Shown here: piece by piece, positions 1 through 64,000 of the stretch
Position numbering within the stretch: position 1 is the first letter of the stretch
How the letters are laid out: each line of letters opens with the position of its first letter
The notes under the pieces: generated by a model
What the model was told of the DNA's origin: nothing
Database searches by the model: none
What the model saw: the letters and a program-made list of their open reading frames with translations, nothing else
Position numbers and translations under genes: made by a program
Origin: Pedobacter sp. SYSU D00535
Lineage (GTDB): Bacteria; Bacteroidota; Bacteroidia; Sphingobacteriales; Sphingobacteriaceae
Length of the DNA stretch: 64,000 bases
NCBI RefSeq assembly: GCF_017355855.1
Contig: NZ_JAFEWD010000001.1
Span: 558,001 to 622,000, forward strand
Direction of reading: 5' to 3'

Positions 1-938
1 TTTGGGATGTCGTGGTGAATTACATAGCGAACGTCAGGTTTATCAATTCCCATTCCGAAAGCAATGGTCGCCACGATAACATCTACTTCCTCCATCAAAA
101 ACTTATCCTGGGTTTCTGCCCGGACTTTTGCCTCTAACCCTGCATGGTACGGAAGTGCCTTAATACCGTTAAGGTTGAGTGCTTCTGCAACTTCCTCTAC
201 CTTCTTTCTACTGAGGCAGTATACAATCCCCGATTTCCCCTGATAGCCCTTAATAAAGCGAACAATTTCTTTCAGGACGTTCCTTTTTGCCCTGACCTCA
301 TAGTACAAATTTGCTCTGTTGAAAGATGACTTGAACAGGGTGGCGTTATTCATCTGCAGGTTCTTGATGATATCCTGCTGAACTTTAGGGGTTGCTGTAG
401 CTGTCAGTGCTATGATTGGAATGTTTTCACCCAGATTGCTGATTACCTGTCGGATTTTTCTGTACTCCGGGCGAAAATCGTGCCCCCACTCGGAAATACA
501 GTGAGCCTCATCAACTGCAACAAAAGAAACTGTAATTAACCGCAGAAAATCAATATTCTCGGCTTTTGCCAAAGACTCCGGGGCTACGTACAAGAGCTTT
601 GTTTCTCCGCTTAGCACGTCCTGTTTAACCTTTGTTATTTCAGTCTTATTTAAAGAAGAATTTAAAAAGTGAGCAATACTATCCGTGCCTCCAAAAGCTC
701 TTAGCTGATCTACCTGGTTCTTCATAAGTGCAATAAGCGGCGAAATAACCACCGCCGTGCCCTCACTCATCAAAGCTGGCAACTGGTAGCAAATCGACTT
801 TCCACCGCCAGTTGGCATAATCACGAATGTATCTTTCTTTTGTAATATATTGGTTATGATAGCTTCTTGTTCACCTTTGAAATTATCGAAGCCAAAAAAG
901 TTCTGTAAATTATCGAATAATGATTTCTTTATCTCCAT
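1..938 (-). CDS. recQ: ATP-dependent DNA helicase RecQ, N-terminal part (cut by window edge)
   Basis: The minus strand is open without a stop from an ATG at 938 to the left edge, giving about 312 codons. Translation shows the SF2 RecQ helicase order: a Walker A segment MPTGGGKS near residue 45, the DEAH box as VDEAHCISEWGHDFRPEY (motif II plus the aromatic-rich loop), TALTATATP (motif III), and the second RecA lobe ending in a motif V/VI region with ATIAFGMGIDKPDVR. RecQ unwinds DNA 3' to 5' in recombination and repair. The zinc-binding RQC and HRDC parts lie outside the window, so completeness cannot be judged. It is divergent from kdsD with a 95 bp gap. The identification is firm. Confidence 0.95.
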   Translation of the reverse strand, partial: MEIKKSLFDNLQNFFGFDNFKGEQEAIITNILQKKDTFVIMPTGGGKSICYQLPALMSEGTAVVISPLIALMKNQVDQLRAFGGTDSIAHFLNSSLNKTEITKVKQDVLSGETKLLYVAPESLAKAENIDFLRLITVSFVAVDEAHCISEWGHDFRPEYRKIRQVISNLGENIPIIALTATATPKVQQDIIKNLQMNNATLFKSSFNRANLYYEVRAKRNVLKEIVRFIKGYQGKSGIVYCLSRKKVEEVAEALNLNGIKALPYHAGLEAKVRAETQDKFLMEEVDVIVATIAFGMGIDKPDVRYVIHHDIP

Positions 939-990
939 CGTCCTCACCGGGAAAAAATTTAGAAAGGCTAAATTTGATGTCAAAATAACA

Positions 991-998
991 TATTTTTG
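991..998 (+). promoter_or_regulatory. Candidate -7 box (TAnnTTTG) of the kdsD promoter
   Basis: TATTTTTG matches the Bacteroidetes -7 consensus TAnnTTTG exactly. A TTTG lies at 973-976, but the 14-base spacing is shorter than the usual 17-23, so the -33 element is doubtful. The predicted transcript start (about 1004) would leave a 30-base leader before the TTG start at 1034. Confidence 0.45.
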
Positions 999-1033
999 CC
1001 GAAAATCTGTACCACTATTTAAAAAAATCCCGC

Positions 1034-1999
1034 TTGAAACCTTCTGCAGAAATTATCCAGATAGCTCAAAGAACACTAAAAACAGAAGTTGAAGGGATTT
1101 CGGGCTTAATACCTCAATTAAATAATGACTTTGTGGTGATAATAGAAAAGATTCTAAAAATCAAAGGCAGAGTCATTATAACGGGAGTGGGAAAAAGTGC
1201 AATTATCGCCCAAAAGATCGTAGCGACCTTTAATTCGACAGGAACACCTGCCGTATTTATGCATGCAGCGGACGCTATACACGGCGACCTTGGTATTATT
1301 CAGGAAGAAGACCTGGTCATTTGCATCTCGAAGAGCGGAAATACACCTGAGATTAAAGTGCTGGTACCACTGTTAAAGAGAGCAGGAAACGTCATTGTGG
1401 CGATGGTTGGAGACCGCAATTCTTTACTTGCGCGACAAGCAGACTTAATCCTTGACACAACTATTCAGAAAGAAGCATGTCCACATAACCTTGCACCAAC
1501 AACCAGTACAACTGCTCAACTGGTAATGGGTGATATCTTAGCCGTTTGCCTGTTGGAGTGCCGCGAGTTCAGTAGCGATGATTTTGCAAAATATCACCCG
1601 GGAGGCTCTCTCGGAAAAAAACTTTACTTGAGAGTTGGTGACCTTTACATCCATAATGAGAAACCGCAGGTAAGCCCCTTGGATCCGGTAAAAAAAGTGA
1701 TTGTCGAAATTACTAAAAACAGGTTAGGCGCGGTGACGGTAGTGCAGGGCGACAAGATTATGGGGATCATTACCGACGGTGACATACGCCGGATGATGGA
1801 AAAGTATGACTCTATAGCGGGGCTACAGGCGCAGGATATAATGGGCCGCAGCCCACGGAAAATCAAAAGCGATGAACTTGCTGTTAATGCACTTGAGCTG
1901 ATGCGTGAGAACAACATCACTCAATTGATCGTTGCGGATGAAGACAACTACAAAGGAATCATACATTTGCATGATCTTTTGAAGGAAGGAATAATATAA
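1034..1999 (+). CDS. kdsD: KpsF/GutQ-type arabinose-5-phosphate isomerase
   Basis: The 321-residue protein has an N-terminal SIS (sugar isomerase) domain at about 30-170, with GVGKSAIIAQKI and CISKSGNTPEI, followed by two CBS domains (about 205-260 and 268-320). This is the full KdsD/KpsF length. The enzyme interconverts ribulose-5-phosphate and arabinose-5-phosphate, the precursor of the KDO sugar of LPS. The start codon is TTG; the next in-frame methionine is deep inside the SIS domain, and MKPSAEIIQIAQ is a typical N-terminus for the family. manC follows after 17 bases on the same strand, so the two are probably co-transcribed. Some CBS-carrying homologues act in capsule rather than LPS synthesis; the sequence does not separate these. 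Confidence 0.92.
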   Translation: MKPSAEIIQIAQRTLKTEVEGISGLIPQLNNDFVVIIEKILKIKGRVIITGVGKSAIIAQKIVATFNSTGTPAVFMHAADAIHGDLGIIQEEDLVICISKSGNTPEIKVLVPLLKRAGNVIVAMVGDRNSLLARQADLILDTTIQKEACPHNLAPTTSTTAQLVMGDILAVCLLECREFSSDDFAKYHPGGSLGKKLYLRVGDLYIHNEKPQVSPLDPVKKVIVEITKNRLGAVTVVQGDKIMGIITDGDIRRMMEKYDSIAGLQAQDIMGRSPRKIKSDELAVNALELMRENNITQLIVADEDNYKGIIHLHDLLKEGII

Positions 2000-2016
2000 T
2001 CGATATAGACCCAGAA

Positions 2017-3099
2017 ATGAAAAACTTTTATGCCGTTATCATGGCAGGCGGAATCGGAAGCCGCTTTTGGCCGATCAGTCGGACGGCTCATCCTAAACAA
2101 TTTTTAGACATCCTTGGTACGGGTAAGACCTTGATTCAAAACACGTTCGACCGATTCAAGAAGATCGTACCCGTGGAGAACATTTTTGTTGTGACCAATG
2201 AAAGCTATGTAGAACTGGTTAAGGAACAATTGCCAGAACTTTCAGCTTCACAAGTCCTGGGTGAACCAATTATGAGGAATACTGCTCCCTGCGTTGCTTA
2301 CGCCTGTCATAAAATCAGTATGATTAACGCGGATGCTTCCATTGTTGTCGCTCCTTCCGATCACCTTATTCTGAATGAGCAAGAATTTATTAGCGACATC
2401 ACAAAATCTTTGGAGGTAAGTACCAGAAACAAATGCCTTATCACCCTTGGAATAAAACCTTCACGACCTGACACAGGTTACGGCTATATCCAGTTTACCT
2501 CGGAAAGCCTGGAAGATAATTTTCATAAGGTGAAAACCTTCACCGAGAAGCCGAACCTGGAGCTAGCGAAAACGTTCGTTCAGAGCGGAGAATTTCTTTG
2601 GAATGCGGGTATTTTCGTCTGGTCTGCCCAATCCATTCTAAACGCATTTGAAAAGCACCTTCCGGACATGAACGATATCTTCAAAGAAGGTGAAAGTATT
2701 TTTAATACTGAGGAGGAGCATGCTTTTATTCAAAACGCCTATTATCAGTGCACCAACATTTCCATTGATTATGGGATTATGGAGAAAGCAGACAACGTTT
2801 ACGTACTCCCTACGGATTTTGGCTGGTCTGATTTGGGAACTTGGTCATCTGTCTATGACCTGGCGGAAAAAGACTATGTGGGCAATGCTGTCATCCCGTC
2901 TGATAAGGTGATGATGTACGACTCTTCCAATTGCATGGTAAACGTGCCTGATGGAAAATTGGTAGTGCTTCAAGGATTGGATGATTTTATTATAGTAGAG
3001 GCAAACAACATATTAATGATCTGCCCAAAAAGCAAGGAACAAAGTGTGAAGCAAATAGTGGCCGACGTCAAGTCGCGCTTTGGAACTGACTACATTTAA
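2017..3099 (+). CDS. manC: Mannose-1-phosphate guanylyltransferase
   Basis: The 360-residue protein starts with the nucleotidyltransferase signature MAGGIGSRFWPISR followed by a PKQF motif, and has FTEKPN near residue 182 and a DFGWSDLGTW segment, all typical of GDP-mannose pyrophosphorylases. It makes GDP-mannose from mannose-1-phosphate and GTP for glycan synthesis. The length fits the single-domain form without the C-terminal phosphomannose isomerase domain seen in proteobacterial ManC. It lies 17 bases downstream of kdsD and is followed by a clear terminator, so kdsD-manC looks like a two-gene operon. Confidence 0.93.
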   Translation: MKNFYAVIMAGGIGSRFWPISRTAHPKQFLDILGTGKTLIQNTFDRFKKIVPVENIFVVTNESYVELVKEQLPELSASQVLGEPIMRNTAPCVAYACHKISMINADASIVVAPSDHLILNEQEFISDITKSLEVSTRNKCLITLGIKPSRPDTGYGYIQFTSESLEDNFHKVKTFTEKPNLELAKTFVQSGEFLWNAGIFVWSAQSILNAFEKHLPDMNDIFKEGESIFNTEEEHAFIQNAYYQCTNISIDYGIMEKADNVYVLPTDFGWSDLGTWSSVYDLAEKDYVGNAVIPSDKVMMYDSSNCMVNVPDGKLVVLQGLDDFIIVEANNILMICPKSKEQSVKQIVADVKSRFGTDYI

Positions 3100-3126
3100 G
3101 ACATCAAAGTTTCATTGAGAATACCT

Positions 3127-3153
3127 GAGGCACTCTGCAAAGAGTGCTTTTTA
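3127..3153 (+). terminator. Rho-independent terminator after manC
   Basis: A perfect stem GCACTCT / AGAGTGC (3130-3136 with 3141-3147) encloses a GCAA tetraloop and is followed by five T's on the plus strand. It sits 30 bases after the manC stop codon. Confidence 0.85.
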
Positions 3154-3171
3154 TTTTCCTGTTCTTTTAGT

Positions 3172-3240
3172 ACAAAAAAGGGTCGAATACGAATATTCGA
3201 CCCTACATCTACCTATGAAAAACATGCCCTTTGGGAGGGC
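3172..3240 (-). ncRNA. Candidate ~70 nt small RNA with its own promoter and terminator
   Basis: Read on the minus strand, a full Bacteroidetes promoter (3275-3245) is followed about 6 bases later by a small 5' stem GCCCT(CCCAA)AGGGC (3240-3226). An unpaired linker of about 22 bases follows, then a perfect 10-bp terminator stem GGGTCGAATA/TATTCGACCC (3203-3194 with 3189-3180) with TTTTTT. No start codon with a plausible protein fits inside. The end of the nearest minus gene is 190 bases upstream and this unit has a separate promoter, so it is more than a 3' terminator of that gene. The function is unknown; I did not match it to a named RNA family. Confidence 0.55.
3174..3203 (-). terminator. 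Terminator of the candidate small RNA
   Basis: A perfect 10-bp stem with a four-base loop, followed on the minus strand by six T's (3179-3174). It would also stop readthrough from the dehydrogenase gene ending at 3394. Confidence 0.8.
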
Positions 3241-3244
3241 GATA

Positions 3245-3275
3245 CAAATATAGATATAAAGGCAAAATCTGCAAA
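3245..3275 (-). promoter_or_regulatory. Full -33/-7 promoter of the candidate small RNA
   Basis: On the minus strand TTTG (3275-3272), a 19-base spacer, then TATATTTG (3252-3245) match the Bacteroidetes consensus TTTG-N19-TAnnTTTG at every fixed base. The predicted start falls at about 3239-3240, at the foot of the 5' hairpin. Confidence 0.65.
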
Positions 3276-3393
3276 AAAATTCGCATCAGCAACTAATGTT
3301 ACAACAAATATTTAAGCTAAGTATCTGTATTTTAACGAAATAAAATTTCAGTAATTTTAAACTATTGGAGTCAAGAACTGTTAAAGAGGGCAA

Positions 3394-4530
3394 CTACTGT
3401 TTTGATACTAACTTTATAAGCTGTCCGGGGCCCTCCGTAAGAACATAAATGAAGCCGTCGGGACTTTGCGCAATGTGCCGAACCCTTCCTATATCTGCCA
3501 ATAGCTTCTCCTCGCTGGCGAACTTACCCTTCTCTAGTTCTACTCTTGCTACGTGCCTATGGGCCAGAGCTCCTATAAGTAGATTTCCCCTCCAGGCAGG
3601 ATACTTATCGCTGGTTACAAGGGCCATACCGCAAGGTGCAATAGATGGATTCCAATATTTAACGGGCTGTTCCATCCCCGGCATCTCAGTCTTGTCTGAA
3701 ATAATGGAACCGTCGTAATCGATTCCGTATGTAATGGAAGGCCAGCCATAATTTTTACCCTTCTCGATAAGATTTAGCTCATCTCCTCCTTTTGGTCCAT
3801 GTTCTACCGCCCAAAGACGATTGCTTTCTGCATCATAAGCCATCCCCTGCGGATTACGATGCCCGTAGCTCCAGATTGACTTTCGGGCTCCTTCCTGGTT
3901 AGCGAATGGATTATCGTCAGGGACCCGGCCGTCATCAAAGATCCGGTGAATCTTGCCATGGTCATTGTCTAGCTGCTGCACCTTCGGTTTGGTTCCTCTT
4001 TCACCTACTACCAAAAAAAGATAGTTTTCGTTATCGAACGCAATACGACTCCCGAAATGGTAATCAGCGGAAAGCACCGGCGTTGCAGTAAAAATGTCTG
4101 TTTTCTCCACCAGTTGATTTCCCTGAAGTTTAGCCCGCATCAACGCTGTAGTAGCGCCTCCAGGCATAGGCTTAGCATAAGCAAGGTACAGCCAGCCATT
4201 CTTGGCATAGTTGGGATGTAACTTAATATCAAGAAGCCCCCCCTGTCCTTTCGCAAATACCTCTGGTACCCCCGACAGTTTGATTCCTGAAAATTTATCA
4301 TCTTCAAATACTAGTATTTCCCCGCTCCTCTCCGTCACCAGCAATCTGTCGTCAGGCAGCCAGGCCATTCCCCATGGATTCTTCAGGTTCTCATAAAGAA
4401 TGATTGTTTCGAATTCAGAGCCGGCAGTATCCGCTCTACTTTGGGGCGGCGATTCGCTTTGTGGCTTGGAAGAGCAGGCAACTAACGTAAAGACGATAAA
4501 GAGCAAAAAAGTCTGGAATAGGGGTCTCAT
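3394..4530 (-). CDS. PQQ-dependent sugar dehydrogenase lipoprotein (soluble glucose dehydrogenase/YliI family)
   Basis: The 378-residue protein begins with a lipoprotein signal, MRPLFQTFLLFIVFTLVACS, with lipobox LVAC cleaved before Cys19. The rest is a six-bladed beta-propeller of the GSDH family: NPWGMAWLPD, LLDIKLHPNY, a YHFGSRIAFD strand, SIWSYGHRNPQGMAYD, and VEHGPKGGDELN with the His/Gly-rich cofactor region. Family members oxidise aldoses with PQQ in the periplasm or at the outer membrane, although not all bind PQQ. It is monocistronic; the 212-base region upstream shows no gene. Confidence 0.88.
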   Translation of the reverse strand: MRPLFQTFLLFIVFTLVACSSKPQSESPPQSRADTAGSEFETIILYENLKNPWGMAWLPDDRLLVTERSGEILVFEDDKFSGIKLSGVPEVFAKGQGGLLDIKLHPNYAKNGWLYLAYAKPMPGGATTALMRAKLQGNQLVEKTDIFTATPVLSADYHFGSRIAFDNENYLFLVVGERGTKPKVQQLDNDHGKIHRIFDDGRVPDDNPFANQEGARKSIWSYGHRNPQGMAYDAESNRLWAVEHGPKGGDELNLIEKGKNYGWPSITYGIDYDGSIISDKTEMPGMEQPVKYWNPSIAPCGMALVTSDKYPAWRGNLLIGALAHRHVARVELEKGKFASEEKLLADIGRVRHIAQSPDGFIYVLTEGPGQLIKLVSKQ

Positions 4531-4742
4531 AGTTTCATTTTCTATAAAAATGAATTTATTGAAAAAGGTTTGATAAACAAGAAATTATGCCGGGCCTGAC
4601 AACGCAAAGACAATGAGCGACATCGAATACGGCTTAAGGTGAAGCTTATTAGATGAAAAAACCGCAACAAGCATTGGCAAATACCAAGACTTGTACCGAA
4701 AGGGACACGCTAGCTAATTAAGCAAGGTGCCGTTCTGATAAA

Positions 4743-6116
4743 TTAAATCTCGCAGTTTGTATCCCAAGCCTCCAAATAATCGGCTACTCTTTTGAGAAAC
4801 ATACCGCCAAGGGCGCCGTCCACAACTCGATGGTCGTAAGACATGGAGAGGTACATTTTATGTCGGATGGCAATAACGTCCCCGAACTCTGTTTCAAGGA
4901 CAGCAGGTTTTTTCTGAATGGTCCCGATAGCCAGAATAGCGACTTGCGGCTGGTTGATCATCGGCGTGCCCATGATATTACCAAAAGGCCCTATATTGGT
5001 GATGGTAAACGTTCCGTCTTTCACCTCGTCCGGCTGCAAGCGATTAGCCCTGGCCCGTTGTGCCAGATCATTAACGGCCTTAGTGAGGCCAACAAGATTG
5101 AGCTGATCCGCATTCTTGATTACCGGAACAATCAGGTTTCCACTCGGCAAAGCCGCCGCCATACCGATATTAATATCTCTCCGTTTGATGATTTGACTGC
5201 CGTTAACGGAAATATTAATCATTGGAAAATCTTTAATCGCTTTTGCTACCGCTTGAACGAACACGGGAGTGAAAGTAATTTTCTCCCCCTCTCGCTTCTC
5301 AAAGGAAGCTTTGATACGGTCCCGCCATTTGACCAGATTAGTCACATCCGCCTCGACAAAAGAAGTAACGTGGGCAGCTACCTCTTTACTCATGATCATA
5401 TGGTCCGCAATCATTTTCCGCATACGATCCATCTCGATGATCTCGTCGCCCGGTCCTATATTGATAGCAGGACTGCTATGCGCGTTTGTGGTTTTAGGTG
5501 CTTGTGCAACTGGTGCTGCTTCTTGTTTCTGAGGAGCCTCCTGAATTTGCGGCTCTTTTGCAGGGGAGAAATCTTCAACAGCAGTTTTTCCTTTTTGCTG
5601 GATGTAAGTCAACACATCCTGTTTCGTAACACGCCCTTCAGCCCCCGTGCCAGTGATTGCATCCAGTTCAGCTAGCGTAATTCCCTCTTCCGCTGCAATA
5701 CTTTTCACCAAAGGGGAATAAAACCGGCTAGATTTATTCCCGGCAGCTGAGGATGTATCGGAGCTTACTTTATTATCGAGATTTGAAATTCCAGGAAGTT
5801 GTTCTACCGGTATTGCCGCTGCAACTTCTAAAGGAGATGAGTTATGATTATGTGTTGCCGCTGCTTCATCAGCTCCTTCCACCTCGAGAATAGCGATAAC
5901 GCCGTTCACCTGGGCAACATCATTTTCTGCTATGAGACACTGAACCAGCTTCCCAGATACCGGAGAAGGCACCTCTGAATCCACTTTATCTGTTGCCACT
6001 TCTACTACTGCTTCATCTTCATTTATCCAGTCTCCGGGCTGCTTTAACCATTTCACAACAGTAGCTTCAGCAACACTCTCACCCATTTTTGGAAGCAATA
6101 ATTCGAATTTAGCCAT
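4743..6116 (-). CDS. Dihydrolipoamide acyltransferase (E2) of a 2-oxoacid dehydrogenase complex
   Basis: The 457-residue protein has an N-terminal lipoyl domain with the lipoylated lysine at K44 (VEVATDKVDSEVPSP). A Pro/Ala/Gln-rich linker leads to a peripheral-subunit-binding domain at about 133-172, then a second linker and the acyltransferase domain (about 225-457) ending in the active-site motif SYDHRVVDG (H429, D433). One lipoyl domain and the overall length fit a branched-chain or 2-oxoglutarate type E2 rather than a multi-lipoyl pyruvate E2, but the substrate cannot be assigned. No E1 or E3 gene is nearby. It lies 44 bases downstream of cinA on the same strand. Confidence 0.92.
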   Translation of the reverse strand: MAKFELLLPKMGESVAEATVVKWLKQPGDWINEDEAVVEVATDKVDSEVPSPVSGKLVQCLIAENDVAQVNGVIAILEVEGADEAAATHNHNSSPLEVAAAIPVEQLPGISNLDNKVSSDTSSAAGNKSSRFYSPLVKSIAAEEGITLAELDAITGTGAEGRVTKQDVLTYIQQKGKTAVEDFSPAKEPQIQEAPQKQEAAPVAQAPKTTNAHSSPAINIGPGDEIIEMDRMRKMIADHMIMSKEVAAHVTSFVEADVTNLVKWRDRIKASFEKREGEKITFTPVFVQAVAKAIKDFPMINISVNGSQIIKRRDINIGMAAALPSGNLIVPVIKNADQLNLVGLTKAVNDLAQRARANRLQPDEVKDGTFTITNIGPFGNIMGTPMINQPQVAILAIGTIQKKPAVLETEFGDVIAIRHKMYLSMSYDHRVVDGALGGMFLKRVADYLEAWDTNCEI

Positions 6117-6160
6117 ATATCAAAATGATGTACGCTGCAAAATTAGTTTTTTTCGGGAGT

Positions 6161-7408
6161 TTAGGCGTGTTCTTCCTTAAGTAATTTGAAGAGCATTATA
6201 AGGGCATTTACTGCCGACCGCTCAATATTTTGTTGTCTTCTGTTTCCAAACTTAAATTTTTGAGCAACCACTTTCTGTTTACTTGCCACTGCAATCCAAA
6301 CCGTACCAACTGGCTTCTCTTCCGTTCCCCCTCCCGGGCCAGCCACTCCGCTTATTGCAATAGCATAGTCTGATTGGAAATTTCTCAATGCACCCTCTAC
6401 CATCGCAGTAACAGTCTCCTCGCTGACGGCCCCCGAAGCCTGAATAGTTTCAGGAGCAACGCCTAGAATGGACTCTTTTAGCTGGTTAGAATAAGACACA
6501 GCCCCTCCTAAAAAGACTGCGCTAGAGCCTGAATGCTGGGTAAAGAGATGGGACAGGTATCCGCCTGTGCAGCTCTCGGCCACTGACAGGGTTAGTTGCT
6601 TGCTCCCCATAAAATCGAGGACAGCTTTCTCTAGAGGCTTATCTTCTGACGTTACTATATAAGCAGAAGCAAGTAGCTCGATCTGTTCAACGTAAGTTTT
6701 AATTTCCGCCTTCAGCTGATTTTCATCCTTTCCATAAGCACTTAATCGAAGACGCACCTGGCCAAGTTTGGGCAAATAGGCTAACTTTATATGAGCGGGT
6801 AAGTTGTCTTCTACTGATGCAATTGTTTCGGCTAGAAAAGATTCGCCAATACCAGCTGTGAGAATAGTATGATGAACAATTGCTTCCAGCTTGAACTTAG
6901 CTTTCACTCTCGGAAGCACTTCTTCCTCTACCAGATACATCATTTCAAACGGAACCCCCGGCATGGACACGTACACTTTCTGATCTTGCTCAAACCACAT
7001 CCCGGGAGCGGTTCCATTTTTATTCAAAAGCACCTCACAGTTTTCAGGGACATCCGCTTGTTGAATATTTATCTCCAGAAGAGGCCGGTTGTATTTCTGA
7101 AAAATCTGACTGATAACTTCCAGACTTGCCTCATCCCGCTTGAACCCTACGCCAAAGTACTCGGCTAGTGTTTTTTTAGTTATGTCATCTTTGGTAGGCC
7201 CTAAGCCCCCGGTAATAAGGATAATGTCCGCTCGCTGAGACGCTAGTTGAAGAGCTTCCAGAATATGAAGACGATCGTCCGAAACCGAACTTATCTGCTT
7301 CACTCTGACCCCAATCTCATTCAATCTTTGAGCAATCCAGGCAGAGTTTGTATCTACTATCTGACCAATAAGGATTTCATCTCCTATGGTAATTATTTCT
7401 GCTAGCAT
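6161..7408 (-). CDS. cinA: CinA family protein (MoaB-like plus nicotinamide-nucleotide amidase domain)
   Basis: The 415-residue protein has an N-terminal MoaB/MogA-like domain (about 1-170; EIITIGDEILIGQIVDTNS, LITGGLGPTKDD) and a C-terminal CinA amidase domain (about 255-412; VAESCTGGYLSHLFT, ISGVAGPGGGTEEKPVGTVW). Family members hydrolyse ADP-ribose and/or deamidate NMN in pyridine nucleotide salvage, and some are tied to competence. The length is normal. The ATG lies two bases after the lptD stop codon, so it is almost certainly co-transcribed and perhaps translationally coupled to lptD. Confidence 0.94.
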   Translation of the reverse strand: MLAEIITIGDEILIGQIVDTNSAWIAQRLNEIGVRVKQISSVSDDRLHILEALQLASQRADIILITGGLGPTKDDITKKTLAEYFGVGFKRDEASLEVISQIFQKYNRPLLEINIQQADVPENCEVLLNKNGTAPGMWFEQDQKVYVSMPGVPFEMMYLVEEEVLPRVKAKFKLEAIVHHTILTAGIGESFLAETIASVEDNLPAHIKLAYLPKLGQVRLRLSAYGKDENQLKAEIKTYVEQIELLASAYIVTSEDKPLEKAVLDFMGSKQLTLSVAESCTGGYLSHLFTQHSGSSAVFLGGAVSYSNQLKESILGVAPETIQASGAVSEETVTAMVEGALRNFQSDYAIAISGVAGPGGGTEEKPVGTVWIAVASKQKVVAQKFKFGNRRQQNIERSAVNALIMLFKLLKEEHA

Positions 7409-7410
7409 GA

Positions 7411-9975
7411 TTAGAGATTAATTTGACTCCAGGGACTTCTTCTGCTTAGCTTCAAATCTTGTAAGATCGATGCCCGTACCCTGATATCGAAGCTATAGCT
7501 TTTGTATAATCCGAAGGGCACCCAGGTGAATGACATGTCCCAGCAATGCAAATCACGGAAGATGGAAAACTGAGTAGTAGAAAATTCATTCCGACTAAAG
7601 TCGTACCCTGAGTTGAAGGCAACCTTCCACTTAGGGGTCACACTTAAATCACCGTTGAAGTTAAGGGTATTGGTAATATACGAGCTAAGGTCGTTTTTTG
7701 AGTAGTTGAAACTATAAGATGCACTCAAGTTCCATGGAACACTAAAATCAACAAAGGCATTTGGATTACGCATAATCATTTGCAAATCCTGTTGCTGCTG
7801 CTGGCTCAGGTTAGGATTATTTTGCTGGTTAGCCAGGGCTTCCTGCCTTCGCTGCAACATACTTGAATTCAAACTAAAGCCGGTCGAAAACCCAAGCGAA
7901 GTTAGACGGGGAAGTCTGCCCTCTCTAAAGGTATAAGTATTTACTCTTCTCCCTACGCTATCAAGAACATAAGGATCAAGCACACCGTAGAAATTAATCC
8001 CTAACTTCTGCTTAAAAAATGCCGTCCTTCCACTAAAAGAAATAGTTGAGAGTTTGAACTCAGGGGCAAGAAAGTTATAATTACCAGCAAAAGACAAACC
8101 CTGAATAATAGGGATTTTTTCAGTGGCATTTGACGTATCACTTTTGGTTCGGACCTTTGCCTCGATATTGTTATCTATTGAAAAGCCAATTCCAGCGGCC
8201 CGGCCAGCACCTGGACCTCCATATACTGTTCCCTGGAAAGGTGAATATCTTTGGTTTGTTCCCGGCACGTCCTCATAAAACCCAAAACGATCAGAACTAA
8301 AATCCGGCCGATAGTTGAAGCTTACGGACGGAGTCACCACATGGCGAAGGGCAAGAAGTCGCCCTTTTCTAAAGTTCATCATTCCGTAGAATTTAGTTGA
8401 CATAGATGAGTTGAGTCCATATTCATAATTCCTCCGGAAGCCTTCGATTGTGTCCTTGACCACCAGCTGTTGGTTCTCGTTCAATCCATATTCATAGGTT
8501 TGCAAGGTCCAGCGCTCACTGTAATTCACCCCCGTACTAAACTGCAAATACTTCAACACATTAAAGTTTAGACTTACAGGAATATTATGTTGGATCCCAT
8601 TTCTGAAGTTCCCCAGGGTTTCCTTTCTGAAGATATTATACTCTTTTTCAGTCAACGTATTTGTTCCTGTCGCGCTATAGCCAACGGAGATTCGCTGATA
8701 CCATTTCTGCTCCCCAACCCGATCCTTAGAATCGAAGGGATTAAGAGTACTCATATTTAGGCTGAAGCTAGGCAGTTCAAGATATACTTCTTGTGTACTG
8801 ATATCTTGGCGGTGACTCATACTGGAACTGAAATTGAACAAGCCGTTACCAAAGGTTTTTCCGTAACTTATACTGGAAGCAAGTGTGTTCCGCGTAGCCA
8901 TATTGTAGTCGTAGGCATCTGTAGCCCCGCGGCGGCGCGAATAAGAACTGGTACCCACGTTGACATTTGCCGAGAAATTGGTGCCCGGATTTGCCGATTG
9001 ATTCTGAGTGTGGCTCCAAACAAGGTTAAAATCTTTGGCCGTTCCAGCAGACGGTGTACCCTCTACGCCGGTTTTGGTAGAGCGATAAGCAAAATTGAGC
9101 TGACCGTTGTACTTGTAATTCTTCCGATAACGAGCAAGTAAATTAGTTTCGTACGAACCTTGGCTATATAACGTCCCCAGAACTTCCGCGTCCCAATAGT
9201 CGTTAATACCGAAATACCAACCCAAACCCCTCATGAAAAATCCCTGAGTAGCATCTTCCCCAAACGTCGGGAATCTGAAACCAGAGGAGCGTTTGTTAGT
9301 TTTCGGGAAGAATCCGAAAGGTAAAATGGCTGGGATGGGAATATCTTCAATAACCAGATAGGCCGGCCCACTTATCACTTGCTTCTCGGTTACTATACCT
9401 TTAGATATATGAATTCCGAAGTGCGGATGAGGCAGATTACAAGTGCTATAAATCCCGTCTTTAAAAGAAATTTCGTTATAAGGATTCTTCTTGGACTGCG
9501 CCGCCGAAATATACCCTCCTTCCACTTCTGTAAAAGAGCCATACGATTTTCCCTTTTTTGTTTCGAAGTTAAATACGAGTGAATCGGTGCTTATCGGCGA
9601 CTCCTCTCCCTGTTTGAATATAGGACGGCCGCGATAGCGCGAATTGCGATCTCTTAATCCACTCGCAAACAGTCTTTTATTTTTTTGATCCAGGCGGATA
9701 TAATCTGCAGACAACTCGAGATCCTCATAGGAAACCCGGGCCTTACCGTAAAGAAACACGATATTTCTATCTACACTAAATTTTATCGAATCTTCGGCAG
9801 TATAAGTTACTTCTGAGGCCAAGCCATTGGACGAAGCCGCCGCTGTAGACAGGGTATCCGAAACCGCAGTGGTATCCGATTGAACTTCTGGTTGTTGCGC
9901 ATGTAATTTCAAAGAAAACGCAACAAAAAGAACCAAAAACACGTATCTCAGAAAAAAGTTTTTACGGGGTTCCAA
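7411..9975 (-). CDS. lptD: LPS-assembly protein LptD-like outer-membrane protein
   Basis: The 854-residue protein has a signal peptide (cleavage near LHAQQ), then an OstA/LptA-like beta-jellyroll (about 50-150: VFLYGKARVSYEDLELSADY). A long C-terminal region rich in alternating aromatic strands fits the LptD beta-barrel. LptD inserts LPS into the outer leaflet of the outer membrane with LptE. The start is TTG at 9975; an in-frame stop lies only 15 bases upstream, so no earlier ATG is possible. It heads the lptD-cinA(-E2) transcription unit, divergent from the amidase genes. Bacteroidetes homologues are only weakly similar to the E. coli protein, so the name is by family architecture. Confidence 0.85.
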   Translation of the reverse strand: MEPRKNFFLRYVFLVLFVAFSLKLHAQQPEVQSDTTAVSDTLSTAAASSNGLASEVTYTAEDSIKFSVDRNIVFLYGKARVSYEDLELSADYIRLDQKNKRLFASGLRDRNSRYRGRPIFKQGEESPISTDSLVFNFETKKGKSYGSFTEVEGGYISAAQSKKNPYNEISFKDGIYSTCNLPHPHFGIHISKGIVTEKQVISGPAYLVIEDIPIPAILPFGFFPKTNKRSSGFRFPTFGEDATQGFFMRGLGWYFGINDYWDAEVLGTLYSQGSYETNLLARYRKNYKYNGQLNFAYRSTKTGVEGTPSAGTAKDFNLVWSHTQNQSANPGTNFSANVNVGTSSYSRRRGATDAYDYNMATRNTLASSISYGKTFGNGLFNFSSSMSHRQDISTQEVYLELPSFSLNMSTLNPFDSKDRVGEQKWYQRISVGYSATGTNTLTEKEYNIFRKETLGNFRNGIQHNIPVSLNFNVLKYLQFSTGVNYSERWTLQTYEYGLNENQQLVVKDTIEGFRRNYEYGLNSSMSTKFYGMMNFRKGRLLALRHVVTPSVSFNYRPDFSSDRFGFYEDVPGTNQRYSPFQGTVYGGPGAGRAAGIGFSIDNNIEAKVRTKSDTSNATEKIPIIQGLSFAGNYNFLAPEFKLSTISFSGRTAFFKQKLGINFYGVLDPYVLDSVGRRVNTYTFREGRLPRLTSLGFSTGFSLNSSMLQRRQEALANQQNNPNLSQQQQQDLQMIMRNPNAFVDFSVPWNLSASYSFNYSKNDLSSYITNTLNFNGDLSVTPKWKVAFNSGYDFSRNEFSTTQFSIFRDLHCWDMSFTWVPFGLYKSYSFDIRVRASILQDLKLSRRSPWSQINL

Positions 9976-9991
9976 AATATATCTCGAATAT

Positions 9992-9999
9992 TATTTTTG
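9992..9999 (+). promoter_or_regulatory. Candidate -7 box upstream of the first amidase
   Basis: TATTTTTG fits TAnnTTTG. Transcription would start at about 10005, downstream of the ATG at 10002, which argues for the ATG at 10026 as the true amidase start. No good -33 TTTG was seen. Confidence 0.4.
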
Positions 10000-10025
10000 C
10001 GATGTTTAATTACGGTTCAAAACTA

Positions 10026-10835
10026 ATGAAATTAATTCCACTGAAAAGATTGATTTGCTGCGTAGCGATACTCCTATCAATTCTTCCGTTGATTTCATTC
10101 ACTAATAACTCAAATGTAGCCCCCTATCGTATACGCACCATCGTAATTGATGCTGGTCACGGAGGAAAGGCTGCCGGGGCTACCGGCAAGTATTCGCTGG
10201 AAAAAAATATAGCACTAAGTGTAGCTTTAAAGTTAGGCAAAGTTATTCAAGAACAGCTACCGGGAGTGAAAGTTTTATATACACGTACTACGGACGTTAA
10301 TGTTGACTTCCACGAACGCATTGGCATTGCAAACAGAGCAAAGGCTGATCTTTTCATCTCAATCCATTGTAACTCCATGCCTGCGAATCTAAGTACCAGA
10401 ACGTCGACAAGAGGAGTCGAAACGTTTGTGGCTGGCTTCGGTCGGATTAATGAGCAGGACGTAGCCATCCGTGAAAACGCTGACATTCTTTTAGAAAAGG
10501 ACTATAAAGACAAGTACGACGGCTACGACCCGAACGATCCTGAGTCGATGATCGTTTTTTCACTTATGAAAAATGCCTTCCGCGAACAAAGCATCAAACT
10601 GGCCACCTGCATCCAGAATGAGTACGTGTCCAGCGGACGGATAAACAGAGGGGTAAAGGAACAAAATATCCTTGTACTACAACGTGCCGGGATGCCGGCC
10701 GTTCTTACAGAGATCGGCTTCATCAGTAATCCGGAGGAAGAAGATTACCTTAACTCCGAAACCGGTCAAAATGAAATAGCAATCAATATCGTCAAGGCGA
10801 TACAGGCTTATAAAAAACAGGTGGGAGATCAATAA
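10026..10835 (+). CDS. N-acetylmuramoyl-L-alanine amidase (Amidase_3), first tandem copy
   Basis: About 269 residues from the chosen ATG. A signal peptide (MKLIPLKRLICCVAILLS) leads into an Amidase_3 domain with all zinc ligands visible: His in VIDAGHGG, Glu in SLEKNIALSVAL, His in DLFISIHCNSMP, and the catalytic Glu in LTEIGFISNPEEE. It cleaves the amide bond between MurNAc and the stem peptide in the periplasm. There is no AMIN or LysM targeting domain. A longer reading frame starts at 10002, but a -7 box ends at 9999 and the added residues precede a complete signal peptide, so 10026 is preferred. A close paralogue follows after 75 bases. Confidence 0.93.
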   Translation: MKLIPLKRLICCVAILLSILPLISFTNNSNVAPYRIRTIVIDAGHGGKAAGATGKYSLEKNIALSVALKLGKVIQEQLPGVKVLYTRTTDVNVDFHERIGIANRAKADLFISIHCNSMPANLSTRTSTRGVETFVAGFGRINEQDVAIRENADILLEKDYKDKYDGYDPNDPESMIVFSLMKNAFREQSIKLATCIQNEYVSSGRINRGVKEQNILVLQRAGMPAVLTEIGFISNPEEEDYLNSETGQNEIAINIVKAIQAYKKQVGDQ

Positions 10836-10910
10836 TCCCGCTATAATTAATTAACATTTTTAATACATCTTCGAAGAAAACAACGTTCTTCTGTTAAATC
10901 CAGACGAGAT

Positions 10911-11714
10911 ATGGGGAGATTTTTCACACGTTTATTTTTTACAGTACTTTCTTTAACCATTATAGCATCAGAGATATCTTTCGCAGTTGATACTCCGCCA
11001 AGTCCTTATCGAATTAAGACAATCGTGGTGGATGCAGGACATGGCGGCAAAGATGGCACTACCAGAGGGTTGATTGCGCGGGAGAAGGATGTTGCCCTGC
11101 AGGTTGCTTTGCGCCTGGGGAAGATAATCGAAGAGAATCTGAAAGACGTTAAGGTTGTGTACACACGTACTGAAGACGTTTTCATCCCTCTATACGAGCG
11201 CATTGGTTTAGCAAATCGCGTGAAAGCCGACCTTTTTATCTCGATCCACTGTAACTCCATGCCCTCAAGCATGCGCAATAGAACGGCAGTAAAGGGTACT
11301 GAAACTTTTGTTGCAGGATTTAATCGGCTGAACGAGCAGGACGTAGCGTTGAAAGAAAACGCCTCGATTTTGCTGGAGCAGAATTACAAAGACAACTATG
11401 ATGGTTACGATCCGAATGACCCTGCCAGTGTCATTGTGTTCTCGTTAATGAAAAATGCGTTCCGGGATCAGAGTATTAAATTAGCATCGCTAATGCAGGA
11501 AGAATATGTTGCAACAGGGCGGGTGAACAGAGGCGTTAAAGAACAGGGGTTAGCAGTATTGCAAAGGGCGGCAATGCCGGCCGTCTTAACAGAGATTGGA
11601 TTTATCAGTAATCCACAGGAAGAAGAATATATGGTGTCTGAATACGGGCAAAACGAAATTGCCAATTGTTTGTTAAAAGCTATCCAAGCTTACAAGAAAC
11701 AGGTAGAGCTTTAA
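10911..11714 (+). CDS. N-acetylmuramoyl-L-alanine amidase (Amidase_3), second tandem copy
   Basis: The 267-residue protein has a signal peptide (MGRFFTRLFFTVLSLTIIAS) and an Amidase_3 domain colinear with the preceding gene: VVDAGHGGKDG, AREKDVALQVAL, DLFISIHCNSMP and LTEIGFISNPQEEE keep all zinc and catalytic residues. Long stretches are identical to the first copy (for example YDGYDPNDP, VIVFSLMKNAF, LNEQDVAL versus INEQDVAI), which points to tandem duplication followed by divergence, strongest in the signal peptide and around the first loop. Both copies look active. It is followed closely by the mlaD-like gene. Confidence 0.93.
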   Translation: MGRFFTRLFFTVLSLTIIASEISFAVDTPPSPYRIKTIVVDAGHGGKDGTTRGLIAREKDVALQVALRLGKIIEENLKDVKVVYTRTEDVFIPLYERIGLANRVKADLFISIHCNSMPSSMRNRTAVKGTETFVAGFNRLNEQDVALKENASILLEQNYKDNYDGYDPNDPASVIVFSLMKNAFRDQSIKLASLMQEEYVATGRVNRGVKEQGLAVLQRAAMPAVLTEIGFISNPQEEEYMVSEYGQNEIANCLLKAIQAYKKQVEL

Positions 11715-11731
11715 TAACTCTATTTGTTAAT

Positions 11732-11739
11732 TATATTTG
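11732..11739 (+). promoter_or_regulatory. Candidate -7 box upstream of mlaD-like gene
   Basis: TATATTTG is an exact TAnnTTTG match. It lies inside the longest open frame (TTG at 11724) and supports initiation at the TTG at 11757, about 11 bases after the predicted transcript start. No clear -33 element. Confidence 0.4.
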
Positions 11740-11756
11740 ACAAAAACTTAGACACT

Positions 11757-12701
11757 TTGAAAATTACAAACGAAACTAAAGTCGGCATTTTAGCTGCCGT
11801 TGCTATTACTATATTAATCTTGGGATACAGCTTCCTTAAAGGAAACGACGTATTCTCTCGCGAGAATGAGTACTATGCACGATATGAAAGCGTGGAGGGC
11901 CTAACAGTCTCCAAGCCGGTTCTAGTTAACGGGTTCCAGATCGGGCGCGTCTCTGCCCTTACCCTTCAACCCAATGGGGAGATTGTAGCTCAGTTTAAGA
12001 TAAGTCCCGATTACGAAATACCTGCAAATACGATAGCCCGGTTAGAAAGTACAGATTTACTAGGTGGTAAAGCAATTATTTTTGATCTGGGCACTAGCAA
12101 TCAGTACGCGCAGGACGGGGATACATTGAAGGCCAATACAGAAAAAAATCTGATGGAACAGGTGCAGCCGGTACAAAAAAAGGCAGAAAGAATCATCTCG
12201 CGGCTTGATTCTATCCTTACCTCCGTTGACAACACCTTGAGTCCTGAATTTCAGAGGAATTTCAATAGCAGCTTCGCCAGCATAGCAAGAACGCTTCAAA
12301 CATTAGAAGCAACAACAAAAAAAGTAGACTATTTAGTGGGTACTGAAAGCCGTCGTCTTAATGCCATCTTCGCCAACCTCGAATCTGTTTCAGCAAATTT
12401 CAAGAATAACAACCAAAGGATTAATCACATTATGACTAATCTTGAAGGCGTAAGCGATAAATTTGCCAGAGCAGATTTCGAAAGAACTATTAATAGTGCG
12501 AATAAGGCAGTTGCCGATATGCAAGCCGCTATCGATAAAGTAAATAGTGGGCAAGGTTCATTAGGGAAGCTGGTAACTAACGACAGTCTTTACAATAATT
12601 TGAATAACTCCGCGGAAAATCTTAACAGATTGATGATCGATCTGAAAGCAAATCCGAAGCGTTACGTAAGCTTCTCTGTATTTGGAGGCCGCAAAGATTA
12701 A
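11757..12701 (+). CDS. mlaD: MCE/MlaD family protein, phospholipid transport substrate-binding component
   Basis: About 314 residues from the chosen TTG. An N-terminal membrane anchor (KVGILAAVAITILILGYSFL) is followed by one MCE domain (about 35-115: YARYESVEGLTVSKPVLVNG, QIGRVSALTL) and a helical tail with low-complexity coiled-coil character (about 130-290). MCE proteins form hexameric rings that pass lipids between the inner and outer membranes. The frame extends to a TTG at 11724, but MKITNETKVG at 11757 fits family N-termini and sits just downstream of a -7 box. The partner permease and ATPase (MlaE/MlaF) are not in the window. A good terminator follows. Confidence 0.9.
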   Translation: MKITNETKVGILAAVAITILILGYSFLKGNDVFSRENEYYARYESVEGLTVSKPVLVNGFQIGRVSALTLQPNGEIVAQFKISPDYEIPANTIARLESTDLLGGKAIIFDLGTSNQYAQDGDTLKANTEKNLMEQVQPVQKKAERIISRLDSILTSVDNTLSPEFQRNFNSSFASIARTLQTLEATTKKVDYLVGTESRRLNAIFANLESVSANFKNNNQRINHIMTNLEGVSDKFARADFERTINSANKAVADMQAAIDKVNSGQGSLGKLVTNDSLYNNLNNSAENLNRLMIDLKANPKRYVSFSVFGGRKD

Positions 12702-12721
12702 CCTGAAAGAATTTAATAAAT

Positions 12722-12752
12722 AAAAAGGCAAGCGACACCCGCTTGTCTTTTT
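12722..12752 (+). terminator. Terminator after mlaD-like gene
   Basis: AAAAAGGCAAGCG (12722-12734) pairs with CGCTTGTCTTTTT (12740-12752) around a five-base loop, with one G.T pair. The T tract continues as TTATTT. The flanking A and T tracts make it potentially bidirectional. Confidence 0.85.
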
Positions 12753-12791
12753 ATTTATACGACCTTTTGCAATCACCCCTATTAAATCGAG

Positions 12792-13244
12792 ATGTCTCAT
12801 ATTAAGAAAAAGCTCTTTTCTCATTGCCTCTCGCTGGCTGAGGAACGAATACGTACTTCTGAACAGGCTATTACATCGGCGCGAGAAGCTTCGGAGAACG
12901 ATACAAAAAGCAGTGCCGGCGATAAGTATGAAACCACCAGGGAAATGATGCAGCAAGAAATATCACGAAATGAGATTCAGCTATTAGAAGCAAGGAAACA
13001 AAAACACTTGTTAAGTTCAATCAATCCGGAACGGACCTGCACCAGGGCTGAGAATGGAAGTGTTGTGATAACAAATCAGGGAAGTTTTTATCTGGCGATC
13101 AGTGCAGGACAGGTGGTCATTGATGGGACAACTTACTATGTAATTTCCACAGCCTCTCCAATAGGACAGAGAATTACAGGATTGAAGCAGGGAGAATTTT
13201 TCCAGTTCAATAACAAAGAGTATCGGATAGAAGATATCTATTAA
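12792..13244 (+). CDS. GreA/GreB-like transcription-factor-fold protein
   Basis: The 150-residue protein has an N-terminal helical, charged part (about 1-85, likely a coiled coil rich in Glu, Arg and Gln) and a compact beta-rich C-terminal part (about 90-150: NGSVVITNQGSFYLAISAG, ASPIGQRITGLKQGE), similar in plan to GreA. SPIGQRITGLKQGE recalls the GreA C-terminal 'PIGRALLGKKVGD' segment. I infer an RNA polymerase-associated or Gre-like role. Some databases label such Bacteroidetes proteins '3-oxoacyl-ACP synthase', which the sequence does not support. It stands between two terminators, so it is a single-gene unit. Confidence 0.6.
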   Translation: MSHIKKKLFSHCLSLAEERIRTSEQAITSAREASENDTKSSAGDKYETTREMMQQEISRNEIQLLEARKQKHLLSSINPERTCTRAENGSVVITNQGSFYLAISAGQVVIDGTTYYVISTASPIGQRITGLKQGEFFQFNNKEYRIEDIY

Positions 13245-13300
13245 GTTAGGATGATGATCTTTGCTACAACATGTCGAATCGTTTCGAAAATATTAGCAAC

Positions 13301-13331
13301 AAAAAAGGGACTGAAAATTAATTCAGCCCCC
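13301..13331 (-). terminator. Terminator of the glycine-zipper lipoprotein gene
   Basis: On the minus strand GGGGCTGAA pairs with TTCAGTCCC (one mismatch) around a TTAATT loop and is followed by TTTTTT (13306-13301), 24 bases after the stop codon. Confidence 0.8.
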
Positions 13332-13354
13332 TTAACTAGTCAGAAATAAAAATT

Positions 13355-13882
13355 TTATTGCACACGACCTGTTTTCCGGTCCTTGGCCCTACCGATTGCA
13401 TATCCTGTACCTGCACCTACGACGGCTCCAATGATACCACCACGGGCGTCTTTCTTATCAATAAGAATACCAGTAACGGCTCCGGCACCTGCCCCAATAA
13501 CGGCGCCTTTAGCTGCTGCACTCCATCCTTTTTTACGTTGTACCTGTGGTTGATCATAATAGTAAGATTCAGATACTCCTTTTACATAAGTTCTGCGAGG
13601 GGTATTAGACGCATATACTACCCGGGTGCGGGCTGCTGCCTTTTGCTGCTGAACTTGTGCCGCTGCTGCTGCCACAGCTAATCTTTCTTTCTCTACAGCT
13701 GCCGCCCGTTCAAAACTATCGATACGGATGCTGTCTTTAAGAGCTTGCATTGAATACTGAAGAAGTTTAACTGAATCGCGGACGGCCGCCACTTCTGGAT
13801 TCACCTTAGCATTGTTGTTGCAGGCTGCAAATAAAGTTGTAGCCATAGCAAACGCGATTACTGCTGTTTTCATAAGATTCAT
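13355..13882 (-). CDS. Glycine-zipper lipoprotein
   Basis: The 175-residue protein starts with a signal ending in lipobox LFAAC (Cys20). An Ala/Gln/Glu-rich helical stretch (about 45-85) follows, then a basic linker, and at about 120-165 a glycine zipper (AVIGAGAGAVTGILIDKK, IIGAVVGAGTGYAIGRAK) of the YMGG/SlyB type. Such proteins sit in the outer membrane or periplasm and associate with membranes, often under stress; no enzymatic role is visible. The start could also be the ATG at 13873 (fourth residue), which would keep the signal intact. It is monocistronic with its own terminator. Confidence 0.75.
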   Translation of the reverse strand: MNLMKTAVIAFAMATTLFAACNNNAKVNPEVAAVRDSVKLLQYSMQALKDSIRIDSFERAAAVEKERLAVAAAAAQVQQQKAAARTRVVYASNTPRRTYVKGVSESYYYDQPQVQRKKGWSAAAKGAVIGAGAGAVTGILIDKKDARGGIIGAVVGAGTGYAIGRAKDRKTGRVQ

Positions 13883-14176
13883 TTTTTATTAGTGTGTGTA
13901 TTGTGTGTTTTAAAAGCCTTGCGGTACCAGCGCGATAGATGAGCTAATTCCGCATAATCTTTACAGAAAAAACAATGCCACAATTTTTAGGCTTTCGTTC
14001 TCTCTAATACTTGTTCGACCTTTACAGCAAAAAAAGGTTTAACTGACTATTTTTTGAAAACGTTGTCTTCGTCTCCTTATTGCTTTTATCAACTATGAAT
14101 TGGTATCACTAGCCGCCTGTCCTTTAAAAATATTTTATCTTCGCGACTTATTCCCTGCTAATATGGGATTGCAGCT

Positions 14177-14428
14177 ATGAAAGAACCATTTGACGTTGAA
14201 TTTGACAACCGTGTATATGCCATCTTCCCTGAAGAGGATAATACTTATACTGTATTTAAAGATGGACTAGAGTATATGAAGCTCCAGCAGGATACGGAAG
14301 GAGTTTGGATTCGTTTAGACCTCGATACCGATACCCCTCTTTTTGAGGAAGACACAGAAGCCAATGAAATAGGGAAAGCAATACTTGCTTATGAGCCTGA
14401 GCCCGACGAAGATCAGGATCAAGAATAA
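14177..14428 (+). CDS. Small acidic hypothetical protein
   Basis: 83 residues, strongly acidic, especially at the C-terminus (EPEPDEDQDQE). The N-terminal 60 residues alternate hydrophobic and polar residues (DVEFDNRVYAIFPEEDNTYT, VFKDGLEYMKLQQD) and suggest a small beta-sheet fold. No family was recognised. A near-consensus -7 box (TATCTTCG, 14136-14143) lies upstream. The 294 bases between this gene and the glycine-zipper gene hold only presumed promoters. Codon use looks like that of the neighbours, so I take it as real. Confidence 0.65.
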   Translation: MKEPFDVEFDNRVYAIFPEEDNTYTVFKDGLEYMKLQQDTEGVWIRLDLDTDTPLFEEDTEANEIGKAILAYEPEPDEDQDQE

Positions 14429-14505
14429 AAATGATTTCGCGGATCGATCTCTAATGAGGGAACGGTTCGCTCTGTTACTTTAAGGGGTAAGTAGAAACCT
14501 TGGAA

Positions 14506-14583
14506 CTAACGTTTCACTTTTCTTTTCCTCACGATCAGAAGTATCACAATAATTAAAATAGTAACGATCGCTTTTACTATCAT
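14506..14583 (-). CDS. Candidate 25-residue membrane peptide coupled to the GNAT gene
   Basis: The ATG overlaps the stop codon of the upstream acetyltransferase as ATGA (14583-14580), a classic coupling arrangement. The peptide has a hydrophobic helix of about 16 residues (AIVTILIIVILLIV core) followed by a strongly basic end RKRKVKR, which gives a positive-inside topology. At 25 residues it is below normal gene-caller limits and could be chance, but the overlap, the composition and the lack of other content between 14429 and 14580 favour a real small membrane protein. Function unknown. Confidence 0.35.
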   Translation of the reverse strand: MIVKAIVTILIIVILLIVRKRKVKR

Positions 14584-15110
14584 GGCTGTTTTCTTTTAAT
14601 CGAGAACCAATAGTGATCTCTTTCATTATACAAGAACAGATTCTCTGCAGAAAAGCCGAGCTTTTTTAAAATAGCTATAGATGCATGGTTGTTCGCATCC
14701 GCTATAGCGAACATCGTTTTTAGATTCATAACGTTAAACCCGTATTCAACCGCAGCTTTTGTTGCTTCGAAAGCATATCCCCGCCCCCAAAATTTTCTCA
14801 GCAGCCTGTATCCAATATCATAATAACCTGAGTAACCGTTCACTGTGTCTTTTATTAGCTTTAGTCCTGTCCAACCCACAAAACGTCCCTCTACTTTATC
14901 GACTATTGCCCATCTTCCCACACCGTTCTCCTCATATTGACTACGAATAAAGGCAATCATGTCTAGGCTCTGTTGCAGTTCGGCAATTGGTTTACCAAGG
15001 AAGGTTTGTACTTCAGGATCAGCATCCATTTCAAACATAGCTTCCGCATCGTCAAAAGTAATCTCCCGCAAGTACAGGCGCTCCGTCTCCAACACAATGT
15101 GATCGTTCAT
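14580..15110 (-). CDS. GNAT family N-acetyltransferase (RimJ/RimL-like)
   Basis: The 176-residue protein has the Acetyltransf_3 layout: ETERLYLREITFDDAEAMFE at the N-terminus, a central VGWTGLKLI strand, the acetyl-CoA loop region GYRLLRKFWGRGYAFEATKA (Q/RxxGxG/A type) near residue 105-125, and NHASIAILKKLGF near 145. Members acetylate protein N-termini, amino acids or small molecules; the substrate cannot be told. The stop overlaps the start of a tiny membrane peptide gene. Confidence 0.88.
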   Translation of the reverse strand: MNDHIVLETERLYLREITFDDAEAMFEMDADPEVQTFLGKPIAELQQSLDMIAFIRSQYEENGVGRWAIVDKVEGRFVGWTGLKLIKDTVNGYSGYYDIGYRLLRKFWGRGYAFEATKAAVEYGFNVMNLKTMFAIADANNHASIAILKKLGFSAENLFLYNERDHYWFSIKRKQP

Positions 15111-15339
15111 CGAATTATTTTTTTATAAAGAAAACAAACTAATATTAAAAACTCTTATAGAACAAATATCGCAGGGCGGCTTACACCTTTGTACTACCAG
15201 GTTCATTTAGATCGACAGGTCTTTATGCTCCTGGTATCTGCATTTTTACTGCTTAGCCCCCTTTCTCGTTAATCTAATCTACGGCCTTCAAAACCATCCT
15301 TCTTCAACCTTGTTTACATGGTAATTAGCACGCTACACT

Positions 15340-15780
15340 ATGGATTTAACACACAGAACGCCTGAAGATTATTTCAATGAACTGATTAACTGTATTGAAA
15401 AAGCAAACAGACAGTTTAAGGACTTCGACAAACATGCAACCGAAAACGCGACAGCCGATCGGCCTGATAAAGCTGCTGATTTTGTAGATACTTACTGTAC
15501 TGACTTTAATGATTCCTTGGAAGAAATTTTAACCACCCTTGGAGCTGCTAATGAAAACTTCTACTATACCTATGAATATGATGCCGTTGCTTATGAGATC
15601 TTAAATCTTGAGAAAGTGTTAGCAGACCTTCAGGCTCACAAGTCGATGTACATCGCCAGAATTAAGGAAGCTACTGTATTTGTTCCTCAAGGTTCGTTAG
15701 CGGTTTGGATAGATGACTTTGAGGATTTACAGGACATTTCAGACGAATTGGAAGAAAGATTTTCTGGTATAGGGATTTAA
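15340..15780 (+). CDS. Hypothetical protein, mostly helical
   Basis: 146 acidic residues with long predicted helices (EDYFNELINCIEKANRQFKD, SLEEILTTLGAANENFYYTY, EYDAVAYEILNLEKVLADLQ) and no signal peptide or membrane segment. No domain was recognised. The 229-base region upstream carries no gene; it contains a 7-bp inverted repeat TACCAGG (15195-15201) and CCTGGTA (15230-15236) of unknown meaning. It converges with the DUF3820 gene, 12 bases apart. Confidence 0.65.
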   Translation: MDLTHRTPEDYFNELINCIEKANRQFKDFDKHATENATADRPDKAADFVDTYCTDFNDSLEEILTTLGAANENFYYTYEYDAVAYEILNLEKVLADLQAHKSMYIARIKEATVFVPQGSLAVWIDDFEDLQDISDELEERFSGIGI

Positions 15781-15792
15781 GAAGCCAGAGCT

Positions 15793-16011
15793 TCAATGCG
15801 ATTTGTTTTTTAAAGGTGCAATCAAATACTCCAGGCCATTCAATTTAATTTCGTACATCGTATGTAAAAGCATGCCCAGTTTTCCTGTCGGGAAGCCTTT
15901 GGAATGGTACCATACTAAATAAGGCTCAGGCAAATTGCACAACAACGTCCCTTTGTATTTACCGTACGGCATCCTCATCGTAACCAGTTCCATCAGTGCT
16001 TCTGAATTCAT
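15793..16011 (-). CDS. DUF3820 family protein
   Basis: 72 residues from the ATG at 16011. MPYGKYKGTLLCNLPEPYLV, followed by WYHSKGFPTGKLGMLL, is the DUF3820 pattern, a small domain of about 65 residues found in bacteria and related to a putative quorum-sensing-regulated factor fold. Its biochemical role is unknown. The frame extends to 16041, but the extra ten residues are not seen in the family, so the internal ATG is preferred. Confidence 0.75.
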   Translation of the reverse strand: MNSEALMELVTMRMPYGKYKGTLLCNLPEPYLVWYHSKGFPTGKLGMLLHTMYEIKLNGLEYLIAPLKNKSH

Positions 16012-16144
16012 ACGGCAAAGATAAAAACCCACCACGAACAATGGGGGTTTTTAAAGTTTCACCAGAGAAATTTGTTGGGAAAATTGAAGTTGGGAAGGAA
16101 GCCCCTCTCCAACTGCGGCGCTTCCTTTCTTTTCGACATGGCCG

Positions 16145-17821
16145 CTATAAGCGACTGAAATACATAGAAGCTAACTCGCTATCATGACCATAGATATCCT
16201 CGAAAAATGTTACCCGGCCGTTAGCATCAGCGCTTGCAGTAAAGTATACGAGGTAAACAGGCAGCTTCTCTTTCAGCGGGATATGCTTCTCTTTTCCAGT
16301 ACTTACCTGATGCATAATCTTTGAACGATTCCAGCTACCTGGTACGTTCCGTAACAGATACTGTGCTAATTCAACAGGACGCTCTACCCGTACACAGCCG
16401 TGGCTAAATCCACGGCTCGCCTGGCTGAACAGCTGATCGTTCGGCGTATCATGCAGATAGATATTATCAACATTCGGGAAAATAAACTTCACATTTCCCA
16501 AGTCATTTTTCGGACCAGGCCTCTTACGCACGACGTATCCAAATCCTGGTTGCCCGGCCTGACTCCAGTCAACCGAGGCAGCGCTAACTAACTCACCTTT
16601 GTTGGTGACCACCTCCATGTTGTTCCTGTCGAGATAGCCGGGATCGCTGACAATGTTAGGAACAATTTCTTCTCTAAGAATATTTGGAGGGATGTTCCAG
16701 TAGGGCGCCACAACAACGTATTCCATTTTATCACTAAAAATCGGCGTCGAGTTCATCTCCTTACCCACAATCACACGCATATCCATTACCTGCTTATTCT
16801 GCTCAAAAACACGCAGCTTGTACTCGGGGATATTCACTATCAAGTAGTTTGGTTCAAACTTTTTCGGAATCCAGCGCCATCTTTCCATATTGATGATAAT
16901 TTGCCGGATGTTCTGCTCAATAGGAACATTTAATTTGCTGATAGTCTGAGAACCCAGTCCTCCATCGGGCTTAAGGCCCTGCGATTCCTGGAACTTCTTC
17001 AAAGCAGCTACCAGCGATGGATCGAATACATTATTGGCGGCTGTGTCTTTTGCTTCGGCATTAACTGGTAAAAAGTCTACTAAGCGTTTTCTTAACAGCG
17101 GCACCATAGGAGATGGCTTACCGGGTTCAACCTTTGCACCGGCAGGGATTAGAGGCCATCCCCCATCGGCCTGAATTTGCCTGTACCTAGCTAACGCTTT
17201 CTTTAAGTGACCGTACTCCTCATGCAGCGGCTTGAACTCCGCGTAGGGATACCTGCTTTTTCGCTCTCCCAAAATCGTCATCAAGGCTTTATGAAGCTTA
17301 ATCTTATTGCGCTTTACATCCCATTCTACTTCCTCATTTTCTCTCGGAACAACCAGCCCGCGATAATAGTCGGATGCCCAGTTGAAATAGGTGGCAGAAA
17401 GCGCCAGGTCGATCTCTTTTTCCAAGGCTTTGTACTTGGTAGTATCTTTTCTTGCATCCTTCAACTCTTTGAATTTCTGTTCGAAATTCACGATCTGATA
17501 GTCTTTCGGATCCAAGCCTTCTTCTGCCGCCCTTTTAATTACATCCAGCATTTTTTCCGCCTGTGGCACCATCTCGTGGTCTTTGAACCAACCCAACTTA
17601 AATTTGCGTTCGCGATAGAAGTTTTTCGCCCAAATCAGCTCATCCGCGAAAGCGGGCTCTGACTTCATGTACTTAGTAATATAAATACTATCTAAAAGCG
17701 GCTGTGCTCCTATTTCAGGAGTTCTATTACAACTACTAATACCTACCGCAAAGGCTATAGCAAGTACTGTAAATAGAAAATTGCCTTTTCTATTTTTTTT
17801 AATAGGGTTTATAATTCTCAT
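16145..17821 (-). CDS. L,D-transpeptidase, YcbB/LdtD-like, lipoprotein
   Basis: The 558-residue protein has a basic N-terminus, a hydrophobic segment ending in lipobox ISSC, a large helical scaffold domain (about 40-270), a peptidoglycan-binding region (about 275-310: LVAALKKFQESQGLKPDGGL) and a YkuD catalytic domain (about 330-500) with the signature IYLHDTP and FSHGCVRVERPVELAQYLL, where the Cys is catalytic. The order matches E. coli YcbB/LdtD. It makes or breaks 3-3 crosslinks in peptidoglycan, or anchors proteins to it. A shorter YkuD paralogue lies at 55854-56933. The stretch 17822-18040 upstream holds no gene that I can support. Confidence 0.9.
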   Translation of the reverse strand: MRIINPIKKNRKGNFLFTVLAIAFAVGISSCNRTPEIGAQPLLDSIYITKYMKSEPAFADELIWAKNFYRERKFKLGWFKDHEMVPQAEKMLDVIKRAAEEGLDPKDYQIVNFEQKFKELKDARKDTTKYKALEKEIDLALSATYFNWASDYYRGLVVPRENEEVEWDVKRNKIKLHKALMTILGERKSRYPYAEFKPLHEEYGHLKKALARYRQIQADGGWPLIPAGAKVEPGKPSPMVPLLRKRLVDFLPVNAEAKDTAANNVFDPSLVAALKKFQESQGLKPDGGLGSQTISKLNVPIEQNIRQIIINMERWRWIPKKFEPNYLIVNIPEYKLRVFEQNKQVMDMRVIVGKEMNSTPIFSDKMEYVVVAPYWNIPPNILREEIVPNIVSDPGYLDRNNMEVVTNKGELVSAASVDWSQAGQPGFGYVVRKRPGPKNDLGNVKFIFPNVDNIYLHDTPNDQLFSQASRGFSHGCVRVERPVELAQYLLRNVPGSWNRSKIMHQVSTGKEKHIPLKEKLPVYLVYFTASADANGRVTFFEDIYGHDSELASMYFSRL

Positions 17822-18040
17822 GATGTTATTCTCCAGATATTGCTAAGTGTGTCGTACTGGTTATAACAAAAAGTAATCCAGACGTGAAAAGTACGTGTAG
17901 TTGGCAATATGAAGCGATTATGAGGGCTACCAGTGTCCGAACAATGTAAGTTAGCGTACGGGAAAAAGAACATGTTGGAACATGTTTGTACCAAAACTAT
18001 AACCGAAAACAACTGTTTAAGCACTACCTAACGAATGCGT

Positions 18041-18163
18041 ATGAACAAACAATTACAAAAAGGTTCGAGCCCTAATTACTTTTTGAAAGGATTAAGAGAT
18101 TCAGTAGTGGTACTACTGTTGGCAGGATTGTGCCTTTTAATAATGTATTCTTTGTATTATTAA
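18041..18163 (+). CDS. Candidate 40-residue membrane protein
   Basis: An ATG frame of 40 codons with a polar, basic N-terminus (MNKQLQKGSSPNYFLKGLRD) and one hydrophobic segment (SVVVLLLAGLCLLIMYSLYY) reaching the C-terminus. It is divergent from the L,D-transpeptidase and its stop overlaps that of ccmB by four bases. The tail-anchor-like plan and the compact fit between neighbours suggest a real gene. No homologue was recognised and no clear promoter was seen. Confidence 0.45.
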   Translation: MNKQLQKGSSPNYFLKGLRDSVVVLLLAGLCLLIMYSLYY

Positions 18164-18819
18164 TCCTTCCAGAGATAAGGAAATAGTAGTAGCGAAACCG
18201 TCATCACTACAATATTGATGGCCACCAGAACGCCTATTTCGTTATAGCTGACCGTTCGGTCAAGGCCGTCCATAGCGTTTTTCGAAAATTTAATCAGTAC
18301 CATTATAAGTGGGATAATGACCGGAAAGCTAAGTATTGCCATTAGTGCACCGCTATTATTCGCCTTGGCGGCGATGCCGGAGATCATGGTGAAGACAGTT
18401 GCAAAACTGAAGCTTCCGATAAGTATCGCCAGAAAATAAAAAAGTGGATCTCCCACAGGATTACTGAAAACAAGCGTATAAAAAACGAAGGCAATTACTG
18501 ACAGCAAAAGCATCAGCAAGATATTGTAGATGATTTTTGATAGGATAACTGCCTGTGGACTAACTAAACTATAATAGTAAAGCTGACGTCCTTTACTTTC
18601 CTGTAAAAAGCTCTTCGCTATTGCGTTGACGGAAGCAAAAAGCATAATTATCCAGAACAGCGCATTCCAGGTTATAGGATCTACTTTTTTGAAAGAAAGA
18701 AAGCAGACGAAAATGGTGGAAACCACGTAAAGTAGAATACCATTGAAGGCATACTTAGATCGCCACTCGAGCACCACCTCCTTTTTTAGCAAATGCTTTA
18801 CTTGTGCCACCAGATTCAT
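18160..18819 (-). CDS. ccmB: Heme exporter protein CcmB
   Basis: About 219 residues from the ATG at 18819 (the frame extends three codons to a TTG). Six hydrophobic segments, an N-terminal KHLLKKEVVLEWRSKYAFNG motif and the ESKGRQLYYYSLVSP loop are characteristic of CcmB, the permease of the CcmAB ABC transporter in system I cytochrome c maturation. No CcmA, CcmC or CcmE is within the window in the direct neighbourhood; the next gene downstream is the divergent small ORF, so the rest of the pathway must be elsewhere. Confidence 0.88.
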   Translation of the reverse strand: MNLVAQVKHLLKKEVVLEWRSKYAFNGILLYVVSTIFVCFLSFKKVDPITWNALFWIIMLFASVNAIAKSFLQESKGRQLYYYSLVSPQAVILSKIIYNILLMLLLSVIAFVFYTLVFSNPVGDPLFYFLAILIGSFSFATVFTMISGIAAKANNSGALMAILSFPVIIPLIMVLIKFSKNAMDGLDRTVSYNEIGVLVAINIVVMTVSLLLFPYLWKD

Positions 18820-18889
18820 GGGGTTCAAAGATAGAGCTTTATTAAAATATATACGCGTTCTCCCCTATCTTAGCAGTAAATAATCAGTG

Positions 18890-19378
18890 ATGGATTTCAT
18901 ATCTAACCTTAATACTCCCCTGGGCGTTCTTTCCATCCGCGGAAGCAAGCATTTTATACGACAAATTATGTTTGAAGCAAATGAACCGGATCCAATTCCC
19001 TGCGATTTAACCGAGCTTGCGCGAGTACAGTTGCAAGAGTATTTTGCTGGGGAACGATTGAAGTTTGATTTTCCGTTAGAGCAACAAGGGACGTCCTTCC
19101 AACAGCTCGTTTGGTCGGAGCTAAAAAACCTCCAACCCGGAAACCCTATAAGTTATTCTGCACTTAGCATGCGTATGAAAAATCCATTGGCTATTCGTGC
19201 AATCGCAGCAGCAAACGGAAAAAACAAGCTAATGGTTGTGGTTCCTTGCCACCGGGTTATCGGAACCAAGGGCAACCTCGTCGGTTACGCGGCCGGATTG
19301 TGGCGCAAAAAATGGCTTTTGGAGCACGAGGCCAAATTAACTGGCAGCGGACAAAGCGCTCTGGATTTAGGACGTTAA
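18890..19378 (+). CDS. ogt: Methylated-DNA--protein-cysteine methyltransferase
   Basis: 162 residues from the ATG at 18890. The C-terminal half carries the helix-turn-helix region (GNPISYSALSMRMKNP, AIRAIAAANGKN) and the active-site motif VVPCHRVIG with the acceptor Cys. The N-terminal half is the short Ogt-type ribonuclease-like domain. It repairs O6-alkylguanine by irreversible self-alkylation. A near-consensus -7 box (TATCTTAG, 18866-18873) lies 17 bases upstream. Its stop codon directly abuts that of the convergent TPR gene. Confidence 0.93.
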   Translation: MDFISNLNTPLGVLSIRGSKHFIRQIMFEANEPDPIPCDLTELARVQLQEYFAGERLKFDFPLEQQGTSFQQLVWSELKNLQPGNPISYSALSMRMKNPLAIRAIAAANGKNKLMVVVPCHRVIGTKGNLVGYAAGLWRKKWLLEHEAKLTGSGQSALDLGR

Positions 19379-19948
19379 TTAATTGCCTGACAAGCGCCTG
19401 TCTACTTCCGCCGCCTTTTCTGGCTCTTCTTTCAAAATGTAATAGTACTTAAGTAGGTTAAGGGATTGCTGGTCTTTCGGCCTTAGCTGAATGCTTTTCT
19501 GTATGTAGGGGTAAGCGCTATCCGCATCTCGGTGAATTTGCTGACGTTCTTGTAAAAAGTCTTTTTCGGATTTTCCTGCTCGTGTTAACGTATTGTTCTT
19601 CCTGATCGCCTTATTCATAAGCATTCCGGCGAGGTTAAAATTCGCTTCAAACAAATCGCTATTCAAAGAAACTGCTTTTTTATACGCTACCTCCGCTTTT
19701 TCCAGCTCGTTCAGGGCAGTATAAGCTGTTCCCAAGTTAGTATATAGAGTAGTGTTTTTCGGGTCAATTTTCAGCGCCTGCTCTGTTTTATTGATTGCCT
19801 CACGGTATCGGCTTTGCCGCATTAGGCTGCTAATTTCATTATACATTTGAGCGAAGGCATTGATGTCTCTGGGAGAACCTGCATCGCTTTGAGCAAAAGA
19901 ATCAAAAGAAAGGATAATAATACTGAGTACGGCTAACAATGTTTTCAT
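19379..19948 (-). CDS. Secreted tetratricopeptide-repeat protein
   Basis: The 189-residue protein has a signal peptide (MKTLLAVLSIIILSFDSFAQ) and at least two clear TPRs at about 45-115 (YREAINKTEQALKIDPKNTT, LYTNLGTAYTALNELEKAEV), with a probable third near the C-terminus. It is expected in the periplasm as a protein-protein scaffold; partners are unknown. A perfect 19-bp tandem repeat lies directly upstream of the start codon. Confidence 0.8.
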   Translation of the reverse strand: MKTLLAVLSIIILSFDSFAQSDAGSPRDINAFAQMYNEISSLMRQSRYREAINKTEQALKIDPKNTTLYTNLGTAYTALNELEKAEVAYKKAVSLNSDLFEANFNLAGMLMNKAIRKNNTLTRAGKSEKDFLQERQQIHRDADSAYPYIQKSIQLRPKDQQSLNLLKYYYILKEEPEKAAEVDRRLSGN

Positions 19949-19956
19949 AGATGGTT

Positions 19957-19994
19957 ATTAACAACAGGTTTGAGCATTAACAACAGGTTTGAGC
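19957..19994. repeat. Perfect 19-bp tandem direct repeat upstream of the TPR gene
   Basis: ATTAACAACAGGTTTGAGC occurs at 19957-19975 and again, without a gap, at 19976-19994. It ends 8 bases before the ATG of the TPR gene on the minus strand, so it lies in the leader or promoter. It may be a slippage duplication or paired binding sites. Confidence 0.9.
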
Positions 19995-20035
19995 TGATGT
20001 TTAGGTCAAAGTTTAGTCTTACTCAAAAGTGATCC

Positions 20036-20072
20036 AATAAAAAAAGGGTTCAACCGATAGCTGAACCCTTTT
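20036..20072 (-). terminator. Terminator after the SPW-repeat gene (possibly bidirectional)
   Basis: GGGTTCA (20046-20052) pairs with TGAACCC (20062-20068). A-tracts on the left and TTTT on the right make it usable in both directions; it lies 26 bases beyond the stop of the minus-strand gene at 20095. Confidence 0.8.
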
Positions 20073-20094
20073 ATTGACAACAAAGTAAAATTTA

Positions 20095-20484
20095 CTAGTG
20101 AGCGTGACGAACGTTGTCCACGTGGTGAGTATGAGAGTGCTGTGAAACACGATCAGTACACAAACCAGCGATGATCTCGAAAATACCTACGATCAAGTGT
20201 GGTAAATAAACGAACTCGTCAAAGTTAAATAACCATGGTGATGCAGCCAGGAAGATACCCGCTAGCACGTCCATTGTTAGGTGAGTGCCCATCGACAGCG
20301 TCTTTGCACCTCCACCTTCATAGTCGGTGATAAACGACATTACTAAAATCATTGCACCAACGGCAATTGCTACCCATTTTGCAGCATCAACATCTGCGAA
20401 GTTAAATAACCAGGGAGCGGCAATTAATAGGATCCCCGTCATGTAATCTAACATAGCGTGGGCTTTTCTGCTTATGAATCTCAT
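20095..20484 (-). CDS. SPW-repeat membrane protein
   Basis: The 129-residue protein has four hydrophobic helices arranged as two homologous halves, each with the signature PWLFNF (IAAPWLFNFADV near residue 25 and AASPWLFNFDEF near residue 85), the SPW repeat pattern. The C-terminus is His-rich (SQHSHTHHVDNVRHAH), which might bind metal. The function of the family is unknown. It is followed by its own terminator. Confidence 0.82.
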   Translation of the reverse strand: MRFISRKAHAMLDYMTGILLIAAPWLFNFADVDAAKWVAIAVGAMILVMSFITDYEGGGAKTLSMGTHLTMDVLAGIFLAASPWLFNFDEFVYLPHLIVGIFEIIAGLCTDRVSQHSHTHHVDNVRHAH

Positions 20485-20587
20485 AGTATAGATATTTAGT
20501 TTAACATTTGTTCGGTACTACTTAAACAAACACGGTGCCAAAAGCAGATTCCCCCTCTCGCCGTATTTATTTAGTCAGCATAATTCG

Positions 20588-21514
20588 TTAAACTTCAAGT
20601 ATTTCATAGTGAGAAGCACCTCGCACGGCTCGTATGGGCTCATTCCAGTAGTCACTGAGGACTTTAATGAACGATCCTCCGAAATAAAAGATGAGTGCGG
20701 AGTAAAAAACAAACAGTTGTATAATGATGATAGAGCCCGATGTACCATAAACCGTGCTTATATTACTTCTTGACAATCCCCAGTTCACTACAATTTTCCC
20801 AAAAGTAAATAGCACAGTAGTAAGGAAGCCTCCTGCTACAGCCACCCTCCAGCTGGGTCGCCCGTCGGTGAGGTATTTGAAAATACATGTGAACCAGACG
20901 GCAACAATGATCACAAAGATGACCTCATTAAGAATATAATTTAGCAGCCAGCTGGCTTGGGGCATCAAATAGTCAATGTAGTTTCCCAGAAAGCCTTGCA
21001 TCCACTCGGTTAGTAAGCCAAGGATAAACAGGATACCAGCCAAACCAATGATTAAAAGTGAGCGGAACCGGCGCCTCAGCTTATAGCCGAATCCGGCATC
21101 TTTTTTTATCCGGATTTGCCAGATATCGTCAAGGGAATCTTCAATCACCTGGAATAGTGTAGTTGCCACGAACATCAAAAAGATAAATCCGATCAACGTT
21201 ACATACCAGTTTCCCGCCAGACCGATAATGTTATTTAAAATTTCCTGAATCTGCCGCGCACTCTTAGTTCCAACCACACCGATTAACCTTTCGATCAACG
21301 CTGTTCGGACCCTGTCGGGTGCTATAAATAAGCCAAGAAGTTGTATTATAATGATGAGTATGGGAGTAACCGCAAAGGTGGTAAAAAAAGCTGTCGCGGC
21401 TGCCATCCGCAAAGGTTCTGCTTTTTTGAGGGTTATAAAAGACTCACGCAGCAAAAAGAACAGCGCTTTCGCACTAACAAGCAAATTGATCCTATATTTT
21501 GTATTGAGAGGCAA
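20588..21514 (-). CDS. YihY/BrkB family inner-membrane protein
   Basis: The 308-residue protein has about six transmembrane helices and the family motifs RMAAATAFFTTFAVTPILI near residue 40 and YGTSGSIIIIQLFVFYSALIF (shortened here) near 265. Once called RNase BN, the family is now seen as membrane proteins of uncertain transport function. The start is TTG at 21514; another TTG at 21484 is possible and no ATG lies before the first helix. The 204 bases to the receiver gene hold no further gene. Confidence 0.85.
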   Translation of the reverse strand: MPLNTKYRINLLVSAKALFFLLRESFITLKKAEPLRMAAATAFFTTFAVTPILIIIIQLLGLFIAPDRVRTALIERLIGVVGTKSARQIQEILNNIIGLAGNWYVTLIGFIFLMFVATTLFQVIEDSLDDIWQIRIKKDAGFGYKLRRRFRSLLIIGLAGILFILGLLTEWMQGFLGNYIDYLMPQASWLLNYILNEVIFVIIVAVWFTCIFKYLTDGRPSWRVAVAGGFLTTVLFTFGKIVVNWGLSRSNISTVYGTSGSIIIIQLFVFYSALIFYFGGSFIKVLSDYWNEPIRAVRGASHYEILEV

Positions 21515-21718
21515 ATTAAGAGATTTAAAAATCGGCTAACGTTACCGGTTGATGTTAAAATTAAAATGTGCAGCCTCAAAAGTTGAAGCCTTTACCTAAG
21601 GAAGATCAATTATACCAATTAAAGAAAGATTTAATAACAATAAAAACACAAAAGCTCGATTTATTTTCTGTATAATTGATTTAGAAAAGCATCAATTGCT
21701 AGACGGCCAGGCTTTACT

Positions 21719-22084
21719 ATGAAAAGAGTTTTAATTGTTGACGATGATTCAGATATAATTGACCTGGTTTCCTTGATTTTGGAAGAGGCTGGGTTTCAAG
21801 TAATTGTTTCAAGTCAACAATCCTTGATAAAAGATATCTATAGATACAAACCGGGTCTCATACTATACGACGGTTGGAAAAAGCAAAAAGAAGATTTCCA
21901 GGTATTAAGTCAAGTGAAACGCGATAAGATTTGCAGCCGAATCCCTATCATTTTATTCTCTACCGCCACCGATCTTCCGTCGCTTGCTCAGGCCTATCAA
22001 ACTGATTCTTATTTGGATAAACCCTTTGAGCTTGACCAATTGGTGGACGCGGTACGCAATTGCTACAACCTGCAGTACCAATAG
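21719..22084 (+). CDS. Single-domain response regulator (CheY-like receiver)
   Basis: The 121-residue protein is one receiver domain: acidic pocket in LIVDDDSDIID (about 5-15), phosphoacceptor Asp in PGLILYDGWKK near residue 53, conserved Ser/Thr in ILFSTATD near 83, and conserved Lys in LDKPFELDQ near 102. There is no output domain, so it acts by protein contact or in a phosphorelay. No cognate kinase is adjacent. It converges on the Ser/Thr kinase operon, its stop lying two bases from the kinase stop. Confidence 0.88.
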   Translation: MKRVLIVDDDSDIIDLVSLILEEAGFQVIVSSQQSLIKDIYRYKPGLILYDGWKKQKEDFQVLSQVKRDKICSRIPIILFSTATDLPSLAQAYQTDSYLDKPFELDQLVDAVRNCYNLQYQ

Positions 22085-22086
22085 GC

Positions 22087-23754
22087 CTAATTAATCCGTT
22101 TCAAATCTTTTTTACGTAACCATCCTTTAGTGACCTGCCCCTGCGTATTGAAAAAGACGACATAGATGAAGCCATTTTTTTCTTCCACCGCTGTTAGCTC
22201 GGCATTATTCCAATGCACCAGAAAGGCGTTTCGGCGTGTGCTTTCATCAGGCTGATCATGGAAATACGCTTTATTTACCGCCAGCGTATACTTCTTCTTG
22301 TTTTTCAACTCCTCCAGATGTTCTTGCTGCTCTTTGGTGGCATCCGCCTCTGACGCTGGCTCTGCCTCCTCCGGTTGTTGTTCTTCTTCACCCAGCAAGC
22401 TGTCCTGTTCCGCCTCCGGCTGCTCTGATACGGTCATTGTATCCTCGCGCCGAATCTCCTCAACCGGGATATCATTTGCAGGAAGATCACGCGATGCAGT
22501 GCTAGTGGTGTCCTCGTCGCGAGCAAGGGAATCAAAAGAGAGGCTATTCTCCGCCTTAGCATTTTTATCAGAGAAAAACGAAAAAGCTGCAAAGGCACCA
22601 AGCCCGACCACCAGAAAGATCAGAGCAAAGAGTGCGGTTTTAGAAATACTTACCGATGATGAATCCGCCAGCACCGCCGTACCGGCAGATCCGTCTTCAT
22701 TATTGGCGAGCATGCGCCGCAAGCGCTCAATTTCCTGATCCTTCTGCCTGCTCTCCTGCTCGTATTTTAGGACTTGACTTTGCAACTGAGAAATCTCAGT
22801 TTGAACAGCTGCAGCACTCCCTAGCGCAGCCCCCGTGTTTTCTGCCGATTTCGTGCTGTTAATAAGGATGGCCTCATGTAACTTAACTCCGTCCTCGTAG
22901 CGATTTTCAGGTTTCTTTTCCAGGCACTTGCCAATGACTTCGAGCAGCCATCCCGGAACCTGCATCTCCCGCTCCCTCCGCTCGTCCGACCAGCTTTTGG
23001 GCATGTTCGCTCTCCTCAACGACATCAGGTCGGGAACGGGCGTTTCCATATGGGAAAGCATCACTGTATTTCTGTTTGTTTCTCCCCCATCCTGCAAGGG
23101 AAAGGGAACCTGACCGGCGAGTAGTTCATATAACACCACCCCAAAGCTGTAGACGTCTGTTTGAAACAACATCTTGCCTTCGTTTTGCTCTGGCGCCATG
23201 AACTCTATGGCACCAGCATGGCGTAAGCTGGTTCTGCGCTGCTCGTCGGACATTACCGCCAAACCGAAATCCAGCAATACATAATTGGCCGTATGGATAT
23301 TGAACTTAACATTATTGCTTTTGATATCTCCGTGCTTCACTCCCACCTTATGACAATGCGCAATGGCCCCTGAAAGTTGATCAGCTACTTTGATCACCTC
23401 TCGGACGCTGAACAAAGGGTCGTGCGGAGACTTCAGGAGCTCTTCTAGGTCGGGGCCCTCGATGAACTCCATTTCAATAAAGGGGAAAGAACCGCTTTCC
23501 GTTATTCCGGAATTTAAAATCTTCACCACATTTGGATTAGGAACTTCATTTACTTTCTTCAGCTTCAAAACCTCGTTCTGAAAGCTTTGGAAATTCTTGT
23601 CCTCGGTGCTCTCCGCGTGAATCGGAGTAGGAAGAATTTTAACGGCTGTAAAAATCTCTCCTACCCTGCGCCCCTTGTATACAGAACCCTGTCCGCCGGT
23701 ACGCAGTGCCCCCATGTTCTCTAATCCTTCTGTTATTGTAAATACCCTTGCCAT
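22087..23754 (-). CDS. Transmembrane serine/threonine protein kinase with C-terminal SH3-like domain
   Basis: 555 residues. The kinase domain (about 12-295) shows a Gly loop (GGQGSVYKG), the ATP-binding Lys39 (TAVKI), catalytic loop HGDIKSNN (H141, D143, N148), DFG at 162-164 and APE at 187-189. The usual HRD arginine is Gly142, so it is a non-RD kinase and may not need activation-loop phosphorylation. A coiled coil (about 316-350), one transmembrane helix (about 371-395), a Glu-rich periplasmic linker and a final SH3b-like domain (about 490-555) follow. The plan resembles PknB-type envelope sensors. It is the last gene of the operon with FHA, SEDS-PBP and PP2C genes, 8 bases after the FHA gene. 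Confidence 0.92.
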   Translation of the reverse strand: MARVFTITEGLENMGALRTGGQGSVYKGRRVGEIFTAVKILPTPIHAESTEDKNFQSFQNEVLKLKKVNEVPNPNVVKILNSGITESGSFPFIEMEFIEGPDLEELLKSPHDPLFSVREVIKVADQLSGAIAHCHKVGVKHGDIKSNNVKFNIHTANYVLLDFGLAVMSDEQRRTSLRHAGAIEFMAPEQNEGKMLFQTDVYSFGVVLYELLAGQVPFPLQDGGETNRNTVMLSHMETPVPDLMSLRRANMPKSWSDERREREMQVPGWLLEVIGKCLEKKPENRYEDGVKLHEAILINSTKSAENTGAALGSAAAVQTEISQLQSQVLKYEQESRQKDQEIERLRRMLANNEDGSAGTAVLADSSSVSISKTALFALIFLVVGLGAFAAFSFFSDKNAKAENSLSFDSLARDEDTTSTASRDLPANDIPVEEIRREDTMTVSEQPEAEQDSLLGEEEQQPEEAEPASEADATKEQQEHLEELKNKKKYTLAVNKAYFHDQPDESTRRNAFLVHWNNAELTAVEEKNGFIYVVFFNTQGQVTKGWLRKKDLKRIN

Positions 23755-23762
23755 TCTATCTA

Positions 23763-24551
23763 TTATTGCTGATCCGGTACATAGTAAAACTCCAGAACAG
23801 CCGTCTCTCCAATAATTATCTGATCGCCGTCGTGCAGCTTATGACCAATCTCGATCGAGTTAAGTTTAATCAGCTCATCATTTAAGGCCGATTTAATTTT
23901 TACCTTGTTTCTCGGCGGCACGCCCCCTTCGTCCGCAAACAATAAGAAACAGGAGCTCTCGCTATTCCATTCAATATGGGCGTGTTGCCTGCTGATGTAC
24001 TTATTAGCCTCGTCAGCTGAATCTGCCGGAAAAGCAATCGTGTTGATCCTGAAGAAGCCATCTTCCATCTGAGCTTTCCGCTCGCGGCCTATCGTTACCT
24101 TTTTACCGTCCGACCGTATCAGATATTCCTCTTGTTCAGCCTCTCCGCTCAAAATGGATATTTTTGCAGAGGAAGTCCGCTGGAGCACGCTTTCACGAGT
24201 CCGGATAAACAAAGCCGCATCAATTCCTTCAATCTCCTTAGCCTCCTTTGGCAGTGCATCAACAAAGACAATATCCAGGGCCCAATCTGCGGGGAGGTCG
24301 ATGGCGAAGTCGTCTGCAATTCTTTGTACTTCTGCCTTAAATCTTCCTGCTTCATGAATATAAACAGCCGATTCATAAATATGTTGCTCATCTCTACCAG
24401 GAGCCAGAAACAAGTTGATCCCCCGGATGTGCCCGCCTTCCCCTCCTTCCAGCTTCTGCAGCTCGTCTTTCACCGCCCTCAACAGGAAGTCGCGGTAGCC
24501 TTTGGCATCTTCAGGCTTATTCTCTGTATCATTATCGAAAAAGTTAAACAT
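23763..24551 (-). CDS. FHA-domain protein of the kinase operon
   Basis: The 262-residue soluble protein has an N-terminal alpha/beta region (about 1-125) and a C-terminal FHA domain (about 150-255) with the phosphothreonine-binding signature KVTIGRERK, then YISRQHAHIEWN (Ser-Arg-x-His) and KLHDGDQIIIGETAVLEF. FHA domains bind phosphothreonine peptides, so this is the likely reader of the adjacent kinase. The N-terminal part is reminiscent in position of the non-FHA domain of actinobacterial FhaA, but I could not assign a family. It lies 8 bases before the kinase and 49 bases after the SEDS-PBP gene. Confidence 0.85.
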   Translation of the reverse strand: MFNFFDNDTENKPEDAKGYRDFLLRAVKDELQKLEGGEGGHIRGINLFLAPGRDEQHIYESAVYIHEAGRFKAEVQRIADDFAIDLPADWALDIVFVDALPKEAKEIEGIDAALFIRTRESVLQRTSSAKISILSGEAEQEEYLIRSDGKKVTIGRERKAQMEDGFFRINTIAFPADSADEANKYISRQHAHIEWNSESSCFLLFADEGGVPPRNKVKIKSALNDELIKLNSIEIGHKLHDGDQIIIGETAVLEFYYVPDQQ

Positions 24552-24600
24552 TATTGTGTGTGCTAATCATCTTAATATAACATTCAAAGTATAGTCCGGT

Positions 24601-27600
24601 TTACATCGGACGCCGTCTGTTCAAAACTTGAGTCATCTGCTCCTGAACTACCATGGTACTATCTGTCGGCCGGTTGGGGACAGGTGCAGGTGCAGGTGAA
24701 ACGGGTACAAAACCTTTGATGTAGCCCTTTTGTAGTAGAATTGGCAGTACGTGTTTCCCAGCCAAAGCCACTGCATCCGAGGAACCTTTTGTAGCCTCGA
24801 TCCGGATACAGGTAACGATGTAACCTGGCCCGATCGCTTTTGGAGCAAAGAAAACATACCATCCATCATTGATGCGCTCACCCTTCCAGACACGTTCTGG
24901 TGTGCCGGTTTTTCCCGCTACGGAAATGCCTAACTGGGCGACTTTATTTTCACTCTGCTTGATCATATATTCTTTGATCGAGGCTGCAAAAGCAGGATCC
25001 TTGGCAAGTTTCACGCCACCGCTTACCGATAATACCGAGTCGCTAATTTTCTGCACATACCTATTCTTCACAAGCATTCCGTTGTTTGCTATTCCGGCTG
25101 CTAAACGTGCTACCGCAGCTGGGGTAGCTACCAACTCGCCCTGTCCCCATGACATCCCTGAAATTCCTTTGGCCCGCGTGCGTCTTATATTATTGGGATC
25201 GTACTTCGGCTTTGTATTAAATTCAGTCCGCCGCCATAGCGCCTGCCACTTATCTTCCCTGGCTCCGGGTTCCTCCTGGCGTCCGTAGTAAAACCCGCCC
25301 ACGCCGTGTAAAAACATTCCTGTCTTTATATACAAGTCCGTCATCTCATTTTGCAACGCCTTTTCATTTGCCAGCTTTATGTAGAAAACGTTATTCGACT
25401 TAACCAAAGCCCGCTCCATCGAAATATTTCCTGTTTCATCTGGTTCGGGGCCACGTGTCCGGATACGCTCATTAGGAGCAACGGGATAAGTAAGATCGGC
25501 GGCAGCCATACCCAGCTTGTTAAATGCGGCCAGGGTAGTAGCGATTTTAGCGGTAGAACCAGGTTGAGTGGCATAAGTAAATCCCAAATCAGCTGTAGTC
25601 GTCCATCCCGCCAGACGGTTTTGCTCCCTGGAGGTCATCGTCAACAGCTCCCAGTTTTTTAGAGGAGGAAGCGGATAGACGGCCGAGGCAAGAACATCGC
25701 CACTGCTCGCCTCCATCACCACCACCGACACCCGGTTGTCCTTCAGAGAATCGTCGAGAGCAATGGATTTCTGAATACTGGTCTGCAAAGAGGCGTCCAT
25801 GGTTAGCTGCACGTCCCGATTTCGTTTTTTAAACTCCTCCACTTTCCTACTGTTAATACCTGCAAGCAGCAAGGGGGCTAATGCACTATAATCTCTTTTG
25901 GACACTGTCATTTCCTTTACTCCTCTTGGAAGAAAACGGTCTTCCCGGTAAGCACTGGCAATCACATCATAAGAGGTAGTAGGTGTCTCGAAACCTCGCA
26001 ACTCTGCCGCGTGTTCATATTCGGCAAAATAACCATTCGTGCTTCCGTAAAAGACTCCTGAGTTGGCGTCTCCCGTCCAGAAAAACATATGTTCGGCGAA
26101 GGGATAATACCGGTCGAGGCGCTTATGCATAGCAGAATCAAGATTATAGGATATGCCAGATGCTGAAAGTATTGATCTTTGTTGTTTAATTAACTCAGGC
26201 TTGCTGGTTGCCAGAATTCTTCCGTTCCGGTCGTACAATGAACCAGCTTGCAACTTATTCATCAGGATAGCAATGCGAGGGTTATAGCTAAACATCCTGC
26301 TGCCGCTTCTGTCGGCTACCAGCGCCGGCTGAACCACCCATTTCTTGTTACGGAAGAGGTAGCGGGAAACATTGATAGTAAGTAGGAAAACACCGATACA
26401 GGCTGCTGCTAGGGCCGGAATCAAATTCCTGTCTTGTTGTTTTGTTACGTAAGACATTTGGACCGCTGTCCCTTTTGCCATGGATGCCGAAAGCAAGAAT
26501 CCTGCGGCTAGCATATTAGCCACTAAAGAAGAGCCGCCGTAGCTTACAAAAGGCAGCGAGACTCCTGACAGTGGCAGTGCCCCCGTTGAGCCTCCTGCAA
26601 TCAACAAGAACTGCACGAACGTGCTGATTCCTATCCCTGCACAGAGATAGAACAGGAAAGGCGTCCCTGTCTGTCGTCCCACTAGTATGGAGCGGTGTAG
26701 ATAAACCAGGAACAGGATAAAAATGCAGATAATACCTGTCCAGCCAAATTCCTCGCCTAATGCTGGCAATACCATATCGGTGTGGGCTTCGGGGATAGTT
26801 TTGGCAAACCCTTCTCCTACTCCCTGCCCGGTTAATCCGCCACTCGCCATCGCCCAAATACCATTCGCTACGTGGTCGCCGCCAAACACTTCGTTATTCC
26901 AGGCATCTTCCCAAATTGCCTTCCGCTCCACCAACCGCCGCATAGGCCCCGGGAAAAGCTCAGCTAAATAAGGGATTTGATCCAGCAGCAAAAAACTTCC
27001 GATAACTACCAGAGCCATTACGGAAGACTCACTCAACTGTCGCCGTTTCCACAGCGATACTCCGGCAAGAATGACGATGGTAACCAGCGTTGCGACCCAT
27101 ATTGAGGTGAAGATCCAGGCAGACAACACGTAGAGAACAACCGATGCTGCCATGAACATAAAGTCGCCACGCGAAAACGAAAACAGGACAATGAAGGTGA
27201 AACAAATCACCATTGCAGGACCTAAATCGCCGAGCACCAGAAAGAAAAAGATCGATACGAGAATTGCGATAAGCGCGAACGAAAAGAACGTCCAGCGCTT
27301 TTTCCAATTCGTGTATTCACTGATAAACCGCTCGTTTGTGGCAAAGAAACCGGCGAGAAACAAAATGATTGAATACTTAACCAGTTCACTTGGCTGGAAT
27401 CCGAAAAGATTCACCTTTACACCGCTACCCTCCGGTCCTGCTCCAAAAAGAATGGTAAGAAACAAAAGACCTGTCGCCAGGACAGCCCATGGCCAGCCAT
27501 TGGCAGCTTTTTTATTGTTCCGAAAAATGAAGAGGCGGTATAGAGGAGAATCAACAGTAAATCGACGAATGTTAAACATCATCAGGACTCCGATAATCAC

Positions 27601-28752
27601 CACACCGATGCCGAAATAAATCAAAGTGTCCTTTGCCAGAAAACGATCCCGCAGCGGGTCTTGCAAACTCAGCAGGGTGATAAATGAAAGCCCGGTCAAC
27701 AGCATGAGGATCGGCAGGATCAGTGGATCTGCCTGTTTGAATCGCACAGTAAAAAGAAGATGTAACAGAAAAAAGCCCAAAAAGAACCCGGCGACAATGA
27801 TTCCATACCAGGAGTTGTACTCTTTCGGAGTTCGAACAATTAACGATCGCTCCTTTTTCAGGATATTAAAATCGCGGGTAGACAGGAGACGAACCGTATG
27901 AGGCGCCTGGTAGAAGTCAAAAGTTTCAGTACCGTCCAGTTCCTGCACTCCCTGCGACTGGCCGAACTGAAACCCGGGTTGCAATGGCAACACTTCAAAG
28001 GCTTTATCCGCCGGCAATCCTGCAAATGAATAGCGACCGTTCTTGTCCGTTCTCGCATAGGCTGTTAGGGATTGAAGTTGACGGTTATTGGCGGAATCAA
28101 GCAGGTAAGTCCTTCGAAAGTCCTCTCCCTTCTCCACTACAGACTTAAAAACCTGGGTCACTTCTTCGCTGTAAGCACTATCCTGTGGAAGAATCATCTC
28201 CAATCTCACAAGCACTCCGGATACAGCCTCGTCGTCTTTGTTGAGAACCTGACCTTTTATACGGTTTGATCCCATCCCTACGTTCGTCTCAGCATTTACA
28301 GCCATCGGGCTTGTCCTCTCCGTTACGAAAAGAGCAGAATCCGCACCTGTATAGCCGAGGAAAGAACGTGAGGCAGTCACCCGCTTTTTAAATGACTCCC
28401 CTCCGCTTTGAAAGGCATCATCCGCAACTACATAATATTTCCGCTTATTTAGTTCCCCAATGTTATCTATCTGATTTGTCTCCGAACTACGCACTTTGCC
28501 CACTACCGAGGAGATGAGCTCTATGTCTTTTTTCTCTTCGAAATAATAACCCTTCTGCAGCAAGGTCCTGATCCCTTCAGAAATATTAAGACTGTTCAAA
28601 TTTACCATAGTTCCGGCCTTTAGCCGCTGCGCTACGTCTTCGAAATCGCGCTGGTGTACGCTGTATAGCTGAAAAAAAAGCAATCCCAACACAAGCGTAT
28701 TGAGCAGTAAAAACAAACGTTCGGTACCTCTTCTATTAGTATTTTCTGTCAT
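24601..28752 (-). CDS. SEDS glycosyltransferase (FtsW/RodA) fused to class B penicillin-binding protein
   Basis: 1383 residues. A membrane helix at 12-30 is followed by an extracytoplasmic region (about 35-310) holding a carboxypeptidase-regulatory/prealbumin-like beta domain (about 163-260; RIKGQVLNKDDEAVSGVLV, RTDKNGRYSFAGLP). A SEDS module (about 315-765) has PSELVKY, the catalytic-loop EAHTD (D659, matching the essential RodA/FtsW Asp) and the signature SLPFVSYGGSSL. A helix at 778-797 leads into a PBP: dimerisation-type region (about 835-960) and transpeptidase (about 1000-1345) with S1066-TAK, S1119-NN and K1281-TG. All catalytic motifs of both enzymes are intact, so one chain can polymerise and crosslink peptidoglycan. 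A Pro-rich tail ends it. SEDS and PBP are normally separate proteins. Confidence 0.95.
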   Translation of the reverse strand: MTENTNRRGTERLFLLLNTLVLGLLFFQLYSVHQRDFEDVAQRLKAGTMVNLNSLNISEGIRTLLQKGYYFEEKKDIELISSVVGKVRSSETNQIDNIGELNKRKYYVVADDAFQSGGESFKKRVTASRSFLGYTGADSALFVTERTSPMAVNAETNVGMGSNRIKGQVLNKDDEAVSGVLVRLEMILPQDSAYSEEVTQVFKSVVEKGEDFRRTYLLDSANNRQLQSLTAYARTDKNGRYSFAGLPADKAFEVLPLQPGFQFGQSQGVQELDGTETFDFYQAPHTVRLLSTRDFNILKKERSLIVRTPKEYNSWYGIIVAGFFLGFFLLHLLFTVRFKQADPLILPILMLLTGLSFITLLSLQDPLRDRFLAKDTLIYFGIGVVIIGVLMMFNIRRFTVDSPLYRLFIFRNNKKAANGWPWAVLATGLLFLTILFGAGPEGSGVKVNLFGFQPSELVKYSIILFLAGFFATNERFISEYTNWKKRWTFFSFALIAILVSIFFFLVLGDLGPAMVICFTFIVLFSFSRGDFMFMAASVVLYVLSAWIFTSIWVATLVTIVILAGVSLWKRRQLSESSVMALVVIGSFLLLDQIPYLAELFPGPMRRLVERKAIWEDAWNNEVFGGDHVANGIWAMASGGLTGQGVGEGFAKTIPEAHTDMVLPALGEEFGWTGIICIFILFLVYLHRSILVGRQTGTPFLFYLCAGIGISTFVQFLLIAGGSTGALPLSGVSLPFVSYGGSSLVANMLAAGFLLSASMAKGTAVQMSYVTKQQDRNLIPALAAACIGVFLLTINVSRYLFRNKKWVVQPALVADRSGSRMFSYNPRIAILMNKLQAGSLYDRNGRILATSKPELIKQQRSILSASGISYNLDSAMHKRLDRYYPFAEHMFFWTGDANSGVFYGSTNGYFAEYEHAAELRGFETPTTSYDVIASAYREDRFLPRGVKEMTVSKRDYSALAPLLLAGINSRKVEEFKKRNRDVQLTMDASLQTSIQKSIALDDSLKDNRVSVVVMEASSGDVLASAVYPLPPLKNWELLTMTSREQNRLAGWTTTADLGFTYATQPGSTAKIATTLAAFNKLGMAAADLTYPVAPNERIRTRGPEPDETGNISMERALVKSNNVFYIKLANEKALQNEMTDLYIKTGMFLHGVGGFYYGRQEEPGAREDKWQALWRRTEFNTKPKYDPNNIRRTRAKGISGMSWGQGELVATPAAVARLAAGIANNGMLVKNRYVQKISDSVLSVSGGVKLAKDPAFAASIKEYMIKQSENKVAQLGISVAGKTGTPERVWKGERINDGWYVFFAPKAIGPGYIVTCIRIEATKGSSDAVALAGKHVLPILLQKGYIKGFVPVSPAPAPVPNRPTDSTMVVQEQMTQVLNRRRPM

Positions 28753-28761
28753 TGTTGCATT

Positions 28762-29871
28762 CTATTCGATTACTGGATCCACCCTTTTAGTGGTATCCAT
28801 AAGTATTAAACTGTCACTCGCCATTCCTTCCTCCGTCGCACTTTGTTCTGTAGTATCAGGTGTTGGGGCCTTTTCATTTTCAGAGCCACCCCTGTTGGTG
28901 AGCAAGAAAATGATCACAAGCAGAAATATCAGGCAAAGCCCGGCCAGAACAAAAACATAGGGATTGTAGCTTTTCTTTACAGGCTGCTGTACCGGCTGAC
29001 CCTCTAGGGGCTTTGATACAATCACTTGAGGGGGTACGGAGACAGGTTGTGGCTTTGCTTCGTTAAGCGGCCGTTTCACTTGCCGGTTTTTGGGTGGTTT
29101 GATCACCTTCGCCTTCACCGGCTTTTTACTGTTATGGACGAGTACGACGGTGATATTATCCTTTCCACCGTTTTGATTGGCTGCCGACACCAGTTGGTTT
29201 CCCTTTTGTTCCAGACTGGAAGCGCTGCTCAATATCGAGGTGATTTCATGCTTATTAACCAGATCGGTAAGACCATCGCTGCATAGCAGCAAAGTATCTC
29301 CGGGAAGAAAAGGCGACTGTCCCGTCTCGATATAATCCTTCTGAAGTTGTATCTGTTGGCCGAAGCCAAGCGCCTTGTTGATTTCGTTCCGTTTGGGATG
29401 CTTCATCGCAGATTCTTCCGACAGCCGGCCGCTATCCTCGAGGAAGCCAACAAAAGAATGATCTTTGGTCACCTTCACTAATGAATGATCGCGAAGCAGA
29501 TAGAGCCGTGTATCACCCACGTGGGCATAATAAAACAGGTTATTCTCTACGTCCACTACAGCCAGCGTTAGTACGCAGGCCATCTTATCATACTGCTTTA
29601 TCTGCTGCTTCTCTTCCTGTATGCGTTCATTAGCGGAGGAAAAAGCTTCCTTCATTGTATTGATAATGTTGGAAACCGGCTCCTTCAAATGCCTCTGAAT
29701 GGCGTCCTTTGCAATAGCTGCAGCTACCTCTCCACCCACATATCCTCCAACGCCGTCGATCACACAAGCGATAATGAAGCGATCGCCCATCGCCTTTTCG
29801 GCAATAAAGGTATCTTCATTATTGTCGCGAAGCTTGCCAGTATCCGTAATCCCAAAGAAATTTTCAGCCAT
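28762..29871 (-). CDS. PP2C-type Ser/Thr protein phosphatase with membrane anchor
   Basis: 369 residues. The PP2C domain (about 1-250) shows the metal-binding motifs GKLRDNNEDTF (D16/E19/D20), VIDGVGGYVGGEVA (D39-G40), LLCSDGLTDLV and GGKDNITVVLV, the full set for a manganese-dependent phosphatase. A basic Pro-rich linker, one transmembrane helix (about 302-325) and a short acidic tail follow. It is the counterpart of PstP and probably reverses the kinase of the same operon. Only 9 bases separate it from the SEDS-PBP gene. Confidence 0.93.
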   Translation of the reverse strand: MAENFFGITDTGKLRDNNEDTFIAEKAMGDRFIIACVIDGVGGYVGGEVAAAIAKDAIQRHLKEPVSNIINTMKEAFSSANERIQEEKQQIKQYDKMACVLTLAVVDVENNLFYYAHVGDTRLYLLRDHSLVKVTKDHSFVGFLEDSGRLSEESAMKHPKRNEINKALGFGQQIQLQKDYIETGQSPFLPGDTLLLCSDGLTDLVNKHEITSILSSASSLEQKGNQLVSAANQNGGKDNITVVLVHNSKKPVKAKVIKPPKNRQVKRPLNEAKPQPVSVPPQVIVSKPLEGQPVQQPVKKSYNPYVFVLAGLCLIFLLVIIFLLTNRGGSENEKAPTPDTTEQSATEEGMASDSLILMDTTKRVDPVIE

Positions 29872-29963
29872 TGCGCTTATGAGTATTTTTTATATCCCTG
29901 AAATGCATGATCAGCAGGAAAATGCATATGGCCAGGAGAGAAGCTGATAAAATATATGACATA

Positions 29964-30920
29964 CTAGGATTTGAAAATATTTACACCCACGATCCCATTC
30001 AGCAACATCCGCGAATTGACGGGAAGTTCTGTCCACTCCGGTTTATCCGCGTCGCTTCTTTTTACTTCCCGCTCGTTAAGCAGCGTTTTTTCACCGAAGG
30101 ATGCCAGGTAAAAGCGGTCTTCCTTCTTGTTATACTTGATGCGTAAGTGCGGTGAATCCACCCAATCGGATGGAATTTTGAAAATAAAGGACCCTTCCCG
30201 TGTTTCATCTTTGCCAGAAATCAGGATGTCTTCATCCTTCATGAAAAACTCTACTTTTTTTCCGGCAAAAGCTTTATCGGGAACAATGGTTTCAAAGCGA
30301 GCAAAGCCGTTCACATTTCCGGTGGTGGTAGTGCTGCGCTCATCATACTCCAGCTCGTTGATATAGGGAAGTTCGTAATAGCCCTCGCTATAAAAGGTAA
30401 AGCCTTTCAGCACATCCTGGCTTACATCAAACGTTTCCGCAATCCCTGTCTGTCTCGGTATAAAAGTGACCCTCAGATTTTCCTCTTTCTGCGTACCACC
30501 ACCTGGAAGCAACTTGCCGATAAACCCTTTGTCGCCCGGACCATAATCGGGATGTGAGACAAAACGGAACACCCACTTGCTGCTGGATGGCTCTACTGTT
30601 TTTCCCTGGCTCGCGTGCTCCTGCAAAATCTCATAAAACTTCTTAACCGACTCGTGCACGATAATACCGAAGATGCCTTTGCGGTTATCCATAAAAAGCC
30701 TGTAATCGTCCTGATTGAAGCTGATGATGAACTCGTGATAGAAAACCACCCGGTCGCCGAAAGAAAGCTCCGCGATTGATTCTTTAAATTTTTCAATGAT
30801 ATATTTATAGACGTCGTTGGGCGTCATGGTTTGTGGACTATTTAGAGCTGAGGTACCCTCATCGCTCAAAAACCACTCGTGTAACCCAATACGTTGCCAA
30901 AAAGATGGTTTCTCGTTCAT
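29964..30920 (-). CDS. FHA-like accessory protein, first gene of the kinase operon
   Basis: 318 residues from the ATG at 30920 (the frame runs 11 codons further to a TTG). No signal or membrane segment. The N-terminal part (about 30-120) has FYHEFIISFNQDDYRLFMDN and a following helix, reminiscent of the DUF3662 region of actinobacterial FhaA. The C-terminal 75 residues (SPHLRIKYNKKEDRFYLASF ... NSRMLLNGIVGVNIFKS) follow the strand order of a degenerate FHA domain but lack the Ser-x-x-His core, so phosphothreonine binding is doubtful. Both links are my inference from pattern only. It precedes the PP2C gene by 92 bases. Confidence 0.55.
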   Translation of the reverse strand: MNEKPSFWQRIGLHEWFLSDEGTSALNSPQTMTPNDVYKYIIEKFKESIAELSFGDRVVFYHEFIISFNQDDYRLFMDNRKGIFGIIVHESVKKFYEILQEHASQGKTVEPSSSKWVFRFVSHPDYGPGDKGFIGKLLPGGGTQKEENLRVTFIPRQTGIAETFDVSQDVLKGFTFYSEGYYELPYINELEYDERSTTTTGNVNGFARFETIVPDKAFAGKKVEFFMKDEDILISGKDETREGSFIFKIPSDWVDSPHLRIKYNKKEDRFYLASFGEKTLLNEREVKRSDADKPEWTELPVNSRMLLNGIVGVNIFKS

Positions 30921-31035
30921 GTGTGTTTTAAAAGACTTATTTAGAACCAACAAACTCAGAGAAGTGTTTGGAGTGGTCCATATAATCCGGTAGTGCCACA
31001 GATTAGAATTTTTAGGAAAATCAGGGCAAATGACA

Positions 31036-31599
31036 CTACTTCTTCATCTCTTCCAGCTTCTTGATGCAGTCGTCAACCGTGCTTCTGGCAATTTGATACA
31101 GCTGCCAGTTTCCGTCGGGTATTACCTTTAGCAAGTTGCGGCATTCCCGGATAAAAACGGATCCAAAATCAGGATCTCTCTCAACAATCTCCTTGCAGTT
31201 ATCAATAATATCAGCATACTTAATCGTTTGAGAATCTGGACTAGTAACTTTAATTCTTGCTGCCTCCTTCGTCTTGCGCTTCCGACGGTTCCATTGGGGA
31301 TATTTATCCTTTACATAAACGTCGGTAAGCTCAACAACCAGTTTGACAGCTCTTTCCGCCTGCTCATTTCCCAATAAGCCGAGCAAAAAATTGAAGATTT
31401 CTTCCTTCCTGACAGGCGTATCCTCTAGCACATCATGCAGCAAGGCAGCAGCCAGGATTGGAAGATCATTGGTATAGGCTTGGCAAATTTCCATTACCCT
31501 AATGGGATGAACGATATACCGATCGGGTGTATATTTCCGTGTCTGATCGCCATGTGCCCTATCGGCGAAGTTTTTTATCTGTTCGAGAACCGCCTCCAT
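31036..31599 (-). CDS. HD-domain phosphohydrolase, Mesh1/small alarmone hydrolase-like
   Basis: 187 residues forming one HD domain. RKYTPDRYIVHPIRVMEI supplies the first His, AAALLHDVLEDTPV the HD pair and the ED motif, and the later SQTIKYADIIDNCKEI the final Asp; this is the RelA/SpoT hydrolase pattern in the short Mesh1 form. It may hydrolyse (p)ppGpp or NADPH-type substrates. There is no synthetase domain. It lies 115 bases upstream of the kinase operon on the same strand, but I saw no proof that it is co-transcribed. Confidence 0.75.
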   Translation of the reverse strand: MEAVLEQIKNFADRAHGDQTRKYTPDRYIVHPIRVMEICQAYTNDLPILAAALLHDVLEDTPVRKEEIFNFLLGLLGNEQAERAVKLVVELTDVYVKDKYPQWNRRKRKTKEAARIKVTSPDSQTIKYADIIDNCKEIVERDPDFGSVFIRECRNLLKVIPDGNWQLYQIARSTVDDCIKKLEEMKK

Positions 31600-31743
31600 A
31601 CCCTTCTAGAAGCAGCAGGTATGCAAAAAAGTTTTTAAGAACCTTTGACAGCGGATAAGGCCAAATTCTGGTAACAATAGCGCCGAGGTTCTGTTAATAA
31701 CAAAAACCTCTATTACATCTTTACGGCATTAAGAGCAATACCT

Positions 31744-33396
31744 ATGAGTATCTCAGATAATAATTACCTCTGGTGGCAAACGGGCGTTATCTATCAAATC
31801 TATCCAAGGTCCTACCAGGATAGCAACGGCGACGGAATCGGCGACCTGCAGGGTATCATCCAACGATTAGATTATCTCAAATGGCTGGGCGTCTCGGCGG
31901 TTTGGCTTTCGCCGATCTTTTCTTCGCCGATGGCAGATTTTGGTTATGACATTTCCGACTACCAAAATATTCATCCTCTATTCGGCTCCCTTGATGATTT
32001 CGACCAGCTGCTGGAGGAGGTGCATTCCCGGGAGATGAAGCTACTACTCGACCTGGTGCCGAACCACACATCCGATCAGCATCCCTGGTTCCTTGAGTCG
32101 CGTTCATCCAAAGACAACCCTAAACGCGACTGGTATATATGGCACGATGCGTCCCCTGACGGCTCCTATCCGAACAACTGGCTTGCTGTTTTTGGTGGCA
32201 GCGCATGGGAGTGGGACGAGCATACGCAGCAATATTATTACCACGGTTTTTTAAAAGAGCAGCCTGATCTGAACTGGCGTAACCCCGAGGTGGAGGAGGC
32301 AATGCTGAACATGATGCGCTTTTGGCTCGACAAAGGTGTTGACGGATTTCGAGTTGATGTAATTTGGCATATAATCAAGGACAAGAAGCTGAAAAACAAT
32401 CCAGTAAACGAATACTACAACCCTCAAGATTCCACCTACAATCAAGTGATTCCTATCTATTCTACGGACCAGCCGGAAGTGCACGATATAGTAAGAAAAA
32501 TGAGGGAAGTAATCGACTCATACGATGGGCGATTACTGATCGGCGAAATTTACCTGCCAATTCACAGGCTCATAATGTACTACGGCGAGAACAATAACGA
32601 AGCTCACCTCCCTTTCAACTTTCAGCTTATTTCACTTCCCTGGAATGCAAGGCAGATCGCAGCGGCGGTACACGAATATGAAAAAGCCCTGCCTGAAAAT
32701 GGTTGGCCGAATTGGGTGTTGGGTAACCATGACCAGTCAAGGATTGCAAGTAGAGTTGGCCTAGACCAAGCCCGGGTGGCGGCTATGCTTTTACTCACTC
32801 TCCGAGGGACGCCCACCATCTATTACGGGGATGAAATCGGAATGAGAGACGTGCCCATACCTGCAGAAGAAGTGCAGGACCCGCAGGGTTTGAACATGCC
32901 TGATAAGAACTTAAGCCGCGATCCTTTTAGAACACCAATGCAATGGGATAGCTCAGAAAACAGTGGATTTACAACAAGCAGACCTTGGCTCAGACTCGAT
33001 CGGGCTTATAGAAGATTTAACGTTGAGTCGATGAGAGCTGATCCTTGCTCCATCCTCTCCCTGTATAAACGGTTGATTGAAAAACGACAACAGGAGCCCT
33101 CACTCACGTACGGCAGTTATACGCCCCTGTTCTCTGATGCGCAAGTGATGGCCTACTTACGCCATGCAGAAGGGCATCATAAATTCCTTATTGTGCTGAA
33201 CCTGACACATCGCCCTTGTTATGTCGATAGTAGCAAAATAGAGGCTCTGCAGTCGCTGAGAGGCACTATTGAGGTTGCTACTCTTCCAGAACTCGAAGGG
33301 TCTGAATTACATAATAAGTTCACGATGGGCGGAGATGAGGGAATCCTGGTGAGGCTTAGAAATGAAGGCCAAGCATTTTTCCCGTCAACGAATTAG
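31744..33396 (+). CDS. GH13 alpha-glucosidase (oligo-1,6-glucosidase/alpha-amylase family)
   Basis: The 550-residue cytoplasmic protein has the GH13 (beta/alpha)8 barrel with conserved regions in order: DLVPNHTSDQHPW (I), GFRVDVIWHI with the nucleophile Asp (II), LLIGEIYLP with the acid/base Glu (III) and VLGNHDQSR with the transition-state Asp (IV). An inserted B domain (about 105-175, DWYIWHD) and a C-terminal beta domain complete it. It most resembles alpha-1,4 or alpha-1,6-glucosidases acting on short maltodextrins. It stands alone with no transporter or SusD partner. Confidence 0.92.
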   Translation: MSISDNNYLWWQTGVIYQIYPRSYQDSNGDGIGDLQGIIQRLDYLKWLGVSAVWLSPIFSSPMADFGYDISDYQNIHPLFGSLDDFDQLLEEVHSREMKLLLDLVPNHTSDQHPWFLESRSSKDNPKRDWYIWHDASPDGSYPNNWLAVFGGSAWEWDEHTQQYYYHGFLKEQPDLNWRNPEVEEAMLNMMRFWLDKGVDGFRVDVIWHIIKDKKLKNNPVNEYYNPQDSTYNQVIPIYSTDQPEVHDIVRKMREVIDSYDGRLLIGEIYLPIHRLIMYYGENNNEAHLPFNFQLISLPWNARQIAAAVHEYEKALPENGWPNWVLGNHDQSRIASRVGLDQARVAAMLLLTLRGTPTIYYGDEIGMRDVPIPAEEVQDPQGLNMPDKNLSRDPFRTPMQWDSSENSGFTTSRPWLRLDRAYRRFNVESMRADPCSILSLYKRLIEKRQQEPSLTYGSYTPLFSDAQVMAYLRHAEGHHKFLIVLNLTHRPCYVDSSKIEALQSLRGTIEVATLPELEGSELHNKFTMGGDEGILVRLRNEGQAFFPSTN

Positions 33397-33511
33397 CACC
33401 ATCTTGTAAAACTGCTTAAAGGAGATTATGGAAGGCCTAAATAGATGAGCCCTAACAATTCCTTCAACGCTTCTTAACAATCGCTTAACAGCTAAGCTAT
33501 ATTCTTGTAGT

Positions 33512-33751
33512 GTGAACGACAAAGGAATAACAACGGATCAACTGGTTGTCTTGCTGCAAAGATTGTCTACGTATAATGAGGCTATAGGCGCCTACTGCGG
33601 GAGGATTAACAAAGCAAGAGGTATCATTGCTAAAACCACGACCGGCCCCGTCTATATATCCAAAAAGCAAATTCAGAAGTTCTCGAAGGATGAGACACTC
33701 CTTGATGACTTAGAACTTTCTGCCATTGCTCAAAACTTTCGCTTGTACTAG
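33512..33751 (+). CDS. Small hypothetical protein
   Basis: 79 residues with a GTG start and helical, mixed-charge composition; no motif recognised. A near-consensus -7 box (TATTCTTG, 33500-33507) sits only a few bases upstream, so the mRNA would be nearly leaderless if this start is correct. A strong terminator follows the stop codon by 30 bases, which supports a real single-gene unit. The 115 bases before it hold no gene. Confidence 0.55.
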   Translation: MNDKGITTDQLVVLLQRLSTYNEAIGAYCGRINKARGIIAKTTTGPVYISKKQIQKFSKDETLLDDLELSAIAQNFRLY

Positions 33752-33781
33752 TTTGAACCCTATATCTTGAACCTTAAGCGC

Positions 33782-33813
33782 ATGCCCCCTGCAGTCCAGG
33801 GGGCATTTTTTTT
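33782..33813 (+). terminator. Strong Rho-independent terminator
   Basis: ATGCCCCCT (33782-33790) pairs perfectly with AGGGGGCAT (33798-33806) and is followed by eight T's. It separates the small plus-strand gene from the convergent esterase-like gene ending at 33822. Confidence 0.92.
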
Positions 33814-33821
33814 GCTCTCGA

Positions 33822-35177
33822 TCAATACCCTGATGGATAAGTATCAGGAGGCTCGTTGCGAGGAGTGATTTTGAGGGGTCGTAACGCGGTAGACTCGTCA
33901 ATAAATATAAATGCATCGTAGCGCTTTGGAACAATGGTTGGAACGTAGTTTCCTGCCTCTCGGCCCGGATCGTACTGTACCCCAATTGCCCGGTGTCCGA
34001 TAGACTTCATAAAAGTGGGGTTATTCTGTAGTTCCTTTGAAAACAACAGTTTATTCTCCGCCCCAGAACGGTGAAGCATGTCTTCCCAACTCCCTCTCTT
34101 GGCGTTCGGAACCCGCATTGTTTCAATCGAACCTCCCCATTCATCGGCTGCTATCACCTGCCCCTTGTAAGATCCAAAACCTACGATGTAGACATTATCC
34201 TGGCCGAACTCCTCACGCACCAACTGACCCACGTTAACCATTCCGGCAGCAGCCATATCCGTAAACCTCGCATCTCCCACGTGGGTATTGTGCTCCCACA
34301 CAATAATTTTTGAGTCGGGACCGTGAAACTCCAGCAGACGTTTAATCGTGGCGGTCATGTGCCTGTCTCTGATATTCCAAGAGGCTCCACTATTGCTTAC
34401 AGAGGTCCGGTAATAATTTTCGCCATTCACCGCCACAAGGGCATTCTGTTGCATCACCAACTCCGCCTCCGTGTCTCCCGTTCCTGGCCCCGTCAGCTGG
34501 GAAACTGCCTGCCATAGTTTTTGAACCTGCGCCCGGCAATTAGCCGAAGCCGTGGCCACCGCGTAGGCGTACTGCCCCGGGTCAGCACTATAAGGTTGAA
34601 AACAACTACGCACTTCATTTGCCATTTGCATCAGCGAATCGTTCCCCTGAATATACAGCATCAACTCCTCCATTGATTCCCAAATGCAATACACATCCAA
34701 ACCATAAAAACCCACCTTCTCGGCCGCAGCCTTCGATTGGTTCCAATTGTTCATCCAGGTAACCAGCGAGGCCACCTCATAATTACCCCACATCCAAGTA
34801 GGCCAGCGATTATACTGCTGTAGTAACGCTAAGGTTTGCAAACTATCCCTTTGAGGTCCCCTGACAAACTGGTTGACCCGATAACTGTCGGCCCACTCTC
34901 CTTCTACTCCAATCATATCAAATCCTTTTTCCTGGATTAAGCGTTTTGAAATAGCAGCTCGCCAGGTATAAAATTCAGATGTGCCATGGGATGCCTCGCC
35001 GAGCAAAACAACCCGCGCATCGCCGATACTGTTAATTAAAGAATCCAGATCATTTGCGTTTCTGAGGGGATGAGATGGGATGGAAACAAACAGTTCATCT
35101 GTGCCTGTCCTGCCCTTACAACTCAGAAAAAGACTTGATATTATTAATAAACAGGATACAAAAAAGCTCGCTCTCAT
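33822..35177 (-). CDS. Erythromycin esterase family lipoprotein
   Basis: The 451-residue protein has a lipoprotein signal (lipobox LFLSC) and a single EreA-type domain. ARVVLLGEASHGTSEFYTWR holds the conserved Glu and His, IGVEGEWADSY the next Glu, and IIVWEHNTHVGDARFTDM the C-terminal His. EreA enzymes open macrolide lactones, but most chromosomal homologues have unknown substrates, so resistance should not be inferred. The lipid anchor places it in the periplasm or outer membrane. It is monocistronic. Confidence 0.85.
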   Translation of the reverse strand: MRASFFVSCLLIISSLFLSCKGRTGTDELFVSIPSHPLRNANDLDSLINSIGDARVVLLGEASHGTSEFYTWRAAISKRLIQEKGFDMIGVEGEWADSYRVNQFVRGPQRDSLQTLALLQQYNRWPTWMWGNYEVASLVTWMNNWNQSKAAAEKVGFYGLDVYCIWESMEELMLYIQGNDSLMQMANEVRSCFQPYSADPGQYAYAVATASANCRAQVQKLWQAVSQLTGPGTGDTEAELVMQQNALVAVNGENYYRTSVSNSGASWNIRDRHMTATIKRLLEFHGPDSKIIVWEHNTHVGDARFTDMAAAGMVNVGQLVREEFGQDNVYIVGFGSYKGQVIAADEWGGSIETMRVPNAKRGSWEDMLHRSGAENKLLFSKELQNNPTFMKSIGHRAIGVQYDPGREAGNYVPTIVPKRYDAFIFIDESTALRPLKITPRNEPPDTYPSGY

Positions 35178-35270
35178 GGTGACTGTCTTTCCCTGAAGTG
35201 TTCAAAAAGAAAGCCACGATGCCGGCAAGTCCACCAGTAAAAACACCTGATTCTTACAAAAATACAATAT

Positions 35271-35738
35271 TCACCTTCCCGTAACGAGAGGGGAGCTTCT
35301 CTCCTGGCGGTTAACAGTTCCCAAAATTTGATCAATAGTTCGATAATCGGCCAGTCCGAGCTGATTCACGTATTTGCAATTCCCGGAATGGTTTGGAGCA
35401 ATGAAAACCGGCATATCAAACCCAAGTTTAATGTAATAGGAAGAAATAAAATTAGGAACCGGTAGCGACTTGGCTGTTTCTAAAATCTCGGCAGACAACT
35501 TATTGAGTGGCTTAAGCAGCAGCCGAAACTCATACACCGGGCACTCGTCTATAAAGTTGAACCAATTGCTTTTACCGCTATCTAGCTCAATTAATAATGC
35601 GCGCGACTGCACTCCACGTAACTTTCCAAATTGATGCTCAGGTTCTCCCATCTCCGGAAATTTATTTCGTATCCAAATGTCGCTGTTGAGATATCTCGAA
35701 AAAATATCAATTCGCTCTTGTACTGTCAGCTTTATCAT
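35271..35738 (-). CDS. Hypothetical protein
   Basis: 155 residues, soluble, no signal. The N-terminus (KLTVQERIDIFSRYLNSDIW) is helical and the middle alternates hydrophobic residues. No family recognised. It is flanked by a 93-base gap to the esterase-like gene downstream and 214 bases to the divergent SDR gene; neither holds another gene. Length and codon use suggest a true gene. Confidence 0.6.
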   Translation of the reverse strand: MIKLTVQERIDIFSRYLNSDIWIRNKFPEMGEPEHQFGKLRGVQSRALLIELDSGKSNWFNFIDECPVYEFRLLLKPLNKLSAEILETAKSLPVPNFISSYYIKLGFDMPVFIAPNHSGNCKYVNQLGLADYRTIDQILGTVNRQERSSPLVTGR

Positions 35739-35924
35739 AACGTAGCAAAATTACTAATATTTTTAGCAATCTTACTGCCAAAAGGTTTTGGAAACGCGTT
35801 TAAAAAGTAGAATTTATTGAGATCCACCGGGTAAAAAAACGATTCCCTGCAGATACGTAGTTCCCTTGTTTCCTGTTTGCCCTTAATTCAGGTTTAATGA
35901 TTTCCCAAATTCCATTTCAGATTT

Positions 35925-35932
35925 TACCTTTG
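35925..35932 (+). promoter_or_regulatory. Candidate -7 box of the SDR gene
   Basis: TACCTTTG matches TAnnTTTG exactly, 20 bases before the ATG at 35953. No consensus -33 was found at the expected distance. Confidence 0.45.
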
Positions 35933-35952
35933 ACAATTCATCAAAAGCAGTC

Positions 35953-36768
35953 ATGGATCTTAAGAACAAAACGGTAATCATAACAGGGGCCTCATCAGGG
36001 ATTGGAAAAGCTTGTGCACTTGAGTTTGCAAAGCGCGGAGCAAATGTTGTTCTTGGAGCTCGGCAATTTGTTACCCTTTGCGAGCTCGCCCAGCAAATAG
36101 AAAAAGAATATGGTGTCAGAGCTGTGGCTGTCCAATGTGACGTTTCGAAAGAGGAAGATTGCGAGCATTTGGTGAAACAAGCTCAGCTTACCTTTAACCG
36201 CATTGATGTATTAATTAACAATGCTGGCATCAGCATGAGAGCTTTATTTAAAGATCTGGATCTTGTTGTGATAAAGAACCTTATGGATATCAACTTTTGG
36301 GGCACGGTGTATTGCACCAAGTTTGCACTGCCTGAACTTTTGAAAAACCAGGGCTCTGTTGTAGGTGTCTCTTCTATCGCTGGATATCGTGGCTTGCCCG
36401 GCAGAACGGGATACTCAGCTTCTAAATTTGCTATGAACGGCTTTTTGGAAGCACTTCGTGTTGAGAACCTGAAAACAGGCTTACACGTGATGGTGGCAGC
36501 ACCCGGCTTTACGGCATCCAACATCCGAAACACCGCATTGGCGAAAGATGGCCGTTCTCAGGGAGAAAGCAGCATGGACGAAGGAAAAATGATGAGTTCA
36601 GAAGAAGTGGCCAGAATCATTGTTGACGGTGTGGTACAGAGAAAACGTACGCTAATCATGACTAGCCAAGGAAAACTTGCCGTGCTAATGAACAAACTGC
36701 TTCCTGCCTGGGTAGACAAGAAAGTATACCAGCTATTCACGAAAGAAAAAGATCCGCTGATACGGTAA
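35953..36768 (+). CDS. Short-chain dehydrogenase/reductase
   Basis: The 271-residue classical SDR has the NAD(P) motif TGASSGIGKACALEFA at 11-26, the NNAG motif (LINNAGISM) near 90, catalytic Ser (VGVSSIAGYRG) and the YSASK motif (Tyr and Lys) near 155. The C-terminal basic stretch and hydrophobic PAWVDKKVYQLF end resemble membrane-associated SDRs of lipid metabolism, but the substrate is open. It is followed after 87 bases by the helicase gene on the same strand. Confidence 0.9.
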   Translation: MDLKNKTVIITGASSGIGKACALEFAKRGANVVLGARQFVTLCELAQQIEKEYGVRAVAVQCDVSKEEDCEHLVKQAQLTFNRIDVLINNAGISMRALFKDLDLVVIKNLMDINFWGTVYCTKFALPELLKNQGSVVGVSSIAGYRGLPGRTGYSASKFAMNGFLEALRVENLKTGLHVMVAAPGFTASNIRNTALAKDGRSQGESSMDEGKMMSSEEVARIIVDGVVQRKRTLIMTSQGKLAVLMNKLLPAWVDKKVYQLFTKEKDPLIR

Positions 36769-36855
36769 GAATGGATGTTGAAAACATCCCGAACAGGAAG
36801 CAGTTTTAATCCCCCGCATTTTTTAACTTAGCGATTTGAAAAAAGGAGCATAGGT

Positions 36856-39141
36856 TTGGATTATTTAAAGGGATTAAATCCTTCTCAAAGAGCAGCTGTA
36901 GAACAAGTTAACGGTCCGGTAATGATTGTAGCCGGCGCCGGATCAGGCAAAACCCGCGTAATTACTTACCGCGTGGCTCACCTTATAAAATCGGGCGTAG
37001 ACCCATTTAATATCCTTGTACTTACCTTTACCAACAAGGCTGCGAAGGAAATGCGCGACCGGATTACAAGCGTTGTTGGACCAGAAGCTAAAAACATCTG
37101 GATGGGTACCTTTCACTCGGTTTTTGCGAAAATTTTGCGTGTTGAAGCAGAAAAAATCGGTTACCCTAATAACTTCACTATTTACGACACCGACGACAGC
37201 AAGAGCTTGCTACGGGCTATTCTGAAGGAACAGCAGCTTGACGATAAGCTTTATAATGCGAACTTCGTGTACAATCGCATTTCATCTGCGAAAAACAACC
37301 TGATATCTCCGGCAGAATATCTGCAGAATGAGCATATCCAAGCTGAGGACTTCTCCACCGGTCGTGGGCGACTTGGAGAGCTGTATCAGATTTATACGCA
37401 ACGGTGCTTCAAAGCAGGAGCAATGGATTTTGATGACCTTCTTTTTAAGACCAACGTGCTCTTGCGGGAACATCCGGACGTGCTGTACAAATACCAGAAC
37501 AAGTTCAAATACCTGATGGTAGATGAGTATCAGGACACCAACTTCTCCCAATACCTTATCGTAAAAAAACTCGCGGCTATTACCGAAAACATCTGTGTGG
37601 TAGGTGATGATGCGCAAAGTATCTACGCTTTCCGCGGAGCTAATATTCAGAACATCCTCAACTTTGAGAAGGATTATCCGGACCTGCGGGTTTTCAAACT
37701 AGAGCAAAACTACCGCTCAACTCAGAATATTGTAAATGTTGCTAACAGCATCATTAAAAACAATACTAACCAGCTGAAGAAGGATGTCTTTTCAGAAAAT
37801 GAAGAGGGCGACAAAATCAAGATTTCCCGGGCATTTACGGATAATGACGAAGGTAAATTCATAGCCGAAAGCATTGCTCAGGAGCGGGCTCTTAAGGGAC
37901 TGAAATACAAAAGTTTCGCCATTCTTTACCGAACAAATGCTCAATCAAGGGCGATGGAGGAAGCGCTGCGAAAACTGAATATCCCATATAAAATTTACGG
38001 GGGTCTTTCTTTCTATCAACGAAAAGAAATCAAAGACCTCATCGCTTACTTCAGGTTAACTTTTAATCCCAACGATGAAGAAGCGTTGAAACGCGTAATC
38101 AACTATCCGAAAAGAGGTATTGGCGATACTACGGTAGATCGGATCATTGTAGCAGCGGACAAGAATAATATCACTTTTTGGGAAGTTATCACGGATGCTC
38201 ACAAGTATCTTGAGCCGAGGAGCGCGGGGGCGGTTGCAACTTTTGGTACCTTGGTTCAAAGCTTCCAGGTACTGGCCAAAACACATTCGGCTTATGATGC
38301 AGCGCTTCACATCGCACAGCATTCGGGATTGCTGAAGGACTTATACGATGACAAATCTGTAGAAGGATTAAACCGCTATGAGAATATTCAGGAGCTATTA
38401 AACGGTATCAAAGAATTTAGCGAGCGGGAAGACATTGAAGAAAAAGGGCTGGATGTATTTATGCAGGACGTCGCTCTATTAACGAACGATGACAATGATA
38501 AAGATCCTAACGCAGACACCGTCTCCCTGATGACCATCCACTCGTCAAAGGGATTGGAGTTTCCGCATGTGTATATTGTGGGTCTGGAAGAGAACCTCTT
38601 CCCCTCTCAGATGTCCCTCAACTCTCGCTCTGATCTGGAAGAAGAACGCCGCTTGTTTTATGTGGCAATTACAAGAGCGGAAAAAAAACTTACAATTTCT
38701 TATGCAACTTCTCGCTACAGGTGGGGAACTTTGACAAGCTGTGAACCAAGTCGTTTTATTGATGAAATTGATCCTAGATACCTGGAACTAGACTTTAAGG
38801 CGCAGCCGAAGCCTTCTGGCAACCCATTCTTCGACAACGAAAGAACTGCCTGGTCGAGCAAACCTTCAAGCGGCGGCGACGCTTTCACCAAGCCAAAGCC
38901 TGCTACCGCTCCTAAAACAACTGCCATCCTTCCTAAAGCCCACGTACCAACTCCCGGCTTTGCCCCGTCTGACACCAGCAATTTACAGGTAGGCATGGAA
39001 GTGGAGCATGAGCGTTTTGGGTTCGGGAAAGTAGTAAGTCTGGAAGGAAATAAACCGGATATAAAAGCCACTATTTTCTTTCAAGGGCTGGGACAAAAGC
39101 AACTCCTGCTCAAATTTGCTAAGCTCCGAATAGTGAGCTAA
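36856..39141 (+). CDS. pcrA: UvrD/PcrA-type ATP-dependent DNA helicase
   Basis: The 761-residue SF1A helicase has the Q motif LNPSQRAAVE, Walker A VAGAGSGKTRVI, motif Ia LTFTNKAAKEM, Walker B YLMVDEYQDTN, motif III VGDDAQSIYAFRGA, motif IV LEQNYRST, motif V SLMTIHSSKGLEF and motif VI FYVAITRAEKKL. The C-terminal part ends in a conserved MEVEHERFGFGKVVSLEG segment, a Tudor-like domain found in PcrA that contacts RNA polymerase. It acts in nucleotide excision repair and removal of protein roadblocks. The start is TTG; an AGGAG-like run 7 bases upstream (36845-36848) is an unusually clear ribosome-binding site for this group. Confidence 0.95.
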   Translation: MDYLKGLNPSQRAAVEQVNGPVMIVAGAGSGKTRVITYRVAHLIKSGVDPFNILVLTFTNKAAKEMRDRITSVVGPEAKNIWMGTFHSVFAKILRVEAEKIGYPNNFTIYDTDDSKSLLRAILKEQQLDDKLYNANFVYNRISSAKNNLISPAEYLQNEHIQAEDFSTGRGRLGELYQIYTQRCFKAGAMDFDDLLFKTNVLLREHPDVLYKYQNKFKYLMVDEYQDTNFSQYLIVKKLAAITENICVVGDDAQSIYAFRGANIQNILNFEKDYPDLRVFKLEQNYRSTQNIVNVANSIIKNNTNQLKKDVFSENEEGDKIKISRAFTDNDEGKFIAESIAQERALKGLKYKSFAILYRTNAQSRAMEEALRKLNIPYKIYGGLSFYQRKEIKDLIAYFRLTFNPNDEEALKRVINYPKRGIGDTTVDRIIVAADKNNITFWEVITDAHKYLEPRSAGAVATFGTLVQSFQVLAKTHSAYDAALHIAQHSGLLKDLYDDKSVEGLNRYENIQELLNGIKEFSEREDIEEKGLDVFMQDVALLTNDDNDKDPNADTVSLMTIHSSKGLEFPHVYIVGLEENLFPSQMSLNSRSDLEEERRLFYVAITRAEKKLTISYATSRYRWGTLTSCEPSRFIDEIDPRYLELDFKAQPKPSGNPFFDNERTAWSSKPSSGGDAFTKPKPATAPKTTAILPKAHVPTPGFAPSDTSNLQVGMEVEHERFGFGKVVSLEGNKPDIKATIFFQGLGQKQLLLKFAKLRIVS

Positions 39142-39145
39142 GACT

Positions 39146-39187
39146 ATTAAGAAGAGCAAATTGATCGTTTGCTCTTCTTAATTTATT
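39146..39187 (+). terminator. Hairpin terminator after the helicase gene
   Basis: A perfect 15-bp inverted repeat ATTAAGAAGAGCAAA / TTTGCTCTTCTTAAT (39146-39160 and 39168-39182) with a seven-base loop lies four bases after the stop codon. The following TTTATT is a weak T tract. Confidence 0.75.
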
Positions 39188-39248
39188 CCCGTCAGTCAGT
39201 AACCATTTTTCAACATCCTCGTAAAAGTTACGAACGCAAAGGTTGAGA

Positions 39249-41432
39249 ATGGCAAGTGAGACTATACAAAATGCATCTTCTGAAAGACTCCTATTAGACA
39301 TAAAAGAAGTATCCAAAAGAACAGTTCTATTTGTAAAAGCTGCACTCGCATTTACTGTTCCCCTTATATTTGTTAACCTGCTTCAGGGCTTAACGGCAAC
39401 TGCGGCAATGGTAGCCGGCTATTCATCTATTCTGTGTACCATTTTATACTACGCTAAAAAAGGTGATCTTCGATTCACGAAGCTGGCCACGGTAATCAAT
39501 TTGAATCTTTTCTTTGCCACGCTTACGCTGCTGCAGGGTAAAGCAACAGGTACGTACCTGTACTTTCTTCCACTTATCTTTGCCATCCCTCTTTTGGTGG
39601 AGGATAGCAAGGATTTTAAAAAAGAGCTTTTGCTCTACCTTTCTTCTACCACGATTTGCTTCGTGGTTACCGTTCTAATTGCTAACGACGTCGGCCATTT
39701 CGAGTCACTGTCGCCTCAGCAACTCAAGTTGAAGTTCTACCAAAATTGTGTGGTAGCCATCCTCCTGTCCTGCATTTTTTCCTTTTTAAGCGTTGTTCTT
39801 CAGCGGAAGTACCTGCTCGCTATCCTGGCCGAAAAGGAAAAGGCCGAAGCAGCAAGCAAAGAAGCCGAACAGGCAAACAAAGCAAAAAGTTCTTTTCTGG
39901 CGACCATGAGTCATGAAATCAGGACACCGATGAATGGAGTTATTGGTATGTCCAACCTCTTATCGTCAACGCCTTTGAATGCTGAACAGGAAGAATATGT
40001 CAAAATCATCACCACCAGCGGTGAAGCGCTCTTAAACCTGATCAATGATATTCTTGATTATTCAAAGATTGAGTCAGGGAATATGGAACTCGAAAATCAG
40101 GATTTTCACTTCCGTGAGTGTATTGAGGGAGTGATGGACCTTTTTTCTGCGAAAGCGGCGCGGCAGGGACTGGATCTCCTCTATCAGGTGGATCCGAAGA
40201 TTCCCGTTCAGGTTGTAGGGGACAGTCATCGTCTACGTCAAATTCTTATCAATCTGATCAATAACGCGTTAAAGTTCACTCATTCAGGGGAAGTTTTTCT
40301 AAAAATAGATCTTAAAACAATGGGTGCTGAAGAGGTGACTTTGACCTACGAGGTGACAGATACGGGCATCGGTATTCCTTCCGCTAAAATTGATCGTTTG
40401 TTTAAAGCGTTTAGTCAGGTTGACTCATCCACCACAAGAAAATATGGAGGGACCGGTCTGGGTCTTGCCATAAGCGATAAACTTATTCGGTTAATGGGTG
40501 GCCAAATCTCGGTAAGCAGCCGAGTTGGAAATGGGTCTACTTTCTCATTTTATGTCACTCATAAGCTTTCTGACAAAGCAGTCGAAGAACCTGTTTACAG
40601 CGAAGAAGGAATAGAAAATAAAAAAGTTCTTATTGTTGACGACAACCCACATTTCCTCCTGCTGTTGAAAACGCAGTTGGAACGTTGGAAGTTGCAGGCT
40701 GTAGTAGCCGAGTCAAGCACCGAGGCGCTCGAGTTGCTCAAAAAAGAAAAAGACCTGAGCCTCATTATTACTGATCTTCTAATGCCTGTTGTTGACGGGG
40801 TACACCTGGCGACACGAGCAAAAGAACTTTATCCTGGTATCCCGACAGTACTACTAAGCGCAGTTGGAGATGAAAACCGCTCCCGATACCCGCATTTATT
40901 CTCTTCGGTATTAACAAAGCCGGTGAAAGAGCGTCAGCTTTTTAAAACCATACAGCGGGAACTAAAGGATGTTAAAATAGTAAATCCACCAGAAGGAGAA
41001 AAAAAGAAAGGAACGGCATTGTCTGGCGAATTCGCGCTGGAGTATCCCTTGTCTATTCTCCTGGCCGAAGATAACCTGGTAAATCAGAAGCTTGCCGTGC
41101 GAATACTTGAAAAACTAGGCTATACTACCGACCTAGCGCAGAATGGTGTAGAAGCAGTGGCGATGCTGCAGAGGAAAGACTACCAACTGGTGCTGATGGA
41201 CGTCTTGATGCCCGAGATGGACGGACTTGAGGCAACTCGTGTTATCCGTTCAGCTGCCAAAAGGCAGCCTAGAATCGTAGCAATGACGGCCAATGCAATG
41301 GCTGAGGACCGGGAGGCCTGCTTCGAGGCAGGAATGAATGATTACCTGGCTAAGCCAATTAAAATGGAGGAGCTAATACGGGTTTTGAAGGAGGCTTCAA
41401 GGCAACTTTCGGGTGAATACCTGGAAGACTAG
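39249..41432 (+). CDS. Hybrid sensor histidine kinase with two receiver domains
   Basis: About 727 residues from the ATG at 39249 (a TTG lies two codons upstream). Six hydrophobic helices (about 28-187) form the sensor. A short coiled coil rich in Ala, Glu and Lys leads to HisKA with [11 protein letters not shown] (phospho-His near 222), a HATPase domain ([27 protein letters not shown]) and two receivers: the first with [10 protein letters not shown] and ITDLLMPV, the second with [13 protein letters not shown] and [16 protein letters not shown]. There is no Hpt or DNA-binding domain, so a separate partner must complete the relay. The ligand is unknown. Confidence 0.93.
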
Positions 41433-41839
41433 GCCTTTTTGGAGCGCATCGCTCTTAATTGAGTAAAGTTTGGATTATCTCTAAAAAATTGATACTCTTG
41501 AGATCCCAATCCAACCAGCGCTACCCTACCCTCCTCATTAAAATGGAAGCCCCAGCCATAGCGTTTAGCAAGTGTGGAAGCGCGAAAACATGCTTGCCCC
41601 TTCGAAAAAAAGGCTTCTTTTTCCTGTTCCAGCTCTGCTTCCTCCAACTCTTTCCGCAACGCATGGATTTTAAAAAGAATATCATCAGAAGTGAAGCGGT
41701 AAGGGTTATCGATAAGTAGCTCAAATTGAAGATTAACGGCTGTTTTTCCCGATCCCCTTTCTACAGGAATCTCCGCTCTTTGTACAGGGCAATCATCGGA
41801 AACCTGAATGAAGGTATTATAGTAGTTAGTACTTTTCAT
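41429..41839 (-). CDS. Hypothetical protein, DUF6157-like
   Basis: 136 residues from the ATG at 41839. [20 protein letters not shown] at the N-terminus and a C-terminal [19 protein letters not shown] followed by an EYQFFRDNP motif recall the small DUF6157 family, from memory and without a search. No catalytic motif is evident. Its stop codon overlaps that of the convergent hybrid kinase in the palindrome CTAG (41429-41432). Confidence 0.65.
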
Positions 41840-42000
41840 CAAACTTTAAGTTTTTAAAACGCAAATTAAGCAAATATCTGAACTGAACCAGGTCGTTTAA
41901 TTTCAACTTTTCCAAGCGGAAAGTAAACCCACTCTCCTCATTTAATTAGTTGTTCAAACATTTTCTTCCTGTTCAACATTTACTAGTATTTAAACCCCAT

Positions 42001-43725
42001 ATGTACACACTTGGTATTAATGCCGTTTTCCACGACTCGGCGGCTTGTATATTGAAAGACGGCAAGCTTTTGGCTGCAGTTGAAGACGAACGGTTTACTC
42101 ATATAAAACATGGTAAAAGGCCAGTGCCATTCTCGACTTGGGAACTTCCGTTTCACGCTATTGATTATTGTTTGAAAATTGCCGGAATTCATCTAAAGGA
42201 GGTAGATCAAATCGCTTACTCTTTCGATCCATTTCTACTACTTCCCGAGCAATATCGCGAGCAACAACGGATCGAAATTCCACTGTTTCAGAACAGCAAT
42301 AGCAGGAATACCGAATGGTTAAATCCCTGGGACCCACTTTTTCTATCATCGATCATCAATGCCCCGCGGCAGTTGAAAGATGGTTATCCCCACCACCTGC
42401 AGAAGCGTTTTGTAGGAACAGCGCTGGATGATCTCGACTTTCATTATGTTGATCACCATACGGCCCACGCTGCCAGTGCTTTCCTGCCCTCTCCTTTCAG
42501 CAACGCTGCTGTGCTCACTCTGGACGGACGGGGTGAACTTGCCACTACAACTTATAGTGTTGGAGCAGGAAATAATATTCAACGTATCGGACAGGTGAAC
42601 ATGCCTCACTCGCTGGGTCTACTTTACGAGCAGCTTACCTCCTATCTTGGCTTCCTCCATTCGTCTGACGAGTATAAGGTCATGGCCCTGGCTTCTTATG
42701 GAAAGCCAGAATTCGTTAAAGATTTCCGTGAGATGATAATGCTAGGATCTGACGGCAGCTATATCATCAATAACCAAAACTTTGAGGAGCGTTTCGGCCC
42801 GGCCCGCTTAAGGCATGAGGAATTCACGAAACACCATTTTAACATTGCTCATTCCTTGCAGGCGGTGTTAGAGGAAACTGTGCTGGAACTTTGCAGTTGG
42901 CTACACAAGCAAACCGGCGAAGATAATCTGTGTATGGCAGGAGGCGTAGCGCTGAACTGCGTAATGAATGCAAGGATCAGGGATAAAAGTCCGTTTAAGA
43001 ATATTTGGGTGCAGCCCGCTTCTGGCGACTCGGGCACAGCGCTTGGTGCTGCTTTGTGGCTCGACTCCCAGACCAGGAAGCCGAAAAAAAGAAGTTTTGA
43101 AATGAGCCATGCTTACTGGGGACCAGAATATTCTGACGAGGAAATCGAACAGTTTCTTCAATGGGCAAAAGTACCCTACCGGAAAATGGAAAACGTTGCT
43201 GAAGAAACGGCGGAAGTATTAGCTGCAGACAAAATTATAGGCTGGTTCCAGGGAAGAATGGAATACGGGCCACGCGCTCTGGGAAGCCGCTCGATTTTAG
43301 CTTCGCCAATCCATGCAGAGATGCAGTCGCGACTAAATGAGGTGAAAGACCGGGAAGACTTCCGGCCCGTTGGCCCGGTAGTACTGGAAGAAGATGCGGC
43401 TGAGTGGTTTGAGGGTGCCAACTATTCTCCCTTTATGTTGTTTGTGTATGATGTAAAGCCAGATAAAGCGGATCGGATTCCGGCGGTGAGGCACGTGGAT
43501 GGCACGGCTCGTATTCAAACTATCAATTCAGCCCAGCATCCGCGCTATCACGAGTTATTACAGGCTTTTAAAAAAAGAACAGGGGTTCCGGTACTCATTA
43601 ACACTTCATTCAACACCTTGGGCAAACCCATTGTGTGCAGCCCACGCGACGCGGTTGAATGCTTCTGGACATCGCCGTTCGACGCCTTGGTAATTGGATC
43701 ATTTTTAATCGAAAAACAGAGTTAA
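42001..43725 (+). CDS. Carbamoyltransferase (NodU/CmcH family)
   Basis: 574 residues from the ATG at 42001; the frame extends 17 codons upstream, but MYTLGINAVFHDSAACIL is the typical N-terminus. The N-terminal ASKHA-like domain has HDSAAC, DHHTAHAASAF (metal-binding His residues) and TLDGRGE; the C-terminal half has NCVMNARI, a GDSGTALGAAL motif, EYGPRALGSRSI and VLINTSFN. The family transfers a carbamoyl group from carbamoyl phosphate to sugars or other hydroxyls. It overlaps the next gene by one base (TAATG), and with the two glycosyltransferases downstream it probably decorates a surface glycan. Confidence 0.92.
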   Translation: MYTLGINAVFHDSAACILKDGKLLAAVEDERFTHIKHGKRPVPFSTWELPFHAIDYCLKIAGIHLKEVDQIAYSFDPFLLLPEQYREQQRIEIPLFQNSNSRNTEWLNPWDPLFLSSIINAPRQLKDGYPHHLQKRFVGTALDDLDFHYVDHHTAHAASAFLPSPFSNAAVLTLDGRGELATTTYSVGAGNNIQRIGQVNMPHSLGLLYEQLTSYLGFLHSSDEYKVMALASYGKPEFVKDFREMIMLGSDGSYIINNQNFEERFGPARLRHEEFTKHHFNIAHSLQAVLEETVLELCSWLHKQTGEDNLCMAGGVALNCVMNARIRDKSPFKNIWVQPASGDSGTALGAALWLDSQTRKPKKRSFEMSHAYWGPEYSDEEIEQFLQWAKVPYRKMENVAEETAEVLAADKIIGWFQGRMEYGPRALGSRSILASPIHAEMQSRLNEVKDREDFRPVGPVVLEEDAAEWFEGANYSPFMLFVYDVKPDKADRIPAVRHVDGTARIQTINSAQHPRYHELLQAFKKRTGVPVLINTSFNTLGKPIVCSPRDAVECFWTSPFDALVIGSFLIEKQS

Positions 43726-44687
43726 TGAAAATATCGGTAGTCATTCCTACTTACAAGCGGCCCAAGCTATTGAAAAGATGCTTGGACGCTTTACTCAACC
43801 AACAATTTGATAAAAACGAGTTTGAAGTTATCGTGGTAAGCGATGGCCCCGATGAGGAAACCGCACAACTTGCTACTCTAATGGCTGTAGTGAATCGACC
43901 AACTTTCAAATTCTATCAGCTTCCGGAAAAAAAAGGACCGGCTGCGTGCAGAAATTTGGGGTGGCTCCAGGCCCGTGGTGTTTTGATTGCCTTTACCGAC
44001 GACGACTGCATTCCCACAGCTAATTGGCTAAGCTCGATCTCCAATTACTATACAGGAGAGGAAGCGATAGCATTTACAGGAAAGGTAGTAGTTCCCCGTA
44101 CTAAATCGCCTACCGACTATGAGTTAAATACAGCCAACCTGGAAACAGCGGAATTTGTGACGGCAAACTGTATTTGCACCAAAAAAGCGTTGTTGAAGGT
44201 TGGGGGTTTTGATGAGCGCTTCAGTATGGCCTGGCGGGAGGATAGCGATCTTCACTTCAAACTCATTTCGCATCAAATACCCATCTATAAAGTCCCTGCT
44301 ACTGTGCTTCATCCCGTAAGGAAAGCCCCCTGGGGTATTAGCATCAAAGAGCAGAAGAAGGGAATATTTAACGCCTTGCTTTATAAAAAGTATCCCAGAC
44401 TGTACAGAGAACGTATCAAAGCTTCGCCCTCCTGGAATTATTATGTCATGGTGATGGCTGTTGCAGCAATGCTCGCTGCTCTGTTCAGCGGTGCCGTTCT
44501 GCTGGGCCTTGCTTCGTTCCTTATTTGGCTGGGACTGCTAATTTCTTTCATCCGGAAGCGCCTTCAGTCTACATCAAAATCGCTGTTCCATATTGTCGAG
44601 ATGGTCTTCACCTCTGCTGTGATCCCCTTTGTTTCCATCTTCTGGCAATTCTATGGAGCCTTAAAATACCGAGTGCTATTTCTCTAA
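43725..44687 (+). CDS. Family 2 glycosyltransferase with membrane segments
   Basis: 320 residues from the ATG at 43725. The GT-A fold begins MKISVVIPTYKRP, with NPGxx-like EVIVVSDGPDEET, the metal/nucleotide DxD motif in AFTDDDCIP near residue 90, and the acceptor-side MAWREDSDLHFKL (ED motif) near 170. Two hydrophobic helices occur at about 245-290 near the C-terminus. It likely adds a sugar to a lipid-linked or LPS acceptor at the inner membrane. The start codon overlaps the stop of the carbamoyltransferase, which indicates translational coupling. Confidence 0.9.
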   Translation: MKISVVIPTYKRPKLLKRCLDALLNQQFDKNEFEVIVVSDGPDEETAQLATLMAVVNRPTFKFYQLPEKKGPAACRNLGWLQARGVLIAFTDDDCIPTANWLSSISNYYTGEEAIAFTGKVVVPRTKSPTDYELNTANLETAEFVTANCICTKKALLKVGGFDERFSMAWREDSDLHFKLISHQIPIYKVPATVLHPVRKAPWGISIKEQKKGIFNALLYKKYPRLYRERIKASPSWNYYVMVMAVAAMLAALFSGAVLLGLASFLIWLGLLISFIRKRLQSTSKSLFHIVEMVFTSAVIPFVSIFWQFYGALKYRVLFL

Positions 44688-44693
44688 TTACAT

Positions 44694-45677
44694 ATGACTC
44701 TATCGCCCGTTAAGATTAAAAAAATTGCCATTTTTCGAGCCCTTCAGCTAGGTGACATGTTATGCACGATACCTGCACTAAAAGCCTTACGTGCTGCCTA
44801 TCCGGAAGCAGAAATTACCTTGCTGGGATTGCCCTGGGCTGAAACGTTTGTAAACAGATTCAACATGTACCTGGACCGATTCATTTGGTTTCCAGGCTTC
44901 CCTGGCTTACCAGAACAGCTGTTTAAACCACAAACGTTCTGCACCTTTTTAAAGAAAATGATTCAGGAAGAGTTTGACCTGGTGCTGCAAATGCAAGGCA
45001 ACGGAAATATTGTGAACCCGATGGTAGAACTTTTCGGAGCAGCCAACGTTGCCGGGTTCTTCAAAGAAGGAGTTTATGTCCCCGGAAAATGTCTTTTTAT
45101 GCCTTATCCTGAGAAAGTTCATGAGATCGAACGGCATTTACAATTAATGGAATTTCTTGGCATTCCTTCCTTAGGAAAAGACCTTGAGTTCCCTCTTACT
45201 GTAGCTGACGAGGAGGATTTAAAAAAAGCAGCCTTACCTGTTGAGGAAGGAAAGTACGTTTGTATTCATCCAGGATCCCGCGGAGCCTCTCGTCAGTGGG
45301 ATACAGACTACTTTGCCCGGCTGGCTGATATTGCCATCGAAAAAGGCTTTGAAGCTGTAATCACAGGGACAAAGGAAGAGACCGACATAGCTCGGAGGGT
45401 AGCATCGAAAATGAAAGGGAAGCCGATTATAGCCAGTGGAAAAACCTCTATGGGAGCGGTCGCTATGCTGTTAAAAAATGCCGGGGCGCTGGTGTCTAAT
45501 TGTACAGGGGTATCCCATATAGCAGCGGCTCTAAAAACAAAGAGTGTAGTGGTCAGCCTTGACGGCGAAGCGCACCGCTGGGTGCCCTTAAATAAGGAAA
45601 TTCACAGATCTGTAGACTGGACGACCAATCCAGATTTTGAATTGGTGCAGAAAGAATTTTTGAAAGTGTTGAATTAG
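44694..45677 (+). CDS. Family 9 glycosyltransferase (heptosyltransferase-like)
   Basis: The 327-residue GT-B protein has the GT9 features: N-terminal KIAIFRALQLGDMLCTIPAL, a central IHPGSRGASRQW nucleotide-sugar binding motif near 190 and the C-terminal VSNCTGVSHIAAAL (D/NTGxxH type) motif near 265. GT9 enzymes add heptose to the LPS inner core, though the sugar can differ in Bacteroidetes. It lies six bases after the GT2 gene and completes a three-gene operon. Confidence 0.9.
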   Translation: MTLSPVKIKKIAIFRALQLGDMLCTIPALKALRAAYPEAEITLLGLPWAETFVNRFNMYLDRFIWFPGFPGLPEQLFKPQTFCTFLKKMIQEEFDLVLQMQGNGNIVNPMVELFGAANVAGFFKEGVYVPGKCLFMPYPEKVHEIERHLQLMEFLGIPSLGKDLEFPLTVADEEDLKKAALPVEEGKYVCIHPGSRGASRQWDTDYFARLADIAIEKGFEAVITGTKEETDIARRVASKMKGKPIIASGKTSMGAVAMLLKNAGALVSNCTGVSHIAAALKTKSVVVSLDGEAHRWVPLNKEIHRSVDWTTNPDFELVQKEFLKVLN

Positions 45678-45690
45678 CTGGAAATAACAA

Positions 45691-45726
45691 AACGGGACAA
45701 GGACGCCGATGCGCCTTTATCCCGTT
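45691..45726. terminator. Imperfect hairpin between convergent genes
   Basis: AACGGGA (45691-45697) pairs with TCCCGTT (45720-45726) around an internal GGACGC/GCGCC helix. It overlaps the last codons of the MBL gene, and on the minus strand it is followed by TTTTGTTATTT. It probably terminates transcription from both sides. Confidence 0.55.
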
Positions 45727-46727
45727 GAACTAAATAGTCTTCCTCCTTTTACGGTATAAACCATTCCGAGTGCTGCAACCAAGCCAAAGATCGCAGCGCT
45801 GGCTAGCAGAATAGGGTTAGTCACACGCTTGGGCACGTACTGAACGCCGTTCTTGTTAGTTCTGGCTGGTTCTTTCACATAACGGCCATAAGCTGGAACC
45901 GCCTCGTTCTCAAAATTCTCCAACAACTGCCCCAGCGAACTACGTAACTCTTCGCCATACATAGGATAACCATGTCCGGTAGCTGCAGTTTCCGGCGCCA
46001 GAGCGGCCAGTTTTGCCACCGATTCCTTTGAAGCTCCCCAATCGATAGTGAAGTATTTCGGTGGGCCTGAAAGAATCCGTTTTTGGGTCATCACCGAAAA
46101 CGCCGACTCCTGTTTGGTAGTAACAAAGGTGTCGCCAGCAATGAGCGTTCTATCAGACTCCCTAAAAAATGAAACCTGACCTGGCGAATGCCCAGGGGTG
46201 TGAATGAACTTCCAGCCGGGAAGATTTGGCACTTCGTCGCCTGTTCCCAGACGGCGTACCCGCTTGCCAAGATCCTTCGGACTCTTCGGGTACATCCACG
46301 ACATCAGGCTCATCAGTCCCCCACCTACCATTGGGTCTGGTGGCGGATAAGAAGAGAGCCCTTTTAGGTAGGGTAATTCGAGATAATGTGCATACACCGG
46401 AACATCCCACATAGCAAGCAGTTCTTCCAGAGCACCAACATGATCAAAATGGCCGTGAGTTAGAAGAATGCTGCTAGGCCTTGCTCCCTTGCCAAAGATA
46501 CCTTCGGCCATCGCTACGATTTTATCAGCTGATCCCCTAAGTCCGGCGTCCACCAATACCCAGCTTGTACCTGCTTCTTCCGTAGTAGCGATAATATAGA
46601 CATTTACAAATACAATTTTCATTCCCCAGACTCCAGGAGCAGCCTGAAAATATTCGACCCCATTATTTTTAGTCCGGGTATAACCTTCTTTTTCTATAGT
46701 TTCCATAGGTATATAATTAATGCTCAT
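45717..46727 (-). CDS. Membrane-anchored metallo-beta-lactamase-fold hydrolase
   Basis: 336 residues. The MBL domain has the metal-binding motif LLTHGHFDHVGAL (HxHxDH), a later His in FIHTPGHSPGQVSFF, the Asp in LIAGDTFVT and the last His in AATGHGYPMYG. A basic segment and a C-terminal hydrophobic helix (about 305-325) then suggest a tail anchor. Such enzymes hydrolyse thioesters, phosphoesters or lactones; the substrate is unknown. It lies one base after the stop of the DUF4142 gene, so the two are co-transcribed. An alternative start is the Met at residue 8. Confidence 0.85.
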   Translation of the reverse strand: MSINYIPMETIEKEGYTRTKNNGVEYFQAAPGVWGMKIVFVNVYIIATTEEAGTSWVLVDAGLRGSADKIVAMAEGIFGKGARPSSILLTHGHFDHVGALEELLAMWDVPVYAHYLELPYLKGLSSYPPPDPMVGGGLMSLMSWMYPKSPKDLGKRVRRLGTGDEVPNLPGWKFIHTPGHSPGQVSFFRESDRTLIAGDTFVTTKQESAFSVMTQKRILSGPPKYFTIDWGASKESVAKLAALAPETAATGHGYPMYGEELRSSLGQLLENFENEAVPAYGRYVKEPARTNKNGVQYVPKRVTNPILLASAAIFGLVAALGMVYTVKGGRLFSSTG

Positions 46728-46728
46728 C

Positions 46729-47346
46729 TTAGAAGGACTTGGCTATAATCTTTGCCGAATCCCTGTTTGTAGAGAGCCTTGATATTGCATTTCTCGCAAA
46801 ATCCTGAACTTGTCGGTCAACGGATTTTTGTAATATCTCTTCGTAAAGTTCAATTAACCTCTTTTGCCCTTTGACCACTTTGCTTAGGTAAGCCTTATCA
46901 AATGTAGTACCATTCATCCGAAACAGGTCCACCAAAGTTTGTTGATCAGTTACTGGCAGGTTCTCTATAAAGCCTATTTTTTTCGTATTACAAAGTTCTT
47001 CCAGATCTTGTTTGGCCTCCATTCCTTGTTTAAGCAGCTCCTGAGCCAGAGCTTTTACTCTTGAGTTTTGAGATTTGTCTATCGCAAGCAGAGATGCCTG
47101 AATCTGCATCCTGTTACTGCTACCGGCCCTCCGGAGCGAGGCGGCTAAAGTTGAATCAATAGGACGATGACCACTCTCTGCAAGAAGCGACTGTGCTTCT
47201 TCAGAATAAATAAAGTGAGAAGTATAAAAGGCAGGTGCTGAACTGGCAAAAGGAAGTGTGTCCGAACGTCGTGCATCCAAACATGATGGTAATATAAGCC
47301 ACAAAAGCAGATAAAAGAAATACAACCGCCTGTTTTCCATAGCCAT
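46729..47346 (-). CDS. DUF4142 family lipoprotein
   Basis: About 205 residues. A signal peptide ends in lipobox LPSC. The rest (about 60-200) is a helical DUF4142 domain (ferritin-like predicted fold) with RMQIQASLLAIDKSQNSRVK, KALAQELLKQGMEAKQDLEE and a terminal helix containing ELYEEILQKSVDRQVQDFA. The function of the family is not known. Starts at 47364, 47346 and 47340 are all in frame; 47340 (MENRRLYFF) gives the tightest signal peptide. It is the first gene of a unit with the MBL hydrolase. Confidence 0.75.
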   Translation of the reverse strand: MAMENRRLYFFYLLLWLILPSCLDARRSDTLPFASSAPAFYTSHFIYSEEAQSLLAESGHRPIDSTLAASLRRAGSSNRMQIQASLLAIDKSQNSRVKALAQELLKQGMEAKQDLEELCNTKKIGFIENLPVTDQQTLVDLFRMNGTTFDKAYLSKVVKGQKRLIELYEEILQKSVDRQVQDFARNAISRLSTNRDSAKIIAKSF

Positions 47347-47395
47347 GGCTTTGCTATAGAACAACTCACATTAAAGGCGGTTTTACTTTTTTAAC

Positions 47396-48412
47396 CTACT
47401 TATTCTCAAGGATTTGAAGTTGACATAGAATATCCTCCTCTGACACGGGGAAAGCTTGATCATCGCGAATACACTGGTGTACAGCGTCAAACAAGCGCGA
47501 GTAGTTTCCTTTCAAAGCGGTCTTGTACTCCAGACTTTTTTGCCCGGCGTCGTTCAGAGTGGCAAGTAATCCTTCCGATCCATCCGGCTCAATACCGTAG
47601 TCAGGATCGAGGGGGGACATAGCTTTCTCGAGTTGCTCTTCCTGTACATCGGTCCTTTTCTTAAGATAGCTCCCCCGAGTACCATGTACCACGTAGGACG
47701 GTACGGGGTGAGTGATCAACAAACCAGAAGTAATAAAAACGTTCAGGCCTTCTGGGTATTTCAAATGCAGGTGAAAGTAATCGTCGACCTGAGAGCCGGG
47801 ACGAAACGTACCCAGGGTTTTAGTATAAGAGAGTGGTCTACCGAAGATACTGATAGCTTGATCAAGCACGTGCGGACCCAAATCATACAGCAGGCCGCTA
47901 GCGGGAAGCCGCTCTTCTTTAAAATACTTATGACTAATGTCTTTCTTGAAGCGGTCGAACCTAAAGTTCACTTCAATCAATCTTCCAAGCTCACCACTTT
48001 CAATGACCGATTTAACAGACTGAAAATCAGAATCCCATCTCCTATTTTGATAAACAAGAACTTTACAACCATTTTTCCTTCCCAGCTGAAATAATTCCTC
48101 TGCTTCTGCAGAACTCGCTGCAAAGGGCTTTTCAACCAAAACATGCTTTTTCGCCTCTAAAGCTTTTTTAGCATATTCAAAATGGGTGTGGTTCGGAGTA
48201 TTTACAATAACGAGCTCAATTGCTTCATCGGCTAGCAGTTCCTCAACGGAGTTGTAGCTGATTATGTCAGGATAACGTTCTACTGCTCGCTTCTGAGATC
48301 TTTCAGTAACAGCATGCAATTTAAAACCTGCATGCGTATCAATAAACGGAGCATGAAAAACACGGCCTGACATTCCGTATGACAAGATTCCGGTTACTAT
48401 TTGGTTGTCCAT
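47396..48412 (-). CDS. Gfo/Idh/MocA family oxidoreductase
   Basis: The 338-residue NAD(P)-dependent enzyme has an N-terminal Rossmann domain (GILSYGMSGRVFHAPFI) with the EKPFAAS motif near residue 97 (the conserved EKP lysine) and a C-terminal alpha/beta substrate domain with GLLYDLGPHVLDQAISIFG (GGxxxDxGxH type). Family members oxidise sugars, inositols or related polyols, or reduce the keto form. ThuA lies upstream on the same strand (68-base gap); ThuA and Gfo/Idh proteins often occur together in trehalose or glycan catabolism loci. Confidence 0.88.
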   Translation of the reverse strand: MDNQIVTGILSYGMSGRVFHAPFIDTHAGFKLHAVTERSQKRAVERYPDIISYNSVEELLADEAIELVIVNTPNHTHFEYAKKALEAKKHVLVEKPFAASSAEAEELFQLGRKNGCKVLVYQNRRWDSDFQSVKSVIESGELGRLIEVNFRFDRFKKDISHKYFKEERLPASGLLYDLGPHVLDQAISIFGRPLSYTKTLGTFRPGSQVDDYFHLHLKYPEGLNVFITSGLLITHPVPSYVVHGTRGSYLKKRTDVQEEQLEKAMSPLDPDYGIEPDGSEGLLATLNDAGQKSLEYKTALKGNYSRLFDAVHQCIRDDQAFPVSEEDILCQLQILENK

Positions 48413-48480
48413 CTGAGATATTGTTTTGTTCTCGGTTTTGAATCCAATGAAACTTTTAACAGCCGAGTAAAGTATCAGTT

Positions 48481-49218
48481 TTAATCTTTTCGGCCAATTT
48501 TCGCAGCATATTGAATGCCGCCCAGGAGATGCTTTAAAAACTTCTCGTCACTAAAATCCTCGACAGTGTGACCAAGACCGGTATAAAAAGCACGACCTCC
48601 GTCAAATGAATGATACCAGGCAATGGGATGCTTAGGACCGTTCTCACCACCTTTGTATGAACTTTCTTCTAGATTAAGCAACACATTTACGTCGGGATTG
48701 AGCGATCTAAAGTTATACCACTCATCTGTATGGGTCCAGATAGCAGGTAAATGCCTGGTAGCGGGATGCGTCCTATCAACAACAGTAAGATCAGCAGTTT
48801 GTACCTTGGGATGATTTTTGAAGAATCCTCCAACTAACTTCCCGTACCATTCCCAATGAAAAAGGCAATCAGTAGCGGCATGGATTCCGACAAATCCCCC
48901 ACCCTGTTGAATGTACTTTTTAAAAGCCGACTTTTCAGATTCGGTCAGAATGGTATCTCCTGTAGGATTCAAAAAGATAACCGCGTGATAATTACGCAGA
49001 TTTGCAGTAGTAAATAGGGCTGAATTGGTTGTTGTGTCTACTAAAAACCCGTTTTCCTGCCCGAGCCGCTGAATGGCAGTAATCCCTGCGGGAATATTTT
49101 TGTGATAGAACCCTTTTGTCTTAAAAAACACTAAAACTCTTGCAGGCTTCTTCCCGAAGGTGAAGCCCGCAAGAATTCCCACTGCTAGGACAACTGCTAT
49201 TATGCCTGGCAGCCTCAT
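48481..49218 (-). CDS. ThuA-domain protein
   Basis: The 245-residue protein has an N-terminal hydrophobic signal or anchor (GIIAVVLAVGILAGFTFG) and a ThuA (class I glutamine amidotransferase-like) domain: VLVFFKTKGFYHKNIPAGI, GGGFVGIHAATDCLFHW and AWYHSFDGGRAFYTGLGH. ThuA-like proteins are linked to uptake or conversion of trehalose and other disaccharides; the chemistry is not settled. It lies six bases after the PEP carboxylase gene, which suggests co-transcription. Confidence 0.85.
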   Translation of the reverse strand: MRLPGIIAVVLAVGILAGFTFGKKPARVLVFFKTKGFYHKNIPAGITAIQRLGQENGFLVDTTTNSALFTTANLRNYHAVIFLNPTGDTILTESEKSAFKKYIQQGGGFVGIHAATDCLFHWEWYGKLVGGFFKNHPKVQTADLTVVDRTHPATRHLPAIWTHTDEWYNFRSLNPDVNVLLNLEESSYKGGENGPKHPIAWYHSFDGGRAFYTGLGHTVEDFSDEKFLKHLLGGIQYAAKIGRKD

Positions 49219-49224
49219 GTTCTT

Positions 49225-51789
49225 TTATGCTAAATTCCTGCCCGCATTAACAATACCGTAAACAGTGCGGATCACAAGTTTTCCAAAAATATTTCTTTGC
49301 TCTTCGCTGAGCGTGTCTTTTTGCAATTGCTGTAAGGCAAAATGCTGAATAACTACGAGTGGTAATACAATCTTTTCGCGCAACGCAATAGAGCGGCGCT
49401 CAACCGGATACTCTTCCATCAACACTGAGGTCCCGGTGAGTTCGAGAAGAAGACTCCTGGTCAAGTCAAACTCGTTCTTCATTCCCTTCCAGAAATCACC
49501 GAACTGCGGATCTTCAGAAAGGTAAGTAGTGATCCGAAAATCTGCCTTTGACATGGACATCATACAATTATCCATCATGGTTTTAAACTGACCCGATGTT
49601 TGATACAACGCCTGCACTTCATTCCATACACCATCCTCCTTCGCTTTTTTCAAGGCGCTCCCCACTCCGTAAAAACCAGGGATGTTTTGCTTCAGCTGGC
49701 TCCAGGAAGTCACAAAACTAATGGCCCTCAAATCTTCCAGTTTCAGCTCACCGCCAGAGCTTCTTTTCACCGGACGGCTACTAATATTCATGTGAGAAAG
49801 TAGTTTTAGAGGACTAAATTTCTCCAGATATTTTAAAAATAGTGGATGCTCGCGAAGGGCGACGAACGCTGCATGACTCGTTGTTGCCATACCTTCAATG
49901 AGCGACTTTTGAGCAGCACTCAAGGTGTTCTTATCGTCTTTATCCAAGGACGAAATGATACCGGCGTTCAGCATTTGCTCGATGTTGTAGTGGGCATTGT
50001 CATAAGACCCGTATTGACTACTGATTGTCTGACCCTGGATTGTTAGCTGAATATGGTCATTTGCAATTTCCCGTCCCATCGTGGCATAAAAACGATGAGT
50101 TTTGCCACCCCCACGAGCAGGAGGGCCGCCACGGCCGTCGAAGAAGGCGAGTTGCACGCCATACTTACGGGCTAAGGAAGTAAGTTCTACCTTGGCTTTA
50201 TATATGGACCAGTTGGCCATGAGGTAGCCTCCGTCTTTAGTACTATCAGAGAATCCAAGCATAATTACTTGCTTGTTTCCGCGATTTTTCAAATGCTCCT
50301 TATAAAACGGATGAGTATAAAGGCTTTCCATCACTTGAGAGGCAGCTCTAAGATCCTGTACAGTTTCGAACAGGGGAACAAAATCCACCTTCAATTCATC
50401 CTTTTTCCAGCCGCTCCACAAAAACAAGTTGATCAGCTGTAAAATATCAGAAGCACGTTGGCAATTGCTGATGATGAAACGGTGTGATGCTTTTTCTCCG
50501 CCTGCGTGTTGCATGCGTTTCATCAACCGAATAGTCTGCAGCGTATCGTTACTTAAACTATCAAAGTCATCACAACTGATATCATCCTCATCAAAAGCTA
50601 TTTTGCTTATTTTTTCTTCTTCTGTAAAATCGCTATAACCCTCCGGAAACGATTTCTTTAACTCCGGACGGCAGCATTCGTGAGTTTTCCTCAACACGCG
50701 ACTGTCCTGACGGATATCCAATGATGCGAAGTAACATCCGAATAGTTTTACCTTCCGAATAAGGTCGTCAACCAGGTTTACAAACAGCCCGTCATGCGAG
50801 CGCGTCAGCACTCCTTTTATAGCTTCCAGTCTATCCAATATTTCTCCCTGCAGATTTTCAGGATTTTCTACGCGAGTGAAGCTGTTCTGATAAAACAACT
50901 CCTGCAAGCGGGCCATGTGATCCTCAACACCACGGAAGGTGATGCGTCGTTTCAACACCCGAAAATCGCGATAATAGCATCTAAATAGAATCTCGCGAAG
51001 TAGCTCTGACACCTCTTTAGTACTCTGGGAAGTAACGTTTGGATTTCCATCCCGGTCACCTCCGGGCCAGAATCCGAGCTCGATCAGTTGATTAGCTGTG
51101 AAAACCGGTCCTTCGAATTCGTTCTCAACCTCACTTTGCAGCTTGGAAACAACATGATAAAAGACGCTATCTAAGAACCAGGCCAGGCTTGCAGCCTCAT
51201 TGACAGGTGTTGGTTTGTTTTTGTTAAAGAACGGCGTTTTACCCAACTGCTGGAGCAACAAATGGATCGTGTTGATATCATTTGTTTTTATTGCTTCCGT
51301 CAAATCGGTGATAATGGAGAGGACCCTCCCTGGATAAAACTGCGTAGGGTGAGCTGTAAGAACCAATCGCAACGAAAAATTCTCAAGTTTCTTCCTGATC
51401 GCCGCTTTCAGCTCCGGATTAACCGCTGCCTGCTGAAGCAGAAATGGTAGCGCATTCTCTTCATGCCGCGTCGTTTTGTTGAACGCAGCATCTTCAATAG
51501 CGTCAAATAACACTACCTGTCTTTCGATGTACTGAATAAACCGAAACAGAAGATCAACGCGGTCGTCAGTTTGAACATATTGCTCGTACTGTCCAAAAAA
51601 ACTCTCGATAATATCAGATGGAGATAAGTTCTGTTTGACACTTTCTTCACAATGAGAAGTAAAAAATGGCAACAGGGTACCTGTATGTTTCACCCTATAA
51701 AAGGGCAGCGTTAAGAATAAACTGTTGTACAATTCAAAACGCGTGACTACTTCACTTGCAAAAAGTGCTTCTTTCTGACTTAATTTCAT
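49225..51789 (-). CDS. ppc: Phosphoenolpyruvate carboxylase
   Basis: 854 residues, close to the usual length for this enzyme. Conserved signatures are present in order: LVLTAHPTQFYPGR (catalytic His), GFWPGGDRDGNPNV, MLGFSDSTKDGGYLMANWS (PEP-binding Lys) and FFDGRGGPPARGGGKTHRF (active-site loop). Ser in SDSTKDGG is the standard residue. It carboxylates PEP to oxaloacetate as an anaplerotic step. A good Bacteroidetes promoter sits 28 bases upstream, and ThuA follows at once. Confidence 0.93.
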   Translation of the reverse strand: MKLSQKEALFASEVVTRFELYNSLFLTLPFYRVKHTGTLLPFFTSHCEESVKQNLSPSDIIESFFGQYEQYVQTDDRVDLLFRFIQYIERQVVLFDAIEDAAFNKTTRHEENALPFLLQQAAVNPELKAAIRKKLENFSLRLVLTAHPTQFYPGRVLSIITDLTEAIKTNDINTIHLLLQQLGKTPFFNKNKPTPVNEAASLAWFLDSVFYHVVSKLQSEVENEFEGPVFTANQLIELGFWPGGDRDGNPNVTSQSTKEVSELLREILFRCYYRDFRVLKRRITFRGVEDHMARLQELFYQNSFTRVENPENLQGEILDRLEAIKGVLTRSHDGLFVNLVDDLIRKVKLFGCYFASLDIRQDSRVLRKTHECCRPELKKSFPEGYSDFTEEEKISKIAFDEDDISCDDFDSLSNDTLQTIRLMKRMQHAGGEKASHRFIISNCQRASDILQLINLFLWSGWKKDELKVDFVPLFETVQDLRAASQVMESLYTHPFYKEHLKNRGNKQVIMLGFSDSTKDGGYLMANWSIYKAKVELTSLARKYGVQLAFFDGRGGPPARGGGKTHRFYATMGREIANDHIQLTIQGQTISSQYGSYDNAHYNIEQMLNAGIISSLDKDDKNTLSAAQKSLIEGMATTSHAAFVALREHPLFLKYLEKFSPLKLLSHMNISSRPVKRSSGGELKLEDLRAISFVTSWSQLKQNIPGFYGVGSALKKAKEDGVWNEVQALYQTSGQFKTMMDNCMMSMSKADFRITTYLSEDPQFGDFWKGMKNEFDLTRSLLLELTGTSVLMEEYPVERRSIALREKIVLPLVVIQHFALQQLQKDTLSEEQRNIFGKLVIRTVYGIVNAGRNLA

Positions 51790-51816
51790 CTAGTAATTGC
51801 TTGAGCTATCGGGCCA

Positions 51817-51846
51817 CAAAAATAACAGCTTTAAGCTGTAAGCAAA
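51817..51846 (-). promoter_or_regulatory. Promoter of the PEP carboxylase gene
   Basis: On the minus strand TTTG (51846-51843), an 18-base spacer and TATTTTTG (51824-51817) match TTTG-N17-23-TAnnTTTG. The predicted start, about 51811, leaves a short leader before the ATG at 51789. Confidence 0.6.
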
Positions 51847-51850
51847 ATTA

Positions 51851-51892
51851 ACGACAATAAAAAGACAAAGAAAAGTTTCCTTTTATTGTCGT
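51851..51892 (-). terminator. A/T-rich hairpin terminator after the SDR gene
   Basis: ACGACAATAAAA (51851-51862) pairs perfectly with TTTTATTGTCGT (51881-51892) around an 18-base loop. Read on the minus strand, it follows the stop of the SDR gene at 51936 and is followed by TTAATTTTG. Confidence 0.6.
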
Positions 51893-51935
51893 TTTTATTA
51901 ACAAAATGTGTTTTTAGACAATTTTGAGAAACGTT

Positions 51936-52805
51936 TTAGCCATTAATTATCTCACCGCCGTTCGGATGCAACACTTGACCGGTCATGTAGCTTGAATCTT
52001 CCGAAGCAAGGAAAACATAACATGGCGCAACTTCCTCGGGCTGGCCAGCGCGTTTAAGGGGGACATCACTCCCGAAAGAAGCTACCTGTCCCTCAGGGAA
52101 AGTTGCAGGAATTAAAGGAGTCCAGATAGGGCCCGGAGCAACGCCGTTCACCCTTATTCCCTTGTCGGCTACACTTTGAGCCAGTGATCTGGTGAAGGCC
52201 ACAATTGCTCCTTTCGTTGAAGCGTAGTCCAATAAATGCCCGCTTCCGCGATAAGCAGTTACCGAAGTCGTGTTGATGATGGTGCCGCCTTTTGGAAGGT
52301 GCTTCAATGCCGCTTTTGCCATGAAGAACTGGGAAAAGATATTGGTTCGGAAGGTTTTTTCCAGCTGTTCTTCGGTAATATCCTCGAGGCTGTCCTGGGG
52401 AAATTGAACCGCGGCATTATTCACCAAAATATCGAGGCGACCAAATTGAGCAATGGCTTCATCAACTATTTTTTGACAGTGAGCTTCGCTTCCAATATCT
52501 CCGGGGATAAGGTGGCACTGCTGACCTTCCTCCTCTACTTTCCACTTTGTTTCCTTGGCATCCTCGTGCTCGTTAAGATAGGAAATCACAACGTTGGCCC
52601 CATGGCGGGCAAAGGCTACAGCTACAGCACGGCCAATTCCGCTATCCCCGCCTGTGATTATTGCAACTTTTCCTGCAAGCTTCGAAAAAACGTCGTTCTT
52701 TTCGCCTTCATAAGCCGGCCTTGGCGTCATTTCTGATTCAATTCCGGGCTGCTGCTCCTGGTGCTGAGGAGGTTGAACATTTTTTGATTCATTAGACTTT
52801 TGCAT
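51936..52805 (-). CDS. SDR-family oxidoreductase, general-stress glucose dehydrogenase type
   Basis: 289 residues. A hydrophilic N-terminal extension of about 40 residues (QPPQHQEQQPG, EMTPRPAYEG) precedes the SDR core: IITGGDSGIGRAVAVAFA, VNNAAVQFPQ, catalytic Ser in TTSVTAYRG, YASTKGAIVAFTRSLA and VNGVAPGPIWTPL. The MTPRPxY extension with a VLHPNGGEIING end marks the YghA/YhdG/GsiB-linked group seen in stress regulons. NAD(P)-dependent, substrate unknown. Confidence 0.9.
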   Translation of the reverse strand: MQKSNESKNVQPPQHQEQQPGIESEMTPRPAYEGEKNDVFSKLAGKVAIITGGDSGIGRAVAVAFARHGANVVISYLNEHEDAKETKWKVEEEGQQCHLIPGDIGSEAHCQKIVDEAIAQFGRLDILVNNAAVQFPQDSLEDITEEQLEKTFRTNIFSQFFMAKAALKHLPKGGTIINTTSVTAYRGSGHLLDYASTKGAIVAFTRSLAQSVADKGIRVNGVAPGPIWTPLIPATFPEGQVASFGSDVPLKRAGQPEEVAPCYVFLASEDSSYMTGQVLHPNGGEIING

Positions 52806-52931
52806 AGTTTTTCAGATAGATGTTTGTAGCCTTTTAACAGCCGGCAGTCGCTTGGGTTTGACTTTTAATAACTCTCCTGAAAAGCACTGCGGCAGATTCT
52901 AAGAATCCACTCATTGGAAAAGGCATAAATT

Positions 52932-52957
52932 AAAAAAGGGACTCATTCCTGAATCCC
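52932..52957 (-). terminator. Terminator of the beta-lactamase-like gene
   Basis: On the minus strand GGGATTCA pairs with TGAGTCCC (one G.T pair) around a GGAA tetraloop and is followed by TTTTTT. It lies about 45 bases after the stop at 53001. Confidence 0.8.
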
Positions 52958-53000
52958 TTCTGATAAAATTATTCCCTCCCAGCGGTAGGAAAACGGATAT

Positions 53001-54836
53001 CTAGTCTACGCTGGCAATTCTGCTATCAATATCAGCAATTGCTGTATAAACTGCATCCTGAATTCGTGGTCTAATACGAAGCGAGTTCAACTTGTTGCTA
53101 GCTGAAGGATGTACGCGGTTAGATAAGAAGATATAAACAAAATTGTGTTTAGGATCAACCCACACACACGTACCGGTGTATCCCGTATGCCCATAAGTTT
53201 CGGAAGAAGCCAGCCTGGATGGGTAACCACTCCCGGAAGAACGATCAAATCCGAGTCCTCTTCTGCTGACATTAGACTGCTTACTGGTGAAAAGATTGAT
53301 AGTTTCAGGCTTCAGATAATCCACCCCTCCATAAGATCCACCGTTCAATAACATCTGATTTAAAATCGCGAGGTCATTGGCGCTGGCAAATAAGCCTGCA
53401 TGTCCTGATACTCCCCCTGCCATCGCTGCTCCTGAATCATGCACGTAGCCTTCCAGCAAGGCTTTTCTAAAATAGGTATCTCTTTCGGTTGGCACTATCT
53501 GCTCTTTAGGAAAACGCCTGCGTGGATTGAATCCGGCAGTACCCATTCCCAAACGCTGATAGAACTCCCTCGCTACATACTCGTCTAAAGGGCGGTGGGA
53601 CTGACGCTCGATCAGCTCCTTCATCACATACATGCTGATATCGCTATACACATACTGTCCCCGTGTTGGCAAAGGTGTACGAAGCATCTTTGGCCACATC
53701 ACCTCCTTATAGTAATTATTACGCAAAAAGTAATTGTCGCTTGCCTTGATATTGAAAAAGTAGGAAGAGTCCCGGCTATGATCCTGCGGCTTCAATCCGC
53801 CAAAAAAATCAAGGTTAACGAAACCGGCCTGGTGCAGGAGGACGTCTTTTACCGGAATATTGTGCTTGTTCGTGCCCCTTACCTCTTGCAGATATGCCCC
53901 CAAAGGTTGGTTCAGCTCCAGTTTCTGCTCATCATACAGCTTCATGGCCGCAATAGTAGTGGCAGCGGTTTTTGTTACCGAGGCCAAATCAAAAATATCT
54001 GAAGTTTTTGTAGGGATACCGTCGCCGTAAGTATGAGTACCGTACGCTTTATTAAAAATCACGTTCCCATCTTTCACCACCATCACTACTGCTCCCGGCG
54101 TCGCGCGCTCGCTAATAGCTTCTTCCATGATATTATCAATGCGGCTCAGTTTCTGTGCACTTATTCCAAGCGTTTCAGGACGAACATAGCTAAGGCGGGT
54201 CTTTGTTGTTGAGAAGCCGCTACCGGCTGTAAACTTAGTCCCTACCGCTTCTGATAGCCGCCCTGTAATAGCTTCTCCTCCAAAAATCATCTGAGCAGAC
54301 TGCTCTGCAGCCTCGGGAGAATTGAAAGGATGCCACAAAATTGGCGAAGAAATATTTTCAAGTTTTTGTAGAGCCGTTGCATGTCCAAAACCAGCTACAA
54401 TAACGGTTTTGGTTTTTTCTGCTTCCTGAATGAATGAAAGCGTTTCAAGCGAATACAGAGATTCCGCTTGTACCCTAATTATCAAAGCGTTGTAGGGTGC
54501 CAGGGATTTCAAGCTGGCAAGAGACTGAAAATGGAAACTTTTTACCGGGGCATAATTCCGAAGCATGTTGTCAAAGGCTTCCGAATGACTGGTTCCTATG
54601 GTTACACTGGCAATTTTATAAAGCGCCAGGTCCTTAAATGGCACAGTTTCTGCCTGGTTGTTAAGTAGCACCGGGACACCCTGCAAGTTTGGCTGCTTTA
54701 CAAGGTCCGCTACAATCAATTTATTGTTTGTACGCAGACTAAAGCCGCCAAGAATGACTATCAATAGTAATAATGCAAAGTTGTAGGTATTCGCAGATTT
54801 AAAAATCTGAGCTTTTAATATGTTTTTCACTCTCAC
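53001..54836 (-). CDS. Serine hydrolase (class C beta-lactamase fold) with N-terminal GH3 C-domain-like region
   Basis: 611 residues. After a membrane anchor or signal (about 18-37), residues about 50-195 (LQGVPVLLNNQAETVPFKDL, KIASVTIGTSHSEAFDNMLR) follow the pattern of a glycoside hydrolase family 3 C-terminal domain. The remainder (about 220-600) is a beta-lactamase/DD-peptidase domain: SxxK in LASVTKTAATT, YxN-type motif as YSDIS and HTGYTG in place of KTG. The GH3 catalytic domain is absent. Whole GH3-beta-lactamase fusions of about 1000 residues are common in this phylum and are linked to muropeptide recycling. The start is GTG; a second GTG lies two codons in. Confidence 0.82.
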   Translation of the reverse strand: MRVKNILKAQIFKSANTYNFALLLLIVILGGFSLRTNNKLIVADLVKQPNLQGVPVLLNNQAETVPFKDLALYKIASVTIGTSHSEAFDNMLRNYAPVKSFHFQSLASLKSLAPYNALIIRVQAESLYSLETLSFIQEAEKTKTVIVAGFGHATALQKLENISSPILWHPFNSPEAAEQSAQMIFGGEAITGRLSEAVGTKFTAGSGFSTTKTRLSYVRPETLGISAQKLSRIDNIMEEAISERATPGAVVMVVKDGNVIFNKAYGTHTYGDGIPTKTSDIFDLASVTKTAATTIAAMKLYDEQKLELNQPLGAYLQEVRGTNKHNIPVKDVLLHQAGFVNLDFFGGLKPQDHSRDSSYFFNIKASDNYFLRNNYYKEVMWPKMLRTPLPTRGQYVYSDISMYVMKELIERQSHRPLDEYVAREFYQRLGMGTAGFNPRRRFPKEQIVPTERDTYFRKALLEGYVHDSGAAMAGGVSGHAGLFASANDLAILNQMLLNGGSYGGVDYLKPETINLFTSKQSNVSRRGLGFDRSSGSGYPSRLASSETYGHTGYTGTCVWVDPKHNFVYIFLSNRVHPSASNKLNSLRIRPRIQDAVYTAIADIDSRIASVD

Positions 54837-55045
54837 TTCCCTTGGTTAATGTATGGTCCCTTATACTCCTCACCGAGCCAAATGGTTCCAGAAAAGATCG
54901 TAACGATCTGGCTCTATTCTGGCATTCGACATAACGCACTCATGCTACTTCGAACGACGTAACCGCTGATTTAGTACCCTGATCGTAACGGACGATACAT
55001 TTTTCAGGAAAAAGGAACAAGAAAGAGGAAGAGGAAAAGAAGGAT

Positions 55046-55077
55046 GCAGCCGACCTGGTCAGTCAGCTGCTTTTTTT
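55046..55077 (+). terminator. Hairpin with plus-strand T tract, no plus-strand gene upstream
   Basis: GCAGC-c-GAC (55046-55054) pairs with GTC-a-GCTGC (55062-55070) with one mismatch; seven T's follow on the plus strand. It overlaps the stop codon of the minus-strand YtxH-like gene and may act mainly as that gene's terminator. The 240-base gap 54837-55076 otherwise holds no gene I can support. Confidence 0.5.
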
Positions 55078-55349
55078 CAGGAAGGCTGGATATTCACCTC
55101 GTCCATTGCCTGGTAAGAGGGATTGTCGGTGTTATTGGCAGCCAAATAAGCTGGATGATCCATAATAGGATCAGTGTTTTTCCTTTCCAACTTGCCGTCA
55201 TCTCTTTTCCCTGAACGAAAAATGGTACTTCTTAAATTACGTCCCTTATTAGGAGTGAATAGCAGTACCGCCAAACTGCCGATTGCCAATCCGGCCAGCA
55301 AGGGTAAAAAAGAGGAATAGCTATTGACGAGTTTCGATTGATTTATCAT
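55077..55349 (-). CDS. YtxH-like small membrane protein
   Basis: 90 residues from the ATG at 55349 (the frame extends three codons to a TTG). One transmembrane helix (FLPLLAGLAIGSLAVLLFTP) followed by NKGRNLRSTIFRSGKRDDGK is the YtxH pattern, in which the helix ends in a 'FAPKSGxxxR' motif. The hydrophilic C-terminal half is less conserved. Such proteins are often stress-induced and of unknown role. Confidence 0.65.
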   Translation of the reverse strand: MINQSKLVNSYSSFLPLLAGLAIGSLAVLLFTPNKGRNLRSTIFRSGKRDDGKLERKNTDPIMDHPAYLAANNTDNPSYQAMDEVNIQPS

Positions 55350-55393
55350 GTTCTTCAAGTTTATTGTTGAAATTAAATAAGATTCATTGTCCG

Positions 55394-55720
55394 TTATCCC
55401 GGCAGAAACCGCTGTACAATACCAGGAATAGCTGAAGTAATTTTACTTACTGCTTCTGGTGAAAGTCCGAACTTACCATTCAGACGGCTCGCCACAGCTT
55501 GAGCAATGGCAGAGGAAATATTACCAGACCCGGAACCTCCGGTAAATGAAGAAAGCAGGCCGCCTATCCCACCGGAACTAAGATTGTTTTTCAGCCCATC
55601 TTGTACGCCATGAGCTATTTCTGTTTCTACTTCCCCTTCTTTTCCTGGTGGGATTGATGACTTGATTTCTTGATTACTTCCGATTTGCTGCTTTACAACA
55701 TCTAGTATTTGATTGAACAT
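55394..55720 (-). CDS. DUF937-like small protein
   Basis: 108 residues. A Gly/Ser-rich centre (SSGGIGGLLSSFTGGSGSGN) separates two helical ends, and the C-terminus (FGLSPEAVSKITSAIPGIVQ) resembles the helical repeat of DUF937 proteins. No signal peptide or catalytic motif is present. It lies 44 bases upstream of the YtxH-like gene on the same strand, so the two may be one transcript. Confidence 0.6.
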   Translation of the reverse strand: MFNQILDVVKQQIGSNQEIKSSIPPGKEGEVETEIAHGVQDGLKNNLSSGGIGGLLSSFTGGSGSGNISSAIAQAVASRLNGKFGLSPEAVSKITSAIPGIVQRFLPG

Positions 55721-55853
55721 ATGTTTATTAATAGGTAAGACTATCTACTTAACCGCACACTAAAAGGCCTGTTTCAACAATTTGAAATTTTGAGGAAAAT
55801 CCAAATGGCTTGAAAATTGATATTGCTTGATCACACACAAATTTTTACAAGCA

Positions 55854-56933
55854 ATGAAAAAGCTAATACCTTTATTATATGTATTGCTGTTGTTCAGCTA
55901 TAGCGACATTATTGCCCAGTCAGCGGGGCGGCAATATGATCTGTTGAGCAAAGCGCTGCAAGACTATGAGAAGATCAAAGACAAGGAAGACTGGACTCCC
56001 ATCAGTTTAGGGGATAAAAGCGCTCTAAAACTGCATGATCAAGAGCCCGTGATTAAGGACATCAAAAAGAGACTATCCGTTCTGGGTGACTACCGAGCGA
56101 TGAATCACAACGACGTGTTTACGGCAAAGCTGGAAGAGGCGGTGCGGAGTTTCCAGGAGCGCCATGGACTGGAACCAGACGGAGTTATTGGACCGGGGTT
56201 TCTCAAAGAGCTGAACACTCCAATCGAAAACCGAATCAGACAAATCCAAGTCAATATGGACCGGCTAATGCGGGAAAACACGGAGGCTTCCGGACGTCAT
56301 ATTGTTGCGAATATCCCTGAATTTAAGCTGTACGTCTATGAAGGAAACCGGGAAGCATTATCGATGGACATTGTGGTGGGTAAAACTACCAATAAAACGG
56401 TGGTATTTAGCGATGTGATGAAACACATCGTCTTTAGTCCCTACTGGAATGTACCCGAAAGTATTGTACGGAATGAAATCCTTCCGGCAATAAAAAGAAA
56501 CCCGCGCTATTTACGAATGAATCAAATGGAAATAGTTGGGAATAAGGATGGTATTCCGGAGATAAGACAAAAACCGGGAGCTAAAAACGCACTCGGCCGG
56601 GTCAAGTTTATGTTTCCAAACCAGTACAACATTTACTTCCATGATACTCCGGCCAAGAGCTTATTTGAACGCAACAAAAGAGCCTTTAGTCATGGATGTA
56701 TTCGCGTAAGTCAGCCCTTCGAACTTGCTAAATATCTGCTGAAAGACCAAAGAGAATGGACCGATGATGCAATAAAGAAGGCAATGTACTCAGGCACTGA
56801 AAAGTGGGTGAATCTTGAGCAGCCCGTCCCGGTTTCAATCAGCTATTACACAGCTTGGGTCGATTCGGATGGAGAGGTAAATTTCAGAGAGGATATATAC
56901 GGACACGACAAGGAGATGGCAAACTCGCAGTAA
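55854..56933 (+). CDS. L,D-transpeptidase with peptidoglycan-binding domain (short form)
   Basis: About 359 residues from the ATG at 55854, which begins the signal peptide MKKLIPLLYVLLLFSYSDII; the frame runs 9 codons further to a TTG. A peptidoglycan-binding domain (about 70-120: LEEAVRSFQERHGLEPDGV) leads to a YkuD domain (about 140-320) with YFHDTP and FSHGCIRVSQPFELAKYLL, Cys being catalytic. The C-terminus (YTAWVDSDGEVNFREDIYGH) parallels the end of the longer paralogue at 16145-17821, so the two share an ancestor, this one lacking most of the scaffold domain. Confidence 0.9.
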   Translation: MKKLIPLLYVLLLFSYSDIIAQSAGRQYDLLSKALQDYEKIKDKEDWTPISLGDKSALKLHDQEPVIKDIKKRLSVLGDYRAMNHNDVFTAKLEEAVRSFQERHGLEPDGVIGPGFLKELNTPIENRIRQIQVNMDRLMRENTEASGRHIVANIPEFKLYVYEGNREALSMDIVVGKTTNKTVVFSDVMKHIVFSPYWNVPESIVRNEILPAIKRNPRYLRMNQMEIVGNKDGIPEIRQKPGAKNALGRVKFMFPNQYNIYFHDTPAKSLFERNKRAFSHGCIRVSQPFELAKYLLKDQREWTDDAIKKAMYSGTEKWVNLEQPVPVSISYYTAWVDSDGEVNFREDIYGHDKEMANSQ

Positions 56934-57008
56934 CCGCCTCTTTTTTTCTTTGAAGGTATCTTTTTTAGACTTTTCATCGTATACCCGTAACCAACAAAAA
57001 GTTCGTTT

Positions 57009-57563
57009 ATGAAAAAAAGTTCAAAAAAGACCTATCAACCTGTTATTACTGCAAAAAAACACTGGATTGTCTACCTTCTACCTTCATTACTGGTAGCCGC
57101 CGGAGTAATTTTAGTTTTAAATGACGCAGTAGCTGCTAAAGTAGCTGGTGCCGTTGCCCTTGTACTTGGTTTCTATCAGATCTTAAAAAAGTCTAACGAA
57201 AAATGGCACCTTACAGATGAGCACCTGGTAATGGAAAAGGGAGTATTACCGTGGGCAAAAGAGTTTCAGGAAGTATCAGTAACAGAAATCTACAAAACAC
57301 ATACCCATCCTCATCCGAAATTGAAGAAGTTTCTGAACGTAGGACACGTAAGAACACAAAGAAGAGCAGACGACTGCACCGGATTTCACCATTCTTACAT
57401 TGCTAATCCGCAAGAGTTTTCTTCTCAGCTACAGGCGATGGTTCATAAATCTCCTGCTAGCAATTTAAACACCTTATATGAATTGAAAGAAAAAGGAGCA
57501 ATCTCAGAAAAAGAATACAACCTGATAAAACTGGGTCACGTTACGCAGCAGTTTCTTTCCTAG
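57009..57563 (+). CDS. Membrane protein with bacterial PH domain and SHOCT-like tail
   Basis: 184 residues. Two hydrophobic segments (about 19-36 and 41-58) are followed by a bacterial PH-like (bPH2) region at about 60-150 (WHLTDEHLVMEKGVLPWAKE, VSVTEIYKTHTHPHPKLKKF) and a C-terminal SHOCT-like helix pair (LYELKEKGAISEKEYNLIK). SHOCT tails are common in membrane-associated proteins and may mediate assembly. No enzymatic role is visible. A very strong terminator follows. Confidence 0.75.
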   Translation: MKKSSKKTYQPVITAKKHWIVYLLPSLLVAAGVILVLNDAVAAKVAGAVALVLGFYQILKKSNEKWHLTDEHLVMEKGVLPWAKEFQEVSVTEIYKTHTHPHPKLKKFLNVGHVRTQRRADDCTGFHHSYIANPQEFSSQLQAMVHKSPASNLNTLYELKEKGAISEKEYNLIKLGHVTQQFLS

Positions 57564-57578
57564 GTCTCAGGACTAATG

Positions 57579-57620
57579 ACGAAGCCCTCCACCTGTAAAG
57601 TTGGAGGGCTTCGTTTTTTT
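57579..57620 (+). terminator. Strong terminator after the bPH2 gene
   Basis: ACGAAGCCCTCCA (57579-57591) pairs perfectly with TGGAGGGCTTCGT (57602-57614); seven T's follow. Confidence 0.95.
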
Positions 57621-57703
57621 ATCGCCAGGCATCTGCAATTTGAAGTAGATAACGAAAACCATCCGCTTGTAAAGACGTTTCTGAACAAGTGCTAAAGAAA
57701 GAA

Positions 57704-57808
57704 ATGAGAACGAAAAATTCTATTTATAAAAACAAGCTTACTGCCGAACTTATTTTGTCGGCGCTACTTCTTATTGGTGTATTTGTAGCCTACAACTCAC
57801 TGTTATAG
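57704..57808 (+). CDS. Candidate 34-residue membrane peptide
   Basis: An ATG frame of 34 codons. The basic N-terminus (MRTKNSIYKNKLTAE) is followed by one hydrophobic helix (LILSALLLIGVFVAYNSLL) reaching the C-terminus, the same plan as the candidate at 18041. It fills the space between a strong terminator and the ankyrin gene. No homologue recognised; function unknown. Confidence 0.45.
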   Translation: MRTKNSIYKNKLTAELILSALLLIGVFVAYNSLL

Positions 57809-57856
57809 CACGCAAAAAAATTTCCCTTAAAACTTTTGCGGTTCCCCAAGCATTTT

Positions 57857-58348
57857 ATGGGTATGCAGGAAGCGAATACATCAGACGTTTTTAACTTGGC
57901 CAGGCTGAATAAAGCTGAAGAACTGGGTACCGCCCTTGTGGCTGTTGATGCAAATATAAGTGACATGAGAGGTTTTACTCCGCTCACCATAGCCACTTAC
58001 AACAATTGCAAGGAGGCGGCCGAAGTACTCCTCAAAGCCGGAGCGAACCCCGACTTGCCAGACGGATCAGGCAATACCGCTCTTATGGGTGTTTGCTTTA
58101 AAGGGTACTATGAGATTGCAGAACTCCTGCTAAACCACGGCGCTTCGGTTAATATTCAAAATCAAAATGGAGCAGTGGCCCTCACCTTTGCCGCCACCTT
58201 CGGTCACCCACAAATACTTAAATTATTATTGCAACGCGGCGCCGACAGAAGTATTCGGGACCGTTTTGGTAAGACACCTCTTGACTACGCTATCAACCAG
58301 GAAAATGAACCATGCATCCAGGTTTTGATGGAAGAACCTGTAAGTTGA
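57857..58348 (+). CDS. Ankyrin-repeat protein
   Basis: About 163 residues. Four ankyrin repeats fill most of the protein: GFTPLTIATYNNCKEAAEVL, SGNTALMGVCFKGYYEIAEL, GAVALTFAATFGHPQILKLL and a last partial repeat KTPLDYAINQENEPCIQVLM. There is no signal peptide, so it is probably cytoplasmic and mediates protein contacts. The frame extends to a TTG at 57836; the ATGs at 57857 and 57863 are better. It converges on the pseudouridine synthase gene, 8 bases apart. Confidence 0.85.
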   Translation: MGMQEANTSDVFNLARLNKAEELGTALVAVDANISDMRGFTPLTIATYNNCKEAAEVLLKAGANPDLPDGSGNTALMGVCFKGYYEIAELLLNHGASVNIQNQNGAVALTFAATFGHPQILKLLLQRGADRSIRDRFGKTPLDYAINQENEPCIQVLMEEPVS

Positions 58349-58356
58349 TCGATTAA

Positions 58357-59046
58357 CTACACGTACTCAGTCCACCCCATCAAATCTATAACCCGCATAA
58401 ACTCCGGTTGAAGAGAGGCATTCAGGCTTAATGTGTCCCCTTTTACAGGATGGGTCAAGGTCAAATTAGAAGCGTGCAAAAGCATCGTGGTCATATCCCA
58501 GGTTTCTTTAAAAAGTTTGTTCTGCTTGTTACAACCATGAGGCCTGTCGCCAATGATGGGATGAAAAATATGCTTAAAGTGTTTTCGAAGCTGATGCATT
58601 CTCCCTGTAGTGGGGTTTGCCTCTACAAGGGAGTATCTGGACGTAGGATGAGGCCCGAAAGCTACTTCTATCTCAGTTCGGGCGATGGTTTTAAAAGTGG
58701 TAAAGGCTTCTTGCAACACCCCATTTTCCTTCCTTAGTGGATAATCAATCTCCATAAAATCAGGAGTGTAACCTCTTACCACTGCGAGGTACGTCTTCTT
58801 AACCTGATTCTCGGCGAACTGTTTCTGCAGCAATTTCTCCACCTCTTTATTCAACGCAAAAAGCAAGACACCGGCCGTTTTGCGATCAATCCTATGAACG
58901 GGGTTCACCCACATTCCTATCTGATCCCTTAGTAGCTGCAACGCGAATTCCTCGGCGTCCATGGCAATAGGCGATCGATGTACCAAAAGTCCGTGAGGCT
59001 TATTGATTGCGACCAGATGTTCGTCCTGATAAATAATCTCCAGCAT
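58357..59046 (-). CDS. truC: RluA-family RNA pseudouridine synthase (TruC-like)
   Basis: About 229 residues from the ATG at 59046 (MLEIIYQDEHLVAINKPHGL, a typical N-terminus; the frame runs 11 codons further). The catalytic motif VHRIDRKTAGVLLFA carries the nucleophilic Asp; YSLVEANPTTGRMHQLRKHF is motif III and HPVKGDTLSLNA the C-terminal motif. No S4 domain. The short length and sequence pattern fit TruC, which modifies U65 of tRNA, but a close RluA relative cannot be ruled out. Confidence 0.87.
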   Translation of the reverse strand: MLEIIYQDEHLVAINKPHGLLVHRSPIAMDAEEFALQLLRDQIGMWVNPVHRIDRKTAGVLLFALNKEVEKLLQKQFAENQVKKTYLAVVRGYTPDFMEIDYPLRKENGVLQEAFTTFKTIARTEIEVAFGPHPTSRYSLVEANPTTGRMHQLRKHFKHIFHPIIGDRPHGCNKQNKLFKETWDMTTMLLHASNLTLTHPVKGDTLSLNASLQPEFMRVIDLMGWTEYV

Positions 59047-59113
59047 GAAAGGGCGAAAGTAGAGAAAAATCAAAAGCACTGTTGAAAGAATCAGAACTAA
59101 ACTGCTTTAACCT

Positions 59114-59121
59114 TAACTTTG
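59114..59121 (+). promoter_or_regulatory. -7 box directly before the start of a small gene
   Basis: TAACTTTG matches TAnnTTTG exactly and touches the first ATG at 59122. The expected transcript start (about 59127-59128) coincides with a second in-frame ATG at 59128, which suggests a leaderless mRNA. No -33 element at standard spacing. Confidence 0.45.
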
Positions 59122-59340
59122 ATGGCTATGGCCGCAAAGAAATTATCTCCTGATCAGGTGAAGCTACTCGCCGAGAGTTTAAAAGAGCACTTTATTCCCA
59201 AGGACAAAAATGACAGTCTATTTTCCTTTCATTTCACAGCCGAGGGTACCAGTTATCGGGCAGATTGCAAAAAAAGTAATATCAAGGGAAAGGATGTTTG
59301 GACGGTAGAGAAAGTGGAGGAAGTGGCGCTTGAAAGTTAA
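59122..59340 (+). CDS. Small hypothetical protein
   Basis: 72 residues (70 from the ATG at 59128). An N-terminal helix (KLSPDQVKLLAESLKEHF) is followed by short strands (FSFHFTAEGTSYRADCKK, KGKDVWTVEKVEEVA). No family recognised. The position of the promoter element favours the second ATG. It converges with the DUF4249 gene. Confidence 0.6.
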   Translation: MAMAAKKLSPDQVKLLAESLKEHFIPKDKNDSLFSFHFTAEGTSYRADCKKSNIKGKDVWTVEKVEEVALES

Positions 59341-59343
59341 AAG

Positions 59344-59377
59344 ACGAGAGATATCTCTATAACCGGATATCTCTCGT
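59344..59377 (-). terminator. Inverted repeat between convergent genes
   Basis: ACGAGAGATATC (59344-59355) and GATATCTCTCGT (59366-59377) form a perfect 12-bp stem with a ten-base loop. On the minus strand CTTTTAACTTT follows, so it probably ends the TonB-DUF4249 transcript. Confidence 0.65.
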
Positions 59378-59386
59378 AAGCGAAGG

Positions 59387-60217
59387 TTATTTGACTTCCT
59401 TCTCGACGGAACTAACCAGAGAGGTTCCAAAATAACCAACCACATCTGTAGCGTTCGCGCTCTTCTTTTGAATATTGGTCCGGGCATTTTCCAGCGGACT
59501 GGCGAATATCTGGCCGTTTTGAAGTTGGATCTGAATATCGGTTAAGAACCTGAAAGCATCCTCTGTTAACGACCAAATTTCAGCCTTCACCACCTCTCCT
59601 TTTTGAAAAGGACGGTAAACAGCCAATTCAACATTGGTAATGTAATTTCCGTCTACAAACTCATCCTTAAACAAGTTGAAATCATTTGCGGAATTCATGT
59701 ACTTGCCATCGCGGTACAGCTTAATTTGACCAAAGTCGCCCACTCCCTCCAGCTCCTGACCAAAAATTCGGGGATAGTACCCTTCATGTTCATAAATCGT
59801 GGATTTCTTTTCATACTTGAAGGTGATTGAATCCGGAACCATACACATGCGCTGGCAGCTTGCCACCGCTTCATAGCTTCCTTCAGGGGATACAACAGAT
59901 AAGGTATACGTTCTGCCTTCTACGCTCTTCAGGTTGGATATCTGGTATTTCCCAGGACTAACTTCCGTTAGTACTTCCGAGTTATTCAGATTATCACGAA
60001 GTGTAACGGTTGCATTGGAAAGTGCCGGATAAGCAGATTCCCGCGAAGTTCCCTTTGTATAATAGAGTTTGACGAAGTGATTCTCTGGCTTATTAGTAAG
60101 CCAACCTTCAACCACCAGCGCCCGTTTCCCTGCAGCCACGTCCACATCAATTACGTCTTCGCAAGCTGTAAAAGCCAAATTCAACAGTAGCAATAGAAAT
60201 ATATTCAGTTTTTTCAT
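59387..60217 (-). CDS. DUF4249 lipoprotein, partner of a TonB-dependent receptor
   Basis: The 276-residue protein has a lipoprotein signal (lipobox FTAC, Cys19) followed by the DUF4249 pattern EDVIDVDVAAGKRALVVEGW, an Ig-like N-terminal part (about 30-125) and a C-terminal beta-rich part. The family occurs almost only in Bacteroidetes next to TonB-dependent receptors and is thought to be the outer-surface partner. It begins four bases after the receptor's stop codon, so the two form an operon. Confidence 0.87.
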   Translation of the reverse strand: MKKLNIFLLLLLNLAFTACEDVIDVDVAAGKRALVVEGWLTNKPENHFVKLYYTKGTSRESAYPALSNATVTLRDNLNNSEVLTEVSPGKYQISNLKSVEGRTYTLSVVSPEGSYEAVASCQRMCMVPDSITFKYEKKSTIYEHEGYYPRIFGQELEGVGDFGQIKLYRDGKYMNSANDFNLFKDEFVDGNYITNVELAVYRPFQKGEVVKAEIWSLTEDAFRFLTDIQIQLQNGQIFASPLENARTNIQKKSANATDVVGYFGTSLVSSVEKEVK

Positions 60218-60221
60218 TTTC

Positions 60222-62573
60222 TTAAAATTTAAAGTTCCAGGTAACAGATGGGATTACAGTTCCGAATACAGACAAGCGAACAGCCTCGAGCTTTGAAGGA
60301 TCATTCTCATTTTGCCTCATGTAAATGGAGAATGGATTTTTGCGATTGGAAGCGTTGTACAAAGAGACAACCCATTCGCTTGTAAATTTCTTGCCCGGTT
60401 TAATCTTGTTTTTGAAAGTGGTCGACAAGTCAAGGCGGTGATAGGCAGGAACCCGGTAATTATTTCTTGACACCGCTGAATTGTACTGCACAACTCTCCC
60501 ATCAAACTCAAACTGCTGATCACCAAGGGTTGTAGGCGTCCCGGAGGCGAAATTAAAGGTACCAGAAAGTACTACTCTTGGCTTCAGCTCATAAACTGCT
60601 ACTACCGCCAGGGAATGGGTTTTATTATGCCTTACGGGATAATAGTCTGTAAAAATTGGATTGCGACGTTCAGCACGGCTTAACGTATAACTGATCCAGC
60701 CATTCAACCTGCCCTCGTTCTTCTTTAGGAAAAATTCTGATCCATAGGCTCTACCGTCTCCAAACACCATATCACCGGGTAGATGCCTGTTCAACAGAGT
60801 CTCGGCGCCATTGATGAAATCCAATTGGTTCTCCAGCGAACGATAGTATAGTTCTACCGAAGCTTCATACTGATTATCTTTCAGATTACGGAAATAGCCA
60901 AGAGAGAACTGGTCTGCGAGCTCGGGGCGGATATTATAAGAGCTGGGCGTCCAGATATCAAGAGGACTGGCAGCAATCGTGTTGGATACCAAATGCAGAT
61001 TCTGTGCAGTGCGGCTGTAAGAAGCTTTCACGGACGAATTAGTGCTGGTCTGGAATTTCATCGCCAACCTGGGCTGCACATTGTGATACCACTTGATGGT
61101 TTCCCAGTCACTAAAGTTTTGAGGATTTACGGGTTGCTTACGTTTGCCTACTTCTCCTTCGTAATCGTACACCGTGGTATTGCCATTAGCGATACTTTGC
61201 AAGGCCGAATACCTGATGCCGTATTCAAAGCTGAACTTGTCACTAAGGTTCAACTCATGATCCCAATAGGCGTTGTATTCCGCAGCCCGTTCTCCAGGCA
61301 TGGCAACGGTATTGAAACTGGAAGCAGCATCGGTCGGCTCTGCTTTTCCCGGACTAAATTCGTGCAGAATCCCCTCCACACCAAAGTAAGCGGTGCTTTT
61401 GGAGCTTATATACCAATTGAACCCATTTTTAATGCTATAGTCCACAATACCTGCATTCCACTCGAAACTTGTTCCCGGATTGTTCAACACTCCAAGCTTG
61501 TACTTATAGTCTGAGTAGATCACGCTGGTATTCGAGAAAAGGCGAGGACTGTACACATGATTCCACCTTACAGTTCCTGTACCATTGCCCCATTGCATAC
61601 CAAATCGTTTGGCCACTTCGATATGGTCTTTTCCGAAGTATCCCGAAAGGAACAAGCGGTCCTTGTCTGACAGCGTAAAGTTCATCTTCGCACTTAAATC
61701 ATAGAAATAAATGGAGTTGTCGCGGATAGCCGGATCAGAGGACTGTTTGGTAAACAAATCGGTATAAGATCTTCTTCCACTTACGATTAAAGAGCTTTTA
61801 TCTTTCTTGATCGGCCCCTCTATGGTGAAGCGGCTCGCGATCAGACCTAAACCTCCTGCTCCGGTCCATTTCTGATTGTTGCCGTCCTTCATACGGGTAT
61901 CAAGCACAGAGGAAAGGCGACCTCCGAAGCGGGCGGGCATCTCTGACTTGTATAGCGTTGCATCCCTCATTGCATCGGGATTGGTGACAGAAAAGAGGTT
62001 GAATAAGTGGGACGTGAAGTATAGGGGCGCTTCATCGAGCAGAATCAGATTCTGGTCTACACCGCCCCCCCTCACGTTAAAGCCCGACGCTCCCTCGCCT
62101 ACAGTGCTCACACCGGGCATTAGCTGAAAGGATTTGATTACATCCGGCTCACCAAGCATCGGCGGTAATTCTTTGATTTTATTAATGGATAGTGCTGTTA
62201 CCGTAATTGGTTTCCTGACATTCTCACTTTTTCTTCCCGAGGTTACCACTACTTCATCCATCATTTTAGACGAAGATGACAGGTTGATTGAGATCGTTGT
62301 ATCTTTTGAAATGGTTACAACCTTTTGGCTCGGTAAAAAGCCAAGGTAGTTGTAATTTAGCGTGTACTTCCCAGGGTTGAGAGTGATTGAATAAAAGCCG
62401 TAGCTGTTTGATGAGGCCTTTAAGTCTGGATTCGTTACCGTTACCAGGGCGCCGGGAAGAATTTCACCGTTGGAAGCGTCTTTTATGTAGCCGCTAACCG
62501 TAACTTTTTTTTGTGCCAGGGCGTTCGAAATGCTAAAAATGCCGAGGACTAAGATGCTAACTAGTGTTTTCAT
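60222..62573 (-). CDS. TonB-dependent receptor with carboxypeptidase-like N-terminal domain
   Basis: 783 residues from the ATG at 62573, which starts the signal peptide MKTLVSILVLGIFSISNALA; the frame continues 22 codons upstream. A CarboxypepD_reg-like domain (about 22-110: VTVSGYIKDASNGEILPGAL), a plug domain (about 120-240, VVVTSGRK, FNVRGGGVDQNLILLDEAPL) and a 22-strand-type barrel ending in an aromatic residue (VTWNFKF) follow. It imports a substrate across the outer membrane using TonB energy. No SusD is present; the partner is the DUF4249 lipoprotein. The substrate is unknown. Confidence 0.93.
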   Translation of the reverse strand: MKTLVSILVLGIFSISNALAQKKVTVSGYIKDASNGEILPGALVTVTNPDLKASSNSYGFYSITLNPGKYTLNYNYLGFLPSQKVVTISKDTTISINLSSSSKMMDEVVVTSGRKSENVRKPITVTALSINKIKELPPMLGEPDVIKSFQLMPGVSTVGEGASGFNVRGGGVDQNLILLDEAPLYFTSHLFNLFSVTNPDAMRDATLYKSEMPARFGGRLSSVLDTRMKDGNNQKWTGAGGLGLIASRFTIEGPIKKDKSSLIVSGRRSYTDLFTKQSSDPAIRDNSIYFYDLSAKMNFTLSDKDRLFLSGYFGKDHIEVAKRFGMQWGNGTGTVRWNHVYSPRLFSNTSVIYSDYKYKLGVLNNPGTSFEWNAGIVDYSIKNGFNWYISSKSTAYFGVEGILHEFSPGKAEPTDAASSFNTVAMPGERAAEYNAYWDHELNLSDKFSFEYGIRYSALQSIANGNTTVYDYEGEVGKRKQPVNPQNFSDWETIKWYHNVQPRLAMKFQTSTNSSVKASYSRTAQNLHLVSNTIAASPLDIWTPSSYNIRPELADQFSLGYFRNLKDNQYEASVELYYRSLENQLDFINGAETLLNRHLPGDMVFGDGRAYGSEFFLKKNEGRLNGWISYTLSRAERRNPIFTDYYPVRHNKTHSLAVVAVYELKPRVVLSGTFNFASGTPTTLGDQQFEFDGRVVQYNSAVSRNNYRVPAYHRLDLSTTFKNKIKPGKKFTSEWVVSLYNASNRKNPFSIYMRQNENDPSKLEAVRLSVFGTVIPSVTWNFKF

Positions 62574-62765
62574 TTGTGGGTAATAAGGTGTGTGCTTTGG
62601 AAAATTCCCAAAAGACCCTATTAAGACTTCAATGCCCACAAGAACGTTACACAGTAAAATGCAAATTCTTCAATACGTAATCGGCTTTTTTAATAGAAAT
62701 GCAATTAATGAACTGATTTAAAACCAGTTCAACAATCTGAAAAAAATCGCTTTTTCTCCAAGCTG

Positions 62766-63749
62766 TTATTCTCTCTGCCCGGTTTTATATAATCTACTGC
62801 TTTCGGCATTTTCAATTTTCCCGAACTGGCGCTCATGTTTAATCCCCTCGTGCTCACCAAAAGGGTGCCCTCCAAAACCGTGTCGCATCATTGCGATTGC
62901 CTTCGCCCAAATTTGTTCTTTATCGCGTGAAGCAAAAAGCTGCATTACCGACTGTGTAATTACCGGGACCGGGACTTCCATGCGCATAGCGTCGTTCACC
63001 AGCCAGTTTACTTCTCCGGTGTCTTCTATATACGCAGGTACCGTTTCAAACCCATCTTCTTGTTTATAGATTTTCTCCATCAATTCTACCAGCCAGGACC
63101 GGATAACAGAACCATGGTTCCAAACCCGAAGAATTTCAGGAATGTTTAAGGGATCTTTATAGTTGCTCAGCAAGTCCATCCCCTCTCCAATCGCCTGGAG
63201 CATTCCAAACTCAATTCCGTTGTGCACCAACTTCACATAATGCCCTGATCCGGGTTCTCCGGCATGTAGAAATCCATTCTCTACGGCAAGATTCTGTAAA
63301 ACCGGCCCCACGTGTTCTATCGCCTTAGCGTCTCCACCCACCATAAAGCAGGCTCCATGCCGCGCGCCATCCATGCCACCGCTGGTACCACAGTCGACAA
63401 AATAGACTCCCTTTTCTTTCAGCCGGTCGTGCCTGGCTATAGAGTCGCCCCAGTAAGAATTTCCGCCATCGACCAGGATATCGCCGCTTTGCACCAATTC
63501 CGATAATTGTCCTAAGAGAATATCTACCACTTTGCCCGCGGGAACATAGATCAGAATAATACGGGGCGAAGTAAGTTGTTGCACGAGTTCTTCGAGACTG
63601 GATGTGAGGATGATACCTTCATTTTCAAGCAGGTCTTTGTTAGGCAGTTTGTCGTATCCTACTACTTTATAACCCTTCTCTACGGCCTGCAATGCCAGGT
63701 TTCCGCCCATTTTTCCAAGTCCGATTATTCCGATTGATCCCTTTATCAT
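62766..63749 (-). CDS. gnd: 6-phosphogluconate dehydrogenase, decarboxylating, short form
   Basis: About 327 residues from the ATG at 63749 (the frame runs three codons further). A Rossmann domain (SIGIIGLGKMGGNLALQAV) precedes the substrate motifs LVDGGNSYWGDS and FVDCGTSGGMDGARHGACFM, with the catalytic Lys in HYVKLVHNGIEFGMLQAIGE. The length matches the short, mostly NAD-dependent GndA/YqeC class, not the 470-residue NADP form. It converts 6-phosphogluconate to ribulose-5-phosphate, the substrate of KdsD at the other end of the window. No zwf gene is nearby. Confidence 0.93.
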   Translation of the reverse strand: MIKGSIGIIGLGKMGGNLALQAVEKGYKVVGYDKLPNKDLLENEGIILTSSLEELVQQLTSPRIILIYVPAGKVVDILLGQLSELVQSGDILVDGGNSYWGDSIARHDRLKEKGVYFVDCGTSGGMDGARHGACFMVGGDAKAIEHVGPVLQNLAVENGFLHAGEPGSGHYVKLVHNGIEFGMLQAIGEGMDLLSNYKDPLNIPEILRVWNHGSVIRSWLVELMEKIYKQEDGFETVPAYIEDTGEVNWLVNDAMRMEVPVPVITQSVMQLFASRDKEQIWAKAIAMMRHGFGGHPFGEHEGIKHERQFGKIENAESSRLYKTGQRE

Positions 63750-63838
63750 TATGTGCAAAGTTTTACTAGAGAAATAAATAGGCCGGAAATTGTTTTACGA
63801 AATCAAAATTGAATCAGTCGGCAAGCACAAAAAGGACC

Positions 63839-63846
63839 TATCTTTC
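63839..63846 (+). promoter_or_regulatory. Near-consensus -7 box of the last gene
   Basis: TATCTTTC differs from TAnnTTTG only at the last base and lies 28 bases before the ATG at 63874. Confidence 0.35.
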
Positions 63847-63873
63847 GTTAATGAAGTAGTAAACAGAAAGTAT

Positions 63874-64000
63874 ATGAAAACAATGATAAACAAGAGCTTG
63901 CTCTTCATCCTGCTGCTCTCCTTCTTTTCGACCATAACGTTTGGACAGTCGGACAAAGCAGCTGAGGAAAAAGCGAAAATAGAACAGATAAAGAATCTGC
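63874..64000 (+). CDS. Secreted protein, N-terminal fragment (cut by window edge), possibly DUF4251
   Basis: 42 codons are visible. A signal peptide (MKTMINKSLLFILLLSFFST, cleavage near FGQS) is followed by a charged helix, DKAAEEKAKIEQIKNL. This start resembles secreted Bacteroidetes proteins of the DUF4251 type, from memory; the fragment is too short to decide. It is divergent from gnd. Confidence 0.6.
   Translation, partial: MKTMINKSLLFILLLSFFSTITFGQSDKAAEEKAKIEQIKNL

Follow-up and report, generated by a model that had tools for sequence, protein, structure and literature searches.

A sporadic Bacteroidota gene module with a fused SEDS-PBP peptidoglycan synthase, Ser/Thr kinase, PP2C phosphatase and FHA proteins, probably sharing ancestry with an actinobacterial locus

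Genes for Ser/Thr kinases, PP2C phosphatases and FHA proteins form a common cassette that is joined to various machines, e.g., PASTA systems or type VI secretion, where PpkA, PppA and Fha make up a threonine phosphorylation pathway. In Actinobacteria, such a set is found with peptidoglycan synthesis genes in the locus fhaA-fhaB-pstP-rodA-pbpA-pknA-pknB (PMC6554272, PMC11898655). SEDS-PBP fusions, natural and engineered, have already been published, and the engineered ones were active (PMC10449877, PMC6207328).

We analyzed a stretch of 64,000 nucleotides from Pedobacter sp. SYSU D00535 (the window), in which an earlier note had read five minus-strand genes at 22087-30920 as a counterpart of the actinobacterial locus. 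The five open reading frames and their strands were as described, and the re-measured gaps were 92, 9, 49 and 8 bases. All five genes were present, but the count fell short, because the 92-base gap encodes a conserved membrane peptide of 32 aa; the locus hence has six genes:

29964..30920, minus strand: FHAa, 318 aa, with an N-terminal domain (possibly FhaA_N-like) and a degenerate-looking C-terminal FHA fold (from alignment and fold match)
29864..29962, minus strand: membrane peptide, 32 aa, predicted single helix, MSYILSASLLAICIFLLIMHFRDIKNTHKRNG (from conservation across loci and dN/dS)
28762..29871, minus strand: PP2C phosphatase with one membrane helix (residues 306-324), PF13672
24601..28752, minus strand: SEDS-PBP fusion, 1383 aa, PF01098 and PF00905
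23763..24551, minus strand: FHAd, 262 aa, with an N-terminal alpha/beta domain and an FHA domain
22087..23754, minus strand: Hanks-type Ser/Thr kinase with one membrane helix (375-393), PF00069

For FHAa, we took the ATG at 30920 as start; the open reading frame list begins at a TTG at 30953. The family calls of the earlier note held up, with Pfam matches for kinase, fusion and PP2C, a match just under the cut-off for FHAd, and FHAa being FHA-like by fold only. The number of promoter-like sites across the locus (12) did not exceed the chance expectation of 12.4, and that of terminator-like sites (16) was slightly above the expected 12.1, so it is gene spacing that suggests a single transcript for the six genes. 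No tandem repeats were found in the window, and its base composition ran without a clear break. Among titles and abstract openings from searches of the PMC literature, we found no description of the module or of the peptide.

The co-occurrence of the five families in related genomes was borne out by a comparison of 36 Bacteroidota loci, all selected by a match to the fusion or FHAa: 24 were hand-picked from 44 matching genomes of two surveys, 11 came from named contigs and one from a plasmid. FHAa, PP2C and fusion stood on one strand in 36/36 of them, joined on that strand by FHAd in 35 and by a kinase in 34; genes were missing only at contig ends (FHAd and kinase in L046, kinase in L037). Among 14 loci found through the fusion, FHAa and PP2C were present in 14/14, FHAd in 13/14 and the kinase in 12/14, again with absences at contig ends, and the 21 loci found through FHAa all contained fusion, PP2C, FHAd and kinase. 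The linkage of the gene set is far beyond chance. In three Spirosoma-type loci, the kinases lie between PP2C and fusion.

FHAa matches occurred in 10/395 genomes of the phylum survey and 40/201 of the family survey, i.e., the module is sporadic. A figure of 11/395 includes one further match (G741, 9.1e-4, four stops) that is probably due to chance. A full fusion was present in 4/41 genomes scanned, with FHAa in the same four, and the family genomes listed without a match in the FHAa survey had neither fusion nor FHAa. Spirosoma oryzicola carries a module copy on a plasmid. Flanking genes vary between loci, with the commonest neighbour families in only 4/36, and no conserved regulator adjoins the module among the 36 loci. 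Within the same genus, the best matches to the window's BrkB gene (G001) and HD gene (G002) had no other window gene nearby and thus gave no clean empty site. Taken by its sequences, the gene set seems to be a sporadic, portable module.

The fusion matches PF01098 (SEDS, 2.7e-46) and PF00905 (transpeptidase, 1.4e-23); no GT51 domain was found by Pfam in the window fusion. Its predicted order is helix 1, an extracytoplasmic domain of about 280 aa with a CarboxypepD_reg match below threshold, the SEDS polymerase, the PBP helix and the transpeptidase. In all 14 aligned fusions, H657, T658 and D659 of the SEDS motif PxxHTD are invariant, D659 being the residue that we take to be the catalytic Asp of the polymerase, and the transpeptidase motifs S1066xxK1069, SNN1119 and K[TS]G1281 are present. 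By sequence criteria, the fusion classes as both a SEDS polymerase and a class B PBP. Like the published SEDS-PBP fusions, it joins polymerase and transpeptidase in one polypeptide; what sets it apart, from the engineered ones at least, is the extracytoplasmic domain at its N-terminus and its place in a predicted operon with kinase, phosphatase and FHA genes. Two other candidates for fusions were ruled out: an open frame of 1686 aa in G032 turned out to be a separate 440-aa SEDS reading frame with an adjoining 663-aa transpeptidase-like one, and the 787-aa 'FtsW' on a Rhodococcus ruber plasmid is SEDS only.

The window genome also encodes ordinary FtsW/FtsI and RodA/PBP2, separate from the module. 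Since the synthase is an extra copy in sporadic genomes, we rejected the module as the host's basic elongation or growth locus: ordinary RodA/FtsW pairs are present, and most sampled genomes lack the module. We consider it fairly probable, judging from the sequences, that the locus is an accessory, phospho-switched peptidoglycan synthase module that probably shares ancestry with the actinobacterial locus. A variant of this explanation rather than its opposite would be a stress back-up synthase, induced by envelope damage or beta-lactams, with a PBP that works when PBP2 or FtsI is blocked. In enterococci, cephalosporin resistance is under the control of PASTA kinases, and an extra, sporadic SEDS-bPBP with one plasmid-borne copy would suit such a role. 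The transpeptidase also matches MecA-type models weakly (E 2.8e-5 and weaker), but these profile matches lie far under the cut-offs and reflect generic transpeptidase similarity; moreover, the absence of a conserved regulator beside the 36 modules and the varied neighbourhood speak against it. By analogy, a back-up role is possible, if somewhat doubtful.

Both enzymes of the putative switch have intact active sites. The kinase (PF00069, 8.7e-33) has its catalytic residues invariant in 18/18 aligned sequences, the Spirosoma kinases being outside this alignment, and its extracytoplasmic tail matches no named family. Scans of four kinases, those of the window, L041, L048 and L088, showed no PASTA domain, and the NCBIfam PASTA kinase model scored 151 bits on the module kinase, under its cut-off of 450. 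PP2C (PF13672, PP2C_2, 2.9e-14) keeps the metal-site Asp residues in 14/14 aligned sequences and scores 214 bits with the NCBIfam Stp1/IreP model, under the cut-off of 230; the window protein is without the extracytoplasmic C-terminal domain found in longer relatives. Two Hanks kinases of the window genome exceed the Pfam cut-off; with the profile of the module kinase, the second of them reaches 682 bits. A third match is weak (24 bits, under the Pfam cut-off). Both above-cut-off kinases and the genome's sole PF13672 phosphatase are of the module type.

Matches of the kinase to the PADLOC PD-T4-6 and MAD6 kinase models (best E 2.3e-44), together with the sporadic distribution, could also indicate an anti-phage or conflict system, in which the kinase would sense infection and the other genes would supply effector and control parts. 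We judge these matches to be generic Hanks-kinase similarity; at E 0.01, neither the fusion nor FHAd has a match among the PADLOC models, those of PP2C (1.8e-7) and FHAa (0.0046) are weak, and when viral contigs were scanned once with the FHAa profile, no relative turned up. A peptidoglycan synthase is, moreover, an unlikely effector. We hold this reading to be highly improbable.

The two FHA proteins differ in their pockets. FHAd falls just short of the PF00498 cut-off (8.7e-4, 20.1 versus 20.7 bits), with the phosphothreonine pocket G155, R156, S187, R188 and H190 intact in 32/32 aligned proteins. FHAa of the window has no Pfam match and no membrane helix was found in it; 6/32 aligned FHAa match Pfam FHA, and the Ser position of the pocket varies (S 6, T 19, A 3, N 3, K 1; n=32). 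A fold search with the FHAa model, of pLDDT only 44, returned FHA rows with probabilities up to 1.00 and Z up to 6.6. The FHA part of FHAa looks degenerate. The alignments, made without near-copies and one truncated row, hold 32/36 FHAa and 32/35 FHAd. A PDB sequence search with both profiles gave no credible relative.

For the N-terminal domain of FHAa, homology to FhaA_N (PF12401) is suggested. Foldseek with the same model ranked 2lc0, the Rv0020c N-terminal domain, sixth (prob 0.72, E 0.13, rmsd 5.8); 2lc0 is absent from the VIA-align listing because rows there cover the FHA part only. In hhalign, the whole FHAa profile reached a probability of 1.6% (P 0.032) against FhaA_N, and the N-terminal part a score of 21.1 that beat 200/200 column shuffles, but 2/25 unrelated real segments exceeded it with 31.2 and 26.1, both being transpeptidase windows that overlap. 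By Pfam, 0/32 FHAa match FhaA_N up to E 10. The FHAd N-terminal domain was ruled out as a second FhaA_N, as 29/200 shuffles scored as high.

According to the earlier note, gene order differs from that of Actinobacteria. This is true of the kinases and the other FHA gene, which move, but FHAa, phosphatase, SEDS and PBP share their order and strand with five actinobacterial loci (L109-L112, L129). In a SEDS tree, the module SEDS falls with RodA of the actinobacterial locus and away from the RodA and FtsW of its own host: module, seven actinobacterial SEDS and an FHA-linked SEDS from Monoglobus group with support 100/99, or 100/98.5 after removal of four unsure rows. Five of the seven come from complete fhaA-pknB loci; those of Embleya and Streptomyces 1435 do not. 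AU tests rejected the module SEDS with Bacteroidota RodA (p=0.0009) and with FtsW (p=0.022), although the long module stem makes long-branch effects possible in these unrooted trees. Module rows were thinned to 10/35 (SEDS) and 11/35 (PBP), 460 aa were kept of the R. ruber row, Nocardia was trimmed, and Arthrobacter is half a gene. The PBP tree tests gave p=0.446 for the module with PbpA and Monoglobus, 0.078 with PbpA alone and 0.023 with Bacteroidota PBP2.

Alternatively, a kinase/PP2C/FHA cassette may have recruited a SEDS-PBP fusion independently of the actinobacterial locus, with regulation working alike. Such convergent assembly would agree with a PBP tree in which module and PbpA are not united, the lack of Pfam FhaA_N matches, the four kinases scanned without PASTA, and a mixed SEDS profile ranking (Monoglobus 123, Tsukamurella 122, Nocardia 111, Rossellomorea FtsW 110 bits). 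It is at odds with the SEDS tree and AU tests, the core order and strand, and the Foldseek match of FHAa to Rv0020c, and we hold it to be unlikely. SEDS lineage and core gene order favour shared ancestry, which we regard as the more likely origin of the module. The earlier interpretation is supported in part: co-occurrence, intact residues, SEDS lineage and core order agree with it, but the synthase is an additional one and confined to sporadic genomes.

Common to module and actinobacterial locus are the functional set, the core order on one strand, often a downstream kinase, the SEDS lineage and, in the window genome, a phosphatase that stands alone in its Pfam family. Unlike in Actinobacteria, the SEDS and PBP of the module are fused, with an N-terminal domain added; the FhaB slot is taken by the 32-aa peptide and the second FHA comes after the PBP; the kinases are movable, with no PASTA found in the four scanned; and the module is sporadic and additional to ordinary RodA/FtsW. 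A Clostridia run from Monoglobus (NZ_OY725743, L116) also has adjacent FHA, FtsW/RodA and PBP genes, and its SEDS groups with those of module and actinobacterial RodA, but its SEDS and PBP are separate. Within its 15.8 kb, no kinase or phosphatase is annotated and tblastn did not find the actinobacterial ones. Type VI PpkA-PppA-Fha likewise links kinase, PP2C and FHA reader; the module set, in contrast, is tied to a peptidoglycan synthase.

In the accessory module that we propose, the fusion would polymerise and cross-link peptidoglycan beside FtsW/FtsI and RodA/PBP2 of the host. The membrane Hanks kinases, one or two in number, would phosphorylate Ser/Thr in the cytosolic parts of the module, the candidate targets being the cytosolic N-terminus and the SEDS-PBP connecting loop of the synthase, the activation loop of the kinase, and the peptide's cytosolic tail with its conserved Ser/Thr. 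FHAd, with its intact pocket, would dock on the phosphorylated form, FHAa would act as scaffold, and the membrane PP2C would reset the switch. These targets, the direction of control, the conditions of use and the resulting writer-eraser-reader circuit are what we infer from the genes. If true, phospho-control of wall synthesis would be a portable module and not a Gram-positive specialty, running a third peptidoglycan synthase in Gram-negatives. With polymerase and transpeptidase in one protein, a single PF13672 phosphatase in the genome and no Hanks kinases above the Pfam cut-off except those of the module type, the window strain would offer a compact test bed for control of SEDS-bPBP enzymes by kinase, FHA reader and phosphatase, a question much studied in mycobacteria.

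More speculatively, the FHA-linked SEDS of Actinobacteria, some Clostridia and Bacteroidota may form one lineage apart from FtsW/RodA, built for Ser/Thr phospho-control, which in Bacteroidota became a mobile one-protein synthase partnered by the 32-aa peptide. The peptide stands in place of fhaB, whose product has an N-terminal membrane helix, and might be the detached anchor of a split FhaB, its conserved cytosolic Ser/Thr serving as a switch that, once phosphorylated, would bring FHAd to the synthase. As a whole, we find this joint reading rather improbable.

The peptide itself, overlooked in the first reading, would be a new component open to direct testing. Its stop codon overlaps the PP2C start, and its predicted cytosolic tail contains conserved Ser/Thr. 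A candidate lies between FHAa and PP2C in 36/36 loci, with an HFx[DE]IK motif in 32/36. Under a strict rule, 34/36 loci have the peptide, compared with 1/70 control gaps; the two failures are L090 and L091, with candidates of 23 and 22 aa that follow FHAa at 61 and 33 bases, respectively. Among 24 peptides of 32 aa, dN was below dS in all 114 of 274 computed pairs with 0<dS<2.5, the pairs not being independent, and the median ratio was 0.19. Judged by these ratios, the peptide gene is under purifying selection.

The five closely spaced minus-strand genes (gaps of 92, 9, 49 and 8 bases) described in the earlier note were confirmed by the ORF listing, and Pfam matched kinase, FHA, SEDS plus transpeptidase, and PP2C models in the window proteins. 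FHAa, the 318-aa FHA-like product of the first gene (29964–30920), had no Pfam match. Catalytic residues were invariant in the aligned kinases (18/18, taken from the first 15 loci), PP2C phosphatases (14/14) and SEDS-PBP fusion synthases (14/14). FHAd, the 262-aa FHA protein encoded between fusion and kinase, kept its pocket (GR, S, H) in 32/32 aligned sequences. H258 and N282 of FHAa were kept in 32/32 as well; its pocket Ser position was variable, and a Gly-Arg pair was not seen by eye in the aligned window protein.

Co-occurrence in related genomes, which the note had proposed to check, was found: FHAa, PP2C, fusion and FHAd stood in one order across 36 Bacteroidota loci obtained through fusion or FHAa matches, with kinases varying in number and position. 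Named carriers were Mucilaginibacter, Pedobacter, Flaviaesturariibacter, Flavisolibacter, one Chitinophagales bacterium and two "Bacteroidetes bacterium" records, and a Spirosoma oryzicola plasmid also carries the module. In overlapping genome samples, the FHAa profile matched 10 of 395 phylum genomes, 11 of 395 class genomes (one probably by chance) and 40 of 201 family genomes, in 7 of 25 genera; no match came from the other two genomes sampled in the window's genus. One of the family genomes aligns with Pedobacter sp. ISL-64 at 93.8% identity over 3952 bases, so that Sphingobacteriaceae is probably the family of the window. Flanks differed, no family recurring in more than four of the 36 loci (219 flanking ORFs within 6 kb). 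The module is portable. Directly upstream on the same strand (31036–31599, minus) lies an HD-domain gene, MESH1/SpoT-hydrolase-like by eye, with a 61% match in one of the two module-less genus relatives. A stand-alone response regulator receiver (21719–22084, plus) is convergent with the kinase gene, 2 bases away.

Because the FHAa–PP2C gap was of near-constant length across many loci, we translated it and found a small hydrophobic ORF in 36/36 loci.

29864–29962, minus strand: gene of the 32-aa membrane peptide in the window, its stop overlapping the PP2C start

An ATG ORF of 27–45 aa whose start lies no more than about 12 bases from the stop of the preceding gene was present in 34/36 of these gaps (all except L090 and L091) and in 1/70 other same-strand gaps of the same loci, where it was not hydrophobic. 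The motif HFx[DE]IK occurred in 32/36 peptides, with Ser/Thr two residues past IK in 31 of the 32; two Spirosoma-type peptides terminate in HFQDLPR and that of L090 in HFRNLPQ, while the L091 peptide resembles the others only loosely. In all 114 pairs with 0<dS<2.5, out of 274 computed from 24 peptides, dN was below dS (median ratio 0.19), and codon differences were most frequent at third positions (4869 vs 3160 and 1816). Basic segments flanking a membrane helix mark its cytosolic side (positive-inside rule), and the basic tail of the peptide should therefore be cytosolic. Pfam had no match for the peptide; NCBIfam gave a sub-threshold holin match (E 0.084).

Gene order had been said to differ from that of the actinobacterial kinase/peptidoglycan locus. 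This is only partly true: the second FHA gene and the kinases have other places, but in many loci FHAa-peptide-PP2C-SEDS::PBP-FHAd-kinase(s) is nearly collinear with fhaA-fhaB-pstP-rodA-pbpA-pknA-pknB, found on one strand in Tsukamurella (L109), Actinomyces (L110), Nonomuraea (L111), Nocardia (L112) and Arthrobacter (L129). In Actinobacteria, SEDS rodA and PBP pbpA are separate genes, whereas they are fused in the Bacteroidota module. In a 46-row SEDS tree, a branch supported at 100/99 separates the module, seven actinobacterial SEDS (five from the complete loci, two from elsewhere) and the FHA-linked Monoglobus SEDS from the remaining rows, among them two plasmid-borne actinobacterial FtsW. 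Tests rejected a union of the module SEDS with Bacteroidota RodA (p 0.0009) and, at lower significance, one with Bacteroidota FtsW (p 0.022). The group of module, actinobacterial and Monoglobus SEDS persisted without four unsure rows (100/98.5). However, the stem is long, and the groups are barely told apart by their raw profile scores. In the PBP tree, a clade of module, PbpA and Monoglobus was neither found nor rejected (p 0.446), module plus PbpA was nearly rejected (p 0.078), and module plus Bacteroidota PBP2 was rejected (p 0.023). Monoglobus pectinilyticus (Clostridia; L116, 5864–8849) has a three-gene run FHA-SEDS-PBP, its SEDS falling with actinobacterial RodA and its PBP with PbpA. 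The plasmid-labelled records NZ_LT559118 (11.85 Mb), NZ_CP030101 (2.9 Mb) and NZ_LR134456 (402 kb with core wall genes) look like chromosomes or chromosome pieces.

We compared FHAa with actinobacterial FhaA. In a low-confidence AlphaFold model (pLDDT 44), the C-terminal part of FHAa adopts an FHA fold, and the first non-FHA structural match of the model, at rank 6 (prob 0.72, E 0.13, rmsd 5.8), was to M. tuberculosis FhaA, whose N-terminal domain is 2lc0. With hhalign, the FHAa N-terminal part scored above 200/200 shuffles against four actinobacterial sequences of this domain (FhaA_N). As the whole-profile probability was 1.6% and two overlapping unrelated synthase segments scored higher in a control, we consider homology to FhaA_N suggestive only. 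A passage in PMC11898655 states that the FhaA N-domain resembles no known protein. For Corynebacterium diphtheriae FhaA, a passage in PMC10166564 reports an essential N-domain and an apparently dispensable FHA domain; an FHAa whose FHA part is weakened would be in line with this.

Single-ORF SEDS-PBP fusions have been mentioned in the literature, in a passage that cites a Rhodococcus genome paper (PMC10449877); our literature searches in PMC found no account of the module or its peptide, nor of how the module is distributed or to which lineage its SEDS belongs.

The window genome carries SEDS and transpeptidase genes within 5 kb on one contig (C18) and a second pair, side by side, on another (C16). 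Trees place these pairs as FtsW/FtsI and RodA/PBP2, with long FtsI branches. Judged by sequence, the module fusion is hence an extra synthase beside both pairs. Three further transpeptidase ORFs (778–827 aa) are about as long as class A PBPs. The module PP2C is the only PF13672 phosphatase of the genome, and two kinases exceeded the cut-off, that of the module and one elsewhere (682 bits vs the module kinase profile), with a third match below it.

C12, 376259–377068: second module-type kinase of the window genome (L141, L157), on a contig other than that of the operon

With a sole PF13672 phosphatase and both kinases of module type, the writer/eraser repertoire detected by these models is therefore of module type.

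At the level of sequence, linkage, intact enzymes, an extra synthase and a conserved peptide are established, and the following circuit can be proposed. The kinases would phosphorylate cytosolic parts of the module, FHAd would read the phosphorylated parts, FHAa would serve as scaffold and PP2C would reset phosphorylation; the synthase would be switched by their action. Passages of PMC6554272 report that mycobacteria transcribe pstP together with rodA and pbpA and that knock-down of that operon alters the wall; by analogy, this operon may be taken as a model for the Bacteroidota module, not as proof. Longer PP2C relatives (about 450–510 aa; L047, L049, L088 and others) have an extracytoplasmic C-terminal domain after a helix, repeat-like by eye, so a sensor may reside on the phosphatase. 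This domain is missing from the PP2Cs of the window (28762–29871, 369 aa), L090 (354 aa) and L091 (364 aa). Kinase tails are highly variable (window tail 22087–22530, compared with L041, L042 and L048). An SH3-like tail, seen by eye and matched by nothing in Pfam, is common to 4 of 15 loci aligned; in L041 and L042, the second kinase carries one more region.
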